A stretch of 64,000 nt of DNA from Luteimonas kalidii (GTDB taxonomy: Bacteria; Pseudomonadota; Gammaproteobacteria; Xanthomonadales; Xanthomonadaceae), in the NCBI RefSeq assembly GCF_029887935.1, contig NZ_JARXRO010000011.1, forward strand, positions 157,485-221,484, read 5' to 3'. The notes below the pieces were generated by a model. That model did no database searches. It saw only the letters and a list, made by a program, of their open reading frames with translations, and was not told the origin of the DNA. Positions 1 through 64,000 of the stretch are shown one piece after another. The position numbers and the translations under genes are program-made. The first letter of the stretch is position 1, and each line of letters opens with the position of its first letter.

Positions 1-1377
1 GAAGGCCTGCGCGGCGGCGACGAGGCGATGAACGTGCAGCCGCTGTCGAACGGCGGCGCGGTCGCCGCGCTGACCCAGGCCGGCGCCCGCTGGACCGAGA
101 TGAAGAAGGACCTGGACGCGATCATCGCCAGCGCCCCGGCGCTGTTCCAGGCCCAGGCCGCCTCCGCGGCGCTGACCACCGGCTCGGACGAGTTGCTGTC
201 CGACAGCCAGGACCTGTTCGCGGCCTTCACCGCCTTCGGTTCGCTGCGCGACACCAGTGTCGCCGGCAACGTCTGGATCAGCATCATCTCCGGCCTGCTG
301 GCGCTGGTCTCGCTGGCCGGCCTGCTCTGGTCGCTCAACCGCGCCCAGCGCAAGCGCTACGAAGACACCATGGAGCTCAACAACCGCAACCAGGAGGCGA
401 TCATGCGCCTGCTGGACGAGATCGGCGCGCTGGCCGAGAACGACCTGACGGTGAAGGCGACGGTGACCGAGGACATGACCGGCGCGATCGCCGACTCGAT
501 CAACTTCGCGGTGGAGAACCTTCGCGACCTGGTCGGCACGATCAACGACACCTCGGCGCAGGTGGCCTCCAGCGCGCAGGAGACGCAGGCCACCGCCATG
601 CACCTGGCCGAGGCCGCGGAGCACCAGGCGCAGGAGATCAACTCCGCCTCCAGCCGCATCAACGAGATCGCCTCGAGCATCGACCAGGTCTCGAAGAACT
701 CCGCCGAGTCGGCCGACGTGGCCCAGCGCTCCGTGCAGATCGCGACCAAGGGCGCGGGCGTGGTGCGCGAGACGATCGCCGGCATGGACTCGATCCGCGA
801 CCAGATCCAGGAAACCTCCAAGCGCATCAAGCGCCTGGGCGAGAGCTCGCAGGAAATCGGCTCGATCGTGGAACTGATCAACGACATCTCCGAGCAGACC
901 AACATCCTGGCGCTGAACGCGGCCATCCAGGCAGCATCGGCTGGCGAGGCGGGCCGCGGGTTCGCGGTGGTGGCCGACGAAGTGCAGCGACTGGCCGAAC
1001 GCGCCTCGAACGCGACCAAGCGCATCGAGGCGCTGGTGCAGACCATCCAGAGCGACACCAACGAGGCGGTCAGCTCGATGGAGCAGACGACCTCGGAAGT
1101 GGTCGCGGGTGCGCGACTGGCCGAGGACGCCGGCACCGCGCTGGGCGAGATCGAAAACGTGTCGAGCAACCTCGCCGGCCTGATTCTCGGGATCTCCACC
1201 GCCGCCAAGCAGCAGTCCGCGGCGGCGACCAACATCACCGAGACCATGAACACGATCCAGTCGATCACCGCGCAGACCTCGCAAGGTGCGAACCAGACCG
1301 CCGAGTCGATCGGAAACCTCGCGCAGCTGGCCGCCAACCTGCGACGTTCGGTCGCCGACTTCAAGCTGCCGGCCTGA
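1..1377 (+). CDS. pilJ: PilJ-type methyl-accepting chemoreceptor, C-terminal part (5' end outside window)
   Basis: The reading frame is open from base 1, so the gene begins upstream of the window. The visible part has one membrane segment around bases 270-330 followed by a HAMP-like stretch and a long helical signalling domain. The highly conserved receptor tip is present ([16 protein letters not shown], then [21 protein letters not shown]). PilJ is the receptor of the type IV pilus Chp system and passes signals through a CheW-like adaptor to the ChpA kinase; the next gene is chpA, which supports the assignment over a flagellar MCP. No C-terminal CheR-docking pentapeptide is seen; the protein ends in a short FKLPA tail. 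Confidence 0.93.
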
Positions 1378-1456
1378 GCGCGGGACGAGTGCACCGGATG
1401 AACGCGACGACGACCGGTCGCAGGCGCAGCCACGCCGGCACCCACGGGGGACGGCG

Positions 1457-4400
1457 ATGACTGCACTGCGCGAAGCCCTCGAGCACACCGCGCTCGGCTG
1501 GATCAAGCCCGAGCTGGACGAGACCCTGCGCCTGGCCAAGGCCGAGCTCGAGGATTACGTCGAGGATCCGGCGGACGTCGGACGCATGCGGCTGTGCGCG
1601 GGCTACCTGCACCAGGTGCAGGGCACGCTGCGCATGGTCGAACTGTACGCCCCGGCGATGGTGGCCGAGGAGATGGAGCACGTCGCCCAGGCGCTGCATG
1701 CCGGCAGCGTCGACGACCGCGACGGCGCGTGCGCGGCGCTGCTGCGCGGGATCGTGCTGCTGCCCGATTACCTCGAACGCCTGCAGAGCGGGCACCGCGA
1801 CATCCCGATCGTGCTGCTGCCGCTGCTCAACGAGCTGCGCGCCACGCGCGGCGAGAGCGGCCTCAGCGAGAGCGTGCTGTTCTCGCCCGACCTGGAACGG
1901 CCGCTGCCGGGTGCGATTGCCGGCGGCATGGGCGCGGCGGCGTCCAACGACGACGTCCAGCCGCTGCTCGAAGCGCTGCAGCGCGCGCTCGCGGCCTGGC
2001 AGGACGCCGCTACGCCCGAGACACTGACGCCGCTGCCGGCCGCGGTCGATGCGCTGCTGCCGCATGTACGTCAGGTACCCGTGCGACGGATGCTGTGGGT
2101 CGCCTCGAACGTGTCCCGCGCCCTCGCCGACGGCGCGCTGCCGGCCTCGGCCGGGCTGCGCAAGGTGTTCGCCGGGGTCGAGCGCGAGGCCCGCCGCGGC
2201 CTGCTCGACAACGACGGGTTCGCCGAAGTCCGTGGCGAAGCCGCGCAGGAGCCCACCCGGCAACTGCTCTACCACGTCGCCCACCACGACGACGCCAGCC
2301 ACCCGGCGCTGCACGAACTCAAGCAGGTCTTCGAACTCGATGCGGCGCTGCCGACGGCGTCCGAACTGGAGCACGCGCGCGGCAGCATCAGTGGCCGCAA
2401 CCGTGCGCTGCTGGACACCGTGTCCGCTGCGGTGAAGGACGACCTGCTGCACGTCAAGGACGCGCTCGACCTGCACCTGCGCACCGGTTCGGACGACCTG
2501 TCCTCGCTGCAGCCGCACGCCGAGACGCTGGGCCGGGTCGCCGATACGCTCGGCATGCTCGGCCTCGGGGTCGCGCGCAAGGTGGTGCAGCAACAGCGCG
2601 ACGCGATGCTGCAGATCCTCGACGGCACCGTCGCGGCGGACGAGGACGCGCTGCTCGACGTCGCCGGCGCGCTGCTCTACGTCGACGCCACGCTCGACGA
2701 CCAGGTGGCGCGGCTCGGCGCATCTGACACCGGCGCCAGCGCCGAGAACGAACTGTTCGCCGGCGAGACGCGGCAGGTGGTCGACACCATCGTGCGCGAG
2801 GCGATCGCCAACTTCGTGCAGGCGCGCCAGGCGTTGGTCGCGTTCGTCGAGACCAGCTGGCAGCACGAGCAGCTCTCGGAAGTGCCGCGGCTGCTGGACG
2901 AGGTGTCCGGCGCGCTGCGGATGATGGAACTGCCGCTGCCCGCCGATTACCTGGTCGCGGTCAGCCGCTACACCGAGACCGAGCTGATCGGGCGCCAGCG
3001 CGTGCCCAACGGCCGCCAGCTCGACACCCTGGCCGACGCGCTGGCCAGCCTGGAGTACTACCTCGAGGCCCTGCGCGAGCAGCGCGGCAACCGCGACGAG
3101 ATCCTCGACATCGCGCGCAACAGCCTCGAGTCGCTCGGCTACTGGCCGCTGCCGCAGGCGCCCGAGAAGCCCGCGCCGGTGGCGGAGGTCGCGGCGCCCG
3201 TGGTGTCCGCACCGGCCATCGACCTGCCGGACACGGCGGGCGGGACGAATGCCCGATCCGTGGCTCCCGCCGCACAGGCCGCGGCGCCCGCGCGTGCCTC
3301 GGAGCCGGTCGTCGGAGGATTCGAAACCGTCGGCGAGGAAATCGACGAGGAGATCCGCGAAGTCTTCCTGGAGGAATTCGCCGAGGAGATCGACAACCTC
3401 GACGGCCTGCTGCCGCTGTGGCGCGCCAGGCCCGAGGACATGGAGCGCCTGCGTCCGATCCGGCGCGTGTTCCATACCCTCAAGGGCAGCGGGCGCCTGG
3501 TGGGCGCGCGCATGCTGGGCGAGTTCAGCTGGAAGATCGAGAACATGCTCAACCGCGTGCTCGACGGGTCGCGCCCGCCGAGCGAGGCGGTCATCGCGAT
3601 GGTCGACCGTGCGTTCTACACCTTGCCGGAACTGCAGTCGGCGCTGCGCGGCGAACGCAGCCTGACCACCGATCTGGAACCGATGCAGGCGGCCGCCGAA
3701 CGCATCGCCGGTGGCGACGAGGGGATGCCGCCGGAGACGGCCGCTGCGGTCGCGATGGATGCCTCCGCGCACGTGCCGGAGGCCGTCGATGCGACGGCGG
3801 TCGAGCCGGTGAGCCCGCCGGCCGTGGACGAGGTCGGGATCGAGCCCCTGGCGGTCGGACTCGCCGACGCGGGCGAGCCGCTGGCCGCGGTGCCGGCCAA
3901 GATCGACGCGCTGCTGCTGGAGATCCTCGACGCCGAGGTCAATGGCCACCTGCAGACGGTCGATGCCTGGGTCGCGCGCGCGCGCGACGGCGACGCCGCC
4001 GGCAGCGACCCGCTGCTGCGCGCGCTGCACACCATGAACGGTGCCTTCGCGATGACGGAAGTGCCGGTCATCAACAGCGTGCTGTCGCCGGCGGAACATT
4101 ACGCCCGGCGCCTGCTCGCCTCGCATGCCACCGCGACGCCGGACGGCGTCGACGCGCTGGCCGACCTGTCCGCGGCGGTGCGCGAGACCGTCGAGACCCT
4201 GAAACAACCCGCACCCGCACTGTTGCTGCAGGACGCGCTGGCGGCGCGCCTCGTCGCGCTGCGCGACAGCCTGCCCGAAGCCGCGAGCGGCCTGGCGGCG
4301 CTGGTCGATGCACAGGGCCTGGAAGAAGCGGGGGCGATGCCGGATACGCCACAGCCGCCGGACGCCATCGATCTGACCACCGAGGACCTCACCGCGTATG

Positions 4401-7400
4401 CCGGCCTGGTGGATGCGCCGCTGGTGGACGCGATGGAGTCCGCCCCGGCCGGCGTCGGGCAGGAGGAGGACGAGCGCCTCGAAGCCGAGCGCGTCGAAGC
4501 CGAGCGCCTCGAAGCCGAACGTCTCGGAGCCGAACGCCTCGAAGCCGAACGCCTCGAAGCCGAGCGCCTCGAAGCCGAACGTCTCGAAGCCGAGCGTCTC
4601 GAAGCCGAGCGCCTCGAAGCCGAGCGCCTCGAAGCCGAGCGCCTCGAAGCCGAGCGCCTCGAAGCCGAGCGCCTCGAAGCCGAACGTCTCGAAGCGGAGC
4701 GTCTCGAAGCGGAGCGTCTCGAAGCCGAGCGCCTCGAGGCCGAACGTCTCGAAGCTGAACGTCTCGAAGCCGAGCGTCTCGAAGCCGAGCGCCTCGAGGC
4801 CGAACGTCTCGAAGCTGAACGTCTCGAAGCCGAGCGTCTCGAAGCCGAGCGCCTCGAAGCCGAACGTCTCGAAGCCGAGCGTCTTGAAGCCGAGCGCCTC
4901 GAAGCCGAACGTGTCGATGCTCAACGGCCCGAAGCGCAAGTCTCCGGAACGGACGGCGGCACTCCCGAGGCTCCTGACGCCGAGCCTGTCGAGGCAGACC
5001 GCCTCGAAACGGAATACCTCGAGACCATGCGTCTCGAGGCCGAATTTCTGGAAGCCGAACGCCTCGAAGCCGAACGTCTCGAAGCCGAACGTCTCGAAAC
5101 CGAACGTCTCGAAACCGAACGTCTCGAAACCGAACGCCTCGAAGCCGAACGCCTCGAAGCCGAAAGTCTCGAAACCGAGCGCCTCGAAGCCGAGCGTCTC
5201 GAAGCCGAACGCCAGGCAGCGCACGCCGCGCAGGTGGCGGACGACGAGGCTGCCGCCGCGGAGGTGTCCGATGAAGACGACGCCGGCGTGCCGGTGGATA
5301 CCGCCGTCGCGGCGCTGCTCGCGCGCGTGCTGTCCAAGGAAGATCCGGACGAGGCGCTCGATGTCGCGCGCCTGGACGAAGAACTGGTGGACATCTTCGT
5401 CGAGGAAGCCGGCGACCTGCTCGACCACTCCGACGGCCTGCTTGCCCAGCTGCGGCAGTCCCCCGACGCGCGCGAGCCGCTGATCGGCCTGCAGCGCGAC
5501 CTGCACACCATCAAGGGCGGCGCGCGCATGGCCGGCGTGTTCACCGTCGGTGAACTCGGCCACGCGATGGAATCGCTGCTCGAGGCGGTGGTGGAACAGC
5601 GCTGCGAACTCGACCGCATCGGCATCGGTCTGCTCGAAGGTGGCTTCGACCGCCTGCATGCGATGATCACTCGGATCGGCGATCGGCGCGCCATCGCCAT
5701 GCCCGATGCGCTGATCGACGCATTCAACGCGCTCGCCCGCGGCCGCCCGCTGCTGGTCGAGGACGACGCTGCGGCCGATGCCGAACCGGTCGAGCCCAAG
5801 GTGGAACTCGCTCCGCTGTCGGGACCCATCACCGATCTTGGCGCGGACGACGACACCACCATCCGGGCTCCGCAGGAGCAGGTGCGCATCCGCGCCGATC
5901 TGCTCGACCGGCTGGTGAACTACGCCGGCGAGGTGGCGATCTACCGCGCCCGCCTGGAGCAGCAGCTGGGCGCGTTCCGCGCCGCGATGAACGAGATGGA
6001 GCAGACCAACGCGCGCCTGCGCGACCAGCTGCGCCGCCTCGACATCGAAACCGAGGCCCAGATCATCGCGCGCTACCAGCGCGAGGGCGACGCCGGCGAC
6101 GTCAGCTTCGACCCGCTGGAACTCGACCGGTTCTCGACCCTGCAGCAGCTTTCGCGCGGCCTCGGCGAGTCCGCGGCGGACATGACCAGCCTGCAGCAGA
6201 CGCTGGACGACCTGACCCGCCAGTACGAGACCCTGCTGCTGCAGCAGTCGCGCGTGAGCTCCGAGCTGCAGGAAGGCCTCATGCGCACGCGCATGGTGCC
6301 GTTCGACGCGCTGGTGCCGCGCCTGCGCCGGGTGCTGCGCCAGGCTGCGCAGGAAACCGGAAAGCAGGTCCAGCTGCGGCTCGACGGCAGCCAGGGCGAA
6401 CTCGACCGCAACGTGCTCGAACGCATGACCGCGCCGCTGGAGCACATGCTGCGCAACGCGGTCGCGCACGGGATCGAGTCGCCCGAACGCAGGCGCAAGG
6501 CGAAGAAGCCGGACGAAGGCACGGTCCGCATCGCGGTACGCCGCGAAGGGTCGGAAGTGGTGCTGGAGGTCGGCGACGACGGCTCCGGGCTCGACCGCGG
6601 CGCGATCCGTCGCCGCGCCCAGGAACGTGGACTGATCCGCGACGGCGCCGTGCTCAGCGACGGCGACCTGGACGCGCTGATCTTCGAGCCCGGCTTCTCC
6701 ACCGCAGACGAGGTCAGCCGCCTCGCGGGCCGCGGCGTCGGCATGGACGTGGTCGCCAGCGAGGTGCGCCAGCTCGGCGGCTCGCTCGACATCGCCACGC
6801 GGCGCGAACAGGGCACCACGTTCACCCTGCGCCTGCCGCAGACGCTCGCGGTCACCCAGGCGGTGTTCGTGCGCATCGGCGAGACCCAGTTCGCCGTGCC
6901 GATCGCCTCGGTGCGTGGCGTCGGCCGGATCGAGCGCGGTCGCCTGGGCGATGCCGAGGCGCTCTACGCCTACGGCGGCGAGGACTACGGCCTGCACGAC
7001 CTCGGACTGCTGGTCGGCCAGGCGCCGGCGCGCGCCGACGGCCACCTGCAGATGCCGCTGTTGCTGGTGCGCTCGGGCGAACTGCGCGCCGCGGTCGCGG
7101 TGGACGAGATCATCGGCAGCCGCGAGATCGTGGTGAAGCCGGTGGGCCCGCAGGTCGCCTCGATCCCTGGCATCTTCGGCGCCACGATCATGGGCGACGG
7201 CAGCGTCGTGGTGATCCTCGACGTCGCGCCGCTCGCTCGCCGCCACGCCGTGCTGCCGCGCGACACCGGCCCGGTCGTGCCGGTCGAACAGCGCCCGGTG
7301 CCGCTGGTCATGGTGGTCGACGATTCGGTCACGATGCGCAAGGTCACCGGCCGCGTGCTCGAGCGCCACAACTTCGAGGTCATCACCGCGAAGGACGGCC

Positions 7401-7678
7401 TCGACGCGCTGGAGCGGATGGACGAACGCGTGCCCGACCTGATGCTGCTCGACATCGAGATGCCGCGCATGGACGGCTACGAGCTGGCCAAGCACATGAA
7501 GGCCGATCCACGCCTGCGCGACGTGCTGATCATGATGATCACCTCGCGGACCGGCGAGAAGCACCGTCAGCGCGCGTTCGACCTCGGCGTGGATCGCTAT
7601 CTCGGCAAGCCCTACCAGGAGCCCGAGCTGATGCGCAACGTCAACGAACTGCTGAAGGTGCCGCATGGCCGCGACTGA
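1457..7678 (+). CDS. chpA: ChpA/PilL hybrid histidine kinase of type IV pilus chemosensory system, with giant LEAER repeat linker
   Basis: About 2073 residues. The chosen ATG follows GGGGACGGCG; an earlier in-frame start would overlap pilJ. Order of parts: a FimL-like helical N-terminus (about 1-620) without HxxKG; an Hpt domain with H673 (HTLKGSGR); a degenerate Hpt with H858 but Asn in place of the conserved Lys (HTMNG); a charged LEAER pentapeptide repeat (about 1007-1152, and a second block 1184-1252); a third Hpt with H1350 (HTIKGGAR); CheA dimerisation region; a GHKL ATPase with N1667 and D1707 and the GRGVGMDV box; a CheW-like domain; and a C-terminal receiver with D1999 (LLDIEMP). The kinase autophosphorylates and signals to PilG/PilH-type regulators controlling pilus extension and retraction. 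Catalytic motifs look intact. It overlaps the next gene by 14 bases. Confidence 0.93.
4475..4910 (+). repeat. 15-bp tandem repeat array inside chpA (LEAER-coding), block 1
   Basis: About 29 consecutive 15-base units, consensus CTCGAAGCCGAGCGC with C/T and G/A wobble, encode Leu-Glu-Ala-Glu-Arg. Almost every difference between units is synonymous, apart from a few changes such as one Gly for Glu and Val for Leu. Because the unit is a multiple of three, copy-number change keeps the frame. Within 4681-4860 the units are organised into a 60-base higher-order period. Confidence 0.97.
4681..4860 (+). repeat. 60-bp higher-order repeat (three copies) within the LEAER array
   Basis: The 60-base stretches starting at 4681, 4741 and 4801 are nearly identical: the second and third differ at one base, and the first and second at three. 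Each holds four pentapeptide units with a fixed pattern of synonymous variants. The 60 bases at 4561 also match the third copy at all but three positions. This pattern points to recent unequal duplication in four-unit steps. Confidence 0.9.
5009..5212 (+). repeat. 15-bp tandem repeat array inside chpA, block 2 ([10 protein letters not shown])
   Basis: About 13-14 further pentapeptide-coding units, more diverged than block 1, with Thr often replacing Ala (LETER) and units such as [10 protein letters not shown] and LEAEF at the start. It is separated from block 1 by about 100 bases of non-repeat, Pro/Gly-containing linker, so the two charged segments are probably separate helical rods. Confidence 0.92.
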
Positions 7679-9413
7679 GGCCACGCCGCGCGTCGCCCTG
7701 CTGGCGCGCGCCGGCGAGGCCTGCGAGCGGATCAGCGGTGCGCTGCGCGAGGCCGGCGCGGAGGTGGTGCTGGTGGCCGACCCGCTGCAGGCCGACCCGG
7801 AGGACGTGCGCCATGCCACGCCGCAGGCGATCCTGGTGGCGCTCGATCCCGCGATCGAGGACGCGATCGACCGTTACGCCGACGTGCTCGCCGACCCGGA
7901 CTACATGGTGATCTTCGAGGAGGCCGACCAGGCCGCCCAGCGCACCGGCTGGGACGCGGCGCGCTGGCTGCGCCACCTCTCGGCGAAGCTGCACCGCCAC
8001 CACGATGTGCTGCCCGCGGGCGCCGAGGCCGACGACGCCCTGCACCCCACGCCCGGCCCGCTGCAGGCGCCACGGCCGGCGGTGGATTTCGAACAGGCGA
8101 TCGTCGAGTTCACCGACCAGGCGCAGCAGCATGCCGACGAGGTGCCGCGCGACGGCGGACTCGAGGGCATGACGGGGCTCGCGGACGCGGCAGGAGACAT
8201 GGGCGCGGCGCCGGAGGCCGAGCTTCCGATTGACGACGGTGGCGATTCGCCGGCGTGGACGCTCGCACATGCGTCCGTCGAGCGCGTGCCTCCGGTGGCG
8301 CCGGAGGCCGCGGTCGACGATGGTGACCTGGACCTGACGACACTGGCGTTCGGGCTGGACGACGGGGTCGCCTCCCGGTTCGGGCTGGTGGACGATGGCA
8401 CGTCGTTGCCGGAAGAGTCGTCGCTGGAATCGATGTCGTTCACCCTTTCCGACGACGCCGTCGCCGGAATCGAGGCGGGCGACGCCGGTCCGCTCGACGA
8501 ACTCGCGTTCGATCCGGAGCGCTTCATGCGCGCCGGGGAGGATGCCGAAACGCCCGACGGCATCGAGGAGTTCCTCGCCGCCCAGATGCGCCAGTCCGAG
8601 GCCGGCGCGTCGGACGACGCTGCGGAGTCGGGCGACGTCGCCCCGCGGCCGGCGGACGGGACGTCGACGCGCGAGAGGGACGCACCTGCGGCGCGCATCG
8701 ATTTTTCCGGGCTGAGCCTGCTGGACGACGGTGCCGATCCCGCGCCGGCGCCGGCGGGCGATCACGCGAAGCGCGCCCCTGCGTTCGACATCGACGCGCT
8801 CGGTGGCCGCCTGTCGCTGGCCGATCCGGACAGCTATGGGCATGGCCCGGTACGCGGCGTGGTGCTGATCGAGGCCGGGCTGGGCGGACCGGATGCCGTG
8901 CGCCAGCTGCTGGCCGCGCTTCCCGAAGGGTTCACCAAGCCGATCCTGATCCGGCTGCCGCTGGAGGGCGGGCGCTACGATCGCCTGGTCAAGCAGATGA
9001 CCCGCGCCACCTCGGCGCCGGTCAGCGTGGCCGAAGCCGGCCAGGTGGCGCAGCCGGGCAGCATCTACTTCGTTCCGCCGGGCCTCGGCCTGCGCGCGGG
9101 ATCCGGCTGGAAGTTCGATGCCTCCGCATCGCTCGATCCCGACGCGCTGCCGGCCGACGACAGCGCCGTGCTGTTCCTCAGCGGCGCCGATGCCGCGCTG
9201 GTGCCCGCCGTCACCGACGGGCGCTGGAACGGCGGCCTGGTGCTCGGCCAGACGCCGGACGAGGGCTGCTACGAACCGGCGGCTGCCCGGGCCGCCATCG
9301 CCTCCGGCGCCGACCACGGCACCCCTGCCGCACTGGCCGCCAGGCTGCTGGCCCGCTGGCCGGTGCCGGGTGCGTCGCCCGATCCCGATCCCAGCGGAAT
9401 GCTGCAGCCATGA
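7665..9413 (+). CDS. CheB-like protein of the Chp system with lost catalytic residues
   Basis: 582 residues; the ATG lies within the last codons of chpA (14-base overlap). The first ~100 residues look like a receiver fold without the acidic pocket. A long acidic, low-complexity linker follows (about 130-390). The C-terminal part aligns with the CheB methylesterase domain ([18 protein letters not shown], then [16 protein letters not shown]), but the usual GASTGG serine is Gly405 (EAGLGG) and the usual QHM histidine is Leu431 (IRLP). It therefore probably cannot demethylate PilJ and may act as a scaffold or binding protein. In Pseudomonas the equivalent place holds the active esterase ChpB. Naming it chpB would imply an activity that is not supported. 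Confidence 0.82.
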
Positions 9414-9877
9414 ACAACGCCCTCCAGAGCGATATCCGCGCGGTGCTGATCCAGACCGAGGCCACGCCGCTGCTGCTGCCCAATGCCACCATCTCCGAGG
9501 TGCTGTCCTACGCCGAGCCGGACCCGGTGGACGATGCCCCCGCGTGGCTGCTCGGCACGATCCGCTGGCGCGGCTGGCGCCTGCCGCTGGTGGCGTTCGC
9601 GCCGCTGATCGGGCAGGGCGCGGAGCAGGGGGGGCTGGGCCACAAGGTCATCGTACTCAAGGCACTCGGCGGCCAGGCGACGATGCCGTACTTCGCGCTG
9701 CTGACCAAGGGCTTTCCGCGGCTGGTGACGGTCTCGCGCGACCGCCTGGCCGCGGCCGACGCGGCGGACGACGGCGCCACCGGCGTGCGTGCGCACGTGC
9801 GGTTCAACGACGAGCCGGCCGTGATCCCCGACATCGACGGCATCGAGCAGGCGCTGCGCCAGGCGCTCGCGGCCTGA
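9410..9877 (+). CDS. chpC: CheW-like adaptor protein, ChpC-type
   Basis: 155 residues; its ATG overlaps the previous stop (ATGA), so translation is probably coupled. The sequence follows the CheW fold: LLPNATISEVLSY near residue 23, then LLGTIRWRGWRLPLVAF around 49, the strand pattern that binds receptor and kinase. It is the last gene of the Chp operon here and ends facing rsmE. In Pseudomonas ChpC is a second CheW-like protein that links additional receptors to ChpA. The family call is firm; the exact orthology to ChpC rests on position. Confidence 0.8.
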   Translation: MNNALQSDIRAVLIQTEATPLLLPNATISEVLSYAEPDPVDDAPAWLLGTIRWRGWRLPLVAFAPLIGQGAEQGGLGHKVIVLKALGGQATMPYFALLTKGFPRLVTVSRDRLAAADAADDGATGVRAHVRFNDEPAVIPDIDGIEQALRQALAA

Positions 9878-9900
9878 CTGCGCCGCGGCGCCCGCGCGCC

Positions 9901-10653
9901 TCAGTCGCGCAGGTCCCCGTACAGCGCCTGGAGCGCGGCGATCGCGGCCAGCCCCGCGGTTTCGGTGCGCAGGATGCGTGGTCCCAGGCGCAGGCCCTCG
10001 AAGCCGGCGGCGCGCAGGTGTTCGCGGTCGCGCGGCGCCCAGCCGCCCTCCGGGCCGATCGCCAGCACGATCTCGCCGCCGCCGTCGTCGGGCATGCGCC
10101 CGGCGAGGTCGGGCAGCATGTGCGGCCCCTGCGGATCGAGCGTCAGGCGCAGGCGCGCGTGCGCGGCGGCCTCCGCGATTACCGCGATCGGCAGCGGCGC
10201 CTCCAGCGCCGGCACGCGCGCACGTCCGCACTGCTCGCAGGCGGCCACCACCACGCCGCGCCAGTGCTCGATGCGCCGCGCCAGGCGCGGGCCGTCGAGA
10301 CGCACTTCGGTGCGTTCGGCGTCGACCGGGACGAACCGCGCCACGCCCAGCTCGGTGGCCTTCTGCAGGATCAGGTCCATCTTCTCGCCCCGCGCGATGC
10401 CCTGCACCAGGGTGACGCGCAGCGGCGATTCGTTGTCCACGGCTTCCGCGCCCGTCACCTCCACCACGGTCCGGCGCTTGTCGGCCGTGACGATGCGCGC
10501 GTGGTAGTCGTGGCCGTCGCCGTTGAACAGCACGCAGGCATCGCCCTCGCGCAGGCGCAGCACGCGCACCAGGTGCGCGGCCGCGGCCTCGGGCAGGGCC
10601 AGCCGGGTGCCCACCGCGAGCGGCAGATCGATATGCGCGCGCATCACCCGCAT
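9901..10653 (-). CDS. rsmE: 16S rRNA (uracil1498-N3)-methyltransferase RsmE
   Basis: 250 residues. RsmE methylates U1498 of 16S rRNA in the assembled 30S subunit using S-adenosylmethionine. Seen: the N-terminal PUA-like part (HLVRVLRLREGD), the middle motif RGEKMDLILQKATELGV, the AACEQCGR segment, and the C-terminal SPOUT knot motifs AIGPEGGW and LGPRILRTETA. The first of two nearby ATGs is chosen because GGAGGG lies seven bases upstream; the second would shorten it by three residues. It converges on chpC and lies just downstream of bioA on the same strand (58-base gap). Confidence 0.96.
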   Translation of the reverse strand: MRVMRAHIDLPLAVGTRLALPEAAAAHLVRVLRLREGDACVLFNGDGHDYHARIVTADKRRTVVEVTGAEAVDNESPLRVTLVQGIARGEKMDLILQKATELGVARFVPVDAERTEVRLDGPRLARRIEHWRGVVVAACEQCGRARVPALEAPLPIAVIAEAAAHARLRLTLDPQGPHMLPDLAGRMPDDGGGEIVLAIGPEGGWAPRDREHLRAAGFEGLRLGPRILRTETAGLAAIAALQALYGDLRD

Positions 10654-10711
10654 CGCCGAGCCCTCCGGCCATGAGTCGCCGCCGCCGCGACGCGATGGTC
10701 CGATGCGGCGC

Positions 10712-12103
10712 TCACGCCACCGCCTCGGCGATCGCCGCGCGCGTGGTCTCCGCCAGCAGCGCCAGCTGGCTTTCGTCGATGCAGTACGGCGGCATCCAGT
10801 ACAGCACGTCGCCGAGCGGGCGCAGCAGCACGCCGCGTTCCAGCGCGGCGCGATAGGCGCGCAGGCCCACCCGCCGCGCCGGCTCGAATGCGGCACGGCG
10901 ATCGCCGCCCGGCGCGAGCTCGAACGCCACGATCATGCCCGTCTGGCGCACGTCGGCCACGTCCGGCATCGCGGCGATCCCGCGCGCCAGCTCCGCCATG
11001 CGCGCCGCGGTGGCCTGGTTGCGCACCAGCACGTCGTCGCTGGCGAAGATGTCGAGCGAGGCCAGCGCGGCGGCGCAGGCCAGCGGGTTGCCGGTATAGC
11101 TGTGGGAATGCAGGAAGGCGCGCTCGCGCGAGTCGTCGAGGAAACCGTCGTAGATCGCCTGGGTCGCCAACACCGCGGCCAGCGGCAGGAAGCCGCCGGT
11201 CAGGCCCTTCGACAGGCACAGCAGGTCGGGCTGGATGCCGGCCTGCTCGCAGGCGAACATCGTGCCGGTGCGGCCGAAGCCCACCGCGATCTCGTCCGCG
11301 ATCAGGAACACGCCGTGCACGTCGCACAGTTCGCGCACGCGGCGCAGGTAGGCCGGATGGTGCATGCGCATGCCGCCGGCGCACTGGACCAGCGGTTCCA
11401 GCACCAGGGCGCAGATCTCGCCGGCGTGTTCGTCCAGCAGGTGGGCGAGCGCGTCGGCGGCGTCTTCGGCGCAGCCTTCGCCGCTCTGGCCGGGGCGCGC
11501 GAGGTAGGCGTCGGGCGAGGGCGCGAACACCGCCTGCATCAGCAATGGCGCATAGATGCGCCGGTATAGCGGGATGTCGCCCACCGACAGCGCGCCGATC
11601 GTCTCGCCATGGTAGCCGTTCTGCAGCGCGATGAACTTCGTCCGCCGCGGCTCGTCGCCGCGGTTGCGGAACCAGTGGAACGCCATCTTCAGCGCCACCT
11701 CGATCCCGGCCGAGCCATTGTCGGCGTAGAACACCTTCGCCAGTGGAGGACGCGACGGTTCGCGCGGCGCGATCGCCAACAGGCGCTCGGCCAGCTCCAC
11801 CGCCGGCGCGTGCGAACACCCGGCCAGGATCACCTGCTCGAGGGTGCGCGCCTGGCGCGCGATCGCCTCGGCGATCCGCGGCTCCGTATGGCCGTGCAGC
11901 GTCACCCACCAGCTGCTCACCGCGTCCAGCGTGCGCGCGCCGTCGTGGCCGACCAGCCACGGGCCCTGCGCGCGCGCGACCGGGAGCAGCGGCAGCACGT
12001 CGGGGTGTTCCCGCATCTGGGTGCAGGGGTGCCACAGCACCGCGAGATCACGCGAACGCCAGCGTGCGGCGTCGTCTAGAATGGCGTCATCGTGAGTCGA
12101 CAT
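10712..12103 (-). CDS. bioA: Adenosylmethionine-8-amino-7-oxononanoate aminotransferase
   Basis: 463 residues, slightly longer than the usual 430. BioA transfers the amino group of S-adenosylmethionine to KAPA, giving DAPA in biotin synthesis; it uses PLP. The family signatures are present: WHPCTQM near the N-terminus, DAVSSWWVTLHGH for substrate binding, ADEIAVGFGRTG for the PLP aspartate, and LSKGLTGG with the Schiff-base lysine K299. No other bio gene is nearby, so it is a stand-alone copy in this window. A GATAAT box lies six bases before the ATG with no leader in between, discussed as a possible leaderless start. Confidence 0.96.
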   Translation of the reverse strand: MSTHDDAILDDAARWRSRDLAVLWHPCTQMREHPDVLPLLPVARAQGPWLVGHDGARTLDAVSSWWVTLHGHTEPRIAEAIARQARTLEQVILAGCSHAPAVELAERLLAIAPREPSRPPLAKVFYADNGSAGIEVALKMAFHWFRNRGDEPRRTKFIALQNGYHGETIGALSVGDIPLYRRIYAPLLMQAVFAPSPDAYLARPGQSGEGCAEDAADALAHLLDEHAGEICALVLEPLVQCAGGMRMHHPAYLRRVRELCDVHGVFLIADEIAVGFGRTGTMFACEQAGIQPDLLCLSKGLTGGFLPLAAVLATQAIYDGFLDDSRERAFLHSHSYTGNPLACAAALASLDIFASDDVLVRNQATAARMAELARGIAAMPDVADVRQTGMIVAFELAPGGDRRAAFEPARRVGLRAYRAALERGVLLRPLGDVLYWMPPYCIDESQLALLAETTRAAIAEAVA

Positions 12104-12109
12104 GCCCCC

Positions 12110-12115
12110 ATTATC
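12110..12115 (-). promoter_or_regulatory. -10-like box GATAAT immediately upstream of bioA
   Basis: On the minus strand GATAAT is followed by six bases (GGGGGC) and then the bioA ATG. With normal -10 to start-site spacing, transcription would begin at the A of the ATG. No good -35 hexamer is seen at 16-18 bases. Confidence 0.4.
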
Positions 12116-12141
12116 GCCCGTGGCCGGTCCGGGGCGGCGCC

Positions 12142-12695
12142 GTGACGCGCCGCCTGCCCACCATCCACGGCATCACCGAGCATGACGCCGGCCCCTATCG
12201 CATGGAACGTCTGGACCTGGAGTTCAGCAACGGCGAGCGGCGCCAGTTCGAACGCCTGCGCGGGCGCGGCCACGGCGCGGTGGCGGTGGTGCCGCTGCTC
12301 GACGAGCACACGGTGCTGCTGGTGCGCGAGTACGCCGCGGGGCTGCATCGCTACGAACTGGGCCTGGTGAAGGGCCGGATCGATGCGGGCGAGACGCCGG
12401 TGCAGGCGGCCGACCGCGAACTCAAGGAGGAGGCCGGCTACGGCGCGCGGCGGCTCGACGTGGTCCGCCTGCTGTCGCTGGCGCCCGTGTACATGAGCCA
12501 CGAGACCACGGTCGTGCTCGCGCGCGACCTGTATCCCGAGCGCCTGCCCGGCGACGAGCCCGAGGAACTGGAGGTCGTTCCCTGGCCGCTGGACGCGATC
12601 GGCGAGCTGTCGTTGCGCGAGGACTTCTCGGAAGGCCGTTCGATCGCCGCGCTGTTCGCCGCGCGCCAGTACCTGGAGCAGGAGCGCCAGCGCGC

Positions 12696-12699
<4 letters not shown>
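12142..12699 (+). CDS. nudE: ADP compounds hydrolase NudE (NUDIX)
   Basis: 185 residues from a GTG start, matching the family length of about 186. NudE hydrolyses ADP-ribose, NADH and Ap3A-type compounds. The NUDIX box is complete (GRIDAGETPVQAADRELKEEAGY without any change at the metal-binding glutamates), preceded by the family-typical LDLEFSNGERRQFER and followed by LAPVYMSHETTVVLARDLYPE. It is divergent from bioA; a TAGAAT box at 12077-12082, inside the start of bioA, could serve as its -10. The stop overlaps cysQ (ATGA). Confidence 0.92.
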
Positions 12700-13526
<827 letters not shown>

Positions 13527-13530
13527 TCCC

Positions 13531-14349
13531 GTGTCGACCTCGCCCGGCGACATCCAGCGCCTGCTCGCGATCATGGCGCGGCTGCGCACCCCCGATGGCG
13601 GCTGTCCCTGGGACCTGGCGCAGGACTTCTCCAGCATCGCGCCGTACACCATCGAGGAAGCCTACGAGGTCGCGGACGCCATCGATCGCGGCGACCTGAC
13701 GGCGCTGCGTGACGAACTGGGCGACCTGCTGCTGCAGGTGGTGTTCCATGCGCGCATGGCCGAGGAGCAGGCGGCGTTCGCATTCGGCGACGTGGTCGAC
13801 GCGATCTGTGACAAGATGGTCCGCCGTCACCCGCACGTGTTCGGCGGTGCCGAGGCGGGCGGTGCCGATGCGCAAGCGGGCCAGTGGGAAGCGATCAAGC
13901 GTGCCGAGCGCGAGTCCGCGGGAGATGCCGACACCTCCGCGCTCGCCGGCATCTCGCGCGGCCTGCCCGAATGGCAGCGCGCGGTGAAACTGCAGGCGCG
14001 GGCCGCGCGGGTCGGCTTCGACTGGCCGGGACCGGGTCCGGTGATCGCCAAGCTGCACGAGGAGATCGACGAGGTGCGCGTCGAGTTCGATGCGGTCGCG
14101 GCCGATCCGGACGATTCCGCCGCACGTGCGCGTCTGCAGGACGAACTGGGCGATCTGCTGTTCGTCGCCGCCAACCTCGCGCGGCATGCACGCGTCGACG
14201 TCGGCGCCGCGCTGCGTGGCGCCAACCACAAGTTCGAACGCCGATTCCGGGCGATGGAAACGATGGCGCAGGCCGATGGCGTGCAGCTGCAGGATCTGCC
14301 GCTCCAGGCGCAGGACCGCTACTGGGACCGCGCCAAGGTGGAGACCTAG
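13531..14349 (+). CDS. mazG: Nucleoside triphosphate pyrophosphohydrolase MazG
   Basis: 272 residues from a GTG, four bases after cysQ. MazG hydrolyses NTPs and dNTPs to monophosphates and influences (p)ppGpp-linked survival. Two MazG domains are seen: the first with CPWDLAQ, EEAYEVADAI and DELGDLLLQVVFHA, the second with EEIDEVRVE and DELGDLLFVAANLARH. The KFERRFRAME motif near the end is typical. Size agrees with the two-domain E. coli enzyme (263). Confidence 0.96.
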   Translation: MSTSPGDIQRLLAIMARLRTPDGGCPWDLAQDFSSIAPYTIEEAYEVADAIDRGDLTALRDELGDLLLQVVFHARMAEEQAAFAFGDVVDAICDKMVRRHPHVFGGAEAGGADAQAGQWEAIKRAERESAGDADTSALAGISRGLPEWQRAVKLQARAARVGFDWPGPGPVIAKLHEEIDEVRVEFDAVAADPDDSAARARLQDELGDLLFVAANLARHARVDVGAALRGANHKFERRFRAMETMAQADGVQLQDLPLQAQDRYWDRAKVET

Positions 14350-14469
14350 CGCGGCGGCCCGGCATGCCGGCCCGCCGTGCGCCGGAAGGGCGCAAGGTGC
14401 GACGCTTGTCCGCCGCGCGCGAGCTGGTCATCATCCAGCCATCCCGCCCGCGCCCTGCCGGAGGACGCC

Positions 14470-14772
14470 ATGCGCCGTTTCGCCAGCTTCCGCGAGTTCT
14501 ATCCCTACTACCTGGGCGAGCACGGCCACCGCACGTCGCGCCGCCTGCACTTCATCGGCAGCTGCGGGGCGCTCGCATGCGTCGCGCTCGCGATCGCGCA
14601 GCGCAACGCATGGTGGCTGCTGGCCGCGCTGCTGTGCGGTTACGCGTTCGCGTGGGTGGGGCACTTCTTCTTCGAGAAGAACCGGCCGGCGACCTTCCGC
14701 CACCCGTTCTATTCCTTCGCCGGCGACTGGGTGATGTTCAAGGACATCGTCACCGGCCGCATCCCGTTCTAG
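14470..14772 (+). CDS. Small DUF962/Mpo1-like membrane protein
   Basis: 100 residues. The ATG is chosen because GGAGG lies six to seven bases upstream and the first residues MRRFASFREFYPYYLGEH match the family start. The sequence has family-typical HGHRTSRRLHFIG, two hydrophobic helices (about residues 32-68), WVGHFFFEKNRPATFRHP and a C-terminal GDWVMFKDIVTGRI. DUF962 proteins relate to the yeast 2-hydroxy fatty acid dioxygenase Mpo1, in which His residues bind iron; the conserved His residues are present here. The bacterial function is unproven. It sits 120 bases after mazG and is probably its own unit. Confidence 0.85.
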   Translation: MRRFASFREFYPYYLGEHGHRTSRRLHFIGSCGALACVALAIAQRNAWWLLAALLCGYAFAWVGHFFFEKNRPATFRHPFYSFAGDWVMFKDIVTGRIPF

Positions 14773-14911
14773 CGCCGATCGCGTCGGGGGCGTCGACCTC
14801 CGCGACTGCGAGGGAGATCGCGCCCTCTCGGCAGCCGGCGGCCGCCCCATGCGCGCGTCCTTCGCCCGACGTCGAACAGGTCGAATGCGGCTGCGTGCAC
14901 CACGGTCACCT

Positions 14912-15253
14912 TCACTCGAGGAAGATCAGCCAGGCGGCGACCGCGATCAGCGCGAAGCCGGCCCAGTGGTTCCACTTCAGCGGCTGCCCGAGATACCAGG
15001 CCGAGAAGCCGGCGAACACCAGCAGGGTGATCACTTCCTGCATGCCCTTGAGCTGCGGCGCCGAATAGACGGCGGAGCCGATCCGGTTGGCGGGCACCAT
15101 CAGGCAGTACTCGAAGAACGCGATCCCCCAGCTGACCAGGATCACCGCCAACAGCGGCGCCGACTTGTACTTCAGGTGCCCGTACCAGGCGAAGGTCATG
15201 AACACGTTGGAGCCGATCAGCAGCAGGATCGGCGCGAGGCGGTCGAAGGGCAT
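14912..15253 (-). CDS. DUF486 / DMT-like small membrane protein
   Basis: 113 residues with four predicted membrane helices. The sequence LLLIGSNVFMTFAWYGHLKYK, FFEYCLMVPANRIG and LKGMQEVITLLVFAGFS is characteristic of the DUF486 family, which resembles half of a drug/metabolite transporter and may dimerise. The start was chosen at MPFDRLAP because this gives the family length; a longer open frame upstream has no membrane character. No ribosome site is obvious. It is convergent with the DUF962 gene and divergent from the response regulator. Substrate unknown. Confidence 0.85.
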   Translation of the reverse strand: MPFDRLAPILLLIGSNVFMTFAWYGHLKYKSAPLLAVILVSWGIAFFEYCLMVPANRIGSAVYSAPQLKGMQEVITLLVFAGFSAWYLGQPLKWNHWAGFALIAVAAWLIFLE

Positions 15254-15362
15254 GGAGGGGCCTGCGGCAGGGGCGGAAGAGCGGACGATGGGGATCTTCA
15301 CGGCGCTTGTACAGCGGCGCTGGCACCCTTCACAAAGCTGAAGACCCCTTTGAGGAACACAC

Positions 15363-16076
15363 ATGCGTGCAGGGCAGGAGACCGGCGGGCTGGTCCTGAT
15401 CGTCGAGGACAACCGCAACATCTCGGAAATGGTGGGCGAATACCTGGAAGGTCGCGGATTCGAGGTCGACTATGCCTCCGACGGCCTCGATGGCTACCGT
15501 CTGGCGGTGGAGAACAGCTACGACGTGATCGTGCTGGATCTCATGCTGCCGCGCCTGGACGGGGTGGAAGTGTGCAAGCGCCTGCGCGCCGAGGCGCGCA
15601 AGTCGACCCCGGTGCTGATGCTGACCGCGCGCGACACGCTCGACGAGAAGTTGACCGGGCTGTCGTCTGGCGCCGACGACTACCTGACCAAGCCGTTCGC
15701 GATCCAGGAACTGGAAGCCCGCCTGCGCGCGCTGATCCGTCGCGAGCGTCGCCAGGTGGGTTCGGAAGTGCTGAAGGTCGCCGACCTGGTGCTCGACCCG
15801 GCCAGCATGCGCGCCACCCGTGGCGGCACCGAACTGCAGCTCTCGCCGATCGGGATGAAGCTGCTGACCATCCTGATGCGCGAATCGCCGCGGGTGGTGA
15901 ACCGGCAGGAGATCGAGCGCGAGATCTGGGGCAACGGACTGCCGGATTCCGACACCCTGCGCAGCCATCTGTACAACCTGCGCAAGATCATCGACAAGCC
16001 GTTCGACAAGCCGCTGCTGCACACGGTGCAGAGTGCGGGATACCGGATCGCGGACATCGACCAGTCGCCGGCCTGA
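15363..16076 (+). CDS. colR: OmpR-family response regulator, ColR-like
   Basis: 237 residues; GAGG about nine bases before the ATG. The N-terminal receiver has the acidic pair ED, phospho-acceptor D59 (VLDLMLPRLDG), T in LTARD and K in TKPF. The C-terminal winged helix shows PDSDTLRSHLYNLRKIIDKPF, which closely resembles ColR proteins as I remember them. ColR acts with ColS in envelope and metal stress and in root or host colonisation in Pseudomonas and Xanthomonas. It is followed 18 bases later by its sensor kinase. The two-component call is certain; the Col name is likely rather than proven. Confidence 0.85.
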   Translation: MRAGQETGGLVLIVEDNRNISEMVGEYLEGRGFEVDYASDGLDGYRLAVENSYDVIVLDLMLPRLDGVEVCKRLRAEARKSTPVLMLTARDTLDEKLTGLSSGADDYLTKPFAIQELEARLRALIRRERRQVGSEVLKVADLVLDPASMRATRGGTELQLSPIGMKLLTILMRESPRVVNRQEIEREIWGNGLPDSDTLRSHLYNLRKIIDKPFDKPLLHTVQSAGYRIADIDQSPA

Positions 16077-16094
16077 GGCCTGCGGAGCAGCACG

Positions 16095-17387
16095 ATGCCG
16101 CAGGGGCTGCCGCGCAGGATCCGCTACGCGTTCGTCACCCAGGGCCTGCTGCTGATCCTGGCGGTCGTGTTCGGGGTGAGCGTCGTCACCCTGATCACGC
16201 GCGATGCGCTGATCAGCCAGCGGCTCGAGGTCGAGGCGAAGGCGTTCTGGGAGCGCCGGGCCGGGCTGCGCCCCCCGGGCCAGTTGCCGGCGACCAATGC
16301 GATCCAGGGCTATTTCCGCGAGAACGGCGACCCGGATTCGGGCGTTCCCGCGGTGTTCCGTCCGCTGCCCGACGGCATGAACTACATGTACCGGATGCAG
16401 CGCGCCGTGCTGGTCGAACGGCGGCCGGACGGAATGCTGTACCTGGTGCTGCAGACGCGCACGGTCGACCGGCTGATGTGGAGTTCGGCCGCGGCCCTGA
16501 TCCTGCTCGGGCTGCTGGCGGCGCTCGCGATCACGGCGCTGACGTATCGCAAGTCGCGCAGCATCGTGCTTCCGGTCAACCGCCTGGCCGAAGAGGTAGC
16601 GCGCTGGGATCCGATGCAGGGCGAGATGTCGGCGCCGCTGGCGATCTCGGCCGGCGCCGGGGACCCGAGCCGCGAAGTGCGCGCCCTGTCGAGCGCGCTG
16701 CACGGGCTGACCGGCCGGGTGGCCGAATTCGTGCAGCGGGAGCGCGACTTCACCCGCGATGCCAGCCACGAGCTGCGCACGCCGCTGACCGTGATCCGCG
16801 TCGCCAGCGACATGCTGCTGTCGGATCCCGCATTGCCGCCGCACGGCCGGCGCTCGCTGGAGCGCATCCAGCGCGCCGGACGCGACATGGAGGCGGTCAT
16901 CGACGCCTTCCTGATCCTCGCGCGCGAGGGTGGGGTGGCGCCGGTGAGCGAGGAGTTCGACGTACGCGAGGTGGCGCTCGAGGAGATCGACAAGGCCCAG
17001 GGCCTGTTGACCGGCAAGCCGGTCGAACTGCAACTGGCCGGAGACGCCTCGCCGCGCCTGTTCGCGCCACGTGCGGTGCTCGGCGTAGTGCTCGGCAACC
17101 TGCTGCGCAATGCCTGCCACTTCACCGAGCGCGGCTCGATCGAGGTGGCGATCGGGCCCGACGCGGTGGTGATCCGCGACACCGGAATCGGCATGTCCGC
17201 CGAGACCCTGCGCCATGCCTTCGAGCCGTTCTACCGCGCCGATGCGTTCAGTCCCATGGGCAAGGGTTTCGGGCTGACCATCGCCAACCGGCTCGCGCGC
17301 CGCTTCGGATGGGATCTGGTGCTGGAAAGCGAGCCGGAGGTGGGCACCGTGGCGACGCTGCGCTTCACCCCGGCGAACGGATCCTGA
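16095..17387 (+). CDS. Sensor histidine kinase, ColS-like partner
   Basis: 430 residues. Membrane helix 1 (about 15-36), a periplasmic loop of about 95 residues, helix 2 (about 131-152), a short HAMP-like linker, then the dimerisation domain with H225 (RDASHELRTPLT) and an ATPase domain: N box LGNLLRNACHFT, G1 IRDTGIGMS, F box and GKGFGLTIANRLARR. It presumably senses an envelope signal and phosphorylates the adjacent ColR-like regulator. The periplasmic loop is rich in charged residues near its start (EVEAKAFWERR); whether these form an iron-sensing ExxE site as in Pseudomonas ColS cannot be decided here. Confidence 0.9.
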   Translation: MPQGLPRRIRYAFVTQGLLLILAVVFGVSVVTLITRDALISQRLEVEAKAFWERRAGLRPPGQLPATNAIQGYFRENGDPDSGVPAVFRPLPDGMNYMYRMQRAVLVERRPDGMLYLVLQTRTVDRLMWSSAAALILLGLLAALAITALTYRKSRSIVLPVNRLAEEVARWDPMQGEMSAPLAISAGAGDPSREVRALSSALHGLTGRVAEFVQRERDFTRDASHELRTPLTVIRVASDMLLSDPALPPHGRRSLERIQRAGRDMEAVIDAFLILAREGGVAPVSEEFDVREVALEEIDKAQGLLTGKPVELQLAGDASPRLFAPRAVLGVVLGNLLRNACHFTERGSIEVAIGPDAVVIRDTGIGMSAETLRHAFEPFYRADAFSPMGKGFGLTIANRLARRFGWDLVLESEPEVGTVATLRFTPANGS

Positions 17388-17476
17388 CCGGCGGCGCGGA
17401 GTCCTCGCGCCTGCGTCAACCCCGGGCCAGGGCGGCGCGTTAGCCAGCGCAGTTGCCGCCTGTCCCCGGAACCTCC

Positions 17477-18988
17477 ATGCCTCCTGTCCGTCGTCGTCCC
17501 TCCAAGGCCATGTTCGTCGTCGTGGCGATCGGGCTCCTCGCGCTCGTCGCCGGAGCCGCGTGGTGGCGTGGGGCGCGCAGCGAGGCCGCGGAGTCGGCCT
17601 GGCGCACGGTGCAGGTGGAGCGCGGCGACATCCGGGTCGCGATATCGGCCACCGGCACGCTCAGCGCGATCTCCACGGTCACGGTGGGCAGCCAGATCTC
17701 GGGACAGGTGACCGACGTGCTGGTGGATTTCAACAGCCAGGTCAATCAGGGCGACGTGCTGGCGCGGATCGATCCGCGCACCTACGAGGCGCAGATCGAG
17801 CAGGGCGCGGCGCAGATCGCCGGCGCGCGTGCGTCGCTCAGCCAGGCCGAGGCGGCGCTGCGCAACGCCGAGCTCGACTACCGGCGCAAGTCCGATCTGG
17901 GAGACCAGCAGCTGGTGGCGCGCGCCGACATCGACCTCGCCCGCGCCGCGTACGATCAGGCGCGCGCCCAGGTCACGTCCACGCGTGCGCAGATCCGGCA
18001 GCAGACCGCCTCCACCGAGAGCACGCAGATCAACCTCGAGCGCACCGTGATCCGCTCGCCGGTCGACGGCGTGGTGCTGACGCGCACCATCGAACCCGGT
18101 CAGACCGTGGCTGCGAGCCTGCAGGCGCCCGAGCTGTTCACCATTGCCGAAGACCTGTCGCAGATGAAGATCGAGCTGGCGGTGGACGAGGCCGACATCG
18201 GCCAGGTACGGCAGGGGCAGACGGTCGCGTTCACCGCCGACGCGTTTCCGGACCGGCAGTTCCGCGGCGTGGTGGCGCAGGTGCGGCTGGCCGCGACCAC
18301 GACCAACAACGTGGTGACCTATCCGGTGGTGGTGAGCGTCGACAACGGCGACGGCACGCTGCTGCCGGGACTGACCGTCAATGCCGAGATCGAGGTCAGC
18401 AACCGCGCCGACGTGCTCAAGGTCTCCAACGCCGCGCTGCGCTACAAGCCCGTGGGCGGCGACGTGGCGCCGGCACCTTCGGCGTCCGGCGGGCGTGGCG
18501 GCGGGGCGCTGCTGGCCGACCTGGAACAGGTGGCCGCCGGACTCGACCTGACCCCGGAGCAGCGCGCCGCGTTCGATGCCGCGCTCGCCGCCCAGCGCGA
18601 GCGTGCCGGCGCCCGCGCGGGGACCGGCGCCGCGCCGGCCGGCGCGCGGGGTGCGGGCGGACCGCCCCCCGGAGCGATGGCCATGCGTCCGGGCGGTGGG
18701 GGTGGCGACGCCGGCATGCAGGCGCAGTTGCGCCAGCGCATGCGCGAGCGCCTGCAGGAACAGTTCGCCGGCTTCACCCGCCTGCTGGACGAAGGCCAGC
18801 GCCAGCGCTGGGACGCCGCGCTCGCGACGACCCTCGGCGCCACGCGCGCCACGCTCTACCGGCTGGTGGACGGTCGACCCGAGCCGGTCCAGGTACGCAT
18901 CGGCGCCAGCGACGGCACCAGCACCGAGGTCCGCGGCACGCTCACCGAGGGCGACGTCATCGTCACCGGCGAACGCGCGCCACGATGA
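17477..18988 (+). CDS. macA: MacA-type periplasmic adaptor (membrane fusion) protein with LTxxQ-like insert
   Basis: 503 residues. A single N-terminal membrane anchor (about 11-31) is followed by the biotinyl-lipoyl half (AISATGTLSAISTVTVGSQISGQV), a coiled-coil hairpin (about 105-190), the second lipoyl half (SPVDGVVLTRTIEPGQTV) and a beta-barrel. After the barrel a 130-residue Gly/Ala/Gln/Arg-rich segment (about 335-465) breaks the usual MacA order; it contains LTPEQRAAFDAAL and a second helix with RQRWDAAL, resembling LTxxQ helices of Spy/CpxP-like proteins. The membrane-proximal domain then resumes (VQVRIGASDGTSTEV). The preferred ATG is 24 bases inside a longer frame that opens with TTG. 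It overlaps the ATPase gene. Confidence 0.88.
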   Translation: MPPVRRRPSKAMFVVVAIGLLALVAGAAWWRGARSEAAESAWRTVQVERGDIRVAISATGTLSAISTVTVGSQISGQVTDVLVDFNSQVNQGDVLARIDPRTYEAQIEQGAAQIAGARASLSQAEAALRNAELDYRRKSDLGDQQLVARADIDLARAAYDQARAQVTSTRAQIRQQTASTESTQINLERTVIRSPVDGVVLTRTIEPGQTVAASLQAPELFTIAEDLSQMKIELAVDEADIGQVRQGQTVAFTADAFPDRQFRGVVAQVRLAATTTNNVVTYPVVVSVDNGDGTLLPGLTVNAEIEVSNRADVLKVSNAALRYKPVGGDVAPAPSASGGRGGGALLADLEQVAAGLDLTPEQRAAFDAALAAQRERAGARAGTGAAPAGARGAGGPPPGAMAMRPGGGGGDAGMQAQLRQRMRERLQEQFAGFTRLLDEGQRQRWDAALATTLGATRATLYRLVDGRPEPVQVRIGASDGTSTEVRGTLTEGDVIVTGERAPR

Positions 18989-19818
18989 ACATCGCCGCCG
19001 ACACGCCGGTGATCGAGACGCGCGCCCTGCGCAAGGTCTATGCCGAGGGCACCCAGGCCGAGGTGGTCGCGCTGGCGGGCGTCGACCTGCGCATCCTGCC
19101 CGGCGAGTTCGTCGCGATCATGGGGCCGTCGGGGTCCGGCAAGTCGACGCTGATGAACCTGATCGGCTGCCTCGACACACCCACCTCCGGCCAGTACCTG
19201 TGCGGCGGCATCGACGTCGCCACGCTCGATCGCGAACAGCTTGCCGCGCTCCGGCGCGACCGGATCGGCTTCGTCTTCCAGGGCTTCAACCTGCTGCCGC
19301 GGATGAGCGCCGAGGACAACGTGGCGATGCCGCTCGGCTATGCGCGCGTGCCGCCGCCGGAGCGGCGCCGACTGGCGCAGGCGGCACTGGCCGAGGTCGG
19401 ACTGGCGGCGCGCGCCTCGCACCGGCCGAGCGAACTGTCGGGCGGACAGCAGCAGCGGGTGGCGATCGCGCGTGCGCTGATCAATCGTCCCGCACTGCTG
19501 CTGGCCGACGAGCCGACCGGCGCGCTGGACTCGAAGACCGGGGAGGAGATCCTGGCCCTGTTCAAACGCCTGCGCGACGACGGCCACACGGTGGTGCTGA
19601 TCACCCACGACGTGGAGGTGGCTGCGCACGCCGACCGAACCTGCGTGATGCGCGACGGCGAACTGCACGAGGCTGAGGAGCCGCTTTCAGCCGATCCCCT
19701 GTCCGCATCGGCTGCGGCGAGCGAACGCCCGGCCATGGATGGCCGGGCCGGACCGTCCGCAAGCGGATCCGGGCGCGCCACGAATGGCGGCGAAGCCCAT
19801 CAGGCGCCGACGCGATGA
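18985..19818 (+). CDS. MacB-type ABC transporter ATP-binding protein
   Basis: 277 residues; ATGA overlap with the adaptor gene. Walker A GPSGSGKST at 47-55, Q-loop FQGFNLLPR, signature LSGGQQQR, Walker B LLLADEPTGALD, and the switch His in ITHDVEV. In E. coli MacB the ATPase and permease are one protein; here they are separate, as in many Lol/FtsX-type systems. After residue ~230 there is a 45-residue low-complexity tail rich in Ala, Ser and Gly that is unusual for the family and may come from a repeat inserted in frame. The substrate (macrolide, peptide, lipid or lipoprotein) is not deducible. Confidence 0.93.
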   Translation: MNIAADTPVIETRALRKVYAEGTQAEVVALAGVDLRILPGEFVAIMGPSGSGKSTLMNLIGCLDTPTSGQYLCGGIDVATLDREQLAALRRDRIGFVFQGFNLLPRMSAEDNVAMPLGYARVPPPERRRLAQAALAEVGLAARASHRPSELSGGQQQRVAIARALINRPALLLADEPTGALDSKTGEEILALFKRLRDDGHTVVLITHDVEVAAHADRTCVMRDGELHEAEEPLSADPLSASAAASERPAMDGRAGPSASGSGRATNGGEAHQAPTR

Positions 19819-21044
19819 ACTTTGCCGACGTCCTGCGCACCGCGCTGTTCGCGCTGCGTGGCAACTGGATGCGCAGCGCGCTGACCTCGCTCGGCGTGAT
19901 CATCGGCATCGCCTCGGTGATCGTGATGGTGTCGGTTGGCCAGGGCACGCAGGCCGAGATCGACAAGATGGTGTCCGGGCTGGGATCGCAACGCCTGGAC
20001 ATCTCCTCGAACGTCGCACGCGGCACCGGCGGCGTGCGCATGAGCGCGAGCAGCTACTTCACCCTGAGCCGCGACGACGTCGACGCGATCCGCGCCGAGA
20101 TCCCCGAGGTGCAGTACATCTCCGGATCGCTGCGCGGCACCAGCCAAGTGGTGTACGCCGAGCGCAACTGGAACAGCAGCTGGCAGGGCGTGGACCCGGA
20201 CTACCTGGTGATCAATGGCTGGACCGTCAGCGAAGGAGCGGGGCTGGACGAGGCCGGCGACGGCAAGTCGGTACTGATCGGCGAGACCGTGCGCCGGGAA
20301 CTGTTCGGCGAGGACAGCGGCATCGGCGAGACGATCCGCATCGGCCGGGTGCCGCTGACCGTCGCCGGCACGCTCGCGCCCAAGGGCCAGAGCAACTGGG
20401 GACGCGACCAGGACGAGGTGGTGATGGTGCCGCTGGAAACCGCACGACGCCGGCTGATGGGGTCGATGGGGATGCCGCCCGGGGCGGTGATGGACATCTC
20501 GCTGGCAGTCTCCAGTCCCGACGACCTGGGCTACGTGCAGGGCGAGATCGAATCGCTGCTGCGCCAGCGGCATCGCATCGCGCCGGGCGCGGAGGACGAT
20601 TTCCGCGTGCGCAACATGTCCGAGATCGTCGCCACGCGCACGGCGACCACGCGGCTGATGTCGTGGCTGCTGGGCGCGGTGGCGACGATCTCGCTGATCG
20701 TGGGCGGCATCGGAATCATGAACATCATGCTGGTCTCGGTCACCGAGCGGATCCGCGAGATCGGATTGCGGATGGCGGTCGGCGCGGGCCCCCGGGACGT
20801 GCGGCGCCAGTTCCTGGCCGAGGCGATGCTGCTCTCGCTGGGCGGGGGGCTGCTGGGCATCCTGGTCGGCGTGATCGGTGCCCTGCTGGTGGGGCAACTC
20901 AACAGCGAGTTGCCGGTCGAGCTCAACGGCCGCGTGATCGCGCTCGCGGCCGGCTTCTCGATCGCCACCGGGCTTTTTTTCGGCTACTACCCCGCGCGCA
21001 AGGCGAGCCAGCTCGACCCGATCGAGGCGTTGCGGCAGCAATAG
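19815..21044 (+). CDS. MacB/FtsX-type ABC transporter permease
   Basis: 409 residues; ATGA overlap with the ATPase gene, so the three export genes form one coupled operon. One N-terminal membrane helix (SALTSLGVIIGIASVIVMVSV), a large periplasmic MacB core domain (about 45-275), then three C-terminal helices with the FtsX signature (ISLIVGGIGIMNIMLVSVTERIREIGLRMAVGA, quoted in part) and the end FGYYPARKASQLDPIEALR. It would use the mechanotransmission mechanism known for MacB with an outer-membrane TolC-type partner, which is not encoded nearby. Confidence 0.93.
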   Translation: MNFADVLRTALFALRGNWMRSALTSLGVIIGIASVIVMVSVGQGTQAEIDKMVSGLGSQRLDISSNVARGTGGVRMSASSYFTLSRDDVDAIRAEIPEVQYISGSLRGTSQVVYAERNWNSSWQGVDPDYLVINGWTVSEGAGLDEAGDGKSVLIGETVRRELFGEDSGIGETIRIGRVPLTVAGTLAPKGQSNWGRDQDEVVMVPLETARRRLMGSMGMPPGAVMDISLAVSSPDDLGYVQGEIESLLRQRHRIAPGAEDDFRVRNMSEIVATRTATTRLMSWLLGAVATISLIVGGIGIMNIMLVSVTERIREIGLRMAVGAGPRDVRRQFLAEAMLLSLGGGLLGILVGVIGALLVGQLNSELPVELNGRVIALAAGFSIATGLFFGYYPARKASQLDPIEALRQQ

Positions 21045-21487
21045 CGGCGTTTTCCCGTCGTCCGCGTGGCGCAGGGCGGGGTGCCAGTGATTCGGGCGCG
21101 CGCGGCCTGCGTCGAATCGCCGGCGCTGCTGTTGCGGAACCTGAACAGGGGTGCTGCCGGTAGCCGGGCTGAGCGCCCGCCCAGGCCGCCGTGGTCCCGA
21201 AGCCGCGATCGGCGAGATCTGCCGCCACGCGTGGCGGCCTGCCGCCTACAGAAGGTTTCAGCGCGATCGCATGCCGCAGGATCGCCGGTCGCCGGTGGTC
21301 GCGCCGAAGCATGGAGTTCAGCGGCAGGATCGCGGGCAGCAGGCGGACGACGGCGCGCCTGTGGCAAAATTGCACGGTTGCGGCGCCTGCCGCGCCCACG
21401 AACGCCGCATGCCGTCGACCCCCTCGCAGTCCCTGCCCGGCGCCGCCGGGGACGCGGGTCCCGGTGCGCGGTCCCGGTTCGGCTGAG
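21045..21487. other. 443-base intergenic region between permease and dgkA
   Basis: I see no convincing gene. Frames are open in several phases because of the high GC content, but none has a ribosome site or a recognisable protein. It holds the perfect palindrome at 21221-21238 and a locally AT-richer stretch (GTGGCAAAATTGCACGG) near 21361 that may belong to the dgkA promoter. Confidence 0.5.
21221..21238. repeat. 18-bp perfect palindrome
   Basis: GCCGCCACGCGTGGCGGC reads identically on both strands. It lies in a non-coding region after the export operon and could be an operator or part of a weak terminator. There is no T-run on either side. Confidence 0.6.
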
Positions 21488-21868
21488 ATGGCCGACGAGA
21501 CCGGGCACCTGCCGCGCCGACCCGCGCGCATCCTGATGGCGACCGTCTGGTCGCTGCAGGGCCTGCGCGCGGCCTGGCTGCACGAGTCGTCGTTCAGGCT
21601 CGAGGTGTACCTGCTGGTCGTGCTGGCGCCGCTGGCGCTGTGGCTGGGCGGAAGCGGCGTGGAACGCGCGCTGCTGCTGGGAAGCTGCCTGCTGGTGCTG
21701 GCGGTCGAGCTGCTCAACTCCGCGATCGAGGCGGTGATCGAGCGCTATGGGCCCGAGCACCACGAACTGGCCGGCCGGGCCAAGGACATGGGCTCGGCGG
21801 CGGTGTTCGTGACCATGGTGAATGTGTTGCTGGTGTGGGGCCTGGTGCTGCTCCCGCGCTGGCTGTAA
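21488..21868 (+). CDS. dgkA: Diacylglycerol kinase DgkA
   Basis: 126 residues, the usual length. DgkA phosphorylates diacylglycerol from the membrane-derived glucan cycle back to phosphatidate. Three membrane helices are seen, and the family motif AVELLNSAIEAVIERYGPEHHELAGRAKDMGSAAV (quoted in part: ELLNSAIEAVIER, KDMGSAAV) carries the catalytic Glu and Asn residues. The start chosen is ATG at MADETGHL, which matches the family; longer frames upstream have no support. No strong Shine-Dalgarno is seen. Confidence 0.94.
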   Translation: MADETGHLPRRPARILMATVWSLQGLRAAWLHESSFRLEVYLLVVLAPLALWLGGSGVERALLLGSCLLVLAVELLNSAIEAVIERYGPEHHELAGRAKDMGSAAVFVTMVNVLLVWGLVLLPRWL

Positions 21869-21894
21869 CGGACGGACAAGAGGACACGCAATCG

Positions 21895-22632
21895 ATGCTG
21901 GAGATGTTGAGCGATCCGCAGGTGTGGATCCTGCTGTTGACCCTGAGCACGATCGAGGTCGTGCTGGGCATCGACAACCTGGTGTTCATCTCGATCGCGG
22001 TCAGCAAGCTGCCGCCCGAGAAGCGCGAGTTCGCGCGCAAGTTCGGCATCGCGGTCGCGTGCATCACGCGCATCCTGCTGCTGCTCACCCTGGCATGGCT
22101 GGCGAGCCTGACGGCCGACCTGTTCGTGGTGCTGGGGCAGGGCATCTCGGTGCGCGACCTGGTGCTGATCCTGGGCGGGGTGTTCCTGCTGGTGAAGGGA
22201 ATGCTTGAGATCCGTGAACTCGTCGGCGGGGCGGACGAGGACGGCAGTCCGGCGGCGAAGGCGGCGGTCTCGTTCGGCGGCGTGATCGCGCAGATCGCGG
22301 TGATCGACATCGTGTTCTCGCTCGACTCGGTGATCGCGGCGGTCGGCATGGCCGGCGAGTACGTACCGGTGATGGTGGCGGCGATTCTGGTCGCGGTGAG
22401 CGTCATGCTGCTGGCGGCGCGCCCGCTGGGCCAGTTCATCGATGCCAATCCGACGGTCAAGATGCTGGCGCTGACCTTCATCGTGCTGATCGGTGCCTAC
22501 CTGCTGCTGGAAGGTTTCGACCTGCACATCCCCAAGGGCTACATCTACGGCTCGATGGGCTTCGCGGTGCTGGTGGAGGTGCTGAACCTCTGGGCCAGGC
22601 GCAACGCGCACCGGCGCGGCGAAAGCTACTGA
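21895..22632 (+). CDS. TerC/YgaP-type integral membrane protein
   Basis: 245 residues with about seven membrane helices. The TerC-family motif STIEVVLGIDNLVFISIAVSKL near the start (Asp-Asn pair) and the repeated VIDIVFSLDSVIAAVGM in the second half are seen; these acidic helices are thought to bind Mn2+ or other metals. The family includes tellurite-resistance-associated TerC and manganese exporters such as Alx/YkoY. No ter genes are nearby, so manganese export is the better guess. AGAGGA lies ten bases before the ATG. It follows dgkA by 26 bases. Confidence 0.9.
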   Translation: MLEMLSDPQVWILLLTLSTIEVVLGIDNLVFISIAVSKLPPEKREFARKFGIAVACITRILLLLTLAWLASLTADLFVVLGQGISVRDLVLILGGVFLLVKGMLEIRELVGGADEDGSPAAKAAVSFGGVIAQIAVIDIVFSLDSVIAAVGMAGEYVPVMVAAILVAVSVMLLAARPLGQFIDANPTVKMLALTFIVLIGAYLLLEGFDLHIPKGYIYGSMGFAVLVEVLNLWARRNAHRRGESY

Positions 22633-22750
22633 GGCACGTGTCCCGGCGGCGCGGGCAGCGTCCGGGATCGGGAGCGGGGCCGGGGCGCCTGCCGTACTCC
22701 TGGCGCCTCGGGCACAATAGGCCTTCGACCGCCCCGGGACGCCGCGCTTC

Positions 22751-23653
22751 ATGATCCAGCTGCACCAGATCGACCCCATCGCGGTCCAGTTCCCCGCGTT
22801 CGAACTGTTCGGCCGCACCTTCCAGCCGTCGATCCACTGGTACGGGATCATGTACCTGCTGGCGTTCGCCACCGCATGGTGGCTGGGCCGGCGGCGGGTG
22901 GCGGCCGGGCGCCTGCCCGGGGTGGATGCCAACGCGTTCGGCGACCTGCTGTTCTACGGCATGCTGGGCGTGGTGCTGGGCGGGCGCCTGGGCTACGTCC
23001 TGTTCTACGCCTTCCCTGAGCTGGTGCGCGACCCGCTGATGCTGGTGCGCGTATGGGACGGCGGCATGAGCTTCCACGGCGGGCTGCTCGGGGTGCTGGT
23101 CGCTGCGTGGATCTGGGCGCGCCGCCAGTCCCTGCACTTCTTCGACGTGATGGATTTCGTGGCGCCGCTGGTGCCGGCCGGGTTGGGCTTCGGGCGCCTG
23201 GGCAACTACATCGGCGCCGAACTGTGGGGCAAGTACACCCAGGCCGGCTGGGGCGTGGTGTTCCCGACCGACCCGCAGTTCGCGGGCTGGAGCGCGCAGC
23301 AGCTGCGCACGCAGTTCGAGGCCGGCGCCCTGGACGCGTTCGCGCGCCATCCTTCGCAGCTCTACCAGGCGTTCCTGGAGGGGCTGGTGATGTTCGTCGC
23401 CCTGTGGTGGTTCTCGTCGCGTCCGAGGCCGCGCTACGCGGTGAGCGGGCTGTTCGCGCTGCTCTACGGCGTGTTCCGCTTCCTGGTCGAGTTCGTGCGC
23501 GTGCCCGACGCGGAAATCGGCTACCTCGCCTTCGGCTGGCTGACCATGGGCCAGCTGCTGTCGCTGCCGCTGGTCGCGCTGGGGCTGTACTGGCTGGCGA
23601 AGTCGCGCAGCGCGCCGACGCTGCAGCCCTCCGCGACGGCAGGTGCGGCATGA
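22751..23653 (+). CDS. lgt: Prolipoprotein diacylglyceryl transferase
   Basis: 300 residues, seven membrane helices. Lgt transfers diacylglycerol from phosphatidylglycerol to the lipobox cysteine of prolipoproteins. The essential motif is present: [13 protein letters not shown] with the catalytic His region, and [14 protein letters not shown] (Lgt signature, usually GRxGNFIN). H residues in RHPSQLYQ are also conserved. The stop overlaps thyA (ATGA), giving the common lgt-thyA-folA order. A CACAAT box about 32 bases upstream of the start may be a -10. Confidence 0.97.
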
Positions 23654-24444
23654 AGCAGTACCTGGAGCTGCTGCGGCACGTGCTCGAGCACGGCGCCGAG
23701 AAGTCGGACCGCACCGGCACCGGCACGCGCAGCGTGTTCGGCTGGCAGATGCGCTTCGACCTGGGCGAAGGCTTCCCGCTGGTCACCACCAAGAAGCTGC
23801 ACCTGCGCTCGATCATCCACGAGCTGCTGTGGTTCCTGAAAGGCGAGACCAACATCGCCTACCTCAAGGCCAACAAGGTCGGCATCTGGGACGAGTGGGC
23901 GGACGAGCACGGCGAACTCGGGCCGGTCTACGGCAAGCAGTGGCGCAGCTGGGAAGGCGCCGACGGCCGCACCATCGACCAGATGCAGTGGCTGGTGGAC
24001 GAGATCAGGCGCAATCCCGATTCGCGCCGGCTGGTGATCAGCGCCTGGAACGTGGCCGAACTGCCGAAGATGGCGCTGATGCCCTGCCACTCGCTGTTCC
24101 AGTTCTACGTAGTGAACGGCAAACTCAGCTGCCAGCTCTACCAGCGCAGCGGCGACATCTTCCTGGGCGTGCCGTTCAACATCGCCAGCTATGCGCTGCT
24201 CACGCGCATGGTGGCGCAGGCGACCGGGCTCGGGGTAGGCGATTTCGTGCACACGCTGGGCGATGCGCATCTGTATTCGAACCACTACGAGCAGGCGCGC
24301 GAGCAGCTCGCACGCGCGCCGCGGCCGCTGCCGATCCTGCAGCTGAACCCGGAGGTGACCGACCTGTTCGCGTTCACCTACGACGACATCCGGATCGTCG
24401 GCTACGACCCGCATCCGGCGATCAAGGCGCCGGTCGCGGTCTAG
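23650..24444 (+). CDS. thyA: Thymidylate synthase
   Basis: 264 residues, identical in length to the E. coli enzyme. ThyA makes dTMP from dUMP using methylenetetrahydrofolate. The nucleophile C146 lies in [46 protein letters not shown] and GDAHLYSNH are all present. ATGA overlap with lgt; folA follows after four bases, coupling dTMP synthesis with the reductase that regenerates its folate cofactor. Confidence 0.99.
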
Positions 24445-24448
24445 CCCG

Positions 24449-24964
24449 ATGCTGCCCGTCTCGCTGATCGTCGCCTACGATCGCCGGCGCGCCATCGGCA
24501 AGGACAATGCACTGCCATGGCACCTGCCCGACGACCTCAAGCGCTTCAAGGCGCTGACGATGGGCAAGCCGGTGCTGATGGGGCGCAGGACCGCCGAGTC
24601 GATCGGACGCGCGCTGCCGGGGCGACTGAACCTGGTGATGACGCGGAGCGGGCGGGCCCCGTTCGCGGAGATGCGAGCGGTCGCCTCGCTGGACGACGCG
24701 TTGCGCGCGGCAGCGGAGCAGGGCGGCCAGCTGTGCGTCATCGGAGGCGCGGAGATCTATGCGCTCGCGCTGCCGCGTGCGTCGGTGCTGCACGCGACGG
24801 TGGTCGACACGGTGGTCGAAGGCGCCGACGCCTTCTTCCCGGCCCTTGCCGGACAGTGGCGCGAACACGCGCGCCGGTCGCACGCCGCGGATGCGCGACA
24901 TGCGCATGCGTTCGAGTTCATCGACCTCCTGCGCGAGGATGCGATGGACGCGCCCGGGCGATAG
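24449..24964 (+). CDS. folA: Dihydrofolate reductase
   Basis: 171 residues. FolA reduces dihydrofolate with NADPH. The substrate-binding DNALPWHLPDDLKRFK segment with Asp, the NADPH-binding MGRRTAESIG and PGRLNLVMTRS, and the VIGGAEIY motif are present. It is the last gene of lgt-thyA-folA and converges on apaH with a 16-base gap. Confidence 0.98.
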   Translation: MLPVSLIVAYDRRRAIGKDNALPWHLPDDLKRFKALTMGKPVLMGRRTAESIGRALPGRLNLVMTRSGRAPFAEMRAVASLDDALRAAAEQGGQLCVIGGAEIYALALPRASVLHATVVDTVVEGADAFFPALAGQWREHARRSHAADARHAHAFEFIDLLREDAMDAPGR

Positions 24965-24980
24965 GCCCGCGGCCGGACAC

Positions 24981-25820
24981 TCAGCCGGGCGTGCCGCTGC
25001 CCACGTCGCGCCCGGGCACCTGCACCACCTCCAGCCCGTCGCCGTCCAGCCGCAGCGCAGTGAGCTTGCCGCCCCAGACCGCGCCGGTATCCAGCGCATG
25101 CACGCCGTGGCCGATGAACAGGCCCAGCGTGGACCAGTGGCCGCAGGCGATCCTGAGATCGCGCTCCGCCCGTCCGGGGACTTCGTACCAGGGATACAGG
25201 CCGGGGGTCTGGGTGCCGGGCGCGCCCTTTTCCTCGAACGCGATGCGCCCGCGCGGCGAGCAGTAGCGCATGCGCGTGAACACGTTGATGATCGCGCGAT
25301 CGCGCTCCACGCCGGTCAGTCGGGGCGACCAGGCGGGGCGGTCGCCGTACATGTTCTTGAGCAGCTTGCGCGCGCCGTCGCCGGCCAGTTTGCGCTCGAC
25401 CTCGCGCGCGTGCTGCTCGGCGAGCCGTGTGGTCCATTTCGGCGCCAGGCCGGCATGGACCATCATCCAGCCCAGGTCGCGATCCACGTGCACCAGCGGC
25501 TGCGTGCGCAGCCAGTCCAGCAGCTCGACGCGGTCTTCGGCGAACAGCACGCCCTGCAGGTCGGGATTGACCTTGCGCTGCTCCGGCTCGCTGCGCTGCG
25601 CGATCGCCAGCAGCGACAGGTCGTGGTTGCCCAGCACGGTCACCGCGCTGGCGCGCAGCGAATGGACCAGGCGCAGCGTCTGGACGGACTCGCCGCCGCG
25701 GTTGACCAGATCGCCGCAGAACCAGAGCCGGTCGCGCGCGGGGTCGAACCGGAGCTTGTCCAGCAGGCGTCGCGTGGGGCCGTAGCAGCCCTGCAGGTCT
25801 CCGATCGCCCAGACGGCCAT
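24981..25820 (-). CDS. apaH: Bis(5'-nucleosyl)-tetraphosphatase, symmetrical
   Basis: 279 residues (E. coli 280). ApaH cleaves Ap4A into two ADP and also removes Np4 caps from RNA. Metallophosphatase motifs are complete: GDLQGC, WFCGDLVNRGG, VLGNHD and the later MVHAGLAPKW. It is the last gene of the lptD-surA-pdxA-csaA-rsmA-apaG-apaH series, 15 bases after apaG. Confidence 0.97.
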   Translation of the reverse strand: MAVWAIGDLQGCYGPTRRLLDKLRFDPARDRLWFCGDLVNRGGESVQTLRLVHSLRASAVTVLGNHDLSLLAIAQRSEPEQRKVNPDLQGVLFAEDRVELLDWLRTQPLVHVDRDLGWMMVHAGLAPKWTTRLAEQHAREVERKLAGDGARKLLKNMYGDRPAWSPRLTGVERDRAIINVFTRMRYCSPRGRIAFEEKGAPGTQTPGLYPWYEVPGRAERDLRIACGHWSTLGLFIGHGVHALDTGAVWGGKLTALRLDGDGLEVVQVPGRDVGSGTPG

Positions 25821-25835
25821 GCCTCGACTGCCCCG

Positions 25836-26219
25836 TCAGTGCAGGGTGCGCGGCACGGCGAGGGTGAACGGCGGGATCGGCGCGTCGAACTGCGTGCCGT
25901 CGTCGCCGACCATGTCGTAGCGCCCCTCCATCGTTCCCACCGCGGTCGGCAGGGTGGCGCCGGACGTGTAGGTGAACTGTTCGCCGGGCTCCAGCCGCGG
26001 CTGCTCGCCGACCACACCGTCGCCGTGCACCTCCTCGATGCGCCCGTTGGCGTCGGTGATCAGCCAGTGGCGCCCGACCAGCTGCGCCGGCAGGCGGCCG
26101 AGGTTGCGGATGCGGATGGTGTAGGCGAACACGTAGCGGTCGTCGTCGGGCGCGGATTCCTCGTCCAGGAACTGCGTCGCGATCTGGATTTCAAGGCTGT
26201 AGTCGGCAGTCTCTTTCAT
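25836..26219 (-). CDS. apaG: ApaG (Co2+/Mg2+ efflux-associated, DUF525)
   Basis: 127 residues. The immunoglobulin-like ApaG domain is clear: AYTIRIRNLGRLPAQLVGRHWLITDANG and GEQFTYTSGATLPTAVGTMEGRY (each quoted in part). The biochemical role is uncertain; the family is linked genetically to cobalt tolerance and binds pyrophosphate-like ligands in some structures. Its place between rsmA and apaH is conserved in gammaproteobacteria. A 112-base gap separates it from rsmA. Confidence 0.96.
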   Translation of the reverse strand: MKETADYSLEIQIATQFLDEESAPDDDRYVFAYTIRIRNLGRLPAQLVGRHWLITDANGRIEEVHGDGVVGEQPRLEPGEQFTYTSGATLPTAVGTMEGRYDMVGDDGTQFDAPIPPFTLAVPRTLH

Positions 26220-26331
26220 GCGGGCAGTGTATGCGCCCGGCCGTGAACGATGCAGCGTTCCTCACCCGGGCCAGGCCGCGATGTGGAGAGGGCGTCAAGC
26301 GCCGGGCCGGTACGCAACATGCCGCGGAGGA

Positions 26332-27123
26332 CTATCCGTCCGCCGGGGGCTGGTTCGACAGGCGCACGAAATCCGCCACCGGCAGCTGTTCGGCGCGGGC
26401 CTGCGGATCGATTCCCGCGGCACGCAGGGTCGCCTCGTCGCACAGCCTCGACAGGGCATTGCGCAGGGTCTTGCGACGCTGCCCGAACGCATCGCGCACC
26501 AGCGCGGCGAAGCGCGCGGGATCGGAAATGCCGACGCTGGCAGGCGGGCGCGGCACCAGCCTGACCACGGCCGAATCAACCCTGGGCGGCGGGCGGAACG
26601 CGCCGGGGCCGACCGAAAACAGTGCGGTCACCTCGCACCAGGCCTGCAGCATCACGCTCAGGCGTCCGTAGACCTTGCTGCCCGGAGGCGCGGCCATGCG
26701 GTCCACCACTTCCTTCTGCAGCATGAAATGCATGTCGCGGACGACGGCCGCGTGATCCAGGGCATGGAACAGGATCGGCGAGGACAGGTTGTAGGGCAGG
26801 TTGCCGACCAGCCGGATCGGCGCGCCGCCGGCGAGTGCGGTGAAATCGACGTCGAGTACGTTGGCGTGCACGAGCTTCAGCGTGCCGTGCTCGCGCGCGG
26901 CCTCCGCGAGCGGGACCAGCAGGTCGCGGTCGAATTCGATCGCGGTCAGGCTGCCGTGGCGTCGCAGCAGCGGAAAGGTCATCGCGCCCTGACCGGGACC
27001 GATTTCGACCAGGTGCTCGCCCGGCCTGGGATCGACCGCCAGCAGGATGCGTTCGACCACGCCGCGTTCGTGCAGGAAATGCTGCCCGAGCGATTTCTTG
27101 GCGGGCTGGTGGAAGCCGCTCAC
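26332..27123 (-). CDS. rsmA: 16S rRNA (adenine1518/1519-N6)-dimethyltransferase
   Basis: 263 residues. RsmA (KsgA) dimethylates two adenines in helix 45 of 16S rRNA late in 30S assembly. Seen: KKSLGQHFLHE, the SAM-binding VEIGPGQGAMT, the acidic IEFD, and the catalytic NLPYNLSS. The start is GTG: it overlaps the csaA stop (GTGA), gives the family length, and no ATG is available upstream near the conserved start. Confidence 0.97.
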   Translation of the reverse strand: MSGFHQPAKKSLGQHFLHERGVVERILLAVDPRPGEHLVEIGPGQGAMTFPLLRRHGSLTAIEFDRDLLVPLAEAAREHGTLKLVHANVLDVDFTALAGGAPIRLVGNLPYNLSSPILFHALDHAAVVRDMHFMLQKEVVDRMAAPPGSKVYGRLSVMLQAWCEVTALFSVGPGAFRPPPRVDSAVVRLVPRPPASVGISDPARFAALVRDAFGQRRKTLRNALSRLCDEATLRAAGIDPQARAEQLPVADFVRLSNQPPADG

Positions 27124-27458
27124 AGCAGTCGCGTCCCGGGCGGGACGTCGCGGTCGGGCACGCACAGCGCGACCCGGCCCTGCGCGTCGTGGAAGCCCGT
27201 GACCAAGCATTCCGACCGTACCGGACCGATCTGCCTGGGCGCGAGATTCACCACCCCGACCACGAGACGCCCGACCAGCTCTTCGGGCCCGTACAGCGCG
27301 GTGATCTGCGCACTGGACCTGCGCATCCCGATCTCCGGGCCGAAATCGACCTCCAGCACGTAGGCGGGCTTGCGCGCCTCGGGAAACGCGCGCGCCGACA
27401 GCACGCGGCCGACGCGCAGTTCGACCTTCATGAAGTCGTTCAAGTCGATGGTCTGCAT
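27120..27458 (-). CDS. csaA: CsaA-like tRNA-binding-domain protein
   Basis: 112 residues, all of it one tRNA-binding (EMAP/Trbp111-type) OB fold: FMKVELRVGRVLSARAFPEARKPAYVLEVDFG and SSAQIT (quoted in part). In Bacillus CsaA has chaperone-like activity on exported proteins; homologues bind tRNA as dimers. It stands between pdxA and rsmA, where many gammaproteobacteria have nothing, and is translationally coupled to rsmA through a GTGA overlap. The role in this organism is unknown. Confidence 0.88.
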   Translation of the reverse strand: MQTIDLNDFMKVELRVGRVLSARAFPEARKPAYVLEVDFGPEIGMRRSSAQITALYGPEELVGRLVVGVVNLAPRQIGPVRSECLVTGFHDAQGRVALCVPDRDVPPGTRLL

Positions 27459-27638
27459 GGACGCGGGAGGCCGTGGATCCGGAGTGGAAAGCCTAACCGT
27501 TCGCCACGGCGAACGCGCGGAGTCCTGTCGCACGCGCCTGCAATACAGTGCGCGATTGCGCATCGCGACAGCCATCCTGGAACGGTCTGGGGCGGTGGTT
27601 CGCGCATCCGGACAGCCAGGTGCGGCGCGCTCCGGCGC

Positions 27639-28616
27639 TCATGCTGCGCGCCTGCGCGATGCCAGTTCGGTACAGGTCTCGATCGCCGCGAACAGGCTGG
27701 AAGGGTCGGCGCGGCCGCTGCCCGCCAGGTCGAACGCGGTCCCGTGGTCCACCGCCACGCGAGGGTAGGGCAGGCCGAGGGTCAGGTTCACCGCCTGCTC
27801 GAAACCGCTGTACTTGAGCACCGGCAGGCCCTGGTCGTGGTACATGGCGAGCACGGCGTCGAACCCACGCAGCTTGCCCGGCAGGAAAGCGGTATCCGCC
27901 GGCAATGGCCCCGGCAGCTCGAATCCCTCGTTCCGCAGGCGCGCGAGCACCGGCTCGATCACGTCGAGCTCCTCGCGGCCCAGATGGCCGGCCTCGCCGG
28001 CATGCGGGTTGAGGCCGAGCACCGCGATCCGTGGCGCGTCGATCCCGAAGTCCGCGCGCAGCGCCGCGCGCACGATCCGCAGCACCCGCTCCAGCAGTTC
28101 CGGAGTGATCGCGTCGGCCACGTCGCGCAGCGGCAGGTGGGTCGTCGCCAGTGCGACGCGGACGACGTCGTTGGCGAGCATCATCACCACCTCGCGGCCG
28201 GCGCGCTGCGCCAGCAGCTCGGTGGTGCCGGTGTAGGGGATTCCGCCGAGGTTGATGGTGGCCTTGTGCACCGGGCCGGTCACGAGACCGTCGCAGTCGC
28301 CGCCCTGGCAGGCGTCCGCGGCGCGCGCAAGCGCCTCGATGACCGCCGTGGCGTTGCGCGGATCCGGGGTTCCAGGTTCGCAGGCGACCGCGTTTGCAAC
28401 GGACACGAGCGGCAGTTGCCCGGGCGCCGCATGGACGGCGCCGGGCGGAAGCAGCTCCAGCGGGAGGCCCAACCGGGCCGCGGCATCGGTCAGCGTCGCC
28501 GGGTCGCCGTAGACCACCAGCCGCGCGTCCCAGGGGCGCTGCGCCGCGCGGACGCACAGCTCCGGACCGACGCCGGCCGGTTCACCCGGGACCAGCGCCA
28601 GGCGCGGAGCCGTCAT
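27639..28616 (-). CDS. pdxA: 4-hydroxythreonine-4-phosphate dehydrogenase
   Basis: 325 residues. PdxA oxidises 4-phosphohydroxythreonine in the DXP-dependent pyridoxal phosphate pathway; it needs NAD and a divalent metal. Motifs: PGEPAGVGPEL at the start, TGPVHKATI, TTELLAQRAG, LGLNPHAGEAG, the metal-site AMYHDQGLPVLKY and DHGTAFDLAGSG. It begins one base after the surA stop, so it is co-translated with surA as in E. coli. A 180-base gap to csaA holds no recognisable gene. Confidence 0.98.
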   Translation of the reverse strand: MTAPRLALVPGEPAGVGPELCVRAAQRPWDARLVVYGDPATLTDAAARLGLPLELLPPGAVHAAPGQLPLVSVANAVACEPGTPDPRNATAVIEALARAADACQGGDCDGLVTGPVHKATINLGGIPYTGTTELLAQRAGREVVMMLANDVVRVALATTHLPLRDVADAITPELLERVLRIVRAALRADFGIDAPRIAVLGLNPHAGEAGHLGREELDVIEPVLARLRNEGFELPGPLPADTAFLPGKLRGFDAVLAMYHDQGLPVLKYSGFEQAVNLTLGLPYPRVAVDHGTAFDLAGSGRADPSSLFAAIETCTELASRRRAA

Positions 28617-28617
28617 G

Positions 28618-29940
28618 TCAGCCGCCGGTGGCGGGCTGCTGCTGCGCGGCGTCGCCTGCGCGGATGTCGACGTAGGCTTCGCCGCGCATCTCGCGCACGT
28701 AGCGGTCCCATTCGTCCTCGAGCTTGCGCTGGCCGATCGACTCGCGCACCTGCGCGCGACGATTCTCGTCGTCCACGCTGGTCTGGCGTTCGCCGACCCG
28801 CTGCACGATATGCCAGCCGGCCTGGGTCTTGAACGGGGCCGACACCTGGCCGTCCTGCAGCGCCACGACCTGGCCGCCGAACTCGGGGCCGAACTCGTCC
28901 TGCGCGAACCAGCCCAGGGCGCCGCCCTCGGCTTTGCTGACGGTGTCGTCCGAACTCTCGCGCGCGACTTCCTCGAAGTCGGCGCCGCCCGCGATCCGGG
29001 CGCGCAGGGTGTCGATCCGCGCCTTGGCCTCGGCGTCGCCGCCCGCGCCCTCGGCGGGACGCACCAGGATGTGGCGGGCATTGAACTGGGTGACCGTGGC
29101 GCCGCCACCGGCCTGCGCGCCGTCGCGCGTGTCCACCAGCTGCAGCAGCTGGAACCCGCTCGGGCCGCGGATCGGACCGATGACGTCACCCTTGGACATG
29201 CTGCGGATGGCGTTGCCGAACGCTGCAGGAATCTCGTCGAGGCTGCGCCAGCCCAGGCTGCCGCCTTCGAGTGCGTTCGGGCTGTCGGAATAGCGCACTG
29301 CGGCGGCGGCGAAATCCATCTCGTTGCGGTCGAGCAGGGCCTTGATGCCGTCGACCTTCTGCTGGCCCGTGGCGATCTGCTCCGGCGTCGCGCCCTCGGG
29401 CAGCGCCACCAGAATGTGGGCGAGACTGTACTGGGTGCTGCCGGCCTGGGAGGCCATGGCCGCATCCACCTCGGCATCGCTGACGCTGACCCGGCTCTGC
29501 GCGAAGCGCTGGCGCATGCGCTGGATCACGATCTCGTCGCGCAGCGAACTGCGGAAGTCGTCCATCGACATCCCGTCGCGCGCGAGCTGCTGGCGCAACT
29601 GGTCGGGCGAGAGGTTGTTCTGCTGGGCGATGTTGTTGATCGCGCTGTCGACTTCGGCGTCACCGACGCGTACGCCGGTTTCCGCCGCACGCGCGGTCTG
29701 CAGCTTGACCAGGACCAGGCGCTCGAGCACCTGGCGCTCGAGCACCGGACGCGGCGGCAGCTGGTTCTGCCGGTCGGCGTACTGGGCGACGATGTTGGCG
29801 ACGGCGCGGTCGAGTTCGCTCTGCAGGATCACGTCCTCGTCCACCACCGCGGCGATGCGTTCGAGCGGCTGGGTCTGCTGCGCGTGGGCGGAGGCTGCGA
29901 ACAGCAGGGCGGCGCACAGGAATGCGAGGCGGGTCTTCAT
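28618..29940 (-). CDS. surA: Periplasmic chaperone / peptidyl-prolyl isomerase SurA
   Basis: 440 residues. A signal peptide (residues 1-20, cleavage after AHA) is followed by the N-terminal chaperone domain (ERIAAVVDEDVILQSELD), two parvulin domains (about 170-270 and 285-385; second with ARHILVRP and GGALGWFAQDEFGPEF) and a C-terminal helix. SurA escorts outer-membrane proteins, LptD among them, to the BAM complex. The start overlaps the lptD stop (ATGA). Confidence 0.97.
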   Translation of the reverse strand: MKTRLAFLCAALLFAASAHAQQTQPLERIAAVVDEDVILQSELDRAVANIVAQYADRQNQLPPRPVLERQVLERLVLVKLQTARAAETGVRVGDAEVDSAINNIAQQNNLSPDQLRQQLARDGMSMDDFRSSLRDEIVIQRMRQRFAQSRVSVSDAEVDAAMASQAGSTQYSLAHILVALPEGATPEQIATGQQKVDGIKALLDRNEMDFAAAAVRYSDSPNALEGGSLGWRSLDEIPAAFGNAIRSMSKGDVIGPIRGPSGFQLLQLVDTRDGAQAGGGATVTQFNARHILVRPAEGAGGDAEAKARIDTLRARIAGGADFEEVARESSDDTVSKAEGGALGWFAQDEFGPEFGGQVVALQDGQVSAPFKTQAGWHIVQRVGERQTSVDDENRRAQVRESIGQRKLEDEWDRYVREMRGEAYVDIRAGDAAQQQPATGG

Positions 29941-32330
29941 GGGAGGGGGTCGTCTGCGGAAATGTCGTCGTCTGCGCTGCTGCCCAGTTCCGACGGCGGG
30001 ACGAGATAGAGGTCGTCGCGGTGATACCCGAGGATAGCACGGCGCAGACGGCTCCTGTTGTCGGGGCCGGCCGAGCCCAGGCCCTTGAGCTCGATCTCGA
30101 GCTGGATCGAATCGTTCATGTCGCCGCGGGTGTTGCGCACGTAGCGGCGCGCGACCAGGCGCGCGGCGACGCAGCAGCTTTCCCACTGGACGCCGGCAAT
30201 GCCCTCGAGCACCTGCTTGTCCTGCAGCGAGTAGTAGTAGCGGCCGACCACGCTCCAGGTGGGATTGATCGGATACAGGAACGACAGGTCGACCTGTTCG
30301 AGCAGGTCGCTCTGGTTCAGCACGTTGCGGCGGTAGCGGTAGGACAGGTTGACGATGCCGTCGTCGCCGATCAGGTAGCGGGTGCGGAAGCTCGCCAGGT
30401 CCTCGCGCCGGCTGGCCGGATTCCACTGGTACGAGGCGCCCACGGTCCAGCGGTCGTTGATGGCGTAGTTCGTGTCCACCACCCATGCCGATTCGCCGCG
30501 TTCGATGGGCGCCTCGTTGCGCAGCGTGACGCGCGCATCGTCGAAGTACTGGATCTGACCGATGCTGGCCGACAGCTTCTCGCGGCCATCGGACTCGCGG
30601 ATCAGGCGCGTGGTCAGCGCCATCGTCAGCTGGTTGGCGTCGCCCTGGCGGTCGGCGCCGGAATAGCGGTTGTCGCGGAACAGCTGGCCCCAGCTGAAGG
30701 TCATCGGCCGGGTATCGAACAGCGGCATGTCGCCCTGCTCGCGATAGGGCGAGTTGAGGTAGAACAGGCGCGGCTCGAGCGTGTGCAGGTAATCGGCGCC
30801 GCGGAAGCGCGTGTCGCGGTCGAAGAACAGGCCGGCATCGACCGTGCCGATGGCGTGGCTTGCCGAGGGCGAATCATCCGGACTGCCGGGATCCAGATCC
30901 TCGGCCAGTGCGTTGTCGAGCCGGTACTGCACGTGCCGGAATGCGACGGTGGGACGCACGTACCAGCTCGCCCCTTCCAGCGGCATGCTCACCCACGGCT
31001 TCACGTACAGGCGGCTCCCCCCTGGATTGACTTCGTCGTCGAGATGCGAGAAGCGCGTGACCTCCGCGTCGGTGCCCGCGACCAGCCACTGGCCGAACGG
31101 CTGTTCCCAGTTGACGTAGGCGCGCGGCAGGCGGTTGTAGGGCAGGCGGGATTCGGCGAACGTGTAGTCGGTCAGGTGCCGGTACTGGCCCTCGACCAGT
31201 GCGTTCCAGTAGCGGCCGCGCCCGTACACGCCGACGGCGCTGGTGAGCGAGGACACCGACAGCCCCTCGACGTTGCTGCTCGAGTCCTCGATCCAGCGCG
31301 GGTCGCTGAACCAGTACACGTTCGCGCGCGCCTGCCAGGTGCGGTCGATGTTGTGGTGACCGACGTAGCGGAACGCACCGCGGTCGTCCTCGCGCCGGTT
31401 CTCGGCGATCGGGACCTCGATGATCTCCTCGTCGCGCTCGCGCCAGGTCAGATCGTCCGAGGGCAGCGCCTGCAGTTCCAGGGTGCCGCGGCCGCGGCTG
31501 TAGAGGTAGCGGAACTCCGTGCCCAGCTGCAGCCCGCGCCGGCTCATGTACCGCGGCGTCAGCGTGAGGTCGTAGTTCGGCGCGAGATTGAAGTAGATCG
31601 GCTGGCGCCAGTCGAAGCCGTTGCGGCTGGACAGGCCGATGCTCGGATACAGCAGGCCGGTGCGCCGCTGGTCGTCGATCGGAAACGCGAGGTAGGGCAC
31701 GTACAGCACCGGCACCTTGCCGATGCGCAGGGTGGCATTGCGGGCCACGCCGGTGCCCTTGTCGGTGTCGACGTCGATGCGCTGCGCGCGCAGTTCCCAC
31801 CAGCGCTGGCTCGGGGGGCAGGTCGAATACGTCGACTCGAACATCCGGCCGCGCGCGTCCTGCATCTCGATCCGCTCCGCACCACCGTTGCCGCGACGCT
31901 CGGTGAGCTGGTAGCGGACCTCGTCGATGCGGTGGGAGTCGTTGTTCTGGTCGCCCTCGAGTCGCTCGGCGACCACGCGCATGCCCGAATCCTGGTAGCG
32001 CACGTTGCCGGTGGCGGTATAGCTGCCGGTGTCCTGGGAGAACTCGATGCGGTCGGTGCCCAGGAACTGGTCGCCGCGGCGCAGGGTGACGTTGCCGGTG
32101 ACGTTGTACAGCCCGCCGTCGACGCCGACGGTCTGGTCGCCCTGTATGTCGGTAGGCAGGTTCTCGCGCTCGGCGATGTCGCCCACCGGCGGCTGGGCAT
32201 CGGGGAACAGTGGTACCGCGTCCTCGACCGGGCACAGCGACCAGTCGACCGGAATATCGTCGTCCGCGTGGGCTGCCAGCGACAGGGCGATGCAGATCGG
32301 CAGGGGCAGCAGGCGGAGCGCTGGACGCAC
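29937..32330 (-). CDS. lptD: LPS-assembly outer-membrane protein LptD
   Basis: 797 residues from GTG at 32330, which gives a compact signal peptide (RPALRLLPLPICIALSLAAHA) like the one I recall in Xanthomonas LptD. A TTG 60 bases further upstream would add a poor leader. The N-terminal OstA/jellyroll domain (GNVTLRRGDQFLGTD, GNVRYQDSGMRVVAERLEGD) is followed by a large beta-barrel. Cysteines are at SLCPVED, STCPPSQ and an adjacent pair near the C-terminus (ESCCVAARLVARRY), the pattern required for inter-domain disulfides. LptD with LptE inserts lipopolysaccharide in the outer leaflet; SurA encoded next door helps its folding. Confidence 0.96.
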   Translation of the reverse strand: MRPALRLLPLPICIALSLAAHADDDIPVDWSLCPVEDAVPLFPDAQPPVGDIAERENLPTDIQGDQTVGVDGGLYNVTGNVTLRRGDQFLGTDRIEFSQDTGSYTATGNVRYQDSGMRVVAERLEGDQNNDSHRIDEVRYQLTERRGNGGAERIEMQDARGRMFESTYSTCPPSQRWWELRAQRIDVDTDKGTGVARNATLRIGKVPVLYVPYLAFPIDDQRRTGLLYPSIGLSSRNGFDWRQPIYFNLAPNYDLTLTPRYMSRRGLQLGTEFRYLYSRGRGTLELQALPSDDLTWRERDEEIIEVPIAENRREDDRGAFRYVGHHNIDRTWQARANVYWFSDPRWIEDSSSNVEGLSVSSLTSAVGVYGRGRYWNALVEGQYRHLTDYTFAESRLPYNRLPRAYVNWEQPFGQWLVAGTDAEVTRFSHLDDEVNPGGSRLYVKPWVSMPLEGASWYVRPTVAFRHVQYRLDNALAEDLDPGSPDDSPSASHAIGTVDAGLFFDRDTRFRGADYLHTLEPRLFYLNSPYREQGDMPLFDTRPMTFSWGQLFRDNRYSGADRQGDANQLTMALTTRLIRESDGREKLSASIGQIQYFDDARVTLRNEAPIERGESAWVVDTNYAINDRWTVGASYQWNPASRREDLASFRTRYLIGDDGIVNLSYRYRRNVLNQSDLLEQVDLSFLYPINPTWSVVGRYYYSLQDKQVLEGIAGVQWESCCVAARLVARRYVRNTRGDMNDSIQLEIELKGLGSAGPDNRSRLRRAILGYHRDDLYLVPPSELGSSADDDISADDPLP

Positions 32331-32441
32331 GCGACGGAATCCCGGGGGCGGAAAGGCCGCTAGCTTGCCGGAACCACCGTGCAGCGGCAATGCGGGCGCC
32401 CATGGCGGTTCATGCTGCGGCCGCCTGTCGCGGTGGCGGGT

Positions 32442-33389
32442 TCAGCCCGCCGTCCGGGCAGGGGCGCCGTCGCCGAGCAACGCGGCCACGTGCGCCACCG
32501 CGCCTTCGCGCAGGGCCTGCAGGTCGTAGCCGCCCTCGAGCATCGACACGATCCGGCCGCAGGCGTGGCGCGAGGCCAGCCGCGCCAGCTCGGTCGTGAT
32601 CCAGGCGAAGTCGGACGGATCCAGCGCCAGCTGGGCGAGCGGGTCGCGCCGGTCGCCGTCGAAGCCGGCCGAGACCAGCACCAGTTGCGGCGCGAAGGCG
32701 TCCAGGGCGGGCAACAGGTGCTCGCGCCAGGCTTGCCGGAACGCCTCGCCGCCGCTGCCGGCCGGCAGCGGCAGGTTGACCAGGTTGCCCGCCCCGCGCT
32801 CGTTGGCCGCGCCGGACCATGGGTAGAGGTCGGCCTGGTGCGAGCTCAGGTACAGCACGCGCGGGTCGTGCTCGAAGATGGCCTGGGTCCCGTTGCCGTG
32901 GTGGACGTCGAAATCGGCGATCGCCACCCGTGCCAGCCCGAACCGCTCCAGCGCATGCGCCGCGGCCACCGCGATGTTGTCGAACAGGCAGAAGCCCATC
33001 GCCGCGTCGGCGGTGGCATGGTGGCCCGGCGGCCGCACGGCGCAGAAGGCGGCGTCGGTCTCGCCGTGCATCACCGCTTCGGTCGCCGCGATCCCGGCAC
33101 CGACCGCACGCAGCGCCGCCTCGGGGGAGCCGGGCGAGAGCAGGGTGTCCGGATCCAGCCGCATCGTGCCGGCCAGGGGCGGGCTCAGCACCGTCGCCAG
33201 CAGGCGTTCGTCGTGGACGCGCAGCAGCTGGCCCCGGGTGGCCCGGGGCGCCTCGATCCATTCCAGCGCGGGGAACGCCGCGTGCACCGCCTCGAGCACC
33301 GCGCCGAGGCGTTCCGCGCACTCGGGGTGGCCGGCGCCGGTGTCATGGTCGAGACAGGCGGGGTGGGTGTAGCCGAGCAGCCGCGGCAT
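32442..33389 (-). CDS. Histone-deacetylase-family (AcuC/class II-like) amidohydrolase
   Basis: 315 residues. All zinc-enzyme motifs of the arginase/deacetylase fold are present: HPECAERL near the start, AVRPPGHHA (catalytic His pair), IADFDVHHGNGTQ (zinc ligands), VSAGFDGDRRDPLAQ and LEGGYD. Bacterial members deacetylate acetyl-CoA synthetase, acetylpolyamines or acetyl-lysine proteins. It is the first of two or three minus-strand genes with the cobalamin adenosyltransferase (3-base gap), an association seen in xanthomonads whose meaning is unknown. The substrate cannot be assigned. Confidence 0.9.
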   Translation of the reverse strand: MPRLLGYTHPACLDHDTGAGHPECAERLGAVLEAVHAAFPALEWIEAPRATRGQLLRVHDERLLATVLSPPLAGTMRLDPDTLLSPGSPEAALRAVGAGIAATEAVMHGETDAAFCAVRPPGHHATADAAMGFCLFDNIAVAAAHALERFGLARVAIADFDVHHGNGTQAIFEHDPRVLYLSSHQADLYPWSGAANERGAGNLVNLPLPAGSGGEAFRQAWREHLLPALDAFAPQLVLVSAGFDGDRRDPLAQLALDPSDFAWITTELARLASRHACGRIVSMLEGGYDLQALREGAVAHVAALLGDGAPARTAG

Positions 33390-33392
33390 GGG

Positions 33393-33941
33393 TCAGCGGC
33401 GCTCGTGGCGCCACAGCACTTCGCCCTGCCCGTCGTGCCGCGCCAGCACGCGCGCGAGCACGAACAGCAGGTCGGACAGGCGGTTGAGATAGCGGATCGC
33501 CTGCGGCCGCACCGCCTCCTGCCGCGACAGCGCCACCGTGCCGCGCTCGGCCCGGCGTACCACGGTGCGGGCGACATGGCAGCGCGCCGCGGCCTCGCCG
33601 CCGCCGGGCAGGATGAAGTCCTTCAGCGGCGGCAACGCGTCGTTGTAGTGGTCCAGGCGCGCCTCGAGCCGGTCGATGTCGGCGTCGCTGATGGCGGCGT
33701 GGCCCGGGATGCAGAGCTCGCCGCCGAGGTCGAACAGCTGGTGCTGGATCGAAGTCAGCAGCGCGTGCACGTCCTCCGGCAGCGGTGCGGCGAGCAGCAG
33801 GCCGATGGTCGAGTTGGCTTCGTCGACGGTACCGTACGCATCGACCCGCGCTGAATCCTTCGCCACGCGGCTGCCGTCGCCCAGGCCGGTGGTGCCGTCG
33901 TCGCCGGTCCGCGTGTAGATCTTCGACAGGCGGTTGCCCAT
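33393..33941 (-). CDS. PduO-type cob(I)alamin adenosyltransferase
   Basis: 182 residues. The signature IYTRTGDDGTTGLGDGSRV at the N-terminus, DAYGTVDEANSTIGL, and the C-terminal ATP/cobalamin motif RYLNRLSDLLFVLAR identify the PduO/MMAB type. It adds the adenosyl group of ATP to reduced cobalamin to form coenzyme B12. No B12-dependent enzyme is in the window. It is followed within three bases by the deacetylase-like gene and preceded by the unknown membrane protein. Confidence 0.95.
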   Translation of the reverse strand: MGNRLSKIYTRTGDDGTTGLGDGSRVAKDSARVDAYGTVDEANSTIGLLLAAPLPEDVHALLTSIQHQLFDLGGELCIPGHAAISDADIDRLEARLDHYNDALPPLKDFILPGGGEAAARCHVARTVVRRAERGTVALSRQEAVRPQAIRYLNRLSDLLFVLARVLARHDGQGEVLWRHERR

Positions 33942-33965
33942 GGTGGGAGTCGCTTGGCGCGCCGG

Positions 33966-34559
33966 TCAGCGGCGAACGACGTCCCGCGCCAGCGCCGTCT
34001 GCGCCGGCCACAGGCGCGCGGCCGCCACGTGCACGGCGGCCGCGATGCCCACGTACATCGCGCTCACGCGCAGGTATGCCGGCAGCCAGTCGCTGTAGTT
34101 CTTCCACCAGCCGGCGAGCGTGGGCCCGGCCACCGCGTCGCTCAGCCAGTAGAACCCGCCCTGCGCGAACAGGTGGCAGACCGCCGCCGCCAGGGCGACG
34201 CTCGCCACCAGCAGGCCCGCCGTGCGCCAGGCCAGGCGTCCGCCGGTGGCGCGCTGCAGCCACCAGCCGCCGGCCCACATGGCCAGGTGTGCGGGCACCA
34301 GCGCCCAGTAGCCGGGCGAGACGCAGTAGTGACTCCAGAAATCGATGCCCTGGCCACGGATCACGATCCAGTCCACCAGCACCGCCAGTGCCATCAGCAG
34401 CGGGAATGCCCAGCGCGTCCAGCGCGACAGGTAGAAGCCGCCGACGAAGAACACCGCCCAGGATGCATCCGGCACCGCGCCGAAATGATGCAGGCGCGTG
34501 GCGGCCATCACGGCGGCGAGCAGGGTGAGGATCGCGGCGCGGCTGGCGGCGGTGCTCAT
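33966..34559 (-). CDS. Unknown integral membrane protein (DUF6580-like)
   Basis: 197 residues with about five membrane helices. The start MSTAASRAAILTLLAAVMAATRLHHFG resembles DUF6580, proteins that look like substrate-binding (S) components of ECF transporters (RLLPHxPNFxPxxAxxLFGGAYL pattern; here TRLHHFGAVPDASWAVFFVGGFYL in part). A conserved Trp/His-rich stretch WSHYCVSPGYWALVP lies in a loop. It is upstream of the cobalamin adenosyltransferase in the same direction (24 bases), which makes a role in uptake of a corrinoid, cobalt or other small molecule possible, but this is inference. Confidence 0.7.
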   Translation of the reverse strand: MSTAASRAAILTLLAAVMAATRLHHFGAVPDASWAVFFVGGFYLSRWTRWAFPLLMALAVLVDWIVIRGQGIDFWSHYCVSPGYWALVPAHLAMWAGGWWLQRATGGRLAWRTAGLLVASVALAAAVCHLFAQGGFYWLSDAVAGPTLAGWWKNYSDWLPAYLRVSAMYVGIAAAVHVAAARLWPAQTALARDVVRR

Positions 34560-34638
34560 GCGGATCGGACTCCGGCGGAACAGGCGGGACAGCGCGCATT
34601 CTAGCCGACGCCGCCGCAGCGCGCCGCGAGCCGGCCGC

Positions 34639-34644
34639 TATCAT
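34639..34644 (+). promoter_or_regulatory. -10-like box TATCAT six bases before ubiH start
   Basis: TATCAT is followed by GGCGCC and then the ATG, so the expected start site falls on the start codon. No clear -35 hexamer and no Shine-Dalgarno are present. Confidence 0.45.
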
Positions 34645-34650
34645 GGCGCC

Positions 34651-35853
34651 ATGGAACGCGAACACGGGATCCTGATCGTGGGGGGTGGGCTGGTCGGCGC
34701 CAGCCTGGCGCTGGCGCTGGATCGGGCCGGCGTACCCGCGACCCTGCTCGAGGCCACGTCGTCCGCGCTGCCGCCGGTGTTCGACCAGCGCAACCTCAGC
34801 TTCGCCGAGGCCACGGTCAATGCGTTGTCCGCGCTCGGCGTGATGCAGCGGCTGCGCACGCCCACCGGGGCGATCCGCCGCATCCACGCCAGCCGCAGTG
34901 GGGACTTCGGACGCGTGCTGCTCGATGCGCGCGACTACGGCCGCAACGCGTTCGGGCAGGTGGTGGTGGCACGCGATTTCGGCCAGGCGCTGGACGAGGC
35001 GCTGACCGCGGCGACGCAGGTGCGCCGGCTGCGCGCGCGCTTCGTCAGCCTGGCGGAGTCGGAACCGGGCATGCGACGGCTGTGCATCGACGACGGGACC
35101 GGCGAGCACGTCGTCGCCGCGCGCCTGGTGGTCGCCGCCGACGGCACCGGCAGCGGCCTGCGCGCCGCGCTCGGTATCGAGGCCGAACACCACGACTACG
35201 GGCAGCGGCTGTTCGTCGCGCGGCTGCGGGCGTCCCAGGCGCCTGATGGCACCGCGTTCGAACGCCTGGGCGACCATGGACCCACCGCGCTGCTGCCGCG
35301 CGGCGACGGGGCGTGGGGCCTGGTGCACGGCGTGGATGCGGACCACGCCGATGCCGTCGCCGGGCTGCCGGACGCGGCGTTCCTGCAGCGGGTGCAGGAC
35401 GCCTTCGGCTGGCGGGCGGGGCGGCTGCTCGAGGTGGGCGAACGCAGTGTCTATCCCGCAGTGCGGACGGTCGCCCGGCGCACCACGGCCGCGCGCGCGG
35501 TGCTGGTGGGCAACGCCGCGCAGACCCTGCACCCGGTGGGCGCGCAGGGGTTCAACCTGGGCCTGCGCGATGCGCTGACCCTGGCCGAGGTGGTCGCGGG
35601 CGCCGACGATCCTGGTGCCGAGGCGCTGCTCGCCGGCTACGCCGCGCGCCGGCACGAGGACCGCACGCGCACGCTCGCGTTCTCCGACGCCCTGGCGCGG
35701 CTGAGCGCCAGCCGCGTGCCGCTGCTGCGCCCGCTGCGCAGCGCCGGGATGGTCGCGCTGGACCGGGTGCCGTCGCTGCAGGCGCTGCTGGCCGGCGGCG
35801 CGATGGGGTACCGCGGCGACGTGCCCGCGCTGTGCCGGGCGCAGCGCGCATGA
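34651..35853 (+). CDS. ubiH: UbiH-type FAD-dependent 2-octaprenyl hydroxylase
   Basis: 400 residues. The FAD dinucleotide fold GGGLVGASLALALDRAG at the N-terminus, the DG motif VVAADGTGSGLRAALGI and the GD-like NAAQTLHPVGAQGFNLGLRDA (quoted in part) put it in the UbiH/COQ6 monooxygenase family of ubiquinone biosynthesis. UbiH hydroxylates C1 of the quinone ring. Its ATG directly precedes the FAD fold, which fixes the start. The stop overlaps a second family member (ATGA), so this is a two-gene ubiquinone hydroxylase operon. Assignment to UbiH rather than UbiF/UbiI is from sequence feel and gene order. Confidence 0.85.
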   Translation: MEREHGILIVGGGLVGASLALALDRAGVPATLLEATSSALPPVFDQRNLSFAEATVNALSALGVMQRLRTPTGAIRRIHASRSGDFGRVLLDARDYGRNAFGQVVVARDFGQALDEALTAATQVRRLRARFVSLAESEPGMRRLCIDDGTGEHVVAARLVVAADGTGSGLRAALGIEAEHHDYGQRLFVARLRASQAPDGTAFERLGDHGPTALLPRGDGAWGLVHGVDADHADAVAGLPDAAFLQRVQDAFGWRAGRLLEVGERSVYPAVRTVARRTTAARAVLVGNAAQTLHPVGAQGFNLGLRDALTLAEVVAGADDPGAEALLAGYAARRHEDRTRTLAFSDALARLSASRVPLLRPLRSAGMVALDRVPSLQALLAGGAMGYRGDVPALCRAQRA

Positions 35854-37028
35854 GGCGTCGCGAGCCGCACGACGTGGTGGTCGTCGGCGGCGGCGTGGTG
35901 GGCGCCGCCTGTGCCCTGGCGCTGGCGCGCGAGGGCCAGGACGTGCGCCTGCTCGAGGCCACGCGTCCCGCACCCTGGTCTGCGGACCAGGCGGACCTGC
36001 GCGCGTATGCGATCGCGCCGGACAACGTCGAGCTGCTCGACGCGCTCGACGCCTGGGCGCCGGTGCGCGATGCGCGCGCGCAACCCTATCGGCGGATGCA
36101 GGTCTGGGATGCCGGCGGTGGCGACCCGATCGTGTTCGACGCCGACGCGCTGGCGCGGCCGGAGCTGGGCTGGATCGTCGAGCACGGGCTGCTGGTCGAG
36201 GCGCTGTGGCGTGCGCTGGAGCGCGCGGGCGTGCGGGTCTCGTGTCCGGCGCGGGTGGCGGGGCTCGAGGCCTCCGACAGCGCCGTGACACTGCGTCTGG
36301 AAGACGGCACCTCGGTCGCCGCACGCATCGCCATCGCGGCCGACGGCGCGTCTTCACCGCTGCGGCAGATGGCGGGCATCGCCGCCGAGGGGCACGATTA
36401 CGCCCAGCAGGGCGTGGTGGGCTACGTCCGCACGCAGCGCCCGCACGAGGCGACGGCGTGGCAGCGCTTCCTGCCCACCGGGCCGCTGGCGCTGCTGCCC
36501 TGGGTCGACGGCAGCTGCTCGATCGTGTGGACGCTTCCGGATGACGAAGCCGGGCGCGTGCTGGCACTGGACGAGGACGCGTTCGGCCGCGCCATCACCA
36601 CCGCGTTCGATGCGCGCCTGGGCGAGATCCGTCCGCTCGGTCCGCGCGTCGCATTCCCCCTGCGGCGGCAGCTCAGCGACACCCAGCACCTGGGCCGGGT
36701 GCTGGTGATCGGCGACGCCGCGCACGCAGTGCACCCGCTGGCAGGGCAGGGCGTCAACCTCGGCCTGCGGGACGTGTCGGCACTGCGCCAGGCGGTCGCC
36801 GGCGCACGCCGGCGCCGGGTGGACTGGGACGCGCCGCACCGGCTCGCGCGCTGGGCGCGGGCGCGACGCAGCGACAATGCGCTGGCCGCGCATGCGTTCG
36901 AGGGACTCAACCGACTGTTCTCGAACGACGCGCTGGCGGCCACGCTGCTGCGCGGCCACCTGCTGGGCCTGGCGGGCCGGGTGCCGCCGCTGGTCGACCT
37001 GTTCTGGCGCCGCGCCGCGGGCGGCTGA
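35850..37028 (+). CDS. UbiF/UbiI/VisC-type FAD-dependent ubiquinone hydroxylase
   Basis: 392 residues, ATGA overlap with ubiH. FAD fold VVVGGGVVGAACALALAREG, DG motif IAADGASSPLRQMAGI, and GDAAHAVHPLAGQGVNLGLRD (quoted in part). Features typical of the family, such as QGVVGYVRTQRPHEATAWQRFLP (in part), are clear. It should hydroxylate a different carbon of the ubiquinone ring (C5 for UbiI or C6 for UbiF); the sequence alone does not decide which. Molecular oxygen and NADPH-derived electrons are used. Confidence 0.88.
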   Translation: MRRREPHDVVVVGGGVVGAACALALAREGQDVRLLEATRPAPWSADQADLRAYAIAPDNVELLDALDAWAPVRDARAQPYRRMQVWDAGGGDPIVFDADALARPELGWIVEHGLLVEALWRALERAGVRVSCPARVAGLEASDSAVTLRLEDGTSVAARIAIAADGASSPLRQMAGIAAEGHDYAQQGVVGYVRTQRPHEATAWQRFLPTGPLALLPWVDGSCSIVWTLPDDEAGRVLALDEDAFGRAITTAFDARLGEIRPLGPRVAFPLRRQLSDTQHLGRVLVIGDAAHAVHPLAGQGVNLGLRDVSALRQAVAGARRRRVDWDAPHRLARWARARRSDNALAAHAFEGLNRLFSNDALAATLLRGHLLGLAGRVPPLVDLFWRRAAGG

Positions 37029-37032
37029 CGGC

Positions 37033-37974
37033 TCAGGCCTGTTCGGGTTTCGCGCGCGCGCCGCGCAGGCGCTGCACGCCCATCACCACGCCGACCGTGA
37101 TCGCGCCGGCGATGATGCCGACCACCGCGTTGATCAGCATCGGCGTGAGTGCGCCGAGCACGGCGCCGACGCCGGGCACGGCGGCCGCGTCCACCGCCGC
37201 GTCCTCGACCCATTCGGCCAGGGCGTGGAAGCCGTGGACCAGGATGCCGCCGCCGACGAGGAACATCGCCGCGGTGCCCGCGATCGCCAGGCCCTTCATC
37301 AGCCACGGCGCCGCGCGCAGGATGCCGTTGCCGATCGCGCGCGTGGCGGCGCTCGCGGCGCGGCTCAGGTACAGGCCGAAGTCGTCCAGCTTCACGATGC
37401 CGGCGACCAGTCCGTACACGCCCACGGTCATCAGTGCCGCGATGCCGACCAGCACGCCGAGCTGGACCGTGAACGGCTTGCCCGCGACGGTTCCCAGCGA
37501 GATCACGATGATCTCCGCGGAGAGGATGAAGTCGGTGCGGATCGCCCCCTTGATCTTGTCCTTCTCCTGCGCCAGCAGTTCCGTGTCCGAGCGCGACAGC
37601 GCCTGCACGTGCGCCCTGTGGTGGGCCTCCGCCTCGCCCTTGTGCAGGAATTTGTGCAGCAGTTTCTCGACCCCCTCGTAGCAGAGGAACAGGCCGCCGG
37701 CCATCATCAGCGGCGTGACCAACCAGGGCAGGAACGTGCTGATCGCCAGCGCCGCCGGCACCAGGATCGCCTTGTTGACCATCGAGCCCTTCGCCACCGC
37801 CCACACCACCGGCAGTTCGCGTGCGGCGCGCACGCCGCTGACCTGCTCGGCATTGAGCGCCAGGTCGTCGCCGAGCACGCCGGCGGTCTTCCTGGCCGCC
37901 ACCTTGGTCATCGCGGCCACGTCGTCGAGGATGGTGGCGATGTCGTCGAGCAGGACCAGCAGGCTGGAGGCCAT
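37033..37974 (-). CDS. yedI: DUF808 membrane protein, YedI-like
   Basis: 313 residues with several membrane helices. The start [22 protein letters not shown] and the motif [23 protein letters not shown] are diagnostic of DUF808; [21 protein letters not shown] is also conserved (each in part). Function is not known. It converges on the ubiquinone operon with four bases between stops. A TACAAT box on the minus strand (38002-38007) about 28 bases upstream may be its -10. Confidence 0.93.
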
Positions 37975-38083
37975 GGGGGATCCGGGAATGGAGGACGGGC
38001 GATTGTAGGCGGCGTCTCGCGCACGGCGGGTGACCGTGCGCACGACGGCCCCCGCGCGGGGGCGCCAGCGAGGCGGTGGCCGG

Positions 38084-38464
38084 CTAGCGACGCAGCCGTG
38101 CGGTGTATTCGTCGCGGTCGATGCGGCCGTTGCCGTCGGCGTCGATCGAGACGAAGTCCGCGCTGAGCGCGGGCGCGTGCGCCGTTTCGGCGGCGTCGAG
38201 CGTGCCGTCCCCGTCGACGTCCATGGCATCGAAGGCGCGGCTGGCGCGCACCAGCGCCGGATCCACCACGCGCGTGTTCAGGGTGACGTCGTCCTCGACG
38301 TCGATCCGGACCGTGGCGGTGGCCGGATCCGCCGCCGGTGTCGCGGTGTCCTGCGTCACCGGCGTGGCGTCGGGGCGCACGGGCGTCGACTGCGCCGTTG
38401 CGACGGCACTGGCCGCGACCAGGGCGGCGGCGGAGAGGAAACGCAGGGCGGTGGGGACAGGCAT
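38084..38464 (-). CDS. Secreted EF-hand calcium-binding protein
   Basis: 126 residues. Signal peptide (1-24, cleavage near ATA-QS), a Thr/Ala/Pro-rich linker, then two canonical EF-hand loops: [12 protein letters not shown] (about 81-92) and [12 protein letters not shown] (about 109-120). Both loops have Asp/Gly/Glu at the required positions, so calcium binding is expected in the periplasm or outside. No enzyme domain is present. Similar short EF-hand proteins are frequent in xanthomonads; the role is not known. Confidence 0.88.
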
Positions 38465-38560
38465 GGGGCGCTCCGGACGTGGTGACGCCGCGATGCTGGT
38501 CCCTGCGCGATGAAACGGCCGTCAAGCCGGCCTGCCGCCAGATGTGCGGCGCGCGTGCGT

Positions 38561-39622
38561 TCAGTCGTCGCCGGTGCGCCGGGCGTGGACGGTGATTTCC
38601 TCTCGATCGTGGTACAGCTGGCGGGCGCGCACCGCCAGCGGCACCGTCGCGGCCTCGGCGAAGGCCTCCAGGCTGCGCTGCGTCTCCAGCCAGCGCTTCT
38701 TCATCGGCAGCTTGAGGTTGAAGATTGTCTGCCGGCACCAGCCCTCGCGCAGCCAGTCGCCCATGCGCCGCGCGACCCGCGCCGGCTGCTCGACCATGTC
38801 GCACACCATCCAGTCCAGCGGCCGCGGCGGCTGCCAGCGGAAGCCGTCCGCGCGCAGGTGCTCGACGCGTCCGGTGTCGAGTACGTGCTGGCGCAGCGGA
38901 CCGTTGTCGATCGCGGTCACGACCAGGCCGTGCCGCGCCAGGACCCAGGTCCAGCCGCCGGGTGCGGCGCCCAGGTCGGCCGCCGTCATTCCGGGGCGCA
39001 GCCCGTCGCGGCGCTGGCCACCGTCGAGCAGGCTCAGCACGGCCTCCTCGAGCTTGAGCGCCGAACGCGAGGGCGCGTCGTGATGCAGCTTCAACCGCGG
39101 TACGCCCAGCGGCCAGGGCGCGCTGGCGGCGGGATCGGCCTCGGCGAGGAAGGCGTGGTCGCCGGCGACGAAGCACACGTGCAGGCGCGTCGCCTGGGGG
39201 TCGTCGGCGACGGCCAGCAGGCCGCGCTTGCGCAGCGCCGGTCGCAACGCGTTGCCGAAGCTGCGGGCCAGGCCCGAGAGCGGCTTGCCGGCGTCCGAAT
39301 CCGGGTGTTCGACCCACACCGTGCCGTACACCGGCGCTGTGACCGGGCGCGCGGCATCGAGCGCGGCGAGGATCGGCGCGATGCGGTCGCGCGGATCCAG
39401 CCCGCGCAGTTCGGCCAGCAGCCGCAGCGACTGCCGGGCGAACACCAGCGTGCGCCAGGGCAGGTGCGTGGACAGCGCCTCGTCGCCGACGAACAGCACG
39501 TAGCCGTCGCCGCGCGCGGTGCGCGCATGGCCGTGCAGCCCCGCTTCCGCGGCGCGATCACCGAGTTCGGCGGCCAGGTCGGGTTCGAACCCGGCGCGGC
39601 AGTAGCACAGCAGGCCGTTCAC
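38561..39622 (-). CDS. rlmM: 23S rRNA (cytidine2498-2'-O)-methyltransferase
   Basis: 353 residues from GTG; this start aligns with the family N-terminus (NGLLCYCRAGFE). RlmM methylates the ribose of C2498. Seen: THUMP-like N-terminal part, APSRSALKLEEA, SAM-binding DLGAAPGGWTW, DNGPL, and the catalytic K-D-K-E residues in CDMVEQPARV and NLKLPMKKRW, ending ARQLYHDREEITVHARR. It is nine bases downstream of the deaminase gene on the same strand. Confidence 0.96.
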   Translation of the reverse strand: MNGLLCYCRAGFEPDLAAELGDRAAEAGLHGHARTARGDGYVLFVGDEALSTHLPWRTLVFARQSLRLLAELRGLDPRDRIAPILAALDAARPVTAPVYGTVWVEHPDSDAGKPLSGLARSFGNALRPALRKRGLLAVADDPQATRLHVCFVAGDHAFLAEADPAASAPWPLGVPRLKLHHDAPSRSALKLEEAVLSLLDGGQRRDGLRPGMTAADLGAAPGGWTWVLARHGLVVTAIDNGPLRQHVLDTGRVEHLRADGFRWQPPRPLDWMVCDMVEQPARVARRMGDWLREGWCRQTIFNLKLPMKKRWLETQRSLEAFAEAATVPLAVRARQLYHDREEITVHARRTGDD

Positions 39623-39631
39623 CGGCCGCGC

Positions 39632-40210
39632 TCAGTAGCTGCGGGCACCGGATTGCCCGTACTGGCGCAGCACGTCGCGTGCGGCGTCGCGATGCAGGTC
39701 GCGCACCACCTCGATCCCGCGCCGGGCGAGCTCGCCGATCCAGTCGGCGGGCAGCGGACCTTCGTCGAACTCGGTGAGCGCTTCGACATCCTCGGAGCGG
39801 GCCCCGATCAGCAGCCGGTCGATGCCGGCCCACACCGTGGCGCCATAGCACTGGCAGCACGGTTGCGCCGAGGTCGCCAGCACGTAGCGGCCGACGACGT
39901 TGTCGTCCAGGTCGCGGTTCAGGCGCGCGCGGCCGAGCCGCTGCTGCGCCAGCATGTAGGCCATGGTCTCGGCGTGCGCCACCGAGCAGTGTTGCGGCAG
40001 CACGCGGTTGACGCCGATCGACACGATCCGGTCGTCGGCGGCGTCGAACACCACCGCGCCGAACGGCCCGCCGCTGCAGGCCTCGATGTTCAGCCGCGAC
40101 AGCTCGATGGCGAGCGCCACCTTGGCCTCGTCGCCCGGGTATGCCTGCGCCGGGTCGACCACGCCGTGCGCCCATTCGGGCAGGGTCAGCAGGACCTGGG
40201 CCGTCAGCAT
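39632..40210 (-). CDS. Cytidine/guanine-deaminase-family nucleoside deaminase
   Basis: 192 residues. The zinc signature is present: HAETMAYML (HAE) and SAQPCCQCYGATVWAG (PCxxC), with GGPFGAVVF preceding. The arrangement is nearest to guanine deaminase or tRNA-adenosine-deaminase-like small enzymes of the CDA fold; the C-terminal part (ADWIGELARRGIEVVRDL) resembles the GuaD/isoguanine-type proteins. The substrate is uncertain. Its ATG shares one base with the stop of the upstream lipoprotein gene (TGATG). Confidence 0.85.
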   Translation of the reverse strand: MLTAQVLLTLPEWAHGVVDPAQAYPGDEAKVALAIELSRLNIEACSGGPFGAVVFDAADDRIVSIGVNRVLPQHCSVAHAETMAYMLAQQRLGRARLNRDLDDNVVGRYVLATSAQPCCQCYGATVWAGIDRLLIGARSEDVEALTEFDEGPLPADWIGELARRGIEVVRDLHRDAARDVLRQYGQSGARSY

Positions 40211-40590
40211 CAGCGATCCACCCGGATCGGGCCGTCCACGGCGCGGCACTGGCCCTGCACGCAATCGCAGGCCTGGATCTCCTTCCAGCCGCACACCGAC
40301 GCCATGCCGCTGCGTTCGCATTCGGCGCGCACCGCATCCGGATCCACGGTCGCATCCCTGTTCACGCAGGCGGGGAAGTAACCGCAGCAGTTGCCGACGT
40401 TCTTCACCTCGCAGTCGTCGGCGACGCGGCAGGTGGTGTCGGGCGCGGTGGCATGCTCCGGTGCGACCGGTGCAGCGGCAGGCGGAGCGCTGTCCGGCGC
40501 AGGCGCTGCAGCGGGCGCATGGGGCGCGCAGGCCACGACCGCGAGCAGCAGCGACAGGACGGACAGGCGAGCGCGCAGTCGCATCTGCAC
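40210..40590 (-). CDS. Cysteine-rich lipoprotein, unknown function
   Basis: 126 residues from GTG (GAAGG seven bases upstream) or 124 from the ATG two codons later. A lipobox LAVVAC places the modified Cys near residue 21. A Pro/Ala linker follows, then a C-terminal domain with ten cysteines, including adjacent CC (GNCCGYFPAC) and CDCVQGQC, which should form disulfides in the periplasm. I do not recognise the family beyond small Cys-rich lipoproteins. It lies two bases after glnS in the same direction and is coupled to the deaminase gene. Confidence 0.8.
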   Translation of the reverse strand: MQMRLRARLSVLSLLLAVVACAPHAPAAAPAPDSAPPAAAPVAPEHATAPDTTCRVADDCEVKNVGNCCGYFPACVNRDATVDPDAVRAECERSGMASVCGWKEIQACDCVQGQCRAVDGPIRVDR

Positions 40591-40592
40591 GC

Positions 40593-42365
40593 TCAGGCCT
40601 TCGCCGCCCAGGTGTCGCGCAGCGAGACGCTGCGGTTGAACACCGGTGCGTCGGGACGATGGTCGTGGCGGTCGGCGACGAAATAGCCCAGCCGCTCGAA
40701 CTGGTACGACTGCTCCGGCGCCGCGTCGGCGGCCGCGGGTTCGACGAAGCCGCGCACGCTGCGCTTCGAGTCGGGATTGAGGTGGTCGCGATAGGTCCTG
40801 CCTCCGGCCTCGTCGTCGGGGTCGGCAACGGAGAACAGGCGGTCGTACAGGCGGATCTCGGCCGCCACCGCATGCGCCGCGCTCACCCAGTGGAGCGTGC
40901 CCTTGACCTTGCGGTTGGCCCCCTCCATCCCCGGCCGCGATTCCGGATCGAGCCAGCCGCGCAGTTCCACCACGGTGCCGTCCGCGTCCTTCACCACCTC
41001 GTCCACGCGCGCGATCCCGGCGCCGCGCAGGCGCACTTCGCCGCCCGGCACCAGCCGCTTCCAGCCCTTGGGCGGCACTTCGGCGAAGTCATCGCGCTCG
41101 ATCCACAGCTCGCGCGAGAACGGCACCTCGCGCGTGCCCAGCGCCTCGTCCTTGGGATGGTTGGCGAAGGCCAGCGTCTCGACGTGGTCCTCCGGCAGGT
41201 TGGCCAGGACCAGCTTCAGCGGATCGACCACCGCCATGCGTCGCGGCGCGTGCGCGTCGAGTTCGTCGCGCAGCGCGCCTTCCAGCACCGAGAAGTCGAT
41301 CACCGAGTTCTGCTTGCTGATGCCGACACGGTCCACGAACAGGCGCAGCGCCGCGGGCGTGTAGCCGCGCCGGCGCAGGCCCTGCAGGGTGTACATGCGC
41401 GGATCGTCCCAGCCGTCGACCAAACCCTCGCCCACCAGCGCCACCAGCTTGCGCTTGCTCATCACCGTGAAGTTGATGTTGAGCCGCGAGAACTCGATCT
41501 GGCGCGGCTTGGCGGCGACGTTCGGCAGTCCCTTCGCGGACAGCGGCGCGAGCAGGTCGGGCGAGCCGGCGAGATCCACCTTGTCGACGCACCAGTCGTA
41601 CAGCGGCCGGTGGTCCTCGAACTCAAGCGTGCACAGCGAGTGCGTGATCCCCTCGATCGCGTCGCCCAGGGCATGCGCGAAGTCGTACATCGGATAGATG
41701 CACCAGCCGGCGCCCGCGATCGGATGCGGCATGTGCTTGATCCGGTACAGGGCCGGGTCGCGCAGGTTGATGTTGCCGCTGGCCATGTCGATCTTCGCCC
41801 GCAGGGTGCGGGCGCCGTCGGGGAACTCGCCCGCGCGCATGCGCCTGAACAGGTCGAGGTTCTCCTCCACCGATCTGCCGCGGAAGGGCGAATCGCGACC
41901 CGGTTCGGTCAGGTTGCCGCGGTACTCGCGGATCTGCTCGGGCGTCAGGTCGCAGACGAAGGCGTCCCCCTGGCGGATCAGCTTCTCCGCCGCCAGCGCG
42001 TACACCTCGAAGTAGTCCGAGGCGTGGCGCAGCTCGGCCCAGTCGAAGCCCAGCCAGCGCACGTCCTCCTGGATCGCCTGCACGAAGGCCGGGTCTTCCC
42101 TGGCCGGGTTGGTGTCGTCGAAGCGCAGGTTGCACAGGCCGCCGAATTCCTCGGCCACGCCGAAATCCAGACAGATCGCCTTGGCGTGGCCGATATGGAG
42201 GTAGCCGTTGGGTTCGGGCGGGAAGCGGGTGCGGATGGCCGCGTGCTTCCCGCTCGCCAGGTCGTCGCGGACGATCTGGCGGATGAAGTCCTGGCGCGGG
42301 GCGCCGCCGGGGGCGGCGTCCGGGAGGGCCGGACGGACGCCGGTGGCCGGATCGGATGGGGTCAT
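40593..42365 (-). CDS. glnS: Glutaminyl-tRNA synthetase
   Basis: 590 residues (E. coli 554). Class I motifs are complete: TRFPPEPNGYLHIGHAKAI (HIGH) and VMSKRKL (KMSKS). GHAKAICLDFGVAEEFGG, the acceptor-stem FDDTNPAREDPAF and the C-terminal anticodon-binding beta-barrels are seen. The start ATG is followed by about 25 extra residues before the conserved core. Its presence rather than gatCAB-dependent tRNA-Gln charging fits gammaproteobacteria. Confidence 0.98.
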   Translation of the reverse strand: MTPSDPATGVRPALPDAAPGGAPRQDFIRQIVRDDLASGKHAAIRTRFPPEPNGYLHIGHAKAICLDFGVAEEFGGLCNLRFDDTNPAREDPAFVQAIQEDVRWLGFDWAELRHASDYFEVYALAAEKLIRQGDAFVCDLTPEQIREYRGNLTEPGRDSPFRGRSVEENLDLFRRMRAGEFPDGARTLRAKIDMASGNINLRDPALYRIKHMPHPIAGAGWCIYPMYDFAHALGDAIEGITHSLCTLEFEDHRPLYDWCVDKVDLAGSPDLLAPLSAKGLPNVAAKPRQIEFSRLNINFTVMSKRKLVALVGEGLVDGWDDPRMYTLQGLRRRGYTPAALRLFVDRVGISKQNSVIDFSVLEGALRDELDAHAPRRMAVVDPLKLVLANLPEDHVETLAFANHPKDEALGTREVPFSRELWIERDDFAEVPPKGWKRLVPGGEVRLRGAGIARVDEVVKDADGTVVELRGWLDPESRPGMEGANRKVKGTLHWVSAAHAVAAEIRLYDRLFSVADPDDEAGGRTYRDHLNPDSKRSVRGFVEPAAADAAPEQSYQFERLGYFVADRHDHRPDAPVFNRSVSLRDTWAAKA

Positions 42366-42517
42366 GGGGCGCGGGTGAGGGCAAAAACACAGTGTAGCCG
42401 AGGCAGCGCGGGGGCCCGGCCCTGCTGATCCGTGCACGCGGTATCGCAGATAATGTGACGCAGACCCTGCTTCAGGTCGGCACGAAAGTTGCTTTCAATA
42501 GGCGCAGGAGACGCCAG

Positions 42518-42634
42518 ATGCCCACGGGCCCATACATCGCCGGTTCCACGGTCGAGCCGCCGCAGCAGCCCTGTTCCCGCCGGGTCCGGCGGGGCGTGGC
42601 CGCGCGCCCCGGCCGGCCGGGAGGTGGGTCCTGA
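42518..42634 (+). CDS. Possible 38-residue small ORF upstream of the diguanylate cyclase
   Basis: An ATG with AGGAG seven bases upstream opens a 38-codon frame ending at TGA 42632-42634, six bases before the GTG of the diguanylate cyclase gene. The peptide is basic and Pro/Gly/Arg-rich with no known motif. It may be a leader peptide that couples translation, or an accident of a GC-rich leader. The cyclase GTG itself has a poorly spaced ribosome site, which favours coupling. Confidence 0.35.
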   Translation: MPTGPYIAGSTVEPPQQPCSRRVRRGVAARPGRPGGGS

Positions 42635-42639
42635 GCGGC

Positions 42640-44808
42640 GTGGCGCGCAGCTTCGGTGGCGGGCGCCACGAGGGCCTGATCGCGATCTGCCTGGTGCTGA
42701 TGCTCGGGCTGTTCGCGGCGGCCGTCGCAGGCGGGCTGCCCGATCCCTCGGGCGTCCGGGTACGGATGGAGCCCCTGGCGGATGCGCAGCGTCCCTCCGA
42801 TGCGCCGGTCGACGGCACGTACAGGGGCGCCCGGCTGCAATTCGATCTTCCGCCGCGGGTGCCCGGTTCGCGCTGGGTGCTGCGTCTGGAGCGCGAGGCG
42901 GTGGATGCGGTCTGGCTGCAGCGCGAGGGCTGGCGCAGCCGGACGCTAGGCTTCTTCCACCCGGATGCCGCCACCGGGGTGCTGCCCAGCAGCTATCTGT
43001 TCGCGCTGCCGGCCGACTGGGCGGGGCCGGTGGAACTCGAGCTGCATACCGTCGGCGCGCAGCGGCGGGCGCTGCAGCCGGAACTGATCGGCGAGGCCCA
43101 GGCCATGCGCCTGGAGCAGTACGGCATCGCCGCCAGCGCGATGATCTACGCCAGCCTGTTCACGATCGGGCTGCTGGCGCTGGCGCTGTTCTCGGCCGCC
43201 CGGGACCGCATGTTCCTCGCCCTGTTCGCATTCACCGGCGTCGCCCTGCTGGCGCTGTCCGCGGTCAACGGACACCTGTACCAGCTGCCGGGGCTGCGCG
43301 CGTTCGCGTTCTGGCGCACGCAGGGTGTGATCGCGCTGCTGCTGCTGCTGTGCGCGGCCTGGCTGCAGATGCTGCTGCAGTACGCCGGCCTGGCCCAGGG
43401 ACGTACGCGCTGGAAGCGGCTGGTGGACGGCGCGTCGCTGGCGCTGGTGGCGCTGGTGGCGGTGTGCCTGCTCAACCTGCCGCAGGTGGCGCGGATGCTG
43501 GCGCAGGTGCAGGGGGTGTTGTTCGGCATCGCGCTGCTGCTCGGCCTGGCACTGCTGGGCGATGCGGCGCGACGGCGCACGCTGATGGCGCTGCCGCTGG
43601 CGGCGCTCGGGGTGCTGACCCTGGCGGGGGTGGCGCTGCTGGAACTGTCCAGCCGCAGCCACCTGCTCGATGGCGCGCTGCTGCGCTACGGCTATCAGCT
43701 GGCGATCGTGGTCGGGGTGGCGATCCTCGCCGTCGGGCTGGTGGGACGGATCGGCGAGTACCGTCAGCAGCGCGACCGCGAGCAGCTGGCGCGCGCGGAC
43801 ACCGAGCGCCGGATGCAGCGCGAAGCGGCGCGTTCGGGCCTGTCGTCCGAACTGCATTCGCGTCTGCGCACGCTGCCGCCGGGCGACATTCCGTGGGCCG
43901 CGTTCCGGCTCCTGATCGAACGGCTGATGCCGCTGCTGCCGGTCGAGCACTGCGTCGTGGTCACCCAGGGCTACCACGGCCAGGACGCGCTGGTGGTCGA
44001 GCCGGTGGCCGGCACCGACGCGGTGCGCGCGCAGCTGGGACGTCGCCAGCTGGCGCTCAAGCGACAGGCGGCGAACGGCATCCCGCTCCAGCAGCCGGTC
44101 ACCGAGGCCGGCGCGCCGTCGATCCTCGCCATCGAGGCGGTCGTGCCGCTGCAGATCCGCGCGCCTGCGTGGGGAGCGCTGCTGCTGCAGCGGCGCGGGA
44201 CGGATGGATTCACCACCGAGGAACTGTCGCTGGCGGGCGAGTTCGCGCGCCAGACGCTGCAGCAGGTCGAGCAGGCCATGGCGGCGGTACAGCTGAGGCA
44301 GTCGGCGGAACTCGACGCGCTCACCGGCAGCTTCAACCGGCGCACCATCGACCAGTGGCTGACGCGCAGCTTCTCCGAGGGCGCGCGCTCCGGCCAGCCG
44401 GTCTCGGTGCTGTTCCTCGACCTGGACCACTTCAAGTCGATCAACGACCGCCACGGCCATGCCTGCGGCGACGCCGCCCTGCGCGAGGTGGCCCTCGCCC
44501 TGCGCGGGGCACTGCAGGAAGGCGACCTGTTCGGCCGCTATGGCGGTGAGGAATTCATCGTGATCCTGCCCGGACGCAACGGCGCCGCCGCGCGCGTGGT
44601 CGCCGAGCAGCTGCGCATGGCGGTCGATGACCTTCGACCCGACTGCAGCGGGCAGGTGCTTCACCTGACCGTGAGCGTGGGTGTCGCCACGCGCCTGGAG
44701 CGCGAGGACACGCCGGAGGCGACCCTCGCGCGTGCCGATCGCGCGCTGTATTCGGCCAAGGCCGCCGGCCGCAACTGCGTGCAGGTGGCGCCCGCGGTGT
44801 TCCGCTGA
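42640..44808 (+). CDS. Membrane diguanylate cyclase with 7TM sensor (7TMR-DISM type) and GGDEF domain
   Basis: 722 residues from GTG. A membrane anchor (about 13-32), a periplasmic beta-rich domain (about 35-165; [15 protein letters not shown]), seven membrane helices (about 170-370), a coiled coil and a GAF-like region (about 395-545), then GGDEF with [36 protein letters not shown] and the active-site RYGGEEF. It should make cyclic di-GMP. The inhibitory I-site normally RxxD five residues before GGEEF reads QEGD, so product feedback is probably lost. Cyclic di-GMP would link to the pilus functions elsewhere in the window. Confidence 0.9.
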
Positions 44809-44873
44809 CGCCGGCGCCGGTTGAAGTCGGGCGATCCGGCCACACATCGGTTGCCCCACGCAGGAGACGTCCC

Positions 44874-45521
44874 ATGATCGGAATCGGAGCCTGGAAGCAG
44901 CGCCTGCCGGCGCCCGGCGAAGCCTTGCCCGGACGCGCGCAGCCGCTGCCGCTGCACAACCGGCACCATGTGCTCGGCACGCCGCTGAAGGACGGATTCG
45001 AGGGCCTGGCGCGGGTGCAGTTCGGCATGGGCTGCTTCTGGGGCGCGGAGCGCGCCTTCTGGTCGCTGCCGGGCGTGGTCACCACGGCGGTCGGCTATGC
45101 CGGGGGCCAGACCCCGAACCCGACCTATCGCGAGGTGTGCTCGGGTCAGACCGGGCACGCGGAGGTGGTGCTGGTGGTCTACGACCCGGCGAAGCTGCCG
45201 TTCGAGACCCTGCTGCAGACCTTCTGGGAGGGCCACGACCCGACCCAGGGCATGCGCCAGGGCAACGACGCCGGCACCCAGTACCGTTCGGCGATCTACA
45301 GCGACACGCCCGAACAGCACGCGCTCGCGTCGCGCAGCCGCGACGCCTACCAGGCGAGCCTGCGCGAGGCCGGCCACGGCGCCATCACCACCGAGCTCGT
45401 GCATCCGGCGCCGACGTTCCATTACGCCGAGAACGAGCACCAGCAGTACCTGTCGAAGCATCCGGCCGGGTATTGCGGCCTCGGCGGGACGGGCGTCAGC
45501 TGCCCGGTAGGGCTGGCCTGA
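44874..45521 (+). CDS. msrA: Peptide methionine sulfoxide reductase A
   Basis: 215 residues with CAGGAGA six bases before the ATG. MsrA reduces methionine-S-sulfoxide. The catalytic C54 is in [34 protein letters not shown] and the C-terminal resolving cysteines ([12 protein letters not shown]) are present. The N-terminal ~45 residues form the extension common in E. coli-type MsrA. It belongs functionally with oxyR-ahpCF found four genes further on. Confidence 0.97.
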
Positions 45522-45555
45522 CCGCAGCGTCGCGGTCCGCGCAGCCGGCGTCGCG

Positions 45556-46203
45556 CTACCGCAGCACCTCGATCGAGCAGGCGTACACCAGTTCGCAGGC
45601 GCCGTTGCCACGGTCGTCGCGGCTGAGCGAGCTGCGCCACCGCCAGCCGTTGCCCGTCTCGGCCTGCACCAGCCAGCCACGGATGCGCACGCGGTCGTCA
45701 CGCCGCACCCGGCGCAGCGACTGCGCGGCGGCCGCATCGGCCGGGATGATGTGCATGTTCGCGCTGCTGCGGATGAGATCCTCCAGCGGCAGCGGCGGTT
45801 CGCCCGACCAGCGATAGTGGTACCAGCGCGCGGACTGCCGGATCTGCAGCCGGTCCAGGACCGCATCCTCGCGCATCCGGTCCCAGCCCAGCGCCAGGTC
45901 CGTGGGGGAAAACGCCGCCTCGCGACCGACGCTGTAGTCCTCCCGCGAGAGCACGCGCGCATCGATGCGGAAGCCCGCCAGCGGGGTCAGCGTGCCGGCC
46001 TCGAGCCGGAACGGCGCCAGCGAGCGCGGAAGCTCCGTCTGCAGCGGTCCGTCGGCGGGATCGCTGCCCGCCGGGGGCGGGCAGCTGAGGGTGGTGCCGG
46101 GTGCGGCCGCAGGTGCGCTCGGCTGGCGCGGCGAGTACGGCGAGAACCACCAGCCGATCGCACCGAGCAGCAGCCCGGCCAGCGCCACCCTGCGCAGCGC
46201 CAT
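45556..46203 (-). CDS. Membrane-anchored hypothetical protein
   Basis: 215 residues. One N-terminal hydrophobic segment (about 5-22, LAGLLLGAIGWWFSPYS) could be an anchor or uncleaved signal; a Pro/Ala stretch follows, then a globular part with Trp-rich segments (LALGWDRM, ARWYHYRWSGEPPLP, NMHIIPA, GWLVQAETGNGWRWRSSLSRDD), typical of a conserved periplasmic protein with a predicted beta fold. I do not recognise a named domain. It is three bases after rnk in the same direction. Confidence 0.75.
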   Translation of the reverse strand: MALRRVALAGLLLGAIGWWFSPYSPRQPSAPAAAPGTTLSCPPPAGSDPADGPLQTELPRSLAPFRLEAGTLTPLAGFRIDARVLSREDYSVGREAAFSPTDLALGWDRMREDAVLDRLQIRQSARWYHYRWSGEPPLPLEDLIRSSANMHIIPADAAAAQSLRRVRRDDRVRIRGWLVQAETGNGWRWRSSLSRDDRGNGACELVYACSIEVLR

Positions 46204-46206
46204 CGG

Positions 46207-46614
46207 TCAGGCCGCGGGCTGGACGCCGGTGACGCGCAGGCGCAGCGCGCGCCCCTGCGGGGTGGCCCAGTCGATCGACTGGCCGACCGAAAGCCCGAGC
46301 AGTGCGCTGCCGACCGGGGCCAGCACCGAGATCCTGCCCGCACCGGCATCGGCTTCCTGCGGGAAGACCAGGGTGAGTTCGTGGCGTTCGCCCGAATGCT
46401 CGTCGACGCACTCGACCTGCGCGTGCATGCCCACCACGTCGGCCGGCATGTCGGCGTCGTCGACGACCTCGGCGCGCGCGAGCTCGGTGAGCAGGGCGTC
46501 GGCGGCGGGGTCGTGCTGCCACTGCGGCGATTCGAGCAGGGCATCCAGGCGCGCGGCGTCGCGGCGCGACACGCGGATCGAAGGGGGCAGGCCGCTGGCG
46601 GGCTGGGTGGTCAT
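46207..46614 (-). CDS. rnk: Regulator of nucleoside diphosphate kinase
   Basis: 135 residues, E. coli Rnk 136. A short N-terminal coiled coil (SRRDAARLDALLE) followed by a GreA/GreB C-terminal-like domain (VVGMHAQVECVDEHSGERHELTLVFPQEAD, and ISVLAPVGSALLGLSVGQSIDW in part). Rnk interacts with RNA polymerase and affects nucleotide pools and polysaccharide synthesis in Pseudomonas. The start at MTTQPASG fits the family length; a longer open frame upstream is not supported. Confidence 0.94.
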   Translation of the reverse strand: MTTQPASGLPPSIRVSRRDAARLDALLESPQWQHDPAADALLTELARAEVVDDADMPADVVGMHAQVECVDEHSGERHELTLVFPQEADAGAGRISVLAPVGSALLGLSVGQSIDWATPQGRALRLRVTGVQPAA

Positions 46615-46753
46615 GGCGTCGGAACTCCGGACTGGGCGGCGCCTGTCGCGCGCGCAAAGAAAAACGGACGGCGCGTCCAACGCGTCGCCCGCTGTGGTGA
46701 GGGCTACCGTAGCGCCGCGTGGGCGGCGCATCAAGTGGGGCGGCAGGCGCCGT

Positions 46754-47707
46754 TCAGAGCATGTCGGGCGGGGGCATGTCGGCGACCGCCGCGGGCGCAT
46801 CGGGCACGCCGCCGAGCAGCCCGGCCGGCAGGGCGCGGAAGGTCTCGGCCAGTTGCGTGAGGAAGCCCGACATCGCCGAACTGCGCCGCCAGAACATCGC
46901 GATCTCGCGGCTGGGCCGCGAATCGCTGAAGGCGAGCAGGCGGATGCTCGGCGGATGCGCGACCGGCGGTTGCACCGCGAGCGCGGGCAACAGGGTGATG
47001 CCGACGTTGGCGGCCACCATCTGCCGCAGCGTTTCCAGGCTGGTGGCGCGGAATTCGGAGGTTTCGTGCGCGCCCGCGAGCTGGCACACGTCGAGCGTCT
47101 GCCGCCGCAGGCAATGCCCGTCCTCGAGCAGCAGCAGGTGCTCGTTGGCCAGTTCCTCCACGCCGAGCGCGCGGCGGCCGGCCAGCCGGTGGCGTTCCGG
47201 CACCGCGAGCAGGAACGGTTCCTCGAACAGGTATTCGTGGTGCAGCTGTTCGTCGTGCACCGGAAGGGCCAGGATCGCCGCGTCCAGGCGTCCGTCGCGC
47301 AGGCGCGCGAGCAGTTCGTCGCTTTTCTCCTCCACCAGCAGCAGCTGCAGGTCGGGGAAGCGTTCGCGGATGGCCGGGATCACGTGGGGCAGCAGGTACG
47401 GCCCCAGGGTGGGGAAGATGCCGAGCCGCACGGTGCCGGCTTCCGGCCGCTGGCTGCGGCGCGCGGCTTCCTTCATCTGCTCCACTTCCGCCACCACGCG
47501 CCGCGCCCGCTCGACGATCTCCACGCCGATCGGCGTCAGCATCACCTTGCGCGGCGCGCGTTCCACCAGGGCCACGCCAAGCTCGTCCTCGAGCTTGCGC
47601 AGCTGGGTGGACAGCGTGGGCTGGCTGACGAAGCTCGCCGCCGCCGCGCGTCCGAAGTGCCGATGGTCCGCGACCGCGATCAGGTACCGGAGGTCGCGGA
47701 GATTCAT
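46754..47707 (-). CDS. oxyR: Peroxide-sensing LysR-family regulator OxyR
   Basis: 317 residues. The helix-turn-helix (MNLRDLRYLIAVADHRHFGRAA, SQPTLSTQLRKLE; each in part) is followed by the effector domain with the redox cysteines at exactly C199 and C208 (GHCLRRQTLDVC), the E. coli numbering. Oxidation to the disulfide switches OxyR to its activating form for ahpC, ahpF and kat genes. It is four bases downstream of ahpF in the same direction, so the regulator is co-transcribed with its targets; this ahpC-ahpF-oxyR order is known from Xanthomonas. Confidence 0.98.
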   Translation of the reverse strand: MNLRDLRYLIAVADHRHFGRAAAASFVSQPTLSTQLRKLEDELGVALVERAPRKVMLTPIGVEIVERARRVVAEVEQMKEAARRSQRPEAGTVRLGIFPTLGPYLLPHVIPAIRERFPDLQLLLVEEKSDELLARLRDGRLDAAILALPVHDEQLHHEYLFEEPFLLAVPERHRLAGRRALGVEELANEHLLLLEDGHCLRRQTLDVCQLAGAHETSEFRATSLETLRQMVAANVGITLLPALAVQPPVAHPPSIRLLAFSDSRPSREIAMFWRRSSAMSGFLTQLAETFRALPAGLLGGVPDAPAAVADMPPPDML

Positions 47708-47711
47708 GGCA

Positions 47712-49301
47712 TCAGGCCGCGTGGGCCTCGAGCGCCGGGGCCGGGGCGGACGCGCGGATCAGGTGGTCGAATGCGGCCAGCGCCGCCTTGGAGCCCTCGC
47801 CCATCGCGATCACGATCTGCTTGTACGGCACCGTGGTGCAGTCGCCGGCCGCGAACACGCCCGGCACGCTGGTCTGGCCGCGGTCGTCGACCACGATCTC
47901 GCCGCGCGGTGACAGCGCCACCGTCCCCTCGAGCCACTCCGTATTGGGCAGCAGTCCGATCTGCACGAACACCCCCTCCAGCGCCAGCCGGTGCGCATCG
48001 CCGCCGACGCGGTCGCGGTACACCAGGCCGGTGACCTTGCCGCCGTCGCCCAGCACCTCGGTGGTCTGCGCGCTGGTGATGATGCGCACGTTCTCCAGGC
48101 TGCGCAGCTTGCGCTGCAGCACTTCGTCCGCGCGCAGGCGGGCGTCGAACTCGATCAGGGTGACGTGGGCGACGATGCCGGCCAGGTCGATCGCGGCCTC
48201 CACGCCGGAGTTGCCGCCGCCGACCACAGCCACCCGCTTGCCCTTGAACAGCGGGCCGTCGCAGTGCGGGCAATAGGCCACGCCCCGGTTGCGGTACTGG
48301 TCCTCGCCGGGCACGCCCATCTGCCGCCAGCGCGCGCCGGTGGACAGCACCACGGCCTTCGACTTCAGGCTGGCGCCGTTCTCGAGCTTCACCTCGACCA
48401 GGCCGTCGGCGTCGGCCGGCACCAGCGCGGTGGCGCGCTGCAGGTTCATCACGTCCACGTCGTAGTCGTGCACGTGCTGCTCCAGCTGGGCGGCAAGCCT
48501 GGGGCCTTCCGTATGCGGGACGGAGATGAAGTTCTCGATCGCCATCGTGTCCAGCACCTGGCCGCCGAAGCGCTCGGCCGCCACGCCGGTGCGGATGCCC
48601 TTGCGCGCGGCGTAGATCGCCGCCGCCGCGCCCGCCGGGCCGCCGCCCACCACCAGCACGTCGAACGGGTCCTTGCGCGCGATCGCCTCGGCCTCGCGAC
48701 TCGCGGCGCCGGTGTCGAGCCGGGCGACGATCTGCTCCAGGCTCATGCGGCCCTGGTCGAACAGTTCGCCGTTGAGGAAGATCGATGGGACCGACATCAC
48801 CTCGCGCTCGGACACTTCGTCCTGGAACAGCGCCCCGTCGATGGCCACGTGCGAGATGTTCGGGTTCAGCACTGCGGCCAGGTTGAGCGCCTGGACCACG
48901 TCGGGGCAGTTCTGGCAGCTGAGCGAGTAGTAGGTCTCGAAGCGGTACTCGCCCTCGAGCGCGCGCACCTGCTCCAGCAGCACGGGCGCGGCCTTGGACG
49001 GATGGCCGCCGACCTGCAGCAGCGCCAGCACCAGCGAGGTGAACTCGTGCCCCATGGGCAGGCCGGCGAAACGCAGGTGGATGTCGGGGCCGGGCGAGGT
49101 CAGCGCGAACGAGGGCGTACGTTCGCCGTCGTCGCGGCGCACCTCGACGGTCACCTTGTCGGACTGCTGGCGGATGTCCTCGAGCAGTTCGAGCAGTTCG
49201 CGCGACTTCGCGCCCTCGTCCACGGACGCGACGATCGCGACCGGACGCTGCAGACGTTCGAGATAGCCCTTGAGCTGGGCCTTGAGGTCGTGGTCGAGCA
49301 T
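47712..49301 (-). CDS. ahpF: Alkyl hydroperoxide reductase subunit F
   Basis: 529 residues. AhpF passes electrons from NADH to AhpC. N-terminal double thioredoxin-like domain with C129/C132 (SCQNC), then FAD domain ([19 protein letters not shown]), the second redox CPHC and NADH-binding [17 protein letters not shown], ending [23 protein letters not shown]. Size agrees with E. coli AhpF (521). A 167-base gap to ahpC contains a G-rich tract but no gene. Confidence 0.98.
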
Positions 49302-49373
49302 GGAGCGGCTCCTGGGGGAGGGGCGGCGGAAGCGGAACGGAGCCGACGCGGACCTTGGCTGGCCGGATGCGCC

Positions 49374-49403
49374 GGGGAGGGAGGGCGGCCCGGGTGGCGG
49401 GGG
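49374..49403 (+). other. G-tract cluster in the ahpC-ahpF gap (possible G-quadruplex)
   Basis: Runs of three to five G with short spacers (GGGG A GGG A GGG, then GGG and GGGGG) occur within 30 bases. The G-rich strand is the template strand for ahpF, so the mRNA is C-rich there. An intramolecular quadruplex is possible in DNA; no function is shown. Confidence 0.4.
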
Positions 49404-49468
49404 CCGCATCGACTCCGGTCCGCTCCCGCGCCGCACGTGGCGGCACGGGGGCGGGATGCAGTCATGGA

Positions 49469-50032
49469 TCAGATCTTGCCGACCAGGTCGAGCGACGGCT
49501 TCAGGGTCTTCTCGCCCTCCTGCCACTTGGCCGGGCAGACCTCGTTCGGGTGCGCGGCGACGTACTGCGCGGCCTTGAGCTTGCGCAGGGTCTCCTTGAT
49601 GTCGCGGGCGATGGCGTTGTCGTGGATCTCGACGGTCTTGATCACGCCCTCGGGGTTGATCACGAAGGTGCCGCGCAGGGCCAGGCCCTCGGCATCGATG
49701 TGCACGCCGAACGCGCGGGTCAGCTGGTGGGTCGGATCCCCGACCAGCGGGAACTGGGCCTTGCCCACCGCCGCGGAGGTTTCGTGCCACACCTTGTGGG
49801 AGAAGTGGGTGTCGGTGGTGACGATGTAGACCTCGGCGCCCAGCTTCTGGAACTCGGCGTAGTGGTCGGCGGCGTCCTCGACCTCGGTCGGGCAGTTGAA
49901 GGTGAAGGCGGCCGGCATGAACACCAGGACCGACCACTTGCCCTTGAGGCTGGCGTCGGAGACTTCGACGAACTCGCCGTTCTGGAACGCGGTGGCCTTG
50001 AAGGGCTGCACCTGGGTATTGATGAGGGACAT
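49469..50032 (-). CDS. ahpC: Alkyl hydroperoxide reductase subunit C (peroxiredoxin)
   Basis: 187 residues (E. coli 187). Typical 2-Cys peroxiredoxin: peroxidatic C47 in [13 protein letters not shown] and resolving C166 in NEVCPAKW. It reduces hydrogen peroxide and organic hydroperoxides and is recycled by AhpF. AGAGG six bases before the ATG. The promoter 70-100 bases upstream carries an OxyR-like half-site, described separately. Confidence 0.99.
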
Positions 50033-50102
50033 TGGGACCTCTTTCGGGGGTGGGTGGAAGGAAACCTGCTTCGATCTGGCGGCTGCCTGATCGACTGGGG
50101 AA

Positions 50103-50131
50103 ATGATAGAAGCCTTCTATCAATATGTAAA
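50103..50131 (-). promoter_or_regulatory. ahpC promoter (-35 TTTACA, 17-bp spacer, -10 TATCAT)
   Basis: Read on the minus strand, TTTACA (50126-50131) and TATCAT (50103-50108) are each five of six matches to the sigma-70 consensus with an ideal 17-base spacer. It lies in an AT-rich island, unlike the surrounding DNA. The expected start is near 50096, giving a leader of about 64 bases with AGAGG before ahpC. Confidence 0.7.
50104..50122. promoter_or_regulatory. OxyR-type operator, 19-bp perfect inverted repeat over the ahpC spacer and -10
   Basis: TGATAGAAGCCTTCTATCA is a perfect inverted repeat around C50113 and contains ATAG-N7-CTAT, one half of the tetrad OxyR consensus. It covers most of the ahpC spacer and -10 box, a position that fits repression by reduced OxyR, which is reported for ahpC in Xanthomonas. 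The second ATAG-N7-CTAT half is not present at the expected 7-base distance; only weak matches exist. Confidence 0.6.
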
Positions 50132-50210
50132 ATCAAAGAAAATTATCTTATAGATAGATACAAACAATCGATTTCGGGACAAGACAGCGATTTTCGATGC
50201 CCGGATGTGC

Positions 50211-50239
50211 TTGCAAACATTTTTGCGCTGCAGCATAGT
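50211..50239 (+). promoter_or_regulatory. Candidate promoter for the small RNA (TTGCAA-17-CATAGT)
   Basis: TTGCAA (50211-50216) and CATAGT (50234-50239) each match four of six consensus bases with a 17-base spacer in a locally AT-rich stretch. The predicted start near 50246 falls one base before the first stem of the structured region. Confidence 0.45.
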
Positions 50240-50245
50240 CGACCC

Positions 50246-50410
50246 ATGCGCTGCAGTCCGGTGCGACGGTCGCAAGGCCGCGGAGCCGGGGCAGCGCAGG
50301 GTTTCGGACAGTGCGCCTGGCGCGGTGTCCAGCCGAGTTCCGTATCCGTTTCCTCCCTCCCACACGTGGTACGGAATCTTTGAAGGCGGCTTCGGCCGCC
50401 TTCATTTTGT
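50246..50410 (+). ncRNA. Candidate structured small RNA between ahpC and prmC
   Basis: No protein is encoded here, yet four helices follow each other: TGCGCTGC/GCAGCGCA (50247-50254 with 50291-50298, with an inner TGCGA/TCGCA hairpin), GGACA/TGTCC enclosing GCGC-CTG-GCGC (50306-50330), TTCCGTA/TACGGAA (50338-50344 with 50370-50376), and a canonical terminator. The loop of the third helix holds a pyrimidine-rich TTTCCTCCCTCCC, which could pair with Shine-Dalgarno sequences. About 165 bases. C-rich-loop sRNAs such as sX13 are known in Xanthomonadaceae; whether this is a homologue I cannot tell. It does not look like 6S, 4.5S, tmRNA or RNase P RNA. Confidence 0.55.
50381..50410 (+). terminator. 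Rho-independent terminator of the candidate small RNA
   Basis: Ten-base-pair stem TGAAGGCGGC / GCCGCCTTCA with a stable TTCG tetraloop, followed by TTTTGT. The T-run is on the plus-strand side only, so it ends rightward transcription. No protein gene precedes it on the plus strand, which implies a non-coding transcript. Confidence 0.85.
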
Positions 50411-50466
50411 CTGGGGTCGGCAATGCGATGGGGCTCACCCTTGCCGGGCCGCGGATAGGTCGCGGG

Positions 50467-50496
50467 AGGACAAGCACCGCTGGCCCGCCCTACGAT
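50467..50496 (+). promoter_or_regulatory. prmC promoter, start codon six bases after -10
   Basis: AGGACA (50467-50472, four of six) and TACGAT (50491-50496, four of six) with an 18-base spacer. The ATG at 50503 is where transcription should begin, so the mRNA may be leaderless. No Shine-Dalgarno is present at normal distance. Confidence 0.45.
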
Positions 50497-50502
50497 GCTC
50501 CG

Positions 50503-51342
50503 ATGCCGACATCCGAACCGATCACCGCCCGCCGACTGCTGGCCGACGCGCGCGCCCGGATCGACCTGGCCGATGCGCAGGCGCTGCTGGCCCATGCGCT
50601 CGGACGCGACCGCAGCTGGCTGTTCGCCCATGCCGACGACCCGCTCCAGGAGTGCGATCGCGATCGCTTCCTGTCGCTGGTCGCGCGTCGCGAAGCCGGA
50701 GAGCCCGTGGCCTACCTGTGCGGCCGTCGCGGCTTCTGGACGCTCGATCTCGCCGTCACGCCGGACACCCTGATCCCCCGACCCGAGACCGAGCTGCTGG
50801 TGGAACTCGCGCTGGCCCGCCTGCCGGCCGTCCGGGCATTGCGCGTGGCCGACCTCGGCACCGGCAGCGGGGCGATCGCGCTGGCGCTGGCGCAGGAACG
50901 CCCCCAGGCCCGGGTGGACGCGGTGGATGCCAGCCCCGGCGCACTCGAGGTCGCGCGGCGCAATGCCAGCGAGGCGGGACTGGAGAACGTCGCGTTCCAC
51001 CTCGGCGACTGGTTCGCCGCATTGCCGGACCTGCGCTTCGATCTGGTGGCGAGCAACCCGCCTTACATCGCCGAAGGCGATCCGCACCTGGCCCGCGGCG
51101 ATCTGCGCCACGAGCCGGCGATGGCGCTGTCCTCCGGCCGCGACGGGCTCGACGCGATCCGTGCGATCGTCCGCGATGCGCCGGCGCACCTGCAACCGGG
51201 CGGCTGGCTGCTGCTCGAACACGGCCACGACCAGGGCGAGCCGGTCGGCGCGCTGCTGCGCGAGGCGGGCCTGGTCGACGTCGCCACCCACCGCGACCTC
51301 GAGGGGCGCGACCGTGTCGGCCTCGGGCGGCTGCCTGCCTGA
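50503..51342 (+). CDS. prmC: Peptide chain release factor N5-glutamine methyltransferase
   Basis: 279 residues. PrmC (HemK) methylates the Gln of the GGQ motif in RF1 and RF2. N-terminal helical domain ([25 protein letters not shown] in part), [30 protein letters not shown]-binding [15 protein letters not shown], and the catalytic SNPPYI. The start is the ATG at MPTSEPIT; upstream in-frame codons run into the terminator region and are not credible. Confidence 0.97.
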
Positions 51343-51396
51343 GGCCGCGCGACGCAGTCGTTAGACTGTCGCGACATCCATTGCAGGGGGCGAGCC

Positions 51397-52338
51397 ATGC
51401 GCACGCTGTATCCACAGATCGAGCCGTACGACAGCGGCACGCTGCAGGTCGACGATCGCCACGCGCTGTATTACGAGCAGTGCGGCAACCCGAAGGGCAA
51501 GCCGGTGGTGCTGCTGCACGGCGGGCCCGGCGGCGGCTGCAACGCCAGGATGCGTCGTTTCCACGATCCGGCGAAGTACCGCATCGTCCTGTTCGACCAG
51601 CGCGGCGCCGGCCGCTCCACGCCGCACGCCGACCTGGTCGACAACACCACCTGGCATCTGGTGGCCGACATTGAGCTGCTGCGCGAACACCTGGGCATCG
51701 ACCGCTGGCAGGTGTTCGGCGGGTCCTGGGGCTCGACCCTGGCGCTGGCCTACGCGCAGTCGCATCCGCTGCGCGTGACCGCGCTGGTGCTGCGCGGCAT
51801 CTTCATGCTGCGCCAGTGGGAACTGCGCTGGTTCTACCAGGAAGGTGCCTCGCGCCTGTTCCCGGACGCGTGGGAGCACTACATCGCCGCGATCCCGGAG
51901 GACGAGCGCGGCGACCTGGTGGCCGCGTTCCACCGCCGGCTGATTTCCGACGACGAAGCCACGCGCCTGGCCGCGGCCCGGGCATGGAGCGTGTGGGAGG
52001 GCGCGACCTCGTTTCTGCACGTCGATCCCGACTTCGTCAGCGGTCACGAGGACGCGCGCTTCGCGCTGGCCTTCGCCCGGATCGAGAACCACTACTTCGT
52101 CAACAAGGGCTTCTTCGAGGTCGACGACCAGCTGCTGCGCGACGCCTATCGCATCGCCGGCATCCCCGGGGTGATCGTTCACGGGCGCTACGACGTGGTC
52201 TGCCCGGTACAGAACGCCTGGGACCTGCACCAGGTGTGGCCGAAGGCGGAATTGGTGATCACGCCGGCATCGGGGCACTCGGCGTTCGAACCGGAGAACG
52301 TCGACGCGCTGGTGCGCGCGACAGACGGCTTCGCCTGA
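51397..52338 (+). CDS. pip: Proline iminopeptidase
   Basis: 313 residues. An alpha/beta hydrolase that removes N-terminal proline. Nucleophile S110 in VFGGSWGSTLALAYA, oxyanion-hole LLHGGPGGGCN, FDQRGAGRS, and the distal Asp (RYDVVCP) and His (SGHSAFEP). AGGGGG eight bases before the ATG. It converges on the transglutaminase-like gene, sharing an intergenic hairpin. The same family is well known in Xanthomonas, where it is plant-inducible. Confidence 0.96.
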   Translation: MRTLYPQIEPYDSGTLQVDDRHALYYEQCGNPKGKPVVLLHGGPGGGCNARMRRFHDPAKYRIVLFDQRGAGRSTPHADLVDNTTWHLVADIELLREHLGIDRWQVFGGSWGSTLALAYAQSHPLRVTALVLRGIFMLRQWELRWFYQEGASRLFPDAWEHYIAAIPEDERGDLVAAFHRRLISDDEATRLAAARAWSVWEGATSFLHVDPDFVSGHEDARFALAFARIENHYFVNKGFFEVDDQLLRDAYRIAGIPGVIVHGRYDVVCPVQNAWDLHQVWPKAELVITPASGHSAFEPENVDALVRATDGFA

Positions 52339-52356
52339 GGCGCGACGCGCGCCTCA
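52336..52356. terminator. Symmetrical hairpin spanning both convergent stop codons
   Basis: TGAGGCGCG-ACG-CGCGCCTCA is a perfect nine-base-pair inverted repeat with a three-base loop. Its left arm begins with the pip stop TGA and its right arm ends with the complement of the stop of the gene on the other strand. There is no T-run, so it may slow RNA polymerase or block 3' exonucleases in both directions. Confidence 0.5.
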
Positions 52357-53214
52357 GATCGCCAGTGCGAGCGGCGGTGGCGAGGCCGGCCGCGGCGACA
52401 GGCTCGGGTCGTCGGTCTCGTCGGTCCAGACGTCGAAGCCGAGCAGCTGGTTGGCACCGAAGGTATTGCTGATCGCCACGTCCGAGGCGTCGCGGCCGCG
52501 CGCGATCAGCACCCGGCCGATGCGCGGGGTGTTGTGGCGCGCATCGAAGGTGTACCAGCGTCCGCCGAGGTAGGCCTCGAACCAGGCCGAGAAATCCATC
52601 GGCGCGTCCACCGGCGGGATGCCGATGTCGCCCAGGTAGCCGGTGCAGTAGCGCGCCGGGATGTTCATGCAGCGGCACAGCGCGACCGCCGAGTGGGCGA
52701 AGTCGCGGCACACGCCGCGTCCCGCTTCCAGCGCCTGGGAAGCGGTGCGGGTGGCATCGGCGTGCGGGTAGCCGAATTCGATCCGCCGGTGCACGTAGTC
52801 GCAGATCGCCTGCACCCGGGCCCATCCCGGCGGCGTCGATCCGAACAGGTCCCAGGCCATCTGCGAGAGCCGGTCGGTCTCGCAGTAGCGGCTGCCGAGC
52901 AGGAACAGCAGCACCTCGTCCGGCAGGTGCTCGACCGGCACCTCTCGCGCATCCGGCACCACGGCGTCGGGCAGGCCGATGTCGCGCACCACCGCGTCGG
53001 CGCGCACGGTGAGCGTACCCGCCGGTGCGACCAGCCGTGCGCAGGTGTTGCCGTACGCGTCGCGGTAGCGGTGCATCGGCACGTCGGGCGTGGCGCGCGA
53101 CGGCGCGGCGACGACGATGTCGCTGCGACGCGAGTCGTGGAGGTCGAGCGTGAGCACCATCGGCGTCGGTTGCGGCAGGCCGAAGGTGATCGCATGGCCC
53201 AGGCGGATCAGCAT
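52354..53214 (-). CDS. Transglutaminase-like cysteine protease family protein
   Basis: 286 residues, no signal peptide. The C-terminal half has the transglutaminase core: Cys in LEAGRGVCRDFAHSAVALCR, then His in PMDFSAWFEAYLGGRWYTFDARHN (each in part) with Asp. The N-terminal ~130 residues form the beta-rich domain common to this bacterial group (DUF with YRDAYGNTCARLVAP). Relatives act as proteases or amidases and often stand next to circularly permuted ATP-grasp genes, which are absent here. Substrate unknown. Confidence 0.88.
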   Translation of the reverse strand: MLIRLGHAITFGLPQPTPMVLTLDLHDSRRSDIVVAAPSRATPDVPMHRYRDAYGNTCARLVAPAGTLTVRADAVVRDIGLPDAVVPDAREVPVEHLPDEVLLFLLGSRYCETDRLSQMAWDLFGSTPPGWARVQAICDYVHRRIEFGYPHADATRTASQALEAGRGVCRDFAHSAVALCRCMNIPARYCTGYLGDIGIPPVDAPMDFSAWFEAYLGGRWYTFDARHNTPRIGRVLIARGRDASDVAISNTFGANQLLGFDVWTDETDDPSLSPRPASPPPLALAI

Positions 53215-53259
53215 GGCCGGAAAGTCCTGACGCGGCGGGACAGACTAACGGCAACGCGT

Positions 53260-54051
53260 TCAAGGGGCCGTGACGAACTCCGGCTGCAGATGCGCGAACA
53301 GGCGCGCCAGGCGGTCGGCCCAGGCGGCCTGGCCTGCCGCTTCGGCGATCAGGTCCTGGCGGATTTCCAGTTCGACGTGCGCCAGGCCGCGGCGCTCGCC
53401 GTGCACGGGGATCGCATAGTCGGTGGCGTCGCTCACCGAATACGGCTCGTTGTCACCCACCACCAGGTCGCCTTCGGCCCGAAGCGCCGCCAGCAGCGCA
53501 TGCGCCAGGCGCGTGTCGCGCTGGTACAGCACCCCGGCATGCCACGGCCGGGCAGTCCCATCCATCGCCGGGGTGAAGCTGTGCATCGCCACCAGGATCG
53601 TGGGCCGGGACTGCGCCGCGCGCCGGTCCAGTTCGTCCGTGATGCGTGCGTGGTAGGGCGCGAAGATCGCATCTACCCGTTGCGCGCGCTGGCCGGCATC
53701 GAGCGTCTGGTTGCCAGGGACGACGGTGCCGTCGCTCACCGCGGCGATCGACCCGGGCGCCTCGAGCGGCCGGTTGCAGTCGATCACCAGCCGCGAGTAG
53801 GTCTGGAGGATGGCGCACGCGTCGAGCCGCTCCGCCAGCCGCGACGTGACCCCGGCGATGCCGATATCCCAGCCGATGTGGCGGTCGAGTTCGGCCTGCG
53901 GCAGGCCCAGGCGTGCCAGCGCCGCGGGCACGGCCTGGCCGGCGTGGTCGGCGACCAGCAGCCACGGCGAGCGGCCGTCGGGGTGCAGCACGGTGAACGC
54001 GGGCGGATCGTCGGGCGAGAGCAGGGAGGCGGTCGCGGTCGGCCTGCTCAT
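53260..54051 (-). CDS. N-formylglutamate amidohydrolase-family protein
   Basis: 263 residues. Family motifs are seen: VADHAGQAVPAALARLGL, HIGWDIGIAGV, YSRLVIDCNRPLEAPGSI and VAMHSFTPAMDG, with zinc-ligand His and Glu positions and HVELEIRQDLI at the end. Canonical HutG acts in histidine breakdown, but no hut genes are nearby; many members of this family hydrolyse unknown formyl or acyl amides. The start overlaps the NUDIX gene stop (ATGA). Confidence 0.88.
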   Translation of the reverse strand: MSRPTATASLLSPDDPPAFTVLHPDGRSPWLLVADHAGQAVPAALARLGLPQAELDRHIGWDIGIAGVTSRLAERLDACAILQTYSRLVIDCNRPLEAPGSIAAVSDGTVVPGNQTLDAGQRAQRVDAIFAPYHARITDELDRRAAQSRPTILVAMHSFTPAMDGTARPWHAGVLYQRDTRLAHALLAALRAEGDLVVGDNEPYSVSDATDYAIPVHGERRGLAHVELEIRQDLIAEAAGQAAWADRLARLFAHLQPEFVTAP

Positions 54052-54602
54052 GCGCGCGGGGAGCCGTCGGGTTCGTGGTCGATCATCCACAGGCCGGCCC
54101 AGAGCTTGAGGTCGAGCTCGTAGCCCTCGCGGTACTTCTGCATCAGCCATGCCGGCGCCTGCGCGCGCGGGACGGCATGGACGACGATGTCCTCGTCGCC
54201 GACCCCGCCACCTTCGCCGACGCGCTCCAGTTCGAGTGCGCGGGCGAAGGCGATGCGTTCGTTGCTCATGCCCGACGAGGTCGGCCCGACCAGCAGCACG
54301 TCCACGCGCCCGGCCGCCCAGCCGGTCTCCTCGATCAGTTCGCGCCGTGCCGCGGCTTCGAGCGTGTCGCTGCTGTCGTCGTCGCCGACCAGCCCGGCCG
54401 GCATCTCGATCGTGCGCGCGCCCAGCGGCACCCGGTACTGGTCGACGAACAGCACCTCGTCGTCCGGCGTCACCGCGATCACCAGCACCGCCAGTCCGTC
54501 GCGGCCATGGGTGCGCTCGCACGATTCCCACCGGCCGCGCCTGACCAGCCGCAGCCATTCGCCTTCGTACAGCAGTTCCGCGTCTTCGGGGGGCGTGTTC
54601 AT
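54048..54602 (-). CDS. NUDIX hydrolase, ADP-ribose pyrophosphatase type
   Basis: 184 residues. The NUDIX box is GLVGDDDSSDTLEAAARRELIEETGW with REL-EE intact but a two-residue insertion near its start (quoted in part here). The upstream VLFVDQYRVPLGARTIEMPAG pattern is typical of NudF/ADP-ribose enzymes. The C-terminal HAVPRAQAPAWLMQ resembles these as well. It is upstream of and coupled to the amidohydrolase gene. A sharper substrate call is not possible. Confidence 0.88.
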   Translation of the reverse strand: MNTPPEDAELLYEGEWLRLVRRGRWESCERTHGRDGLAVLVIAVTPDDEVLFVDQYRVPLGARTIEMPAGLVGDDDSSDTLEAAARRELIEETGWAAGRVDVLLVGPTSSGMSNERIAFARALELERVGEGGGVGDEDIVVHAVPRAQAPAWLMQKYREGYELDLKLWAGLWMIDHEPDGSPRA

Positions 54603-54710
54603 GCGCGGATGGTAACCCCGGGACGCGACCCGGACAGCGACATCCGGTGCGCATGGTTCGCCATCGCCATGCACCGCGGCGGTCGCGGCATCGACTACGA
54701 CGCGGCGCGG

Positions 54711-55640
54711 CTACGTCGGCGGGGCGTATTCCAGTCCGGCCGCGGCATACATCCGGCGCCGGGTCAGCGGGCCGAAGCGCAACTGTTCGCACAGGCCCGC
54801 CAGCGCCGCGGCGTCCACGATGCCGCGGGCGAACGACGGTGCCGCCGGACCGAGCGGTGCGTCGCAACAGATGGTGGTCAGCTGCCGGCACAGGAGCGCC
54901 TGCGCACGATGCAGCCGCAGGCGCGCCGCCGCCTGGGCCGCGCCGCGGAAACGCAGGAAGCCGACCTCGTCGACCCGGGCGAGCAGGGCATCCAGGCTGC
55001 CGAAGTGGGCCAGCAGCACCGCCGCGGTCTTGGCGCCGATGCCGGGCACGCCGGGGATGTTGTCGATCGCGTCGCCGCACAGCGCGAGGTAGTCGGCGAT
55101 CTGGTGCGCGTCCACGCCGTGCCGGGCGCGCACGCCGGCCGCGCCCCAACGCTGGCCGCGGGCGAAGTCCCACTGTTCGTCGTGGCCGTCGAGCAGCTGC
55201 GACAGGTCCTTGTCGGCCGAGACGATCACGCCACGGTGGCCATGCGTACGCGCCTGGTGCAGGGCGCTGCCGATCAGGTCGTCGGCCTCGTACTCGCCGT
55301 GCGCCAGCACGTTCAGCCCCAGCGCCGCCGCCAGCGCCCTGCAGTGCGCGAACTGGCGCCGCAGTTCCTCCGGCGCCGGCGGCCGGTTGGCCTTGTAGGC
55401 CGGGTACAGCGCGTTGCGGAAGCAGCTGTCCAGGGCCTCGTCGAACGCCACCACGATATGGCGCGGACGCTCGCGCTCGACCAGTTCGAGCAGGAAGCGC
55501 GCGAACCCGTGCACGGCGTTGGTCGGACGGCCGTCGGCGTCGCGGAATTCATCCGGCATCGAGTGCCAGGCGCGGAACACGTACAGGCTGGCGTCGACCA
55601 GGTACAGCGGCGCGATCGCGGCCCCCGGCACCGCGCTCAC
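54711..55640 (-). CDS. Stand-alone 5'-3' exonuclease (PolA N-domain/Xni-like)
   Basis: 309 residues from GTG, which overlaps the nitroreductase stop (GTGA). The FEN-like fold is complete: YLVDASLYVFRAWH, VAFDEALDSCFRNALYPAYKANR, the metal-site EYEADDLIGS, VSADKDLSQLL, and the helix-hairpin-helix GDAIDNIPGVPGIGAKTAAVLL. Key Asp/Glu residues are kept, so an active structure-specific nuclease is likely. It is longer than E. coli Xni (251). Full polA is not in the window. Confidence 0.9.
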   Translation of the reverse strand: MSAVPGAAIAPLYLVDASLYVFRAWHSMPDEFRDADGRPTNAVHGFARFLLELVERERPRHIVVAFDEALDSCFRNALYPAYKANRPPAPEELRRQFAHCRALAAALGLNVLAHGEYEADDLIGSALHQARTHGHRGVIVSADKDLSQLLDGHDEQWDFARGQRWGAAGVRARHGVDAHQIADYLALCGDAIDNIPGVPGIGAKTAAVLLAHFGSLDALLARVDEVGFLRFRGAAQAAARLRLHRAQALLCRQLTTICCDAPLGPAAPSFARGIVDAAALAGLCEQLRFGPLTRRRMYAAAGLEYAPPT

Positions 55641-56230
55641 AGCACGAGGTCGGACAGCAGGGCGCGCGGGTCCGGGCGCTCGCGCTCGGGCGCCTCCAGC
55701 ACCGGCGTGCCGATATGGATGAAGCCGGCGATGGTGTCGTGCGCGGTCAGGCCCAGCAGTGCGCGGACATCCTCGTCGTAGGCCGGCCATCCGGTCAGCC
55801 AGCAGGCACCGAACCCGAACGACTGCGCGGCCTGCAGCAGGGCGAAACAGGCGCAGCCGGCGGTCAGCAGCCGTTCCTGGTCGGGAATCTGCGTGTCCGC
55901 CGGATCCAGCACCGCCACCACCGCCACCACCACCGGGGCATGGGAGAAGCGCTGGCGGTCCTTGTCGAGCACGGCCTCGCCCGCAGCGGGATCGCGGCGC
56001 AGGGTGATGGCCGCCAGCGCCTCGCCCAGGCGCGCGCGCGCCTCCCCGGCAATGCGCACGAAGCGGAACGGGACCCGCTTGCCGTGGTCGGGCACCCGGA
56101 CCGCCGAGCGCAGCAGCCGCAGGAGCATGGCCTCGTCGGGGCCGGGCTCGCCGAGCTGGCGGGCAGGCACCGAGCGACGAAAGTCGAGCGGGATCGGCGT
56201 GGGGCCGGATGTATTTGCGGATGCAGTCAC
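55637..56230 (-). CDS. Nitroreductase-family oxidoreductase, YdjA-like
   Basis: 197 residues from GTG. The FMN-binding start LDFRRSVPARQLGEPGPDEAMLLRLLRSAVRVPDHGKRVPFRFV (quoted in part: RRSVPARQLG, PDHGKRVPFRF) and the later AAQSFGFGACWLTGWPAYD match the short nitroreductases such as YdjA. They reduce nitro or quinone compounds with NAD(P)H. It shares a coupling GTGA with the exonuclease gene. The neighbouring DUF1631 gene is divergent. Confidence 0.88.
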   Translation of the reverse strand: MTASANTSGPTPIPLDFRRSVPARQLGEPGPDEAMLLRLLRSAVRVPDHGKRVPFRFVRIAGEARARLGEALAAITLRRDPAAGEAVLDKDRQRFSHAPVVVAVVAVLDPADTQIPDQERLLTAGCACFALLQAAQSFGFGACWLTGWPAYDEDVRALLGLTAHDTIAGFIHIGTPVLEAPERERPDPRALLSDLVL

Positions 56231-56296
56231 AGACGCGTGGACCCGTTAAGCTGAATGATGGCGAGGCGCTTCGACCTTGCACATTGTCCCCCCAAA

Positions 56297-58720
56297 ATGT
56301 CCCTCCGTGCCGTTCCGACAGCATTTGCGCCGGGCCGCGCAGGTTCCCTGCACGCGCCCGCGCGCGTGCTCGAATCGCTCCGCCACGAGGCGGTGACCGA
56401 GCTGGGCGGGGTCCTGTCCGGATTCTGGAGCGGGATCGAGGAGCAGGTCCGGCTGGCCGCACTGGCGGGCCACGACTACGTGGCGGTGCAGGAAGACCGG
56501 GTCGCGGTCATGGCGCTCAGCCATCGCGCGCTGGAACTCGCCACGCGCTTCCGCGAGTCGATCGAGAAGGAATTCGCGCGCTGGGAACAGGCTTCGGACT
56601 CGCCCCAGCGCGAGCGCTCGCTGACGCTGATGTCCGAGTCGGAGCTCGAGATCCACCTCGCCGGGCAGCAGATCACCGAACTGCTCGACCACCAGTTCCT
56701 GCACCCGCTGGCCCAGCTCGACGAACGCCTGCGCCAGCTGTCCGAGGCGCTGGGCGTGTCCCGGCGGCGGCAGAGCCCGCTGCGCCCCGAGGTTCCGGTG
56801 ACCGCGTTCGTCGCCCTGTTCGGTCCCGACGATCTGACGGCGGGCCTGCGGGCCATGGTGTTCCAGCAGTTCGACAAGCGCCTGCCGAAGGTGCTGGGCG
56901 AGCTGTACGAGAAGGCCAACGCGATCCTCGATGCCGCCTCGTTCTCCGGATCCCCGGCGCGCGAGTCCGGCCGCCCTTCCCGCGGCCGTGCGCCGGCACC
57001 ACAGGACGGCGCAGCGGACGGCGAATGGGTGCCCGACGGCAGCACCGTCCCGCATCTCGGAGGCTCCGCCGAAGGCGCGGCGCCGCGTCAGGGCGACGGG
57101 GGCGCCGGCGGCGGTGCCGGTGGGGGTGCCACGGGCGCCGAGGCCGGTTCCGCGCGCGGCGGCGAGGCGGCGGCGACCGGGCGCGTGCGCGAGCAGGTGC
57201 TGGCCGAGGCGCTGGCCACCGGCCGCCCGCTGCGCTACCGCGACCTGGTGCGCGACCAGCTGCGTGCCTGGCGGGCACGCGCGCCGGACGACCCGGTCGC
57301 CGCGTCGCTGGATCCGGCCCGCGGCGGGCTCGCCGGCGAGGAGCTGCCGACCGGCGGCCACGTGCTGGACACGGCCGAACTGCTAAATCTGGCCTCCCTG
57401 CTGCAGGGCGACGACCCGGAACCCTTCGAGAAGGTGCTGGCGGGCGAGGACGGGCGTCCGCTGGCGGACGTCATCCGCCACGCCCTGCTCAGCGGCGTGC
57501 GCCAGATCGGGTTCGATCCGGCCCATACCCACTTCAGCGGCGACGAGGAGGATGCGATCGACCTGGTCGGCATCCTGTTCCAGTCGCTGTTCGACGCCAA
57601 CGACCTGGTCGGCGACGCGCGCCAGCTCTACGGCAAGCTGGTGGTGCCCTATCTCAAGGTCGCGCTGACCGACGACTCCCTGTTCAACCGCCGCAGCCAT
57701 CCCGCGCGCCGCCTGCTCGACGCGGTGACCGAGGCCTGCGACGGCAACGAGGGCAAGACCCCGCAGGACCAGGAAACCCTCAACCAGGCCGGCCACGCGG
57801 TGGATCGGGTGGTCGGCGAGTTCGGCGACGACCAGGCGATCTTCGAGCTGGCCGCGGCCGAACTGCGCGACCACCTGGACCAGCAGCGCCGCCGCGCCGA
57901 ACTGACGGAGAAGCGCGCGGCCGAGGCCATCCACGGCCGCGAGCGGCTGCAGCAGGCGCGGCGCAGCGCTGCGGATCTTGTCGGCTCGCGCCTCTCGGGG
58001 CGGTCGATGACGGCGGCCGTCGCCCACTTCCTGGACCGCCACTGGCGCCACTACCTCACCCAGACCTGGCTGCGCGACGGCGCCGATTCGCAGCGCCACC
58101 TCGCCGCGATCAACCTGGGCGATGCCATGGTCCAGGTCGACGCCGATGCCGCCGAGGTGCGCGGCGCGGTGGTCGCCCGGCAGTTGCTGGCGCTGCAGGT
58201 GCCGCTGGGCGAGTGCTATGCCAGCTGCGGCATGGAAGCCACCGCTGCGCGCGATGCGATGGCGCGGATCATCTCGGCCCTGGCACTGCCCGACACCCCC
58301 CGCACCGTGCACCAGCCGCAGCAGCACGATGACGTCGCCGAAGGCGGCGAGGGCACCGACGACGGCGTGCTGCGCGTGGCGGGCGGCAGCGCCCAGATCG
58401 CGTTCGATCCCGCGATCGCCGCCCGCATGCGGCGCCTGCGCGTGGGACAGGGCCTGCGGCTGGTCGACGAGGAGGGCCACGAGAGCGCCGGACGGATCGC
58501 CTGGATCAGCCCGCTCACCGGCCGCTTCCTGATCGTGAACCGGCGTGGCGTGCGCAAGATGGTGGTGTCGCCGGAGGAACTGGCCTTGATGGTCGCCGAG
58601 GGACGGGCCCAGGTGCGCTCGGTCGACGCCCCGTTCGATGAGGCAATGAAGCAGCTCTGGCAGCGGATCAACGCCACCGCCGAAGGCAATTCCGACAGCG
58701 CGGTCCGCGCGGCGTCCTGA
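56297..58720 (+). CDS. DUF1631 protein, paralogue 1
   Basis: 807 residues from the ATG at MSLRAVPT; an alternative ATG at 56255 would add 14 residues. The protein is mostly helical, without signal peptide or membrane segments. A Gly/Ala-rich linker lies around residues 225-295. Family features: VPYLKVALTDDSLFN, HFLDRHWRHYLTQTWLRDGADS and a C-terminal beta-rich module (LRVGQGLRLVDEEGHESAGRIAWISPLTGRFL, in part) that suggests ligand or nucleotide binding. DUF1631 is of unknown function. It stands 129 bases before its paralogue. The ACATT-N10-AATGT repeat just before the start may be regulatory. Confidence 0.85.
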   Translation: MSLRAVPTAFAPGRAGSLHAPARVLESLRHEAVTELGGVLSGFWSGIEEQVRLAALAGHDYVAVQEDRVAVMALSHRALELATRFRESIEKEFARWEQASDSPQRERSLTLMSESELEIHLAGQQITELLDHQFLHPLAQLDERLRQLSEALGVSRRRQSPLRPEVPVTAFVALFGPDDLTAGLRAMVFQQFDKRLPKVLGELYEKANAILDAASFSGSPARESGRPSRGRAPAPQDGAADGEWVPDGSTVPHLGGSAEGAAPRQGDGGAGGGAGGGATGAEAGSARGGEAAATGRVREQVLAEALATGRPLRYRDLVRDQLRAWRARAPDDPVAASLDPARGGLAGEELPTGGHVLDTAELLNLASLLQGDDPEPFEKVLAGEDGRPLADVIRHALLSGVRQIGFDPAHTHFSGDEEDAIDLVGILFQSLFDANDLVGDARQLYGKLVVPYLKVALTDDSLFNRRSHPARRLLDAVTEACDGNEGKTPQDQETLNQAGHAVDRVVGEFGDDQAIFELAAAELRDHLDQQRRRAELTEKRAAEAIHGRERLQQARRSAADLVGSRLSGRSMTAAVAHFLDRHWRHYLTQTWLRDGADSQRHLAAINLGDAMVQVDADAAEVRGAVVARQLLALQVPLGECYASCGMEATAARDAMARIISALALPDTPRTVHQPQQHDDVAEGGEGTDDGVLRVAGGSAQIAFDPAIAARMRRLRVGQGLRLVDEEGHESAGRIAWISPLTGRFLIVNRRGVRKMVVSPEELALMVAEGRAQVRSVDAPFDEAMKQLWQRINATAEGNSDSAVRAAS

Positions 58721-58849
58721 TTCCGCCCGGTCCCGGCCTGGCCCCGGCCTGTCCCCGGTCTGGCGGCAGCGGGATTCGTGAACGATGCGTTGGGGACCGG
58801 CCCGGGCCCGGCTCTATCCTATTGCCTCTGTCAGACGAGCGGGGGCGGG

Positions 58850-60895
58850 GTGAACGCAGGTCAGGGCGCGACGGGCACGCAGTCGCCTGCCGAGGTGCTG
58901 GGCGGGCTGCGCGCGGGCGTGGTCGCGCGCGTGATGCCGTGGATGCGCGACGCGCTCGCGGCTGCGCTGCAGGATCTCGACGCCCGGGCCGAGGCCAATC
59001 CGCCGTCGCCGCCGTTGGTCGAGGATCGCGCCGACGTCTCGCTGCTGCTGCGGGAAGTGCTGGTGTACGAAGAGCGGTGGCAACAGCAGATCGACATCCT
59101 GCTCGAGGGCTGGCCGCGGATGAAGGCCATCGGCGGGGGTCCGCTCACGCTGATGGCGGAGGACGACCTGCGCGCCCAGCTGGTCGGAGCGCCCGTCATC
59201 GACGCGCTCGAGCATCGATTCCGGAACATCGTCGACCTGGTCGACCGCCGCCTGTACACGCTCGCCGCACGCATGGGCGGCGAATCGCATCCGCGCAATC
59301 CGTTCGCCCCGCGTGCCGTGGCCGAGACCTTCCTGCGGGCGTTCACCGCACTGGACTCCAGCGTGCGCGTGCATGCGCTGGTGCTGCGGCACTTCGCGAA
59401 ACTGGCGTCCGATCGCCTGGCCGCGGTCTACCAGTGGTGCAACGGCTATCTCGCGGACGCGGGCTGCGAGCTCTCGTCCGGCCACGAGGGCGCGTTCCTG
59501 ACCGGCCTGCCGCCGGCTGCGAACGCGCGCGCCGGCCCGGGAACCCCGGGCCAGGCGGCCGCGGCACCGGACCGGTTGCGCAGCCGCCTCGCCGGACGCC
59601 GCAAGGATCCGGCGGAGGGGGCCCCGCGCCGCATCCGCGACGAGGAAATGGAGTCGCTGCTGTCGCTGCTGCAATCCGAGCGTGGTGCGGGGCTGGACGC
59701 TTCGCCGGACGGCGCGCAGCCCACCTCGGCGCGCCTGCGCGCCGGGCTCGACCGCATCGGCGTGGGCATCGGCATCGGCCTCGGCAGCGCGACGCGTACC
59801 CCCTGGCAGGAGGCGTCGATCGAAGTGGTCGGCCGGCTGGTCGACACGCTCGTCGCACACGCGGCGCTGTCGGAGGACCAGGTGCGCGCGCTGCGGCGCC
59901 TCGCCCTGCCGCTCCTGCGTGTCGCGCTGGAGAATCCGGGCATGTTCGATCCGCCCCGCCACCCGGTGCTGCGTGTGCTGGCCTCGATCGTGCGCCTGTG
60001 GGACGGCAATCCCGGACGCGGCCAGGTCGAGCGCGCGCTGCAGCGGATCGGCGACGAGGCGGCCGCGGCGCTGATACTCGACCAGAGCGCCAGCCCGGCG
60101 AAAGCGCAGGCGTTGGCCCTGCAGATCGAGGCGGAGGCGGATCCGCATCGGCGTCGTGCGGACGCGGTGGCGACGCGTCTGTGGCAGTCGATGCAGGGAC
60201 GCGAGCGCCTGGAAGCCGCGCGCGCCGCCGCGGACCAGCGGCTGGCACAGGTGCGCGCCGTGGCGCAGCTGCCGGTGACGCTGGCGGAGTTCCTGTCGCG
60301 CCACTGGCGCCAGTGGCTGGTGCAGGTGTGGCTGCGCGATGGCAGCGATTCGGCACGCTACCGCGATGCGCTCGCGCTCGGCGATGCGCTCGTCGCGCTG
60401 GACGCGGAATCCGACGGACACGCGATCGCGGGCCGGTTGCTGCAACTCGAGCCGGCCCTGCGCGAATGCCTGGCGATCAGCGGCCTGCACGACGATGCCG
60501 CCACGCTGGAATTGTCCAGGCTGGTGGCCGAATACGCCGACCCCGACGCGCCGATCGGATCGGAATCCCCGGCCCCGCTGGCGGCCGCGCCCGCTTCGCA
60601 TGACGCACACGAGTCGCAGGCGTCGCGGGTCGGGGATTTCGCCGTCGGCGACCGGTTCGCGCGCACGCTCGACGACGGCGCATCGCAGGCGCTGACGCTG
60701 GCGTGGCTGAGCCCGCTGAGCGGGACTGCGCTGCTGGTCGACGCGCAGGGTGCGCGGCAGGCCGTGCTCGACGCGGCGGCGCTGGGCAGTTCCGTGGGCA
60801 CCGGCGAGTGGCGTCGACTGGTCGCCGGTGATCCGGTCGACCATGCATTGACGATGATCGCCGCCGCCGTGGACGCGGGCGAGGCAGGCGTCTGA
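58850..60895 (+). CDS. DUF1631 protein, paralogue 2
   Basis: 681 residues from GTG at 58850; an alternative GTG at 58778 would add 24. Chosen because the alignment to paralogue 1 begins at AEVLGGLRAGV, close to this start. Matching blocks: PLLRVALENPGMFDPPRHPVLR (in part), FLSRHWRQWLVQVWLRDGSDS and the C-terminal LSPLSGTALLVDAQG. It is about 125 residues shorter in the middle and at the end, and overall similarity is moderate, so the duplication is old. No function known. Confidence 0.82.
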   Translation: MNAGQGATGTQSPAEVLGGLRAGVVARVMPWMRDALAAALQDLDARAEANPPSPPLVEDRADVSLLLREVLVYEERWQQQIDILLEGWPRMKAIGGGPLTLMAEDDLRAQLVGAPVIDALEHRFRNIVDLVDRRLYTLAARMGGESHPRNPFAPRAVAETFLRAFTALDSSVRVHALVLRHFAKLASDRLAAVYQWCNGYLADAGCELSSGHEGAFLTGLPPAANARAGPGTPGQAAAAPDRLRSRLAGRRKDPAEGAPRRIRDEEMESLLSLLQSERGAGLDASPDGAQPTSARLRAGLDRIGVGIGIGLGSATRTPWQEASIEVVGRLVDTLVAHAALSEDQVRALRRLALPLLRVALENPGMFDPPRHPVLRVLASIVRLWDGNPGRGQVERALQRIGDEAAAALILDQSASPAKAQALALQIEAEADPHRRRADAVATRLWQSMQGRERLEAARAAADQRLAQVRAVAQLPVTLAEFLSRHWRQWLVQVWLRDGSDSARYRDALALGDALVALDAESDGHAIAGRLLQLEPALRECLAISGLHDDAATLELSRLVAEYADPDAPIGSESPAPLAAAPASHDAHESQASRVGDFAVGDRFARTLDDGASQALTLAWLSPLSGTALLVDAQGARQAVLDAAALGSSVGTGEWRRLVAGDPVDHALTMIAAAVDAGEAGV

Positions 60896-60959
60896 GGGCG
60901 CGTCGCACGCCCGGGGCCGATTCGCTAGGATGGCGCCGACTGTCGCGGGGAGCGGATGC

Positions 60960-62054
60960 ATGGCGGTGACCATCGGAGTGGCGCGCGAGAGTGCGGCTGG
61001 CGAGCGACGCGTGGCGCTGACGCCGGAAACGGCGAAGAAGCTGGTGGCGGCCGGCGCCCGGGTGCGGGTCGAGCGCGGGCTGGGCCGGTTCGCGCGGTTC
61101 ACCGACGAGGCGTACGCTGACGCGGGCGCCGAACTGGTCGACGGCGACCCGCTCGCCGATGCCGACGTGGCCTTGTGCGTGCAGGCGCCGTCGGTGGCTG
61201 CGATCGCCGCGATGAAGCCGGGAGCGGTGCTGGTCGGCGCGCTGCAACCGCAGGCCGACGAGGCGCGCGGGGCCGCGATCCGCGAACGCGGGATCGTCGC
61301 GTTTCCGCTCGAGCGCCTGCCGCGCACCACCCGTGCGCAGGCGATGGACATCCTCAGTTCGCAGGCGGGCATGGCCGGATACAAGGCGGTGCTGATCGCC
61401 GCGCAGCTGGCGCCGCGCTTCTTCCCGATGCTCACCACCGCCGCCGGCACGATCCGGCCGTCGAAAGTGCTGATCGTCGGCGCGGGCGTGGCCGGCCTCC
61501 AGGCGGTGGCGACGGCGCGTCGCCTGGGCGCGCAGGTGGAGTGCTTCGACGTGCGGCCGGAAACGCGCGAACAGATCGAATCGCTGGGGGGCAGGTTCCT
61601 AGACCTCGGCGTCAGCGCCGCGGGCGAGGGCGGCTATGCGCGCCAGCTCAGCGACGAGGAACGCGCGCTGCAGCAGCAGCGCCTCGCCGAGCATCTGAAG
61701 GGGATCGACGTGATCGTCTGCACCGCGGCGGTGCCGGGGCGGCCGGCGCCGAAGATCGTCAGCGCGGCGATGGTGGCGGGCATGAAGCCGGGCAGCGTGG
61801 TGGTCGACCTGGCTGCCGAGACCGGCGGCAACTGCGAACTCACGCAGCGCGGACAGACCATCGAGACCGACAATGGCGTGGTCGTGGCCGGGCCGCTCGA
61901 TCTCGCCAGCCAGGGTGCGCTGCACGCGAGCGAGATGTTCGCCCGCAACCTCTACAACTTCGTCTCTCTGCTGCTGCGCGAGGGCACGCTCGCGTTCGAC
62001 TGGGACGACGAGCTGCTGTCGAAAACCGTGTGGCCGGAGCGGGCCGCCGGCTGA
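60960..62054 (+). CDS. pntAA: NAD(P) transhydrogenase subunit alpha, part 1 (dI domain)
   Basis: 364 residues, a soluble NAD(H)-binding domain dI. Motifs: IGVARESAAGERRVALTPETAKKLVAAGA (in part), RTTRAQAMDILSSQAGMAGYKAVL and VLIVGAGVAGLQAVATARRLGA, VDLAAETGGNCELT. In many bacteria PntAA, PntAB and PntB are separate and together move hydride from NADH to NADP+ using the proton gradient. Here the partner pntAB lies 1.7 kb downstream behind an oppositely oriented cassette. TAGGAT at 60926-60931 may be its -10. Confidence 0.95.
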   Translation: MAVTIGVARESAAGERRVALTPETAKKLVAAGARVRVERGLGRFARFTDEAYADAGAELVDGDPLADADVALCVQAPSVAAIAAMKPGAVLVGALQPQADEARGAAIRERGIVAFPLERLPRTTRAQAMDILSSQAGMAGYKAVLIAAQLAPRFFPMLTTAAGTIRPSKVLIVGAGVAGLQAVATARRLGAQVECFDVRPETREQIESLGGRFLDLGVSAAGEGGYARQLSDEERALQQQRLAEHLKGIDVIVCTAAVPGRPAPKIVSAAMVAGMKPGSVVVDLAAETGGNCELTQRGQTIETDNGVVVAGPLDLASQGALHASEMFARNLYNFVSLLLREGTLAFDWDDELLSKTVWPERAAG

Positions 62055-62217
62055 TCGGCGCCCCGGAGCGCGTGGGCCGCAATGGCGTGGCGCGCGCCGC
62101 GCGTGGAATGGATGGCGCGCAGCATCTTGCGTTGTTCCGCAGCGCCTCCCGATGCGATGCCGCCATCGACGGCGGATTGCCGGGCGGGGTGCATCGACCG
62201 GCGGGATGGTCAATCGG

Positions 62218-62652
62218 CTAGCGTTCTCCAGAGCGCTCGCTCGGCGGATGCGCCTCGACCCAGGCCTTTCGTTCGGCCGCGTCCATCGTTTTCCAGCGCT
62301 GCACCATCGCCTTGCGCTCGGACTCGGGCAGCGTCTGCAGGTGTTCGAACAGGGCGCGTGCCTGCGCCCGCTTCTCCGGCGGCATGTCGCGCCAGCGCTT
62401 CATGCCGTGGCGGGCGTGCTTGCGCTGCTCGGGCGTCATGGCCTGCCAGCGCTGCGCGTGGTCGAGCATGTGCTGGCGTCTGGCGGGCGGGCTGTTGTTC
62501 CAGCGCTCCCGCACCGGCGCGAGCAGCAGGTCGCGCTGCTGCGGCGTGAGCTGGTCCCACGCCGGCAGCGCTTCGGGCGCGTTCGATTGCGCGAACGCGG
62601 CGAGCGGCGCGAGCGCCAGGCACAGGACGATCAGGCGGGTTCGCAGCGTCAT
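62218..62652 (-). CDS. Secreted DUF3106 protein with LTxxQ-like helices
   Basis: 144 residues. Signal peptide (1-22, LALAPLAAFA|QS), then a helical, charged protein with repeated short motifs: LTPQQRDLLLAPVRERWNN, MTPEQRKHARHGMKRWRDM, LPESERKAMVQRWKTM. DUF3106 resembles Spy/CpxP-type LTxxQ periplasmic proteins. It follows the anti-sigma gene by three bases, suggesting that all three minus-strand genes form one unit and that it may be a target or sensor of that regulon. Confidence 0.85.
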   Translation of the reverse strand: MTLRTRLIVLCLALAPLAAFAQSNAPEALPAWDQLTPQQRDLLLAPVRERWNNSPPARRQHMLDHAQRWQAMTPEQRKHARHGMKRWRDMPPEKRAQARALFEHLQTLPESERKAMVQRWKTMDAAERKAWVEAHPPSERSGER

Positions 62653-62655
62653 GGG

Positions 62656-63030
62656 TCACTCCATCGCGAGCAGGTCGGCGTCGCCCGAGGCGAGCCAGAC
62701 GTAGAAATCGGGGTCCTGGTCGAGGTCGTCCAGGACCCCCTCGATGCCGGGGCCGGTCGTCGACGCCACCGGCGGCGCGGCCTGCGGCGCCGACGGGTCG
62801 TCGAACGGGCGCAGCCCGATGCCGAGTCCGGCCGCCACCACCAGCAGCGATGCGAATGCCGCCGCCGGCAGCCGCCAGCGCGCGGACCTGGCGGGCGCCG
62901 CTTCCAGCGCCGCATGGCGGCGACGATGCAGCTGCGCGAGCGTCGCGGCGGACACGTGCGCCACGGCGTCGGCGTGCGCGGCGCGCATCGCCTGGTCGAA
63001 GCGGGCGTGGCCGCGGTCTTCGGGGGTCAT
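62656..63030 (-). CDS. Putative anti-sigma factor with one membrane helix
   Basis: 124 residues. A cytoplasmic N-terminal part (about 1-50; HARFDQAMRAAHADAVAHVSAATLAQLHRRRHAALE in part), a membrane helix (about 53-72, LPAAAFASLLVVAAGLGIGL) and a ~50-residue external tail ending DQDPDFYVWLASGDADLLAME (in part). Its start overlaps the sigma-factor stop (ATGA). Position and topology match an anti-sigma factor; it lacks a zinc-type HxxxCxxC motif, so it would be of a different class. Confidence 0.75.
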   Translation of the reverse strand: MTPEDRGHARFDQAMRAAHADAVAHVSAATLAQLHRRRHAALEAAPARSARWRLPAAAFASLLVVAAGLGIGLRPFDDPSAPQAAPPVASTTGPGIEGVLDDLDQDPDFYVWLASGDADLLAME

Positions 63031-63632
63031 CGGAAGTCCTCCAGTTGTTTCTGCAGGGCGTCGCGCGCGCGGAACAGGTGGGTTTTCACCGATCCCTCGC
63101 TGCAGCCCATGATCTTCGCGGTCGACTCGACGTCCAGTTCCTCGAGCACCCGCAGGGTGAAGGCCTCGCGCTGGCGTGCCGGGAGGCCGCGCAGCGCCTG
63201 CGCCAGCTTCCCCCAGGCCTCGCGGCCGTCGTGCGCGCGCGCGGGATCGGGCGTGGCCTCGTCGGCCCAGTCGATCTCGCCGCCGTCCGGATCGCGCACA
63301 TCGCTCAGCCAGGTCAGCCGGAAGGTGCGCCTGCGCTGCACGTCGATGATCCGGCTGCGCAGCACCGACCAGAACAGCGGCGTCCATTCGGCCGCGGGGC
63401 GGTCGCGGTAGCCGAGCATCCTGGCCATCGCATCCTGCACCGCGTCGAGCGCGTCCTCGCGATGGCGCAGGCCCAGTTCGGCGAAGCGGAATGCGCGCGC
63501 CGACACGCCGGACAGGAATTGCTCCAGCGTCGTCGGCGACGCGGCGGCCGGAGCGGGGGAGGCGGGAATGTCCACGGGCGCCAGCGTACCCGCTCGCACG
63601 CGCAGCGATGGAGCGGGGCCGCCGTCCCTCAT
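63027..63632 (-). CDS. ECF-type RNA polymerase sigma factor
   Basis: 201 residues from the ATG chosen (GGCGGA seven bases upstream); a longer ATG (63650) and a GTG (63575) are also possible. Region 2 (ARAFRFAELGLRHREDALDAVQDAMARML in part), a loop rich in Asp, and region 4 with a helix-turn-helix (LPARQREAFTLRVLEELDVESTAKIMGCSEGSVKTHLFRARDAL in part) define group 4 sigma. It is co-translated with the anti-sigma protein. The promoters it serves are unknown; autoregulation is likely for such units. Confidence 0.9.
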   Translation of the reverse strand: MRDGGPAPSLRVRAGTLAPVDIPASPAPAAASPTTLEQFLSGVSARAFRFAELGLRHREDALDAVQDAMARMLGYRDRPAAEWTPLFWSVLRSRIIDVQRRRTFRLTWLSDVRDPDGGEIDWADEATPDPARAHDGREAWGKLAQALRGLPARQREAFTLRVLEELDVESTAKIMGCSEGSVKTHLFRARDALQKQLEDFR

Positions 63633-63718
63633 GTCGAATCCGCCGTCCATCCGTCTGGTTGCACTCGAAACTCCGCAGGTCCGGGTCGGGAACGCGTGCC
63701 GGCGCCGCGGGTTGACCG

Positions 63719-63748
63719 CCGACAGCGCGGTTCAGCGCCGGTTATGAT
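63719..63748 (+). promoter_or_regulatory. Candidate promoter of pntAB (CCGACA-18-TATGAT)
   Basis: CCGACA (63719-63724, four of six) and TATGAT (63743-63748, five of six) with an 18-base spacer. The expected start near 63755 leaves a 27-base leader with GGGAGTGGGG before the ATG. It would give pntAB a promoter independent of pntAA. Confidence 0.45.
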
Positions 63749-63781
63749 GCCGGGCATCCGCAGCGCAGCCGGGAGTGGGGG

Positions 63782-64000
63782 ATGATCGACGGGTTCGTGG
63801 CCTTGTACATCTTCATGCTGGCGGCGATCGCCGGGCACGTGATCATTTCGCGGGTGCCGGTGATCCTGCACACGCCGCTGATGTCGGGCAGCAACTTCAT
63901 CCACGGCATCGTGCTGATCGGCGCTATGGTGGTGCTGGGGCATGCCGACACCACGCTGGAGAAGGCGATCGGCTTCGTCGCGGTGCTGATGGGCGCGGGC
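63782..64000 (+). CDS. pntAB: NAD(P) transhydrogenase subunit alpha, part 2 (PntAB, partial)
   Basis: The window ends inside this gene; 73 residues are visible. They contain hydrophobic helices with the motifs typical of the alpha C-terminal membrane domain dII: LYIFMLAAIAGHVIISRVPVILHTPLMSGSNFIHGIVLIGAMVV (quoted in part: VPVILHTPLMSG, NFIHGIVL). PntAB combines with PntAA and PntB in the proton-translocating enzyme. GGGAGTGGGG precedes the ATG. pntB would be expected just outside the window. Confidence 0.92.
   Translation, partial: MIDGFVALYIFMLAAIAGHVIISRVPVILHTPLMSGSNFIHGIVLIGAMVVLGHADTTLEKAIGFVAVLMGAG

Follow-up and report, generated by a model that had tools for sequence, protein, structure and literature searches.

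Between the divergent genes ahpC and prmC, the Luteimonas kalidii contig studied here carries a gap in which the first-pass annotation had proposed an unannotated, structured small RNA with its own promoter and terminator. The locus thus raises the question of whether such a gene exists and, if so, what switches it on and what it acts on. To address these points, the gap was analyzed within a stretch of 64 kb (referred to as the window), together with the corresponding loci of related genomes.

The RNA gene and its conserved core

The following elements were distinguished at the locus:

46754-47707, minus strand: oxyR-like gene of a LysR-type regulator (best NCBIfam model OxyR, 327.1 bits, cut-off 329)
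47712-49301, minus strand: ahpF (TIGR03140, E 1.3e-239)
49469-50032, minus strand: ahpC, here also ahpC1 (TIGR03137, E 5.9e-96), divergent from the small RNA gene
50106-50120, no strand: ATAG-N7-CTAT pair of OxyR type, overlapping the ahpC promoter
50246-50408, plus strand: small RNA gene, predicted transcript of about 163 nt, with the start placed from the position of the -10 element
50247-50332, plus strand: 5' domain with two further helices (fold z = -4.4)
50338-50376, plus strand: conserved hairpin, UUCCGUAUC (50338-50346) pairing with GGUACGGAA (50368-50376), inner pairing CGU/ACG
50350-50363, plus strand: anti-Shine-Dalgarno-type loop UUCCUCCCUCCCAC, unpaired in the minimum-free-energy fold
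50381-50408, plus strand: intrinsic terminator with a 10-bp stem (50381-50404), a UUCG loop and a T tail
50503-51342, plus strand: prmC (PF17827 and methyltransferase domains), the right-hand neighbour, outside the RNA

The stretch from 50211 to 50410 was predicted to fold at -100.6 kcal/mol, compared to a mean of -77.1 (sd 4.4) for 200 dinucleotide shuffles (z = -5.4), and similar values against shuffles were achieved for the predicted transcript (50246-50408; z = -5.7) and for its 3' conserved core (50333-50408; z = -5.6). The terminator with TTCG loop and T tail, as well as the further helices preceding it, were recovered as they had been described. However, one terminator-like site was counted in 1.5 kb, where shuffled sequences gave 0.9 on average, and the terminator by itself is not beyond chance. 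Since it is unsurprising alone and the promoter is too weak for a consensus scan (see below), the case for a small RNA gene rests on conservation.

The small RNA sequence occupies one place only in its own genome. No Rfam family reached its gathering cut-off anywhere in the 64-kb window; up to E 10, three matches were obtained in the small RNA region, all of them chance-like, and the loci of 11 relatives yielded sub-threshold matches only, to unlikely families. Regarding coding capacity, a frame of 45 codons starts with an ATG at 50246 in Luteimonas kalidii and is open to 50383. Among 31 scored loci, no conserved open frame was found in the transcript, the longest frame with its end inside it ranging from none (19 loci) to 40 codons; for L001-L004 and L060, the scan began past the ATG, so that the ATG frame was not counted there.

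BLAST searches with the small RNA region matched 24 out of 60 other genomes, all belonging to the same genus (24 of 36 genus-mates), and a model of the core, R1, added nine genus genomes in a search of 395 family genomes. Combining both approaches, the 72-nt core was present in 34 out of 48 distinct Luteimonas genomes, 8 of the positives being known from BLAST alone. The 14 negatives comprise four judged by BLAST alone and six with weak R1 matches (E 0.001-0.004) that were scored as absent; two of these six (L095 and L096) were inspected directly. R1 was built including the window sequence, which it matched at 50337-50409 with 95.7 bits. At E ≤ 0.01, matches were recorded for 186 of the 395 family genomes, most of which are taken as terminator-like noise. 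Furthermore, an exact pattern scan across 84,980 species returned 27 records, namely 26 from Luteimonas or Lysobacteraceae and one from Methyloligella (L048), the latter being regarded as a chance match after reading its sequence.

The core alignment (25 sequences, 19 distinct) had 95.2% of its cells paired, whereas pairing fell to 32-43% for slid structures. Its covariation score was reached by none of 500 shuffles, which ignore relatedness. Four pairs were changed on both sides, which 25 of 500 shuffles attained as well; for the variety of pair types, this was the case in 141 of 500. Base-pairing across the orthologous intergenic regions, the check that the first-pass annotation had named for itself, is therefore conserved for the 3' core. 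In the alignments, the 5' domain was common to the nearest relatives only. Clear constraint is indicated for the 3' core only. Taken together, the fold (z = -5.7), the T-tailed terminator and the occurrence in 34 of 48 genus genomes support the proposed gene, and at the sequence level we consider it confirmed that 50246-50408 (plus strand) has the features of a genuine non-coding RNA gene.

The promoter and its PhaR-type palindrome

Upstream of the RNA and at its predicted start, four elements were recognized:

50211-50216, plus strand: -35 element TTGCAA, conserved in most relatives
50220-50236, no strand: PhaR-type operator TTTTTGCGCTGCAGCAT, a palindrome in the -35/-10 spacer
50234-50239, plus strand: -10 element CATAGT (CATATT, CAATAT or similar in relatives)
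50247-50255, no strand: TGCGCTGCA, a second operator core located where the RNA is predicted to begin, 23 bp beyond the first core (50224-50232)

The -35 and -10 elements are separated by a 17-nt spacer. A promoter-like pair placing the start at the first helix had been noticed before; it is present and was absent from the list of a consensus promoter scan, being weak by consensus, yet it is conserved in relatives. In the aligned loci, the -35 element is mostly TTGCAA or TTGAC, the spacer palindrome is of the type TGCTGCAxTGCAGCA and the -10 element has forms such as CATATT or CAATAT. The second operator core at the RNA start was also found in L002-L004 and L060, among the nearest relatives of the window.

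The palindrome described for Ralstonia PhaR in the accessible part of the source is YTKNTGCRNYGCANMAR (PMC12849132), and TTTTTGCGCTGCAGCAT agrees with it at 16 of 17 positions. PhaR is encoded in the same genome (PF05233, E 2.4e-19; TIGR01848, E 3.8e-54), as is a phasin (PF09361). Within the genus, the phasin gene was detected in 51 out of 52 genomes and PhaR in all 52 searched, and each of the 30 phasin promoters fetched carries at least two such palindromes. Co-occurrence of PhaR with the small RNA was dropped as a line of evidence, since PhaR is encoded in 376 out of 395 family genomes and its presence is thus uninformative.

An operator matrix was trained on the phasin (phaP) promoter sites of the genus alone. 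The small RNA promoter site ranked first within its locus of about 3 kb in all 32 scored loci, with values between 15.7 and 25.9 bits (34 loci were given, with L018 and L071 left unscored by a text pattern for the core, and the loci are related, not independent). Within the 64-kb window, the site was likewise at the top with 22.7 bits, followed by 12.0 bits for the next. For comparison, 30 Markov sequences of 64 kb reached a mean maximum of 12.7 bits and a highest value of 20.7 bits, the Markov background containing 3.6 sites per Mb at or above 15.7 bits, and the maxima for nine control loci of the genus ranged from 2.0 to 12.0 bits. A PhaR-type dyad between the -35 and -10 elements, as found in the phaP promoters of the genus, is hence also a feature of the small RNA promoter.

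Searches of the same genome with the pattern TKNTGCRNYGCANMA, a core cut from the published Ralstonia consensus, gave 14 exact matches, compared to none for the reversed control. Two of these are located at phaP, one at the small RNA gene and one at phaZ (TIGR01849, E 7.8e-178), where the match ends 13 nt before the start. The phaR promoter of this species and its nearest relatives (TTGCAA-17-CATGCT) contains a related palindrome in the spacer and thereby has the layout of the small RNA promoter; this palindrome departs from the consensus and lies outside the 14 matches. A looser operator pattern was considered as well: its four exact matches included the small RNA site and two sites in coding sequence, and allowing one mismatch gave 130 matches versus 62 for the reversed control, an approximately twofold excess that is too loose to be used alone.

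Others of the 14 TKNTGCRNYGCANMA matches in the window's genome were located as well. One lies 52 nt before a gene for a PfkB-family sugar kinase (L242, 1501-1515), in the space separating it from a divergent TonB receptor gene (TIGR01782), one is upstream of the gene for F0F1 ATP synthase subunit A (L246, 1501-1515), and one lies upstream of a DcaP-type porin gene. Some of the remaining TKNTGCRNYGCANMA matches, in or near unnamed frames, may be due to chance.

Because phaR is encoded in the genome, and phaP and phaZ carry the same palindrome, PhaR, a PHB-sensing repressor, probably controls the small RNA. In the accessible parts of published work, PhaR is described to repress phasin genes and to be titrated by PHB granules (PMC12542648, PMC12849132). 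We accordingly favour, with a probability of roughly 0.6, a stand-alone Luteimonas small RNA gene that would be repressed by PhaR, induced together with PHB and equipped with an anti-Shine-Dalgarno loop to lower translation. As long as PHB granules are missing, PhaR would block the small RNA promoter; once PHB accumulates, the granules would titrate PhaR, and the RNA would be made together with phasin and PHB depolymerase.

The first-pass annotation had suggested, from the position next to ahpC, that the RNA may belong to the oxidative-stress response. Judged from its context, this link is plausible: ahpC adjoins the small RNA gene in divergent orientation in 34 out of 34 loci, the space separating both genes contains an ATAG-N7-CTAT pair in 30 of 32 scored loci, and in some sister genera, the place of the RNA gene is held by a peroxiredoxin unit, ahpC2, divergent from an oxyR homologue. 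On these grounds, the RNA could be a peroxide-response regulator driven by OxyR bound between ahpC and the small RNA gene, with the palindrome playing a secondary part. OxyS of Escherichia coli is the model for such an arrangement, its gene lying beside an OxyR-controlled promoter just as the Luteimonas gene lies beside an OxyR-type promoter site; the operator is, however, of another type here, and no Rfam relation to OxyS appeared among matches up to E 10. Moreover, the ATAG-N7-CTAT pair of the window overlaps the ahpC promoter and is located about 90 bp before the -35 element of the small RNA, and a loose four-part OxyR box was found in none of the 32 scored loci. Since the site inside the RNA's own promoter is of the PhaR type, carbon-storage status is indicated first, and control by peroxide in the manner of OxyS appears unlikely.

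The C-rich loop and its relation to known small RNAs

The exposed, pyrimidine-rich loop that had been pointed out before is borne out by the data, as UUCCUCCCUCCCAC is unpaired in the minimum-free-energy fold and its segment CUCCCUCCCAC is invariant in 25 out of 25 aligned sequences (19 distinct). Under PhaR control of the gene, the loop would pair with G-rich ribosome-binding sites of mRNAs and thereby reduce translation of the latter, a mode of action described for sX13 and put forward for MmgR.

When duplexes between the loop and the start regions of phaP, phaR, ahpC and prmC were calculated, 81-99% of 112 background regions, a set in which many entries are not genuine genes, gave stronger pairing; for phaP, the gene of phasin, which is the protein lowered by MmgR, no strong pairing between its start region and the loop was obtained by this measure. 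Apart from the small RNA itself, three places in the same genome are perfectly complementary to the loop over 10 nt, none of them at a convincing ribosome site.

Two observations were made in other genomes. In G005, a 14-nt perfect loop complement, GTGGGAGGGAGGAA (L227, 1500-1513), follows an isocitrate lyase gene (NF011645) and stands just before a terminator-like hairpin, representing a target or sponge candidate. In G008, the perfect loop complement TGGGAGGGAG (L228, 1501-1510) is located 7 nt before the ATG of a gene with a TonB receptor plug domain (PF07715), that is, at the position of its ribosome site.

For sX13 of Xanthomonas, the accessible text of the report describes an RNA of 115 nt, encoded downstream of polA, with three 4C/5C loops that pair with G-rich mRNA sites independently of Hfq (PMC3771888). 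The Luteimonas RNA resembles it as a small RNA of the same bacterial family with a C-rich loop. It differs from this description of sX13 in its place at oxyR-ahpC-prmC and in having one CUCCCUCCCAC loop, and Rfam assigns it to no family; the kinship with sX13 that had been suggested is not supported in the form in which it was stated.

An invariant loop for which strong target pairing was not found would also fit a core that acts on Hfq or another RNA-binding protein through its C-rich loop, as a sponge and not by antisense pairing. The Hfq-independent pairing of the C-rich sX13 loops with G-rich mRNA sites argues against this reading (PMC3771888, as far as accessible), which we consider rather improbable. 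That the element only separates ahpC from prmC as a terminator or insulator, with no function in trans, is very improbable: the terminator is strong, but such a role calls for neither an invariant loop in the adjacent hairpin nor conservation of a promoter and its operator, and prmC starts between 33 and 1323 bp past the terminator or even beyond the locus. A short leaderless protein from the ATG at 50246 can hardly be expected: the frame is open to 50383 in Luteimonas kalidii, but the longest frame ranges from none to 40 codons among the scored loci, as detailed above, and conservation extends to the loop but not to the 5' domain.

The closest parallel to the favoured PhaR-repressed RNA is MmgR (alpha-r8) of Sinorhizobium meliloti. 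In the accessible parts of the sources, PhaR (AniA) is described to repress mmgR through a dyad within the -35/-10 region (PMC8401924, PMC7143759, PMC12542648), and the mmgR promoter is listed among PhaR-bound fragments (PMC12542648). MmgR carries its anti-Shine-Dalgarno motif in the first loop, and the accessible part of that report gives no known direct target (PMC7143759). Both RNAs thus combine an anti-Shine-Dalgarno loop with a PhaR-type dyad between the -35 and -10 elements. According to the same partial descriptions, MmgR is unlike the Luteimonas RNA in being a 77-nt, alphaproteobacterial and Hfq-dependent RNA that is also activated by NtrC and resides in another genomic setting. The likeness was drawn from descriptions of MmgR, no related family being among the Rfam matches up to E 10. 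On paper, the Luteimonas RNA would work like MmgR; membership in the alpha-r8 family is not claimed. If the favoured reading is right, Gammaproteobacteria possess an equivalent of the PhaR-MmgR circuit, no kinship being seen at the sequence level. Its operator, its conserved loop and its locus would then offer concrete, defined starting points for examining how stored carbon is linked to translation and peroxide defence.

Literature searches by title, which lacked most subscription papers, retrieved neither a study of Luteimonas small RNAs nor a PhaR-controlled small RNA outside rhizobia. The match for ahpC, small RNA, Xanthomonas and intergenic concerned Pseudomonas, and none was returned for a Lysobacter intergenic terminator small RNA. 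C-rich-loop small RNAs and PhaR operators are known kinds of elements; as far as seen, novelty lies in their being combined, in the lineage and in the connection to an ahpC unit.

The ahpC2-ahpD unit of sister genera

Outside the genus, 15 R1 matches were inspected, of which ten lie just after another ahpC and five do not (L085, L086, L091, L092, and L094). The product of that other gene, AhpC2, is 35-37% identical to the AhpC of the window, and an ahpD-like gene (PF02627) comes after it. To characterize this arrangement, 15 ahpC2 loci with flanks were compiled (L248-L262), nine of them preselected by R1 and six obtained from the AhpC2 protein search alone. In all 15, an oxyR homologue is divergent from ahpC2, and ahpD follows ahpC2; in ten, prmC is encoded on the same strand, adjoining ahpD or a few kb further on. 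R1 matched in the ahpC2-ahpD gap of 13 loci, with scores from 62.3 bits (E 8e-13) to 23.7 bits (E 0.0017), including four of the six that were not preselected. These hairpins, which are regarded as homologous to the Luteimonas element, likewise feature a C-rich loop and a terminator.

A PhaR-type site was detected in the ahpC2 promoter of eight out of the 15 loci, seven with at least 20 bits and one with 14.8 bits; as four of the eight belong to one genus, they represent four genera and one weak case. Two further PhaR-type sites (14.6 and 15.7 bits) are located elsewhere in the ahpC2 loci. The Luteimonas RNA and the ahpC2-ahpD hairpin consequently share a PhaR-type promoter site (8/15), a C-rich loop, a terminator and the oxyR-homologue and prmC flanks (10/15), the difference being that the latter hairpin follows a coding sequence within one unit. 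In Luteimonas, oxyR, ahpF and ahpC1 are arranged on one strand, followed by the PhaR-type promoter, the small RNA and, beyond it, prmC.

Searches with AhpC2 in six Luteimonas genomes returned, as the best hit, only a relative of 36-39% identity. With R1, twelve other genera, each represented by one ahpC1-type locus, yielded no relative (best match 13.8 bits, E 0.11). Since the operator type, the 3' hairpin and the place are common to both, the small RNA matches a peroxiredoxin unit minus its coding part. It may therefore derive from an ahpC2-type transcription unit whose coding sequence disappeared, leaving promoter and 3' hairpin as a free small RNA tying PHB status to translation, a scenario to which we assign somewhat less than even odds. 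Similarity to ahpC2 or ahpD coding sequence in the Luteimonas leaders was not significant (best E 0.063, 24 of 25 loci scored), and a prmC tree of 28 rows, in which 6 of 25 inner branches were well supported and the genus did not form one group, did not polarise the change. Because no coding residue was detectable and the tree gave no direction, the loss of the ahpC2 coding part is put forward as a hypothesis. If it is true, the 3' hairpin had a regulatory role even while it was part of the ahpC2 mRNA, and comparing the ahpC2 loci provides a natural series in which to follow how an mRNA can give rise to a free small RNA. The small RNA unit in the place of ahpC2, the common PhaR-type site and the 3' hairpin suggest that the coupling of carbon storage with peroxide defence probably has a long history at this locus.

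Several minor observations concern these loci. The hairpin-terminator between ahpC2 and ahpD (e.g., L260, 5211-5281, minus strand) may itself act as a 3'UTR regulator. Among the ahpC1-type loci, L111 (2266-2772) has an ahpD-like gene (56% to the query) that is divergent from ahpC1; with no ahpC2 present, this locus is of intermediate-like appearance. Finally, moderate PhaR-type sites (14.1 to 16.1 bits) lie near ahpC1, with no R1 match, in three ahpC1-type loci from other genera, namely L113 (2203), L125 (2081), and L126 (2161).
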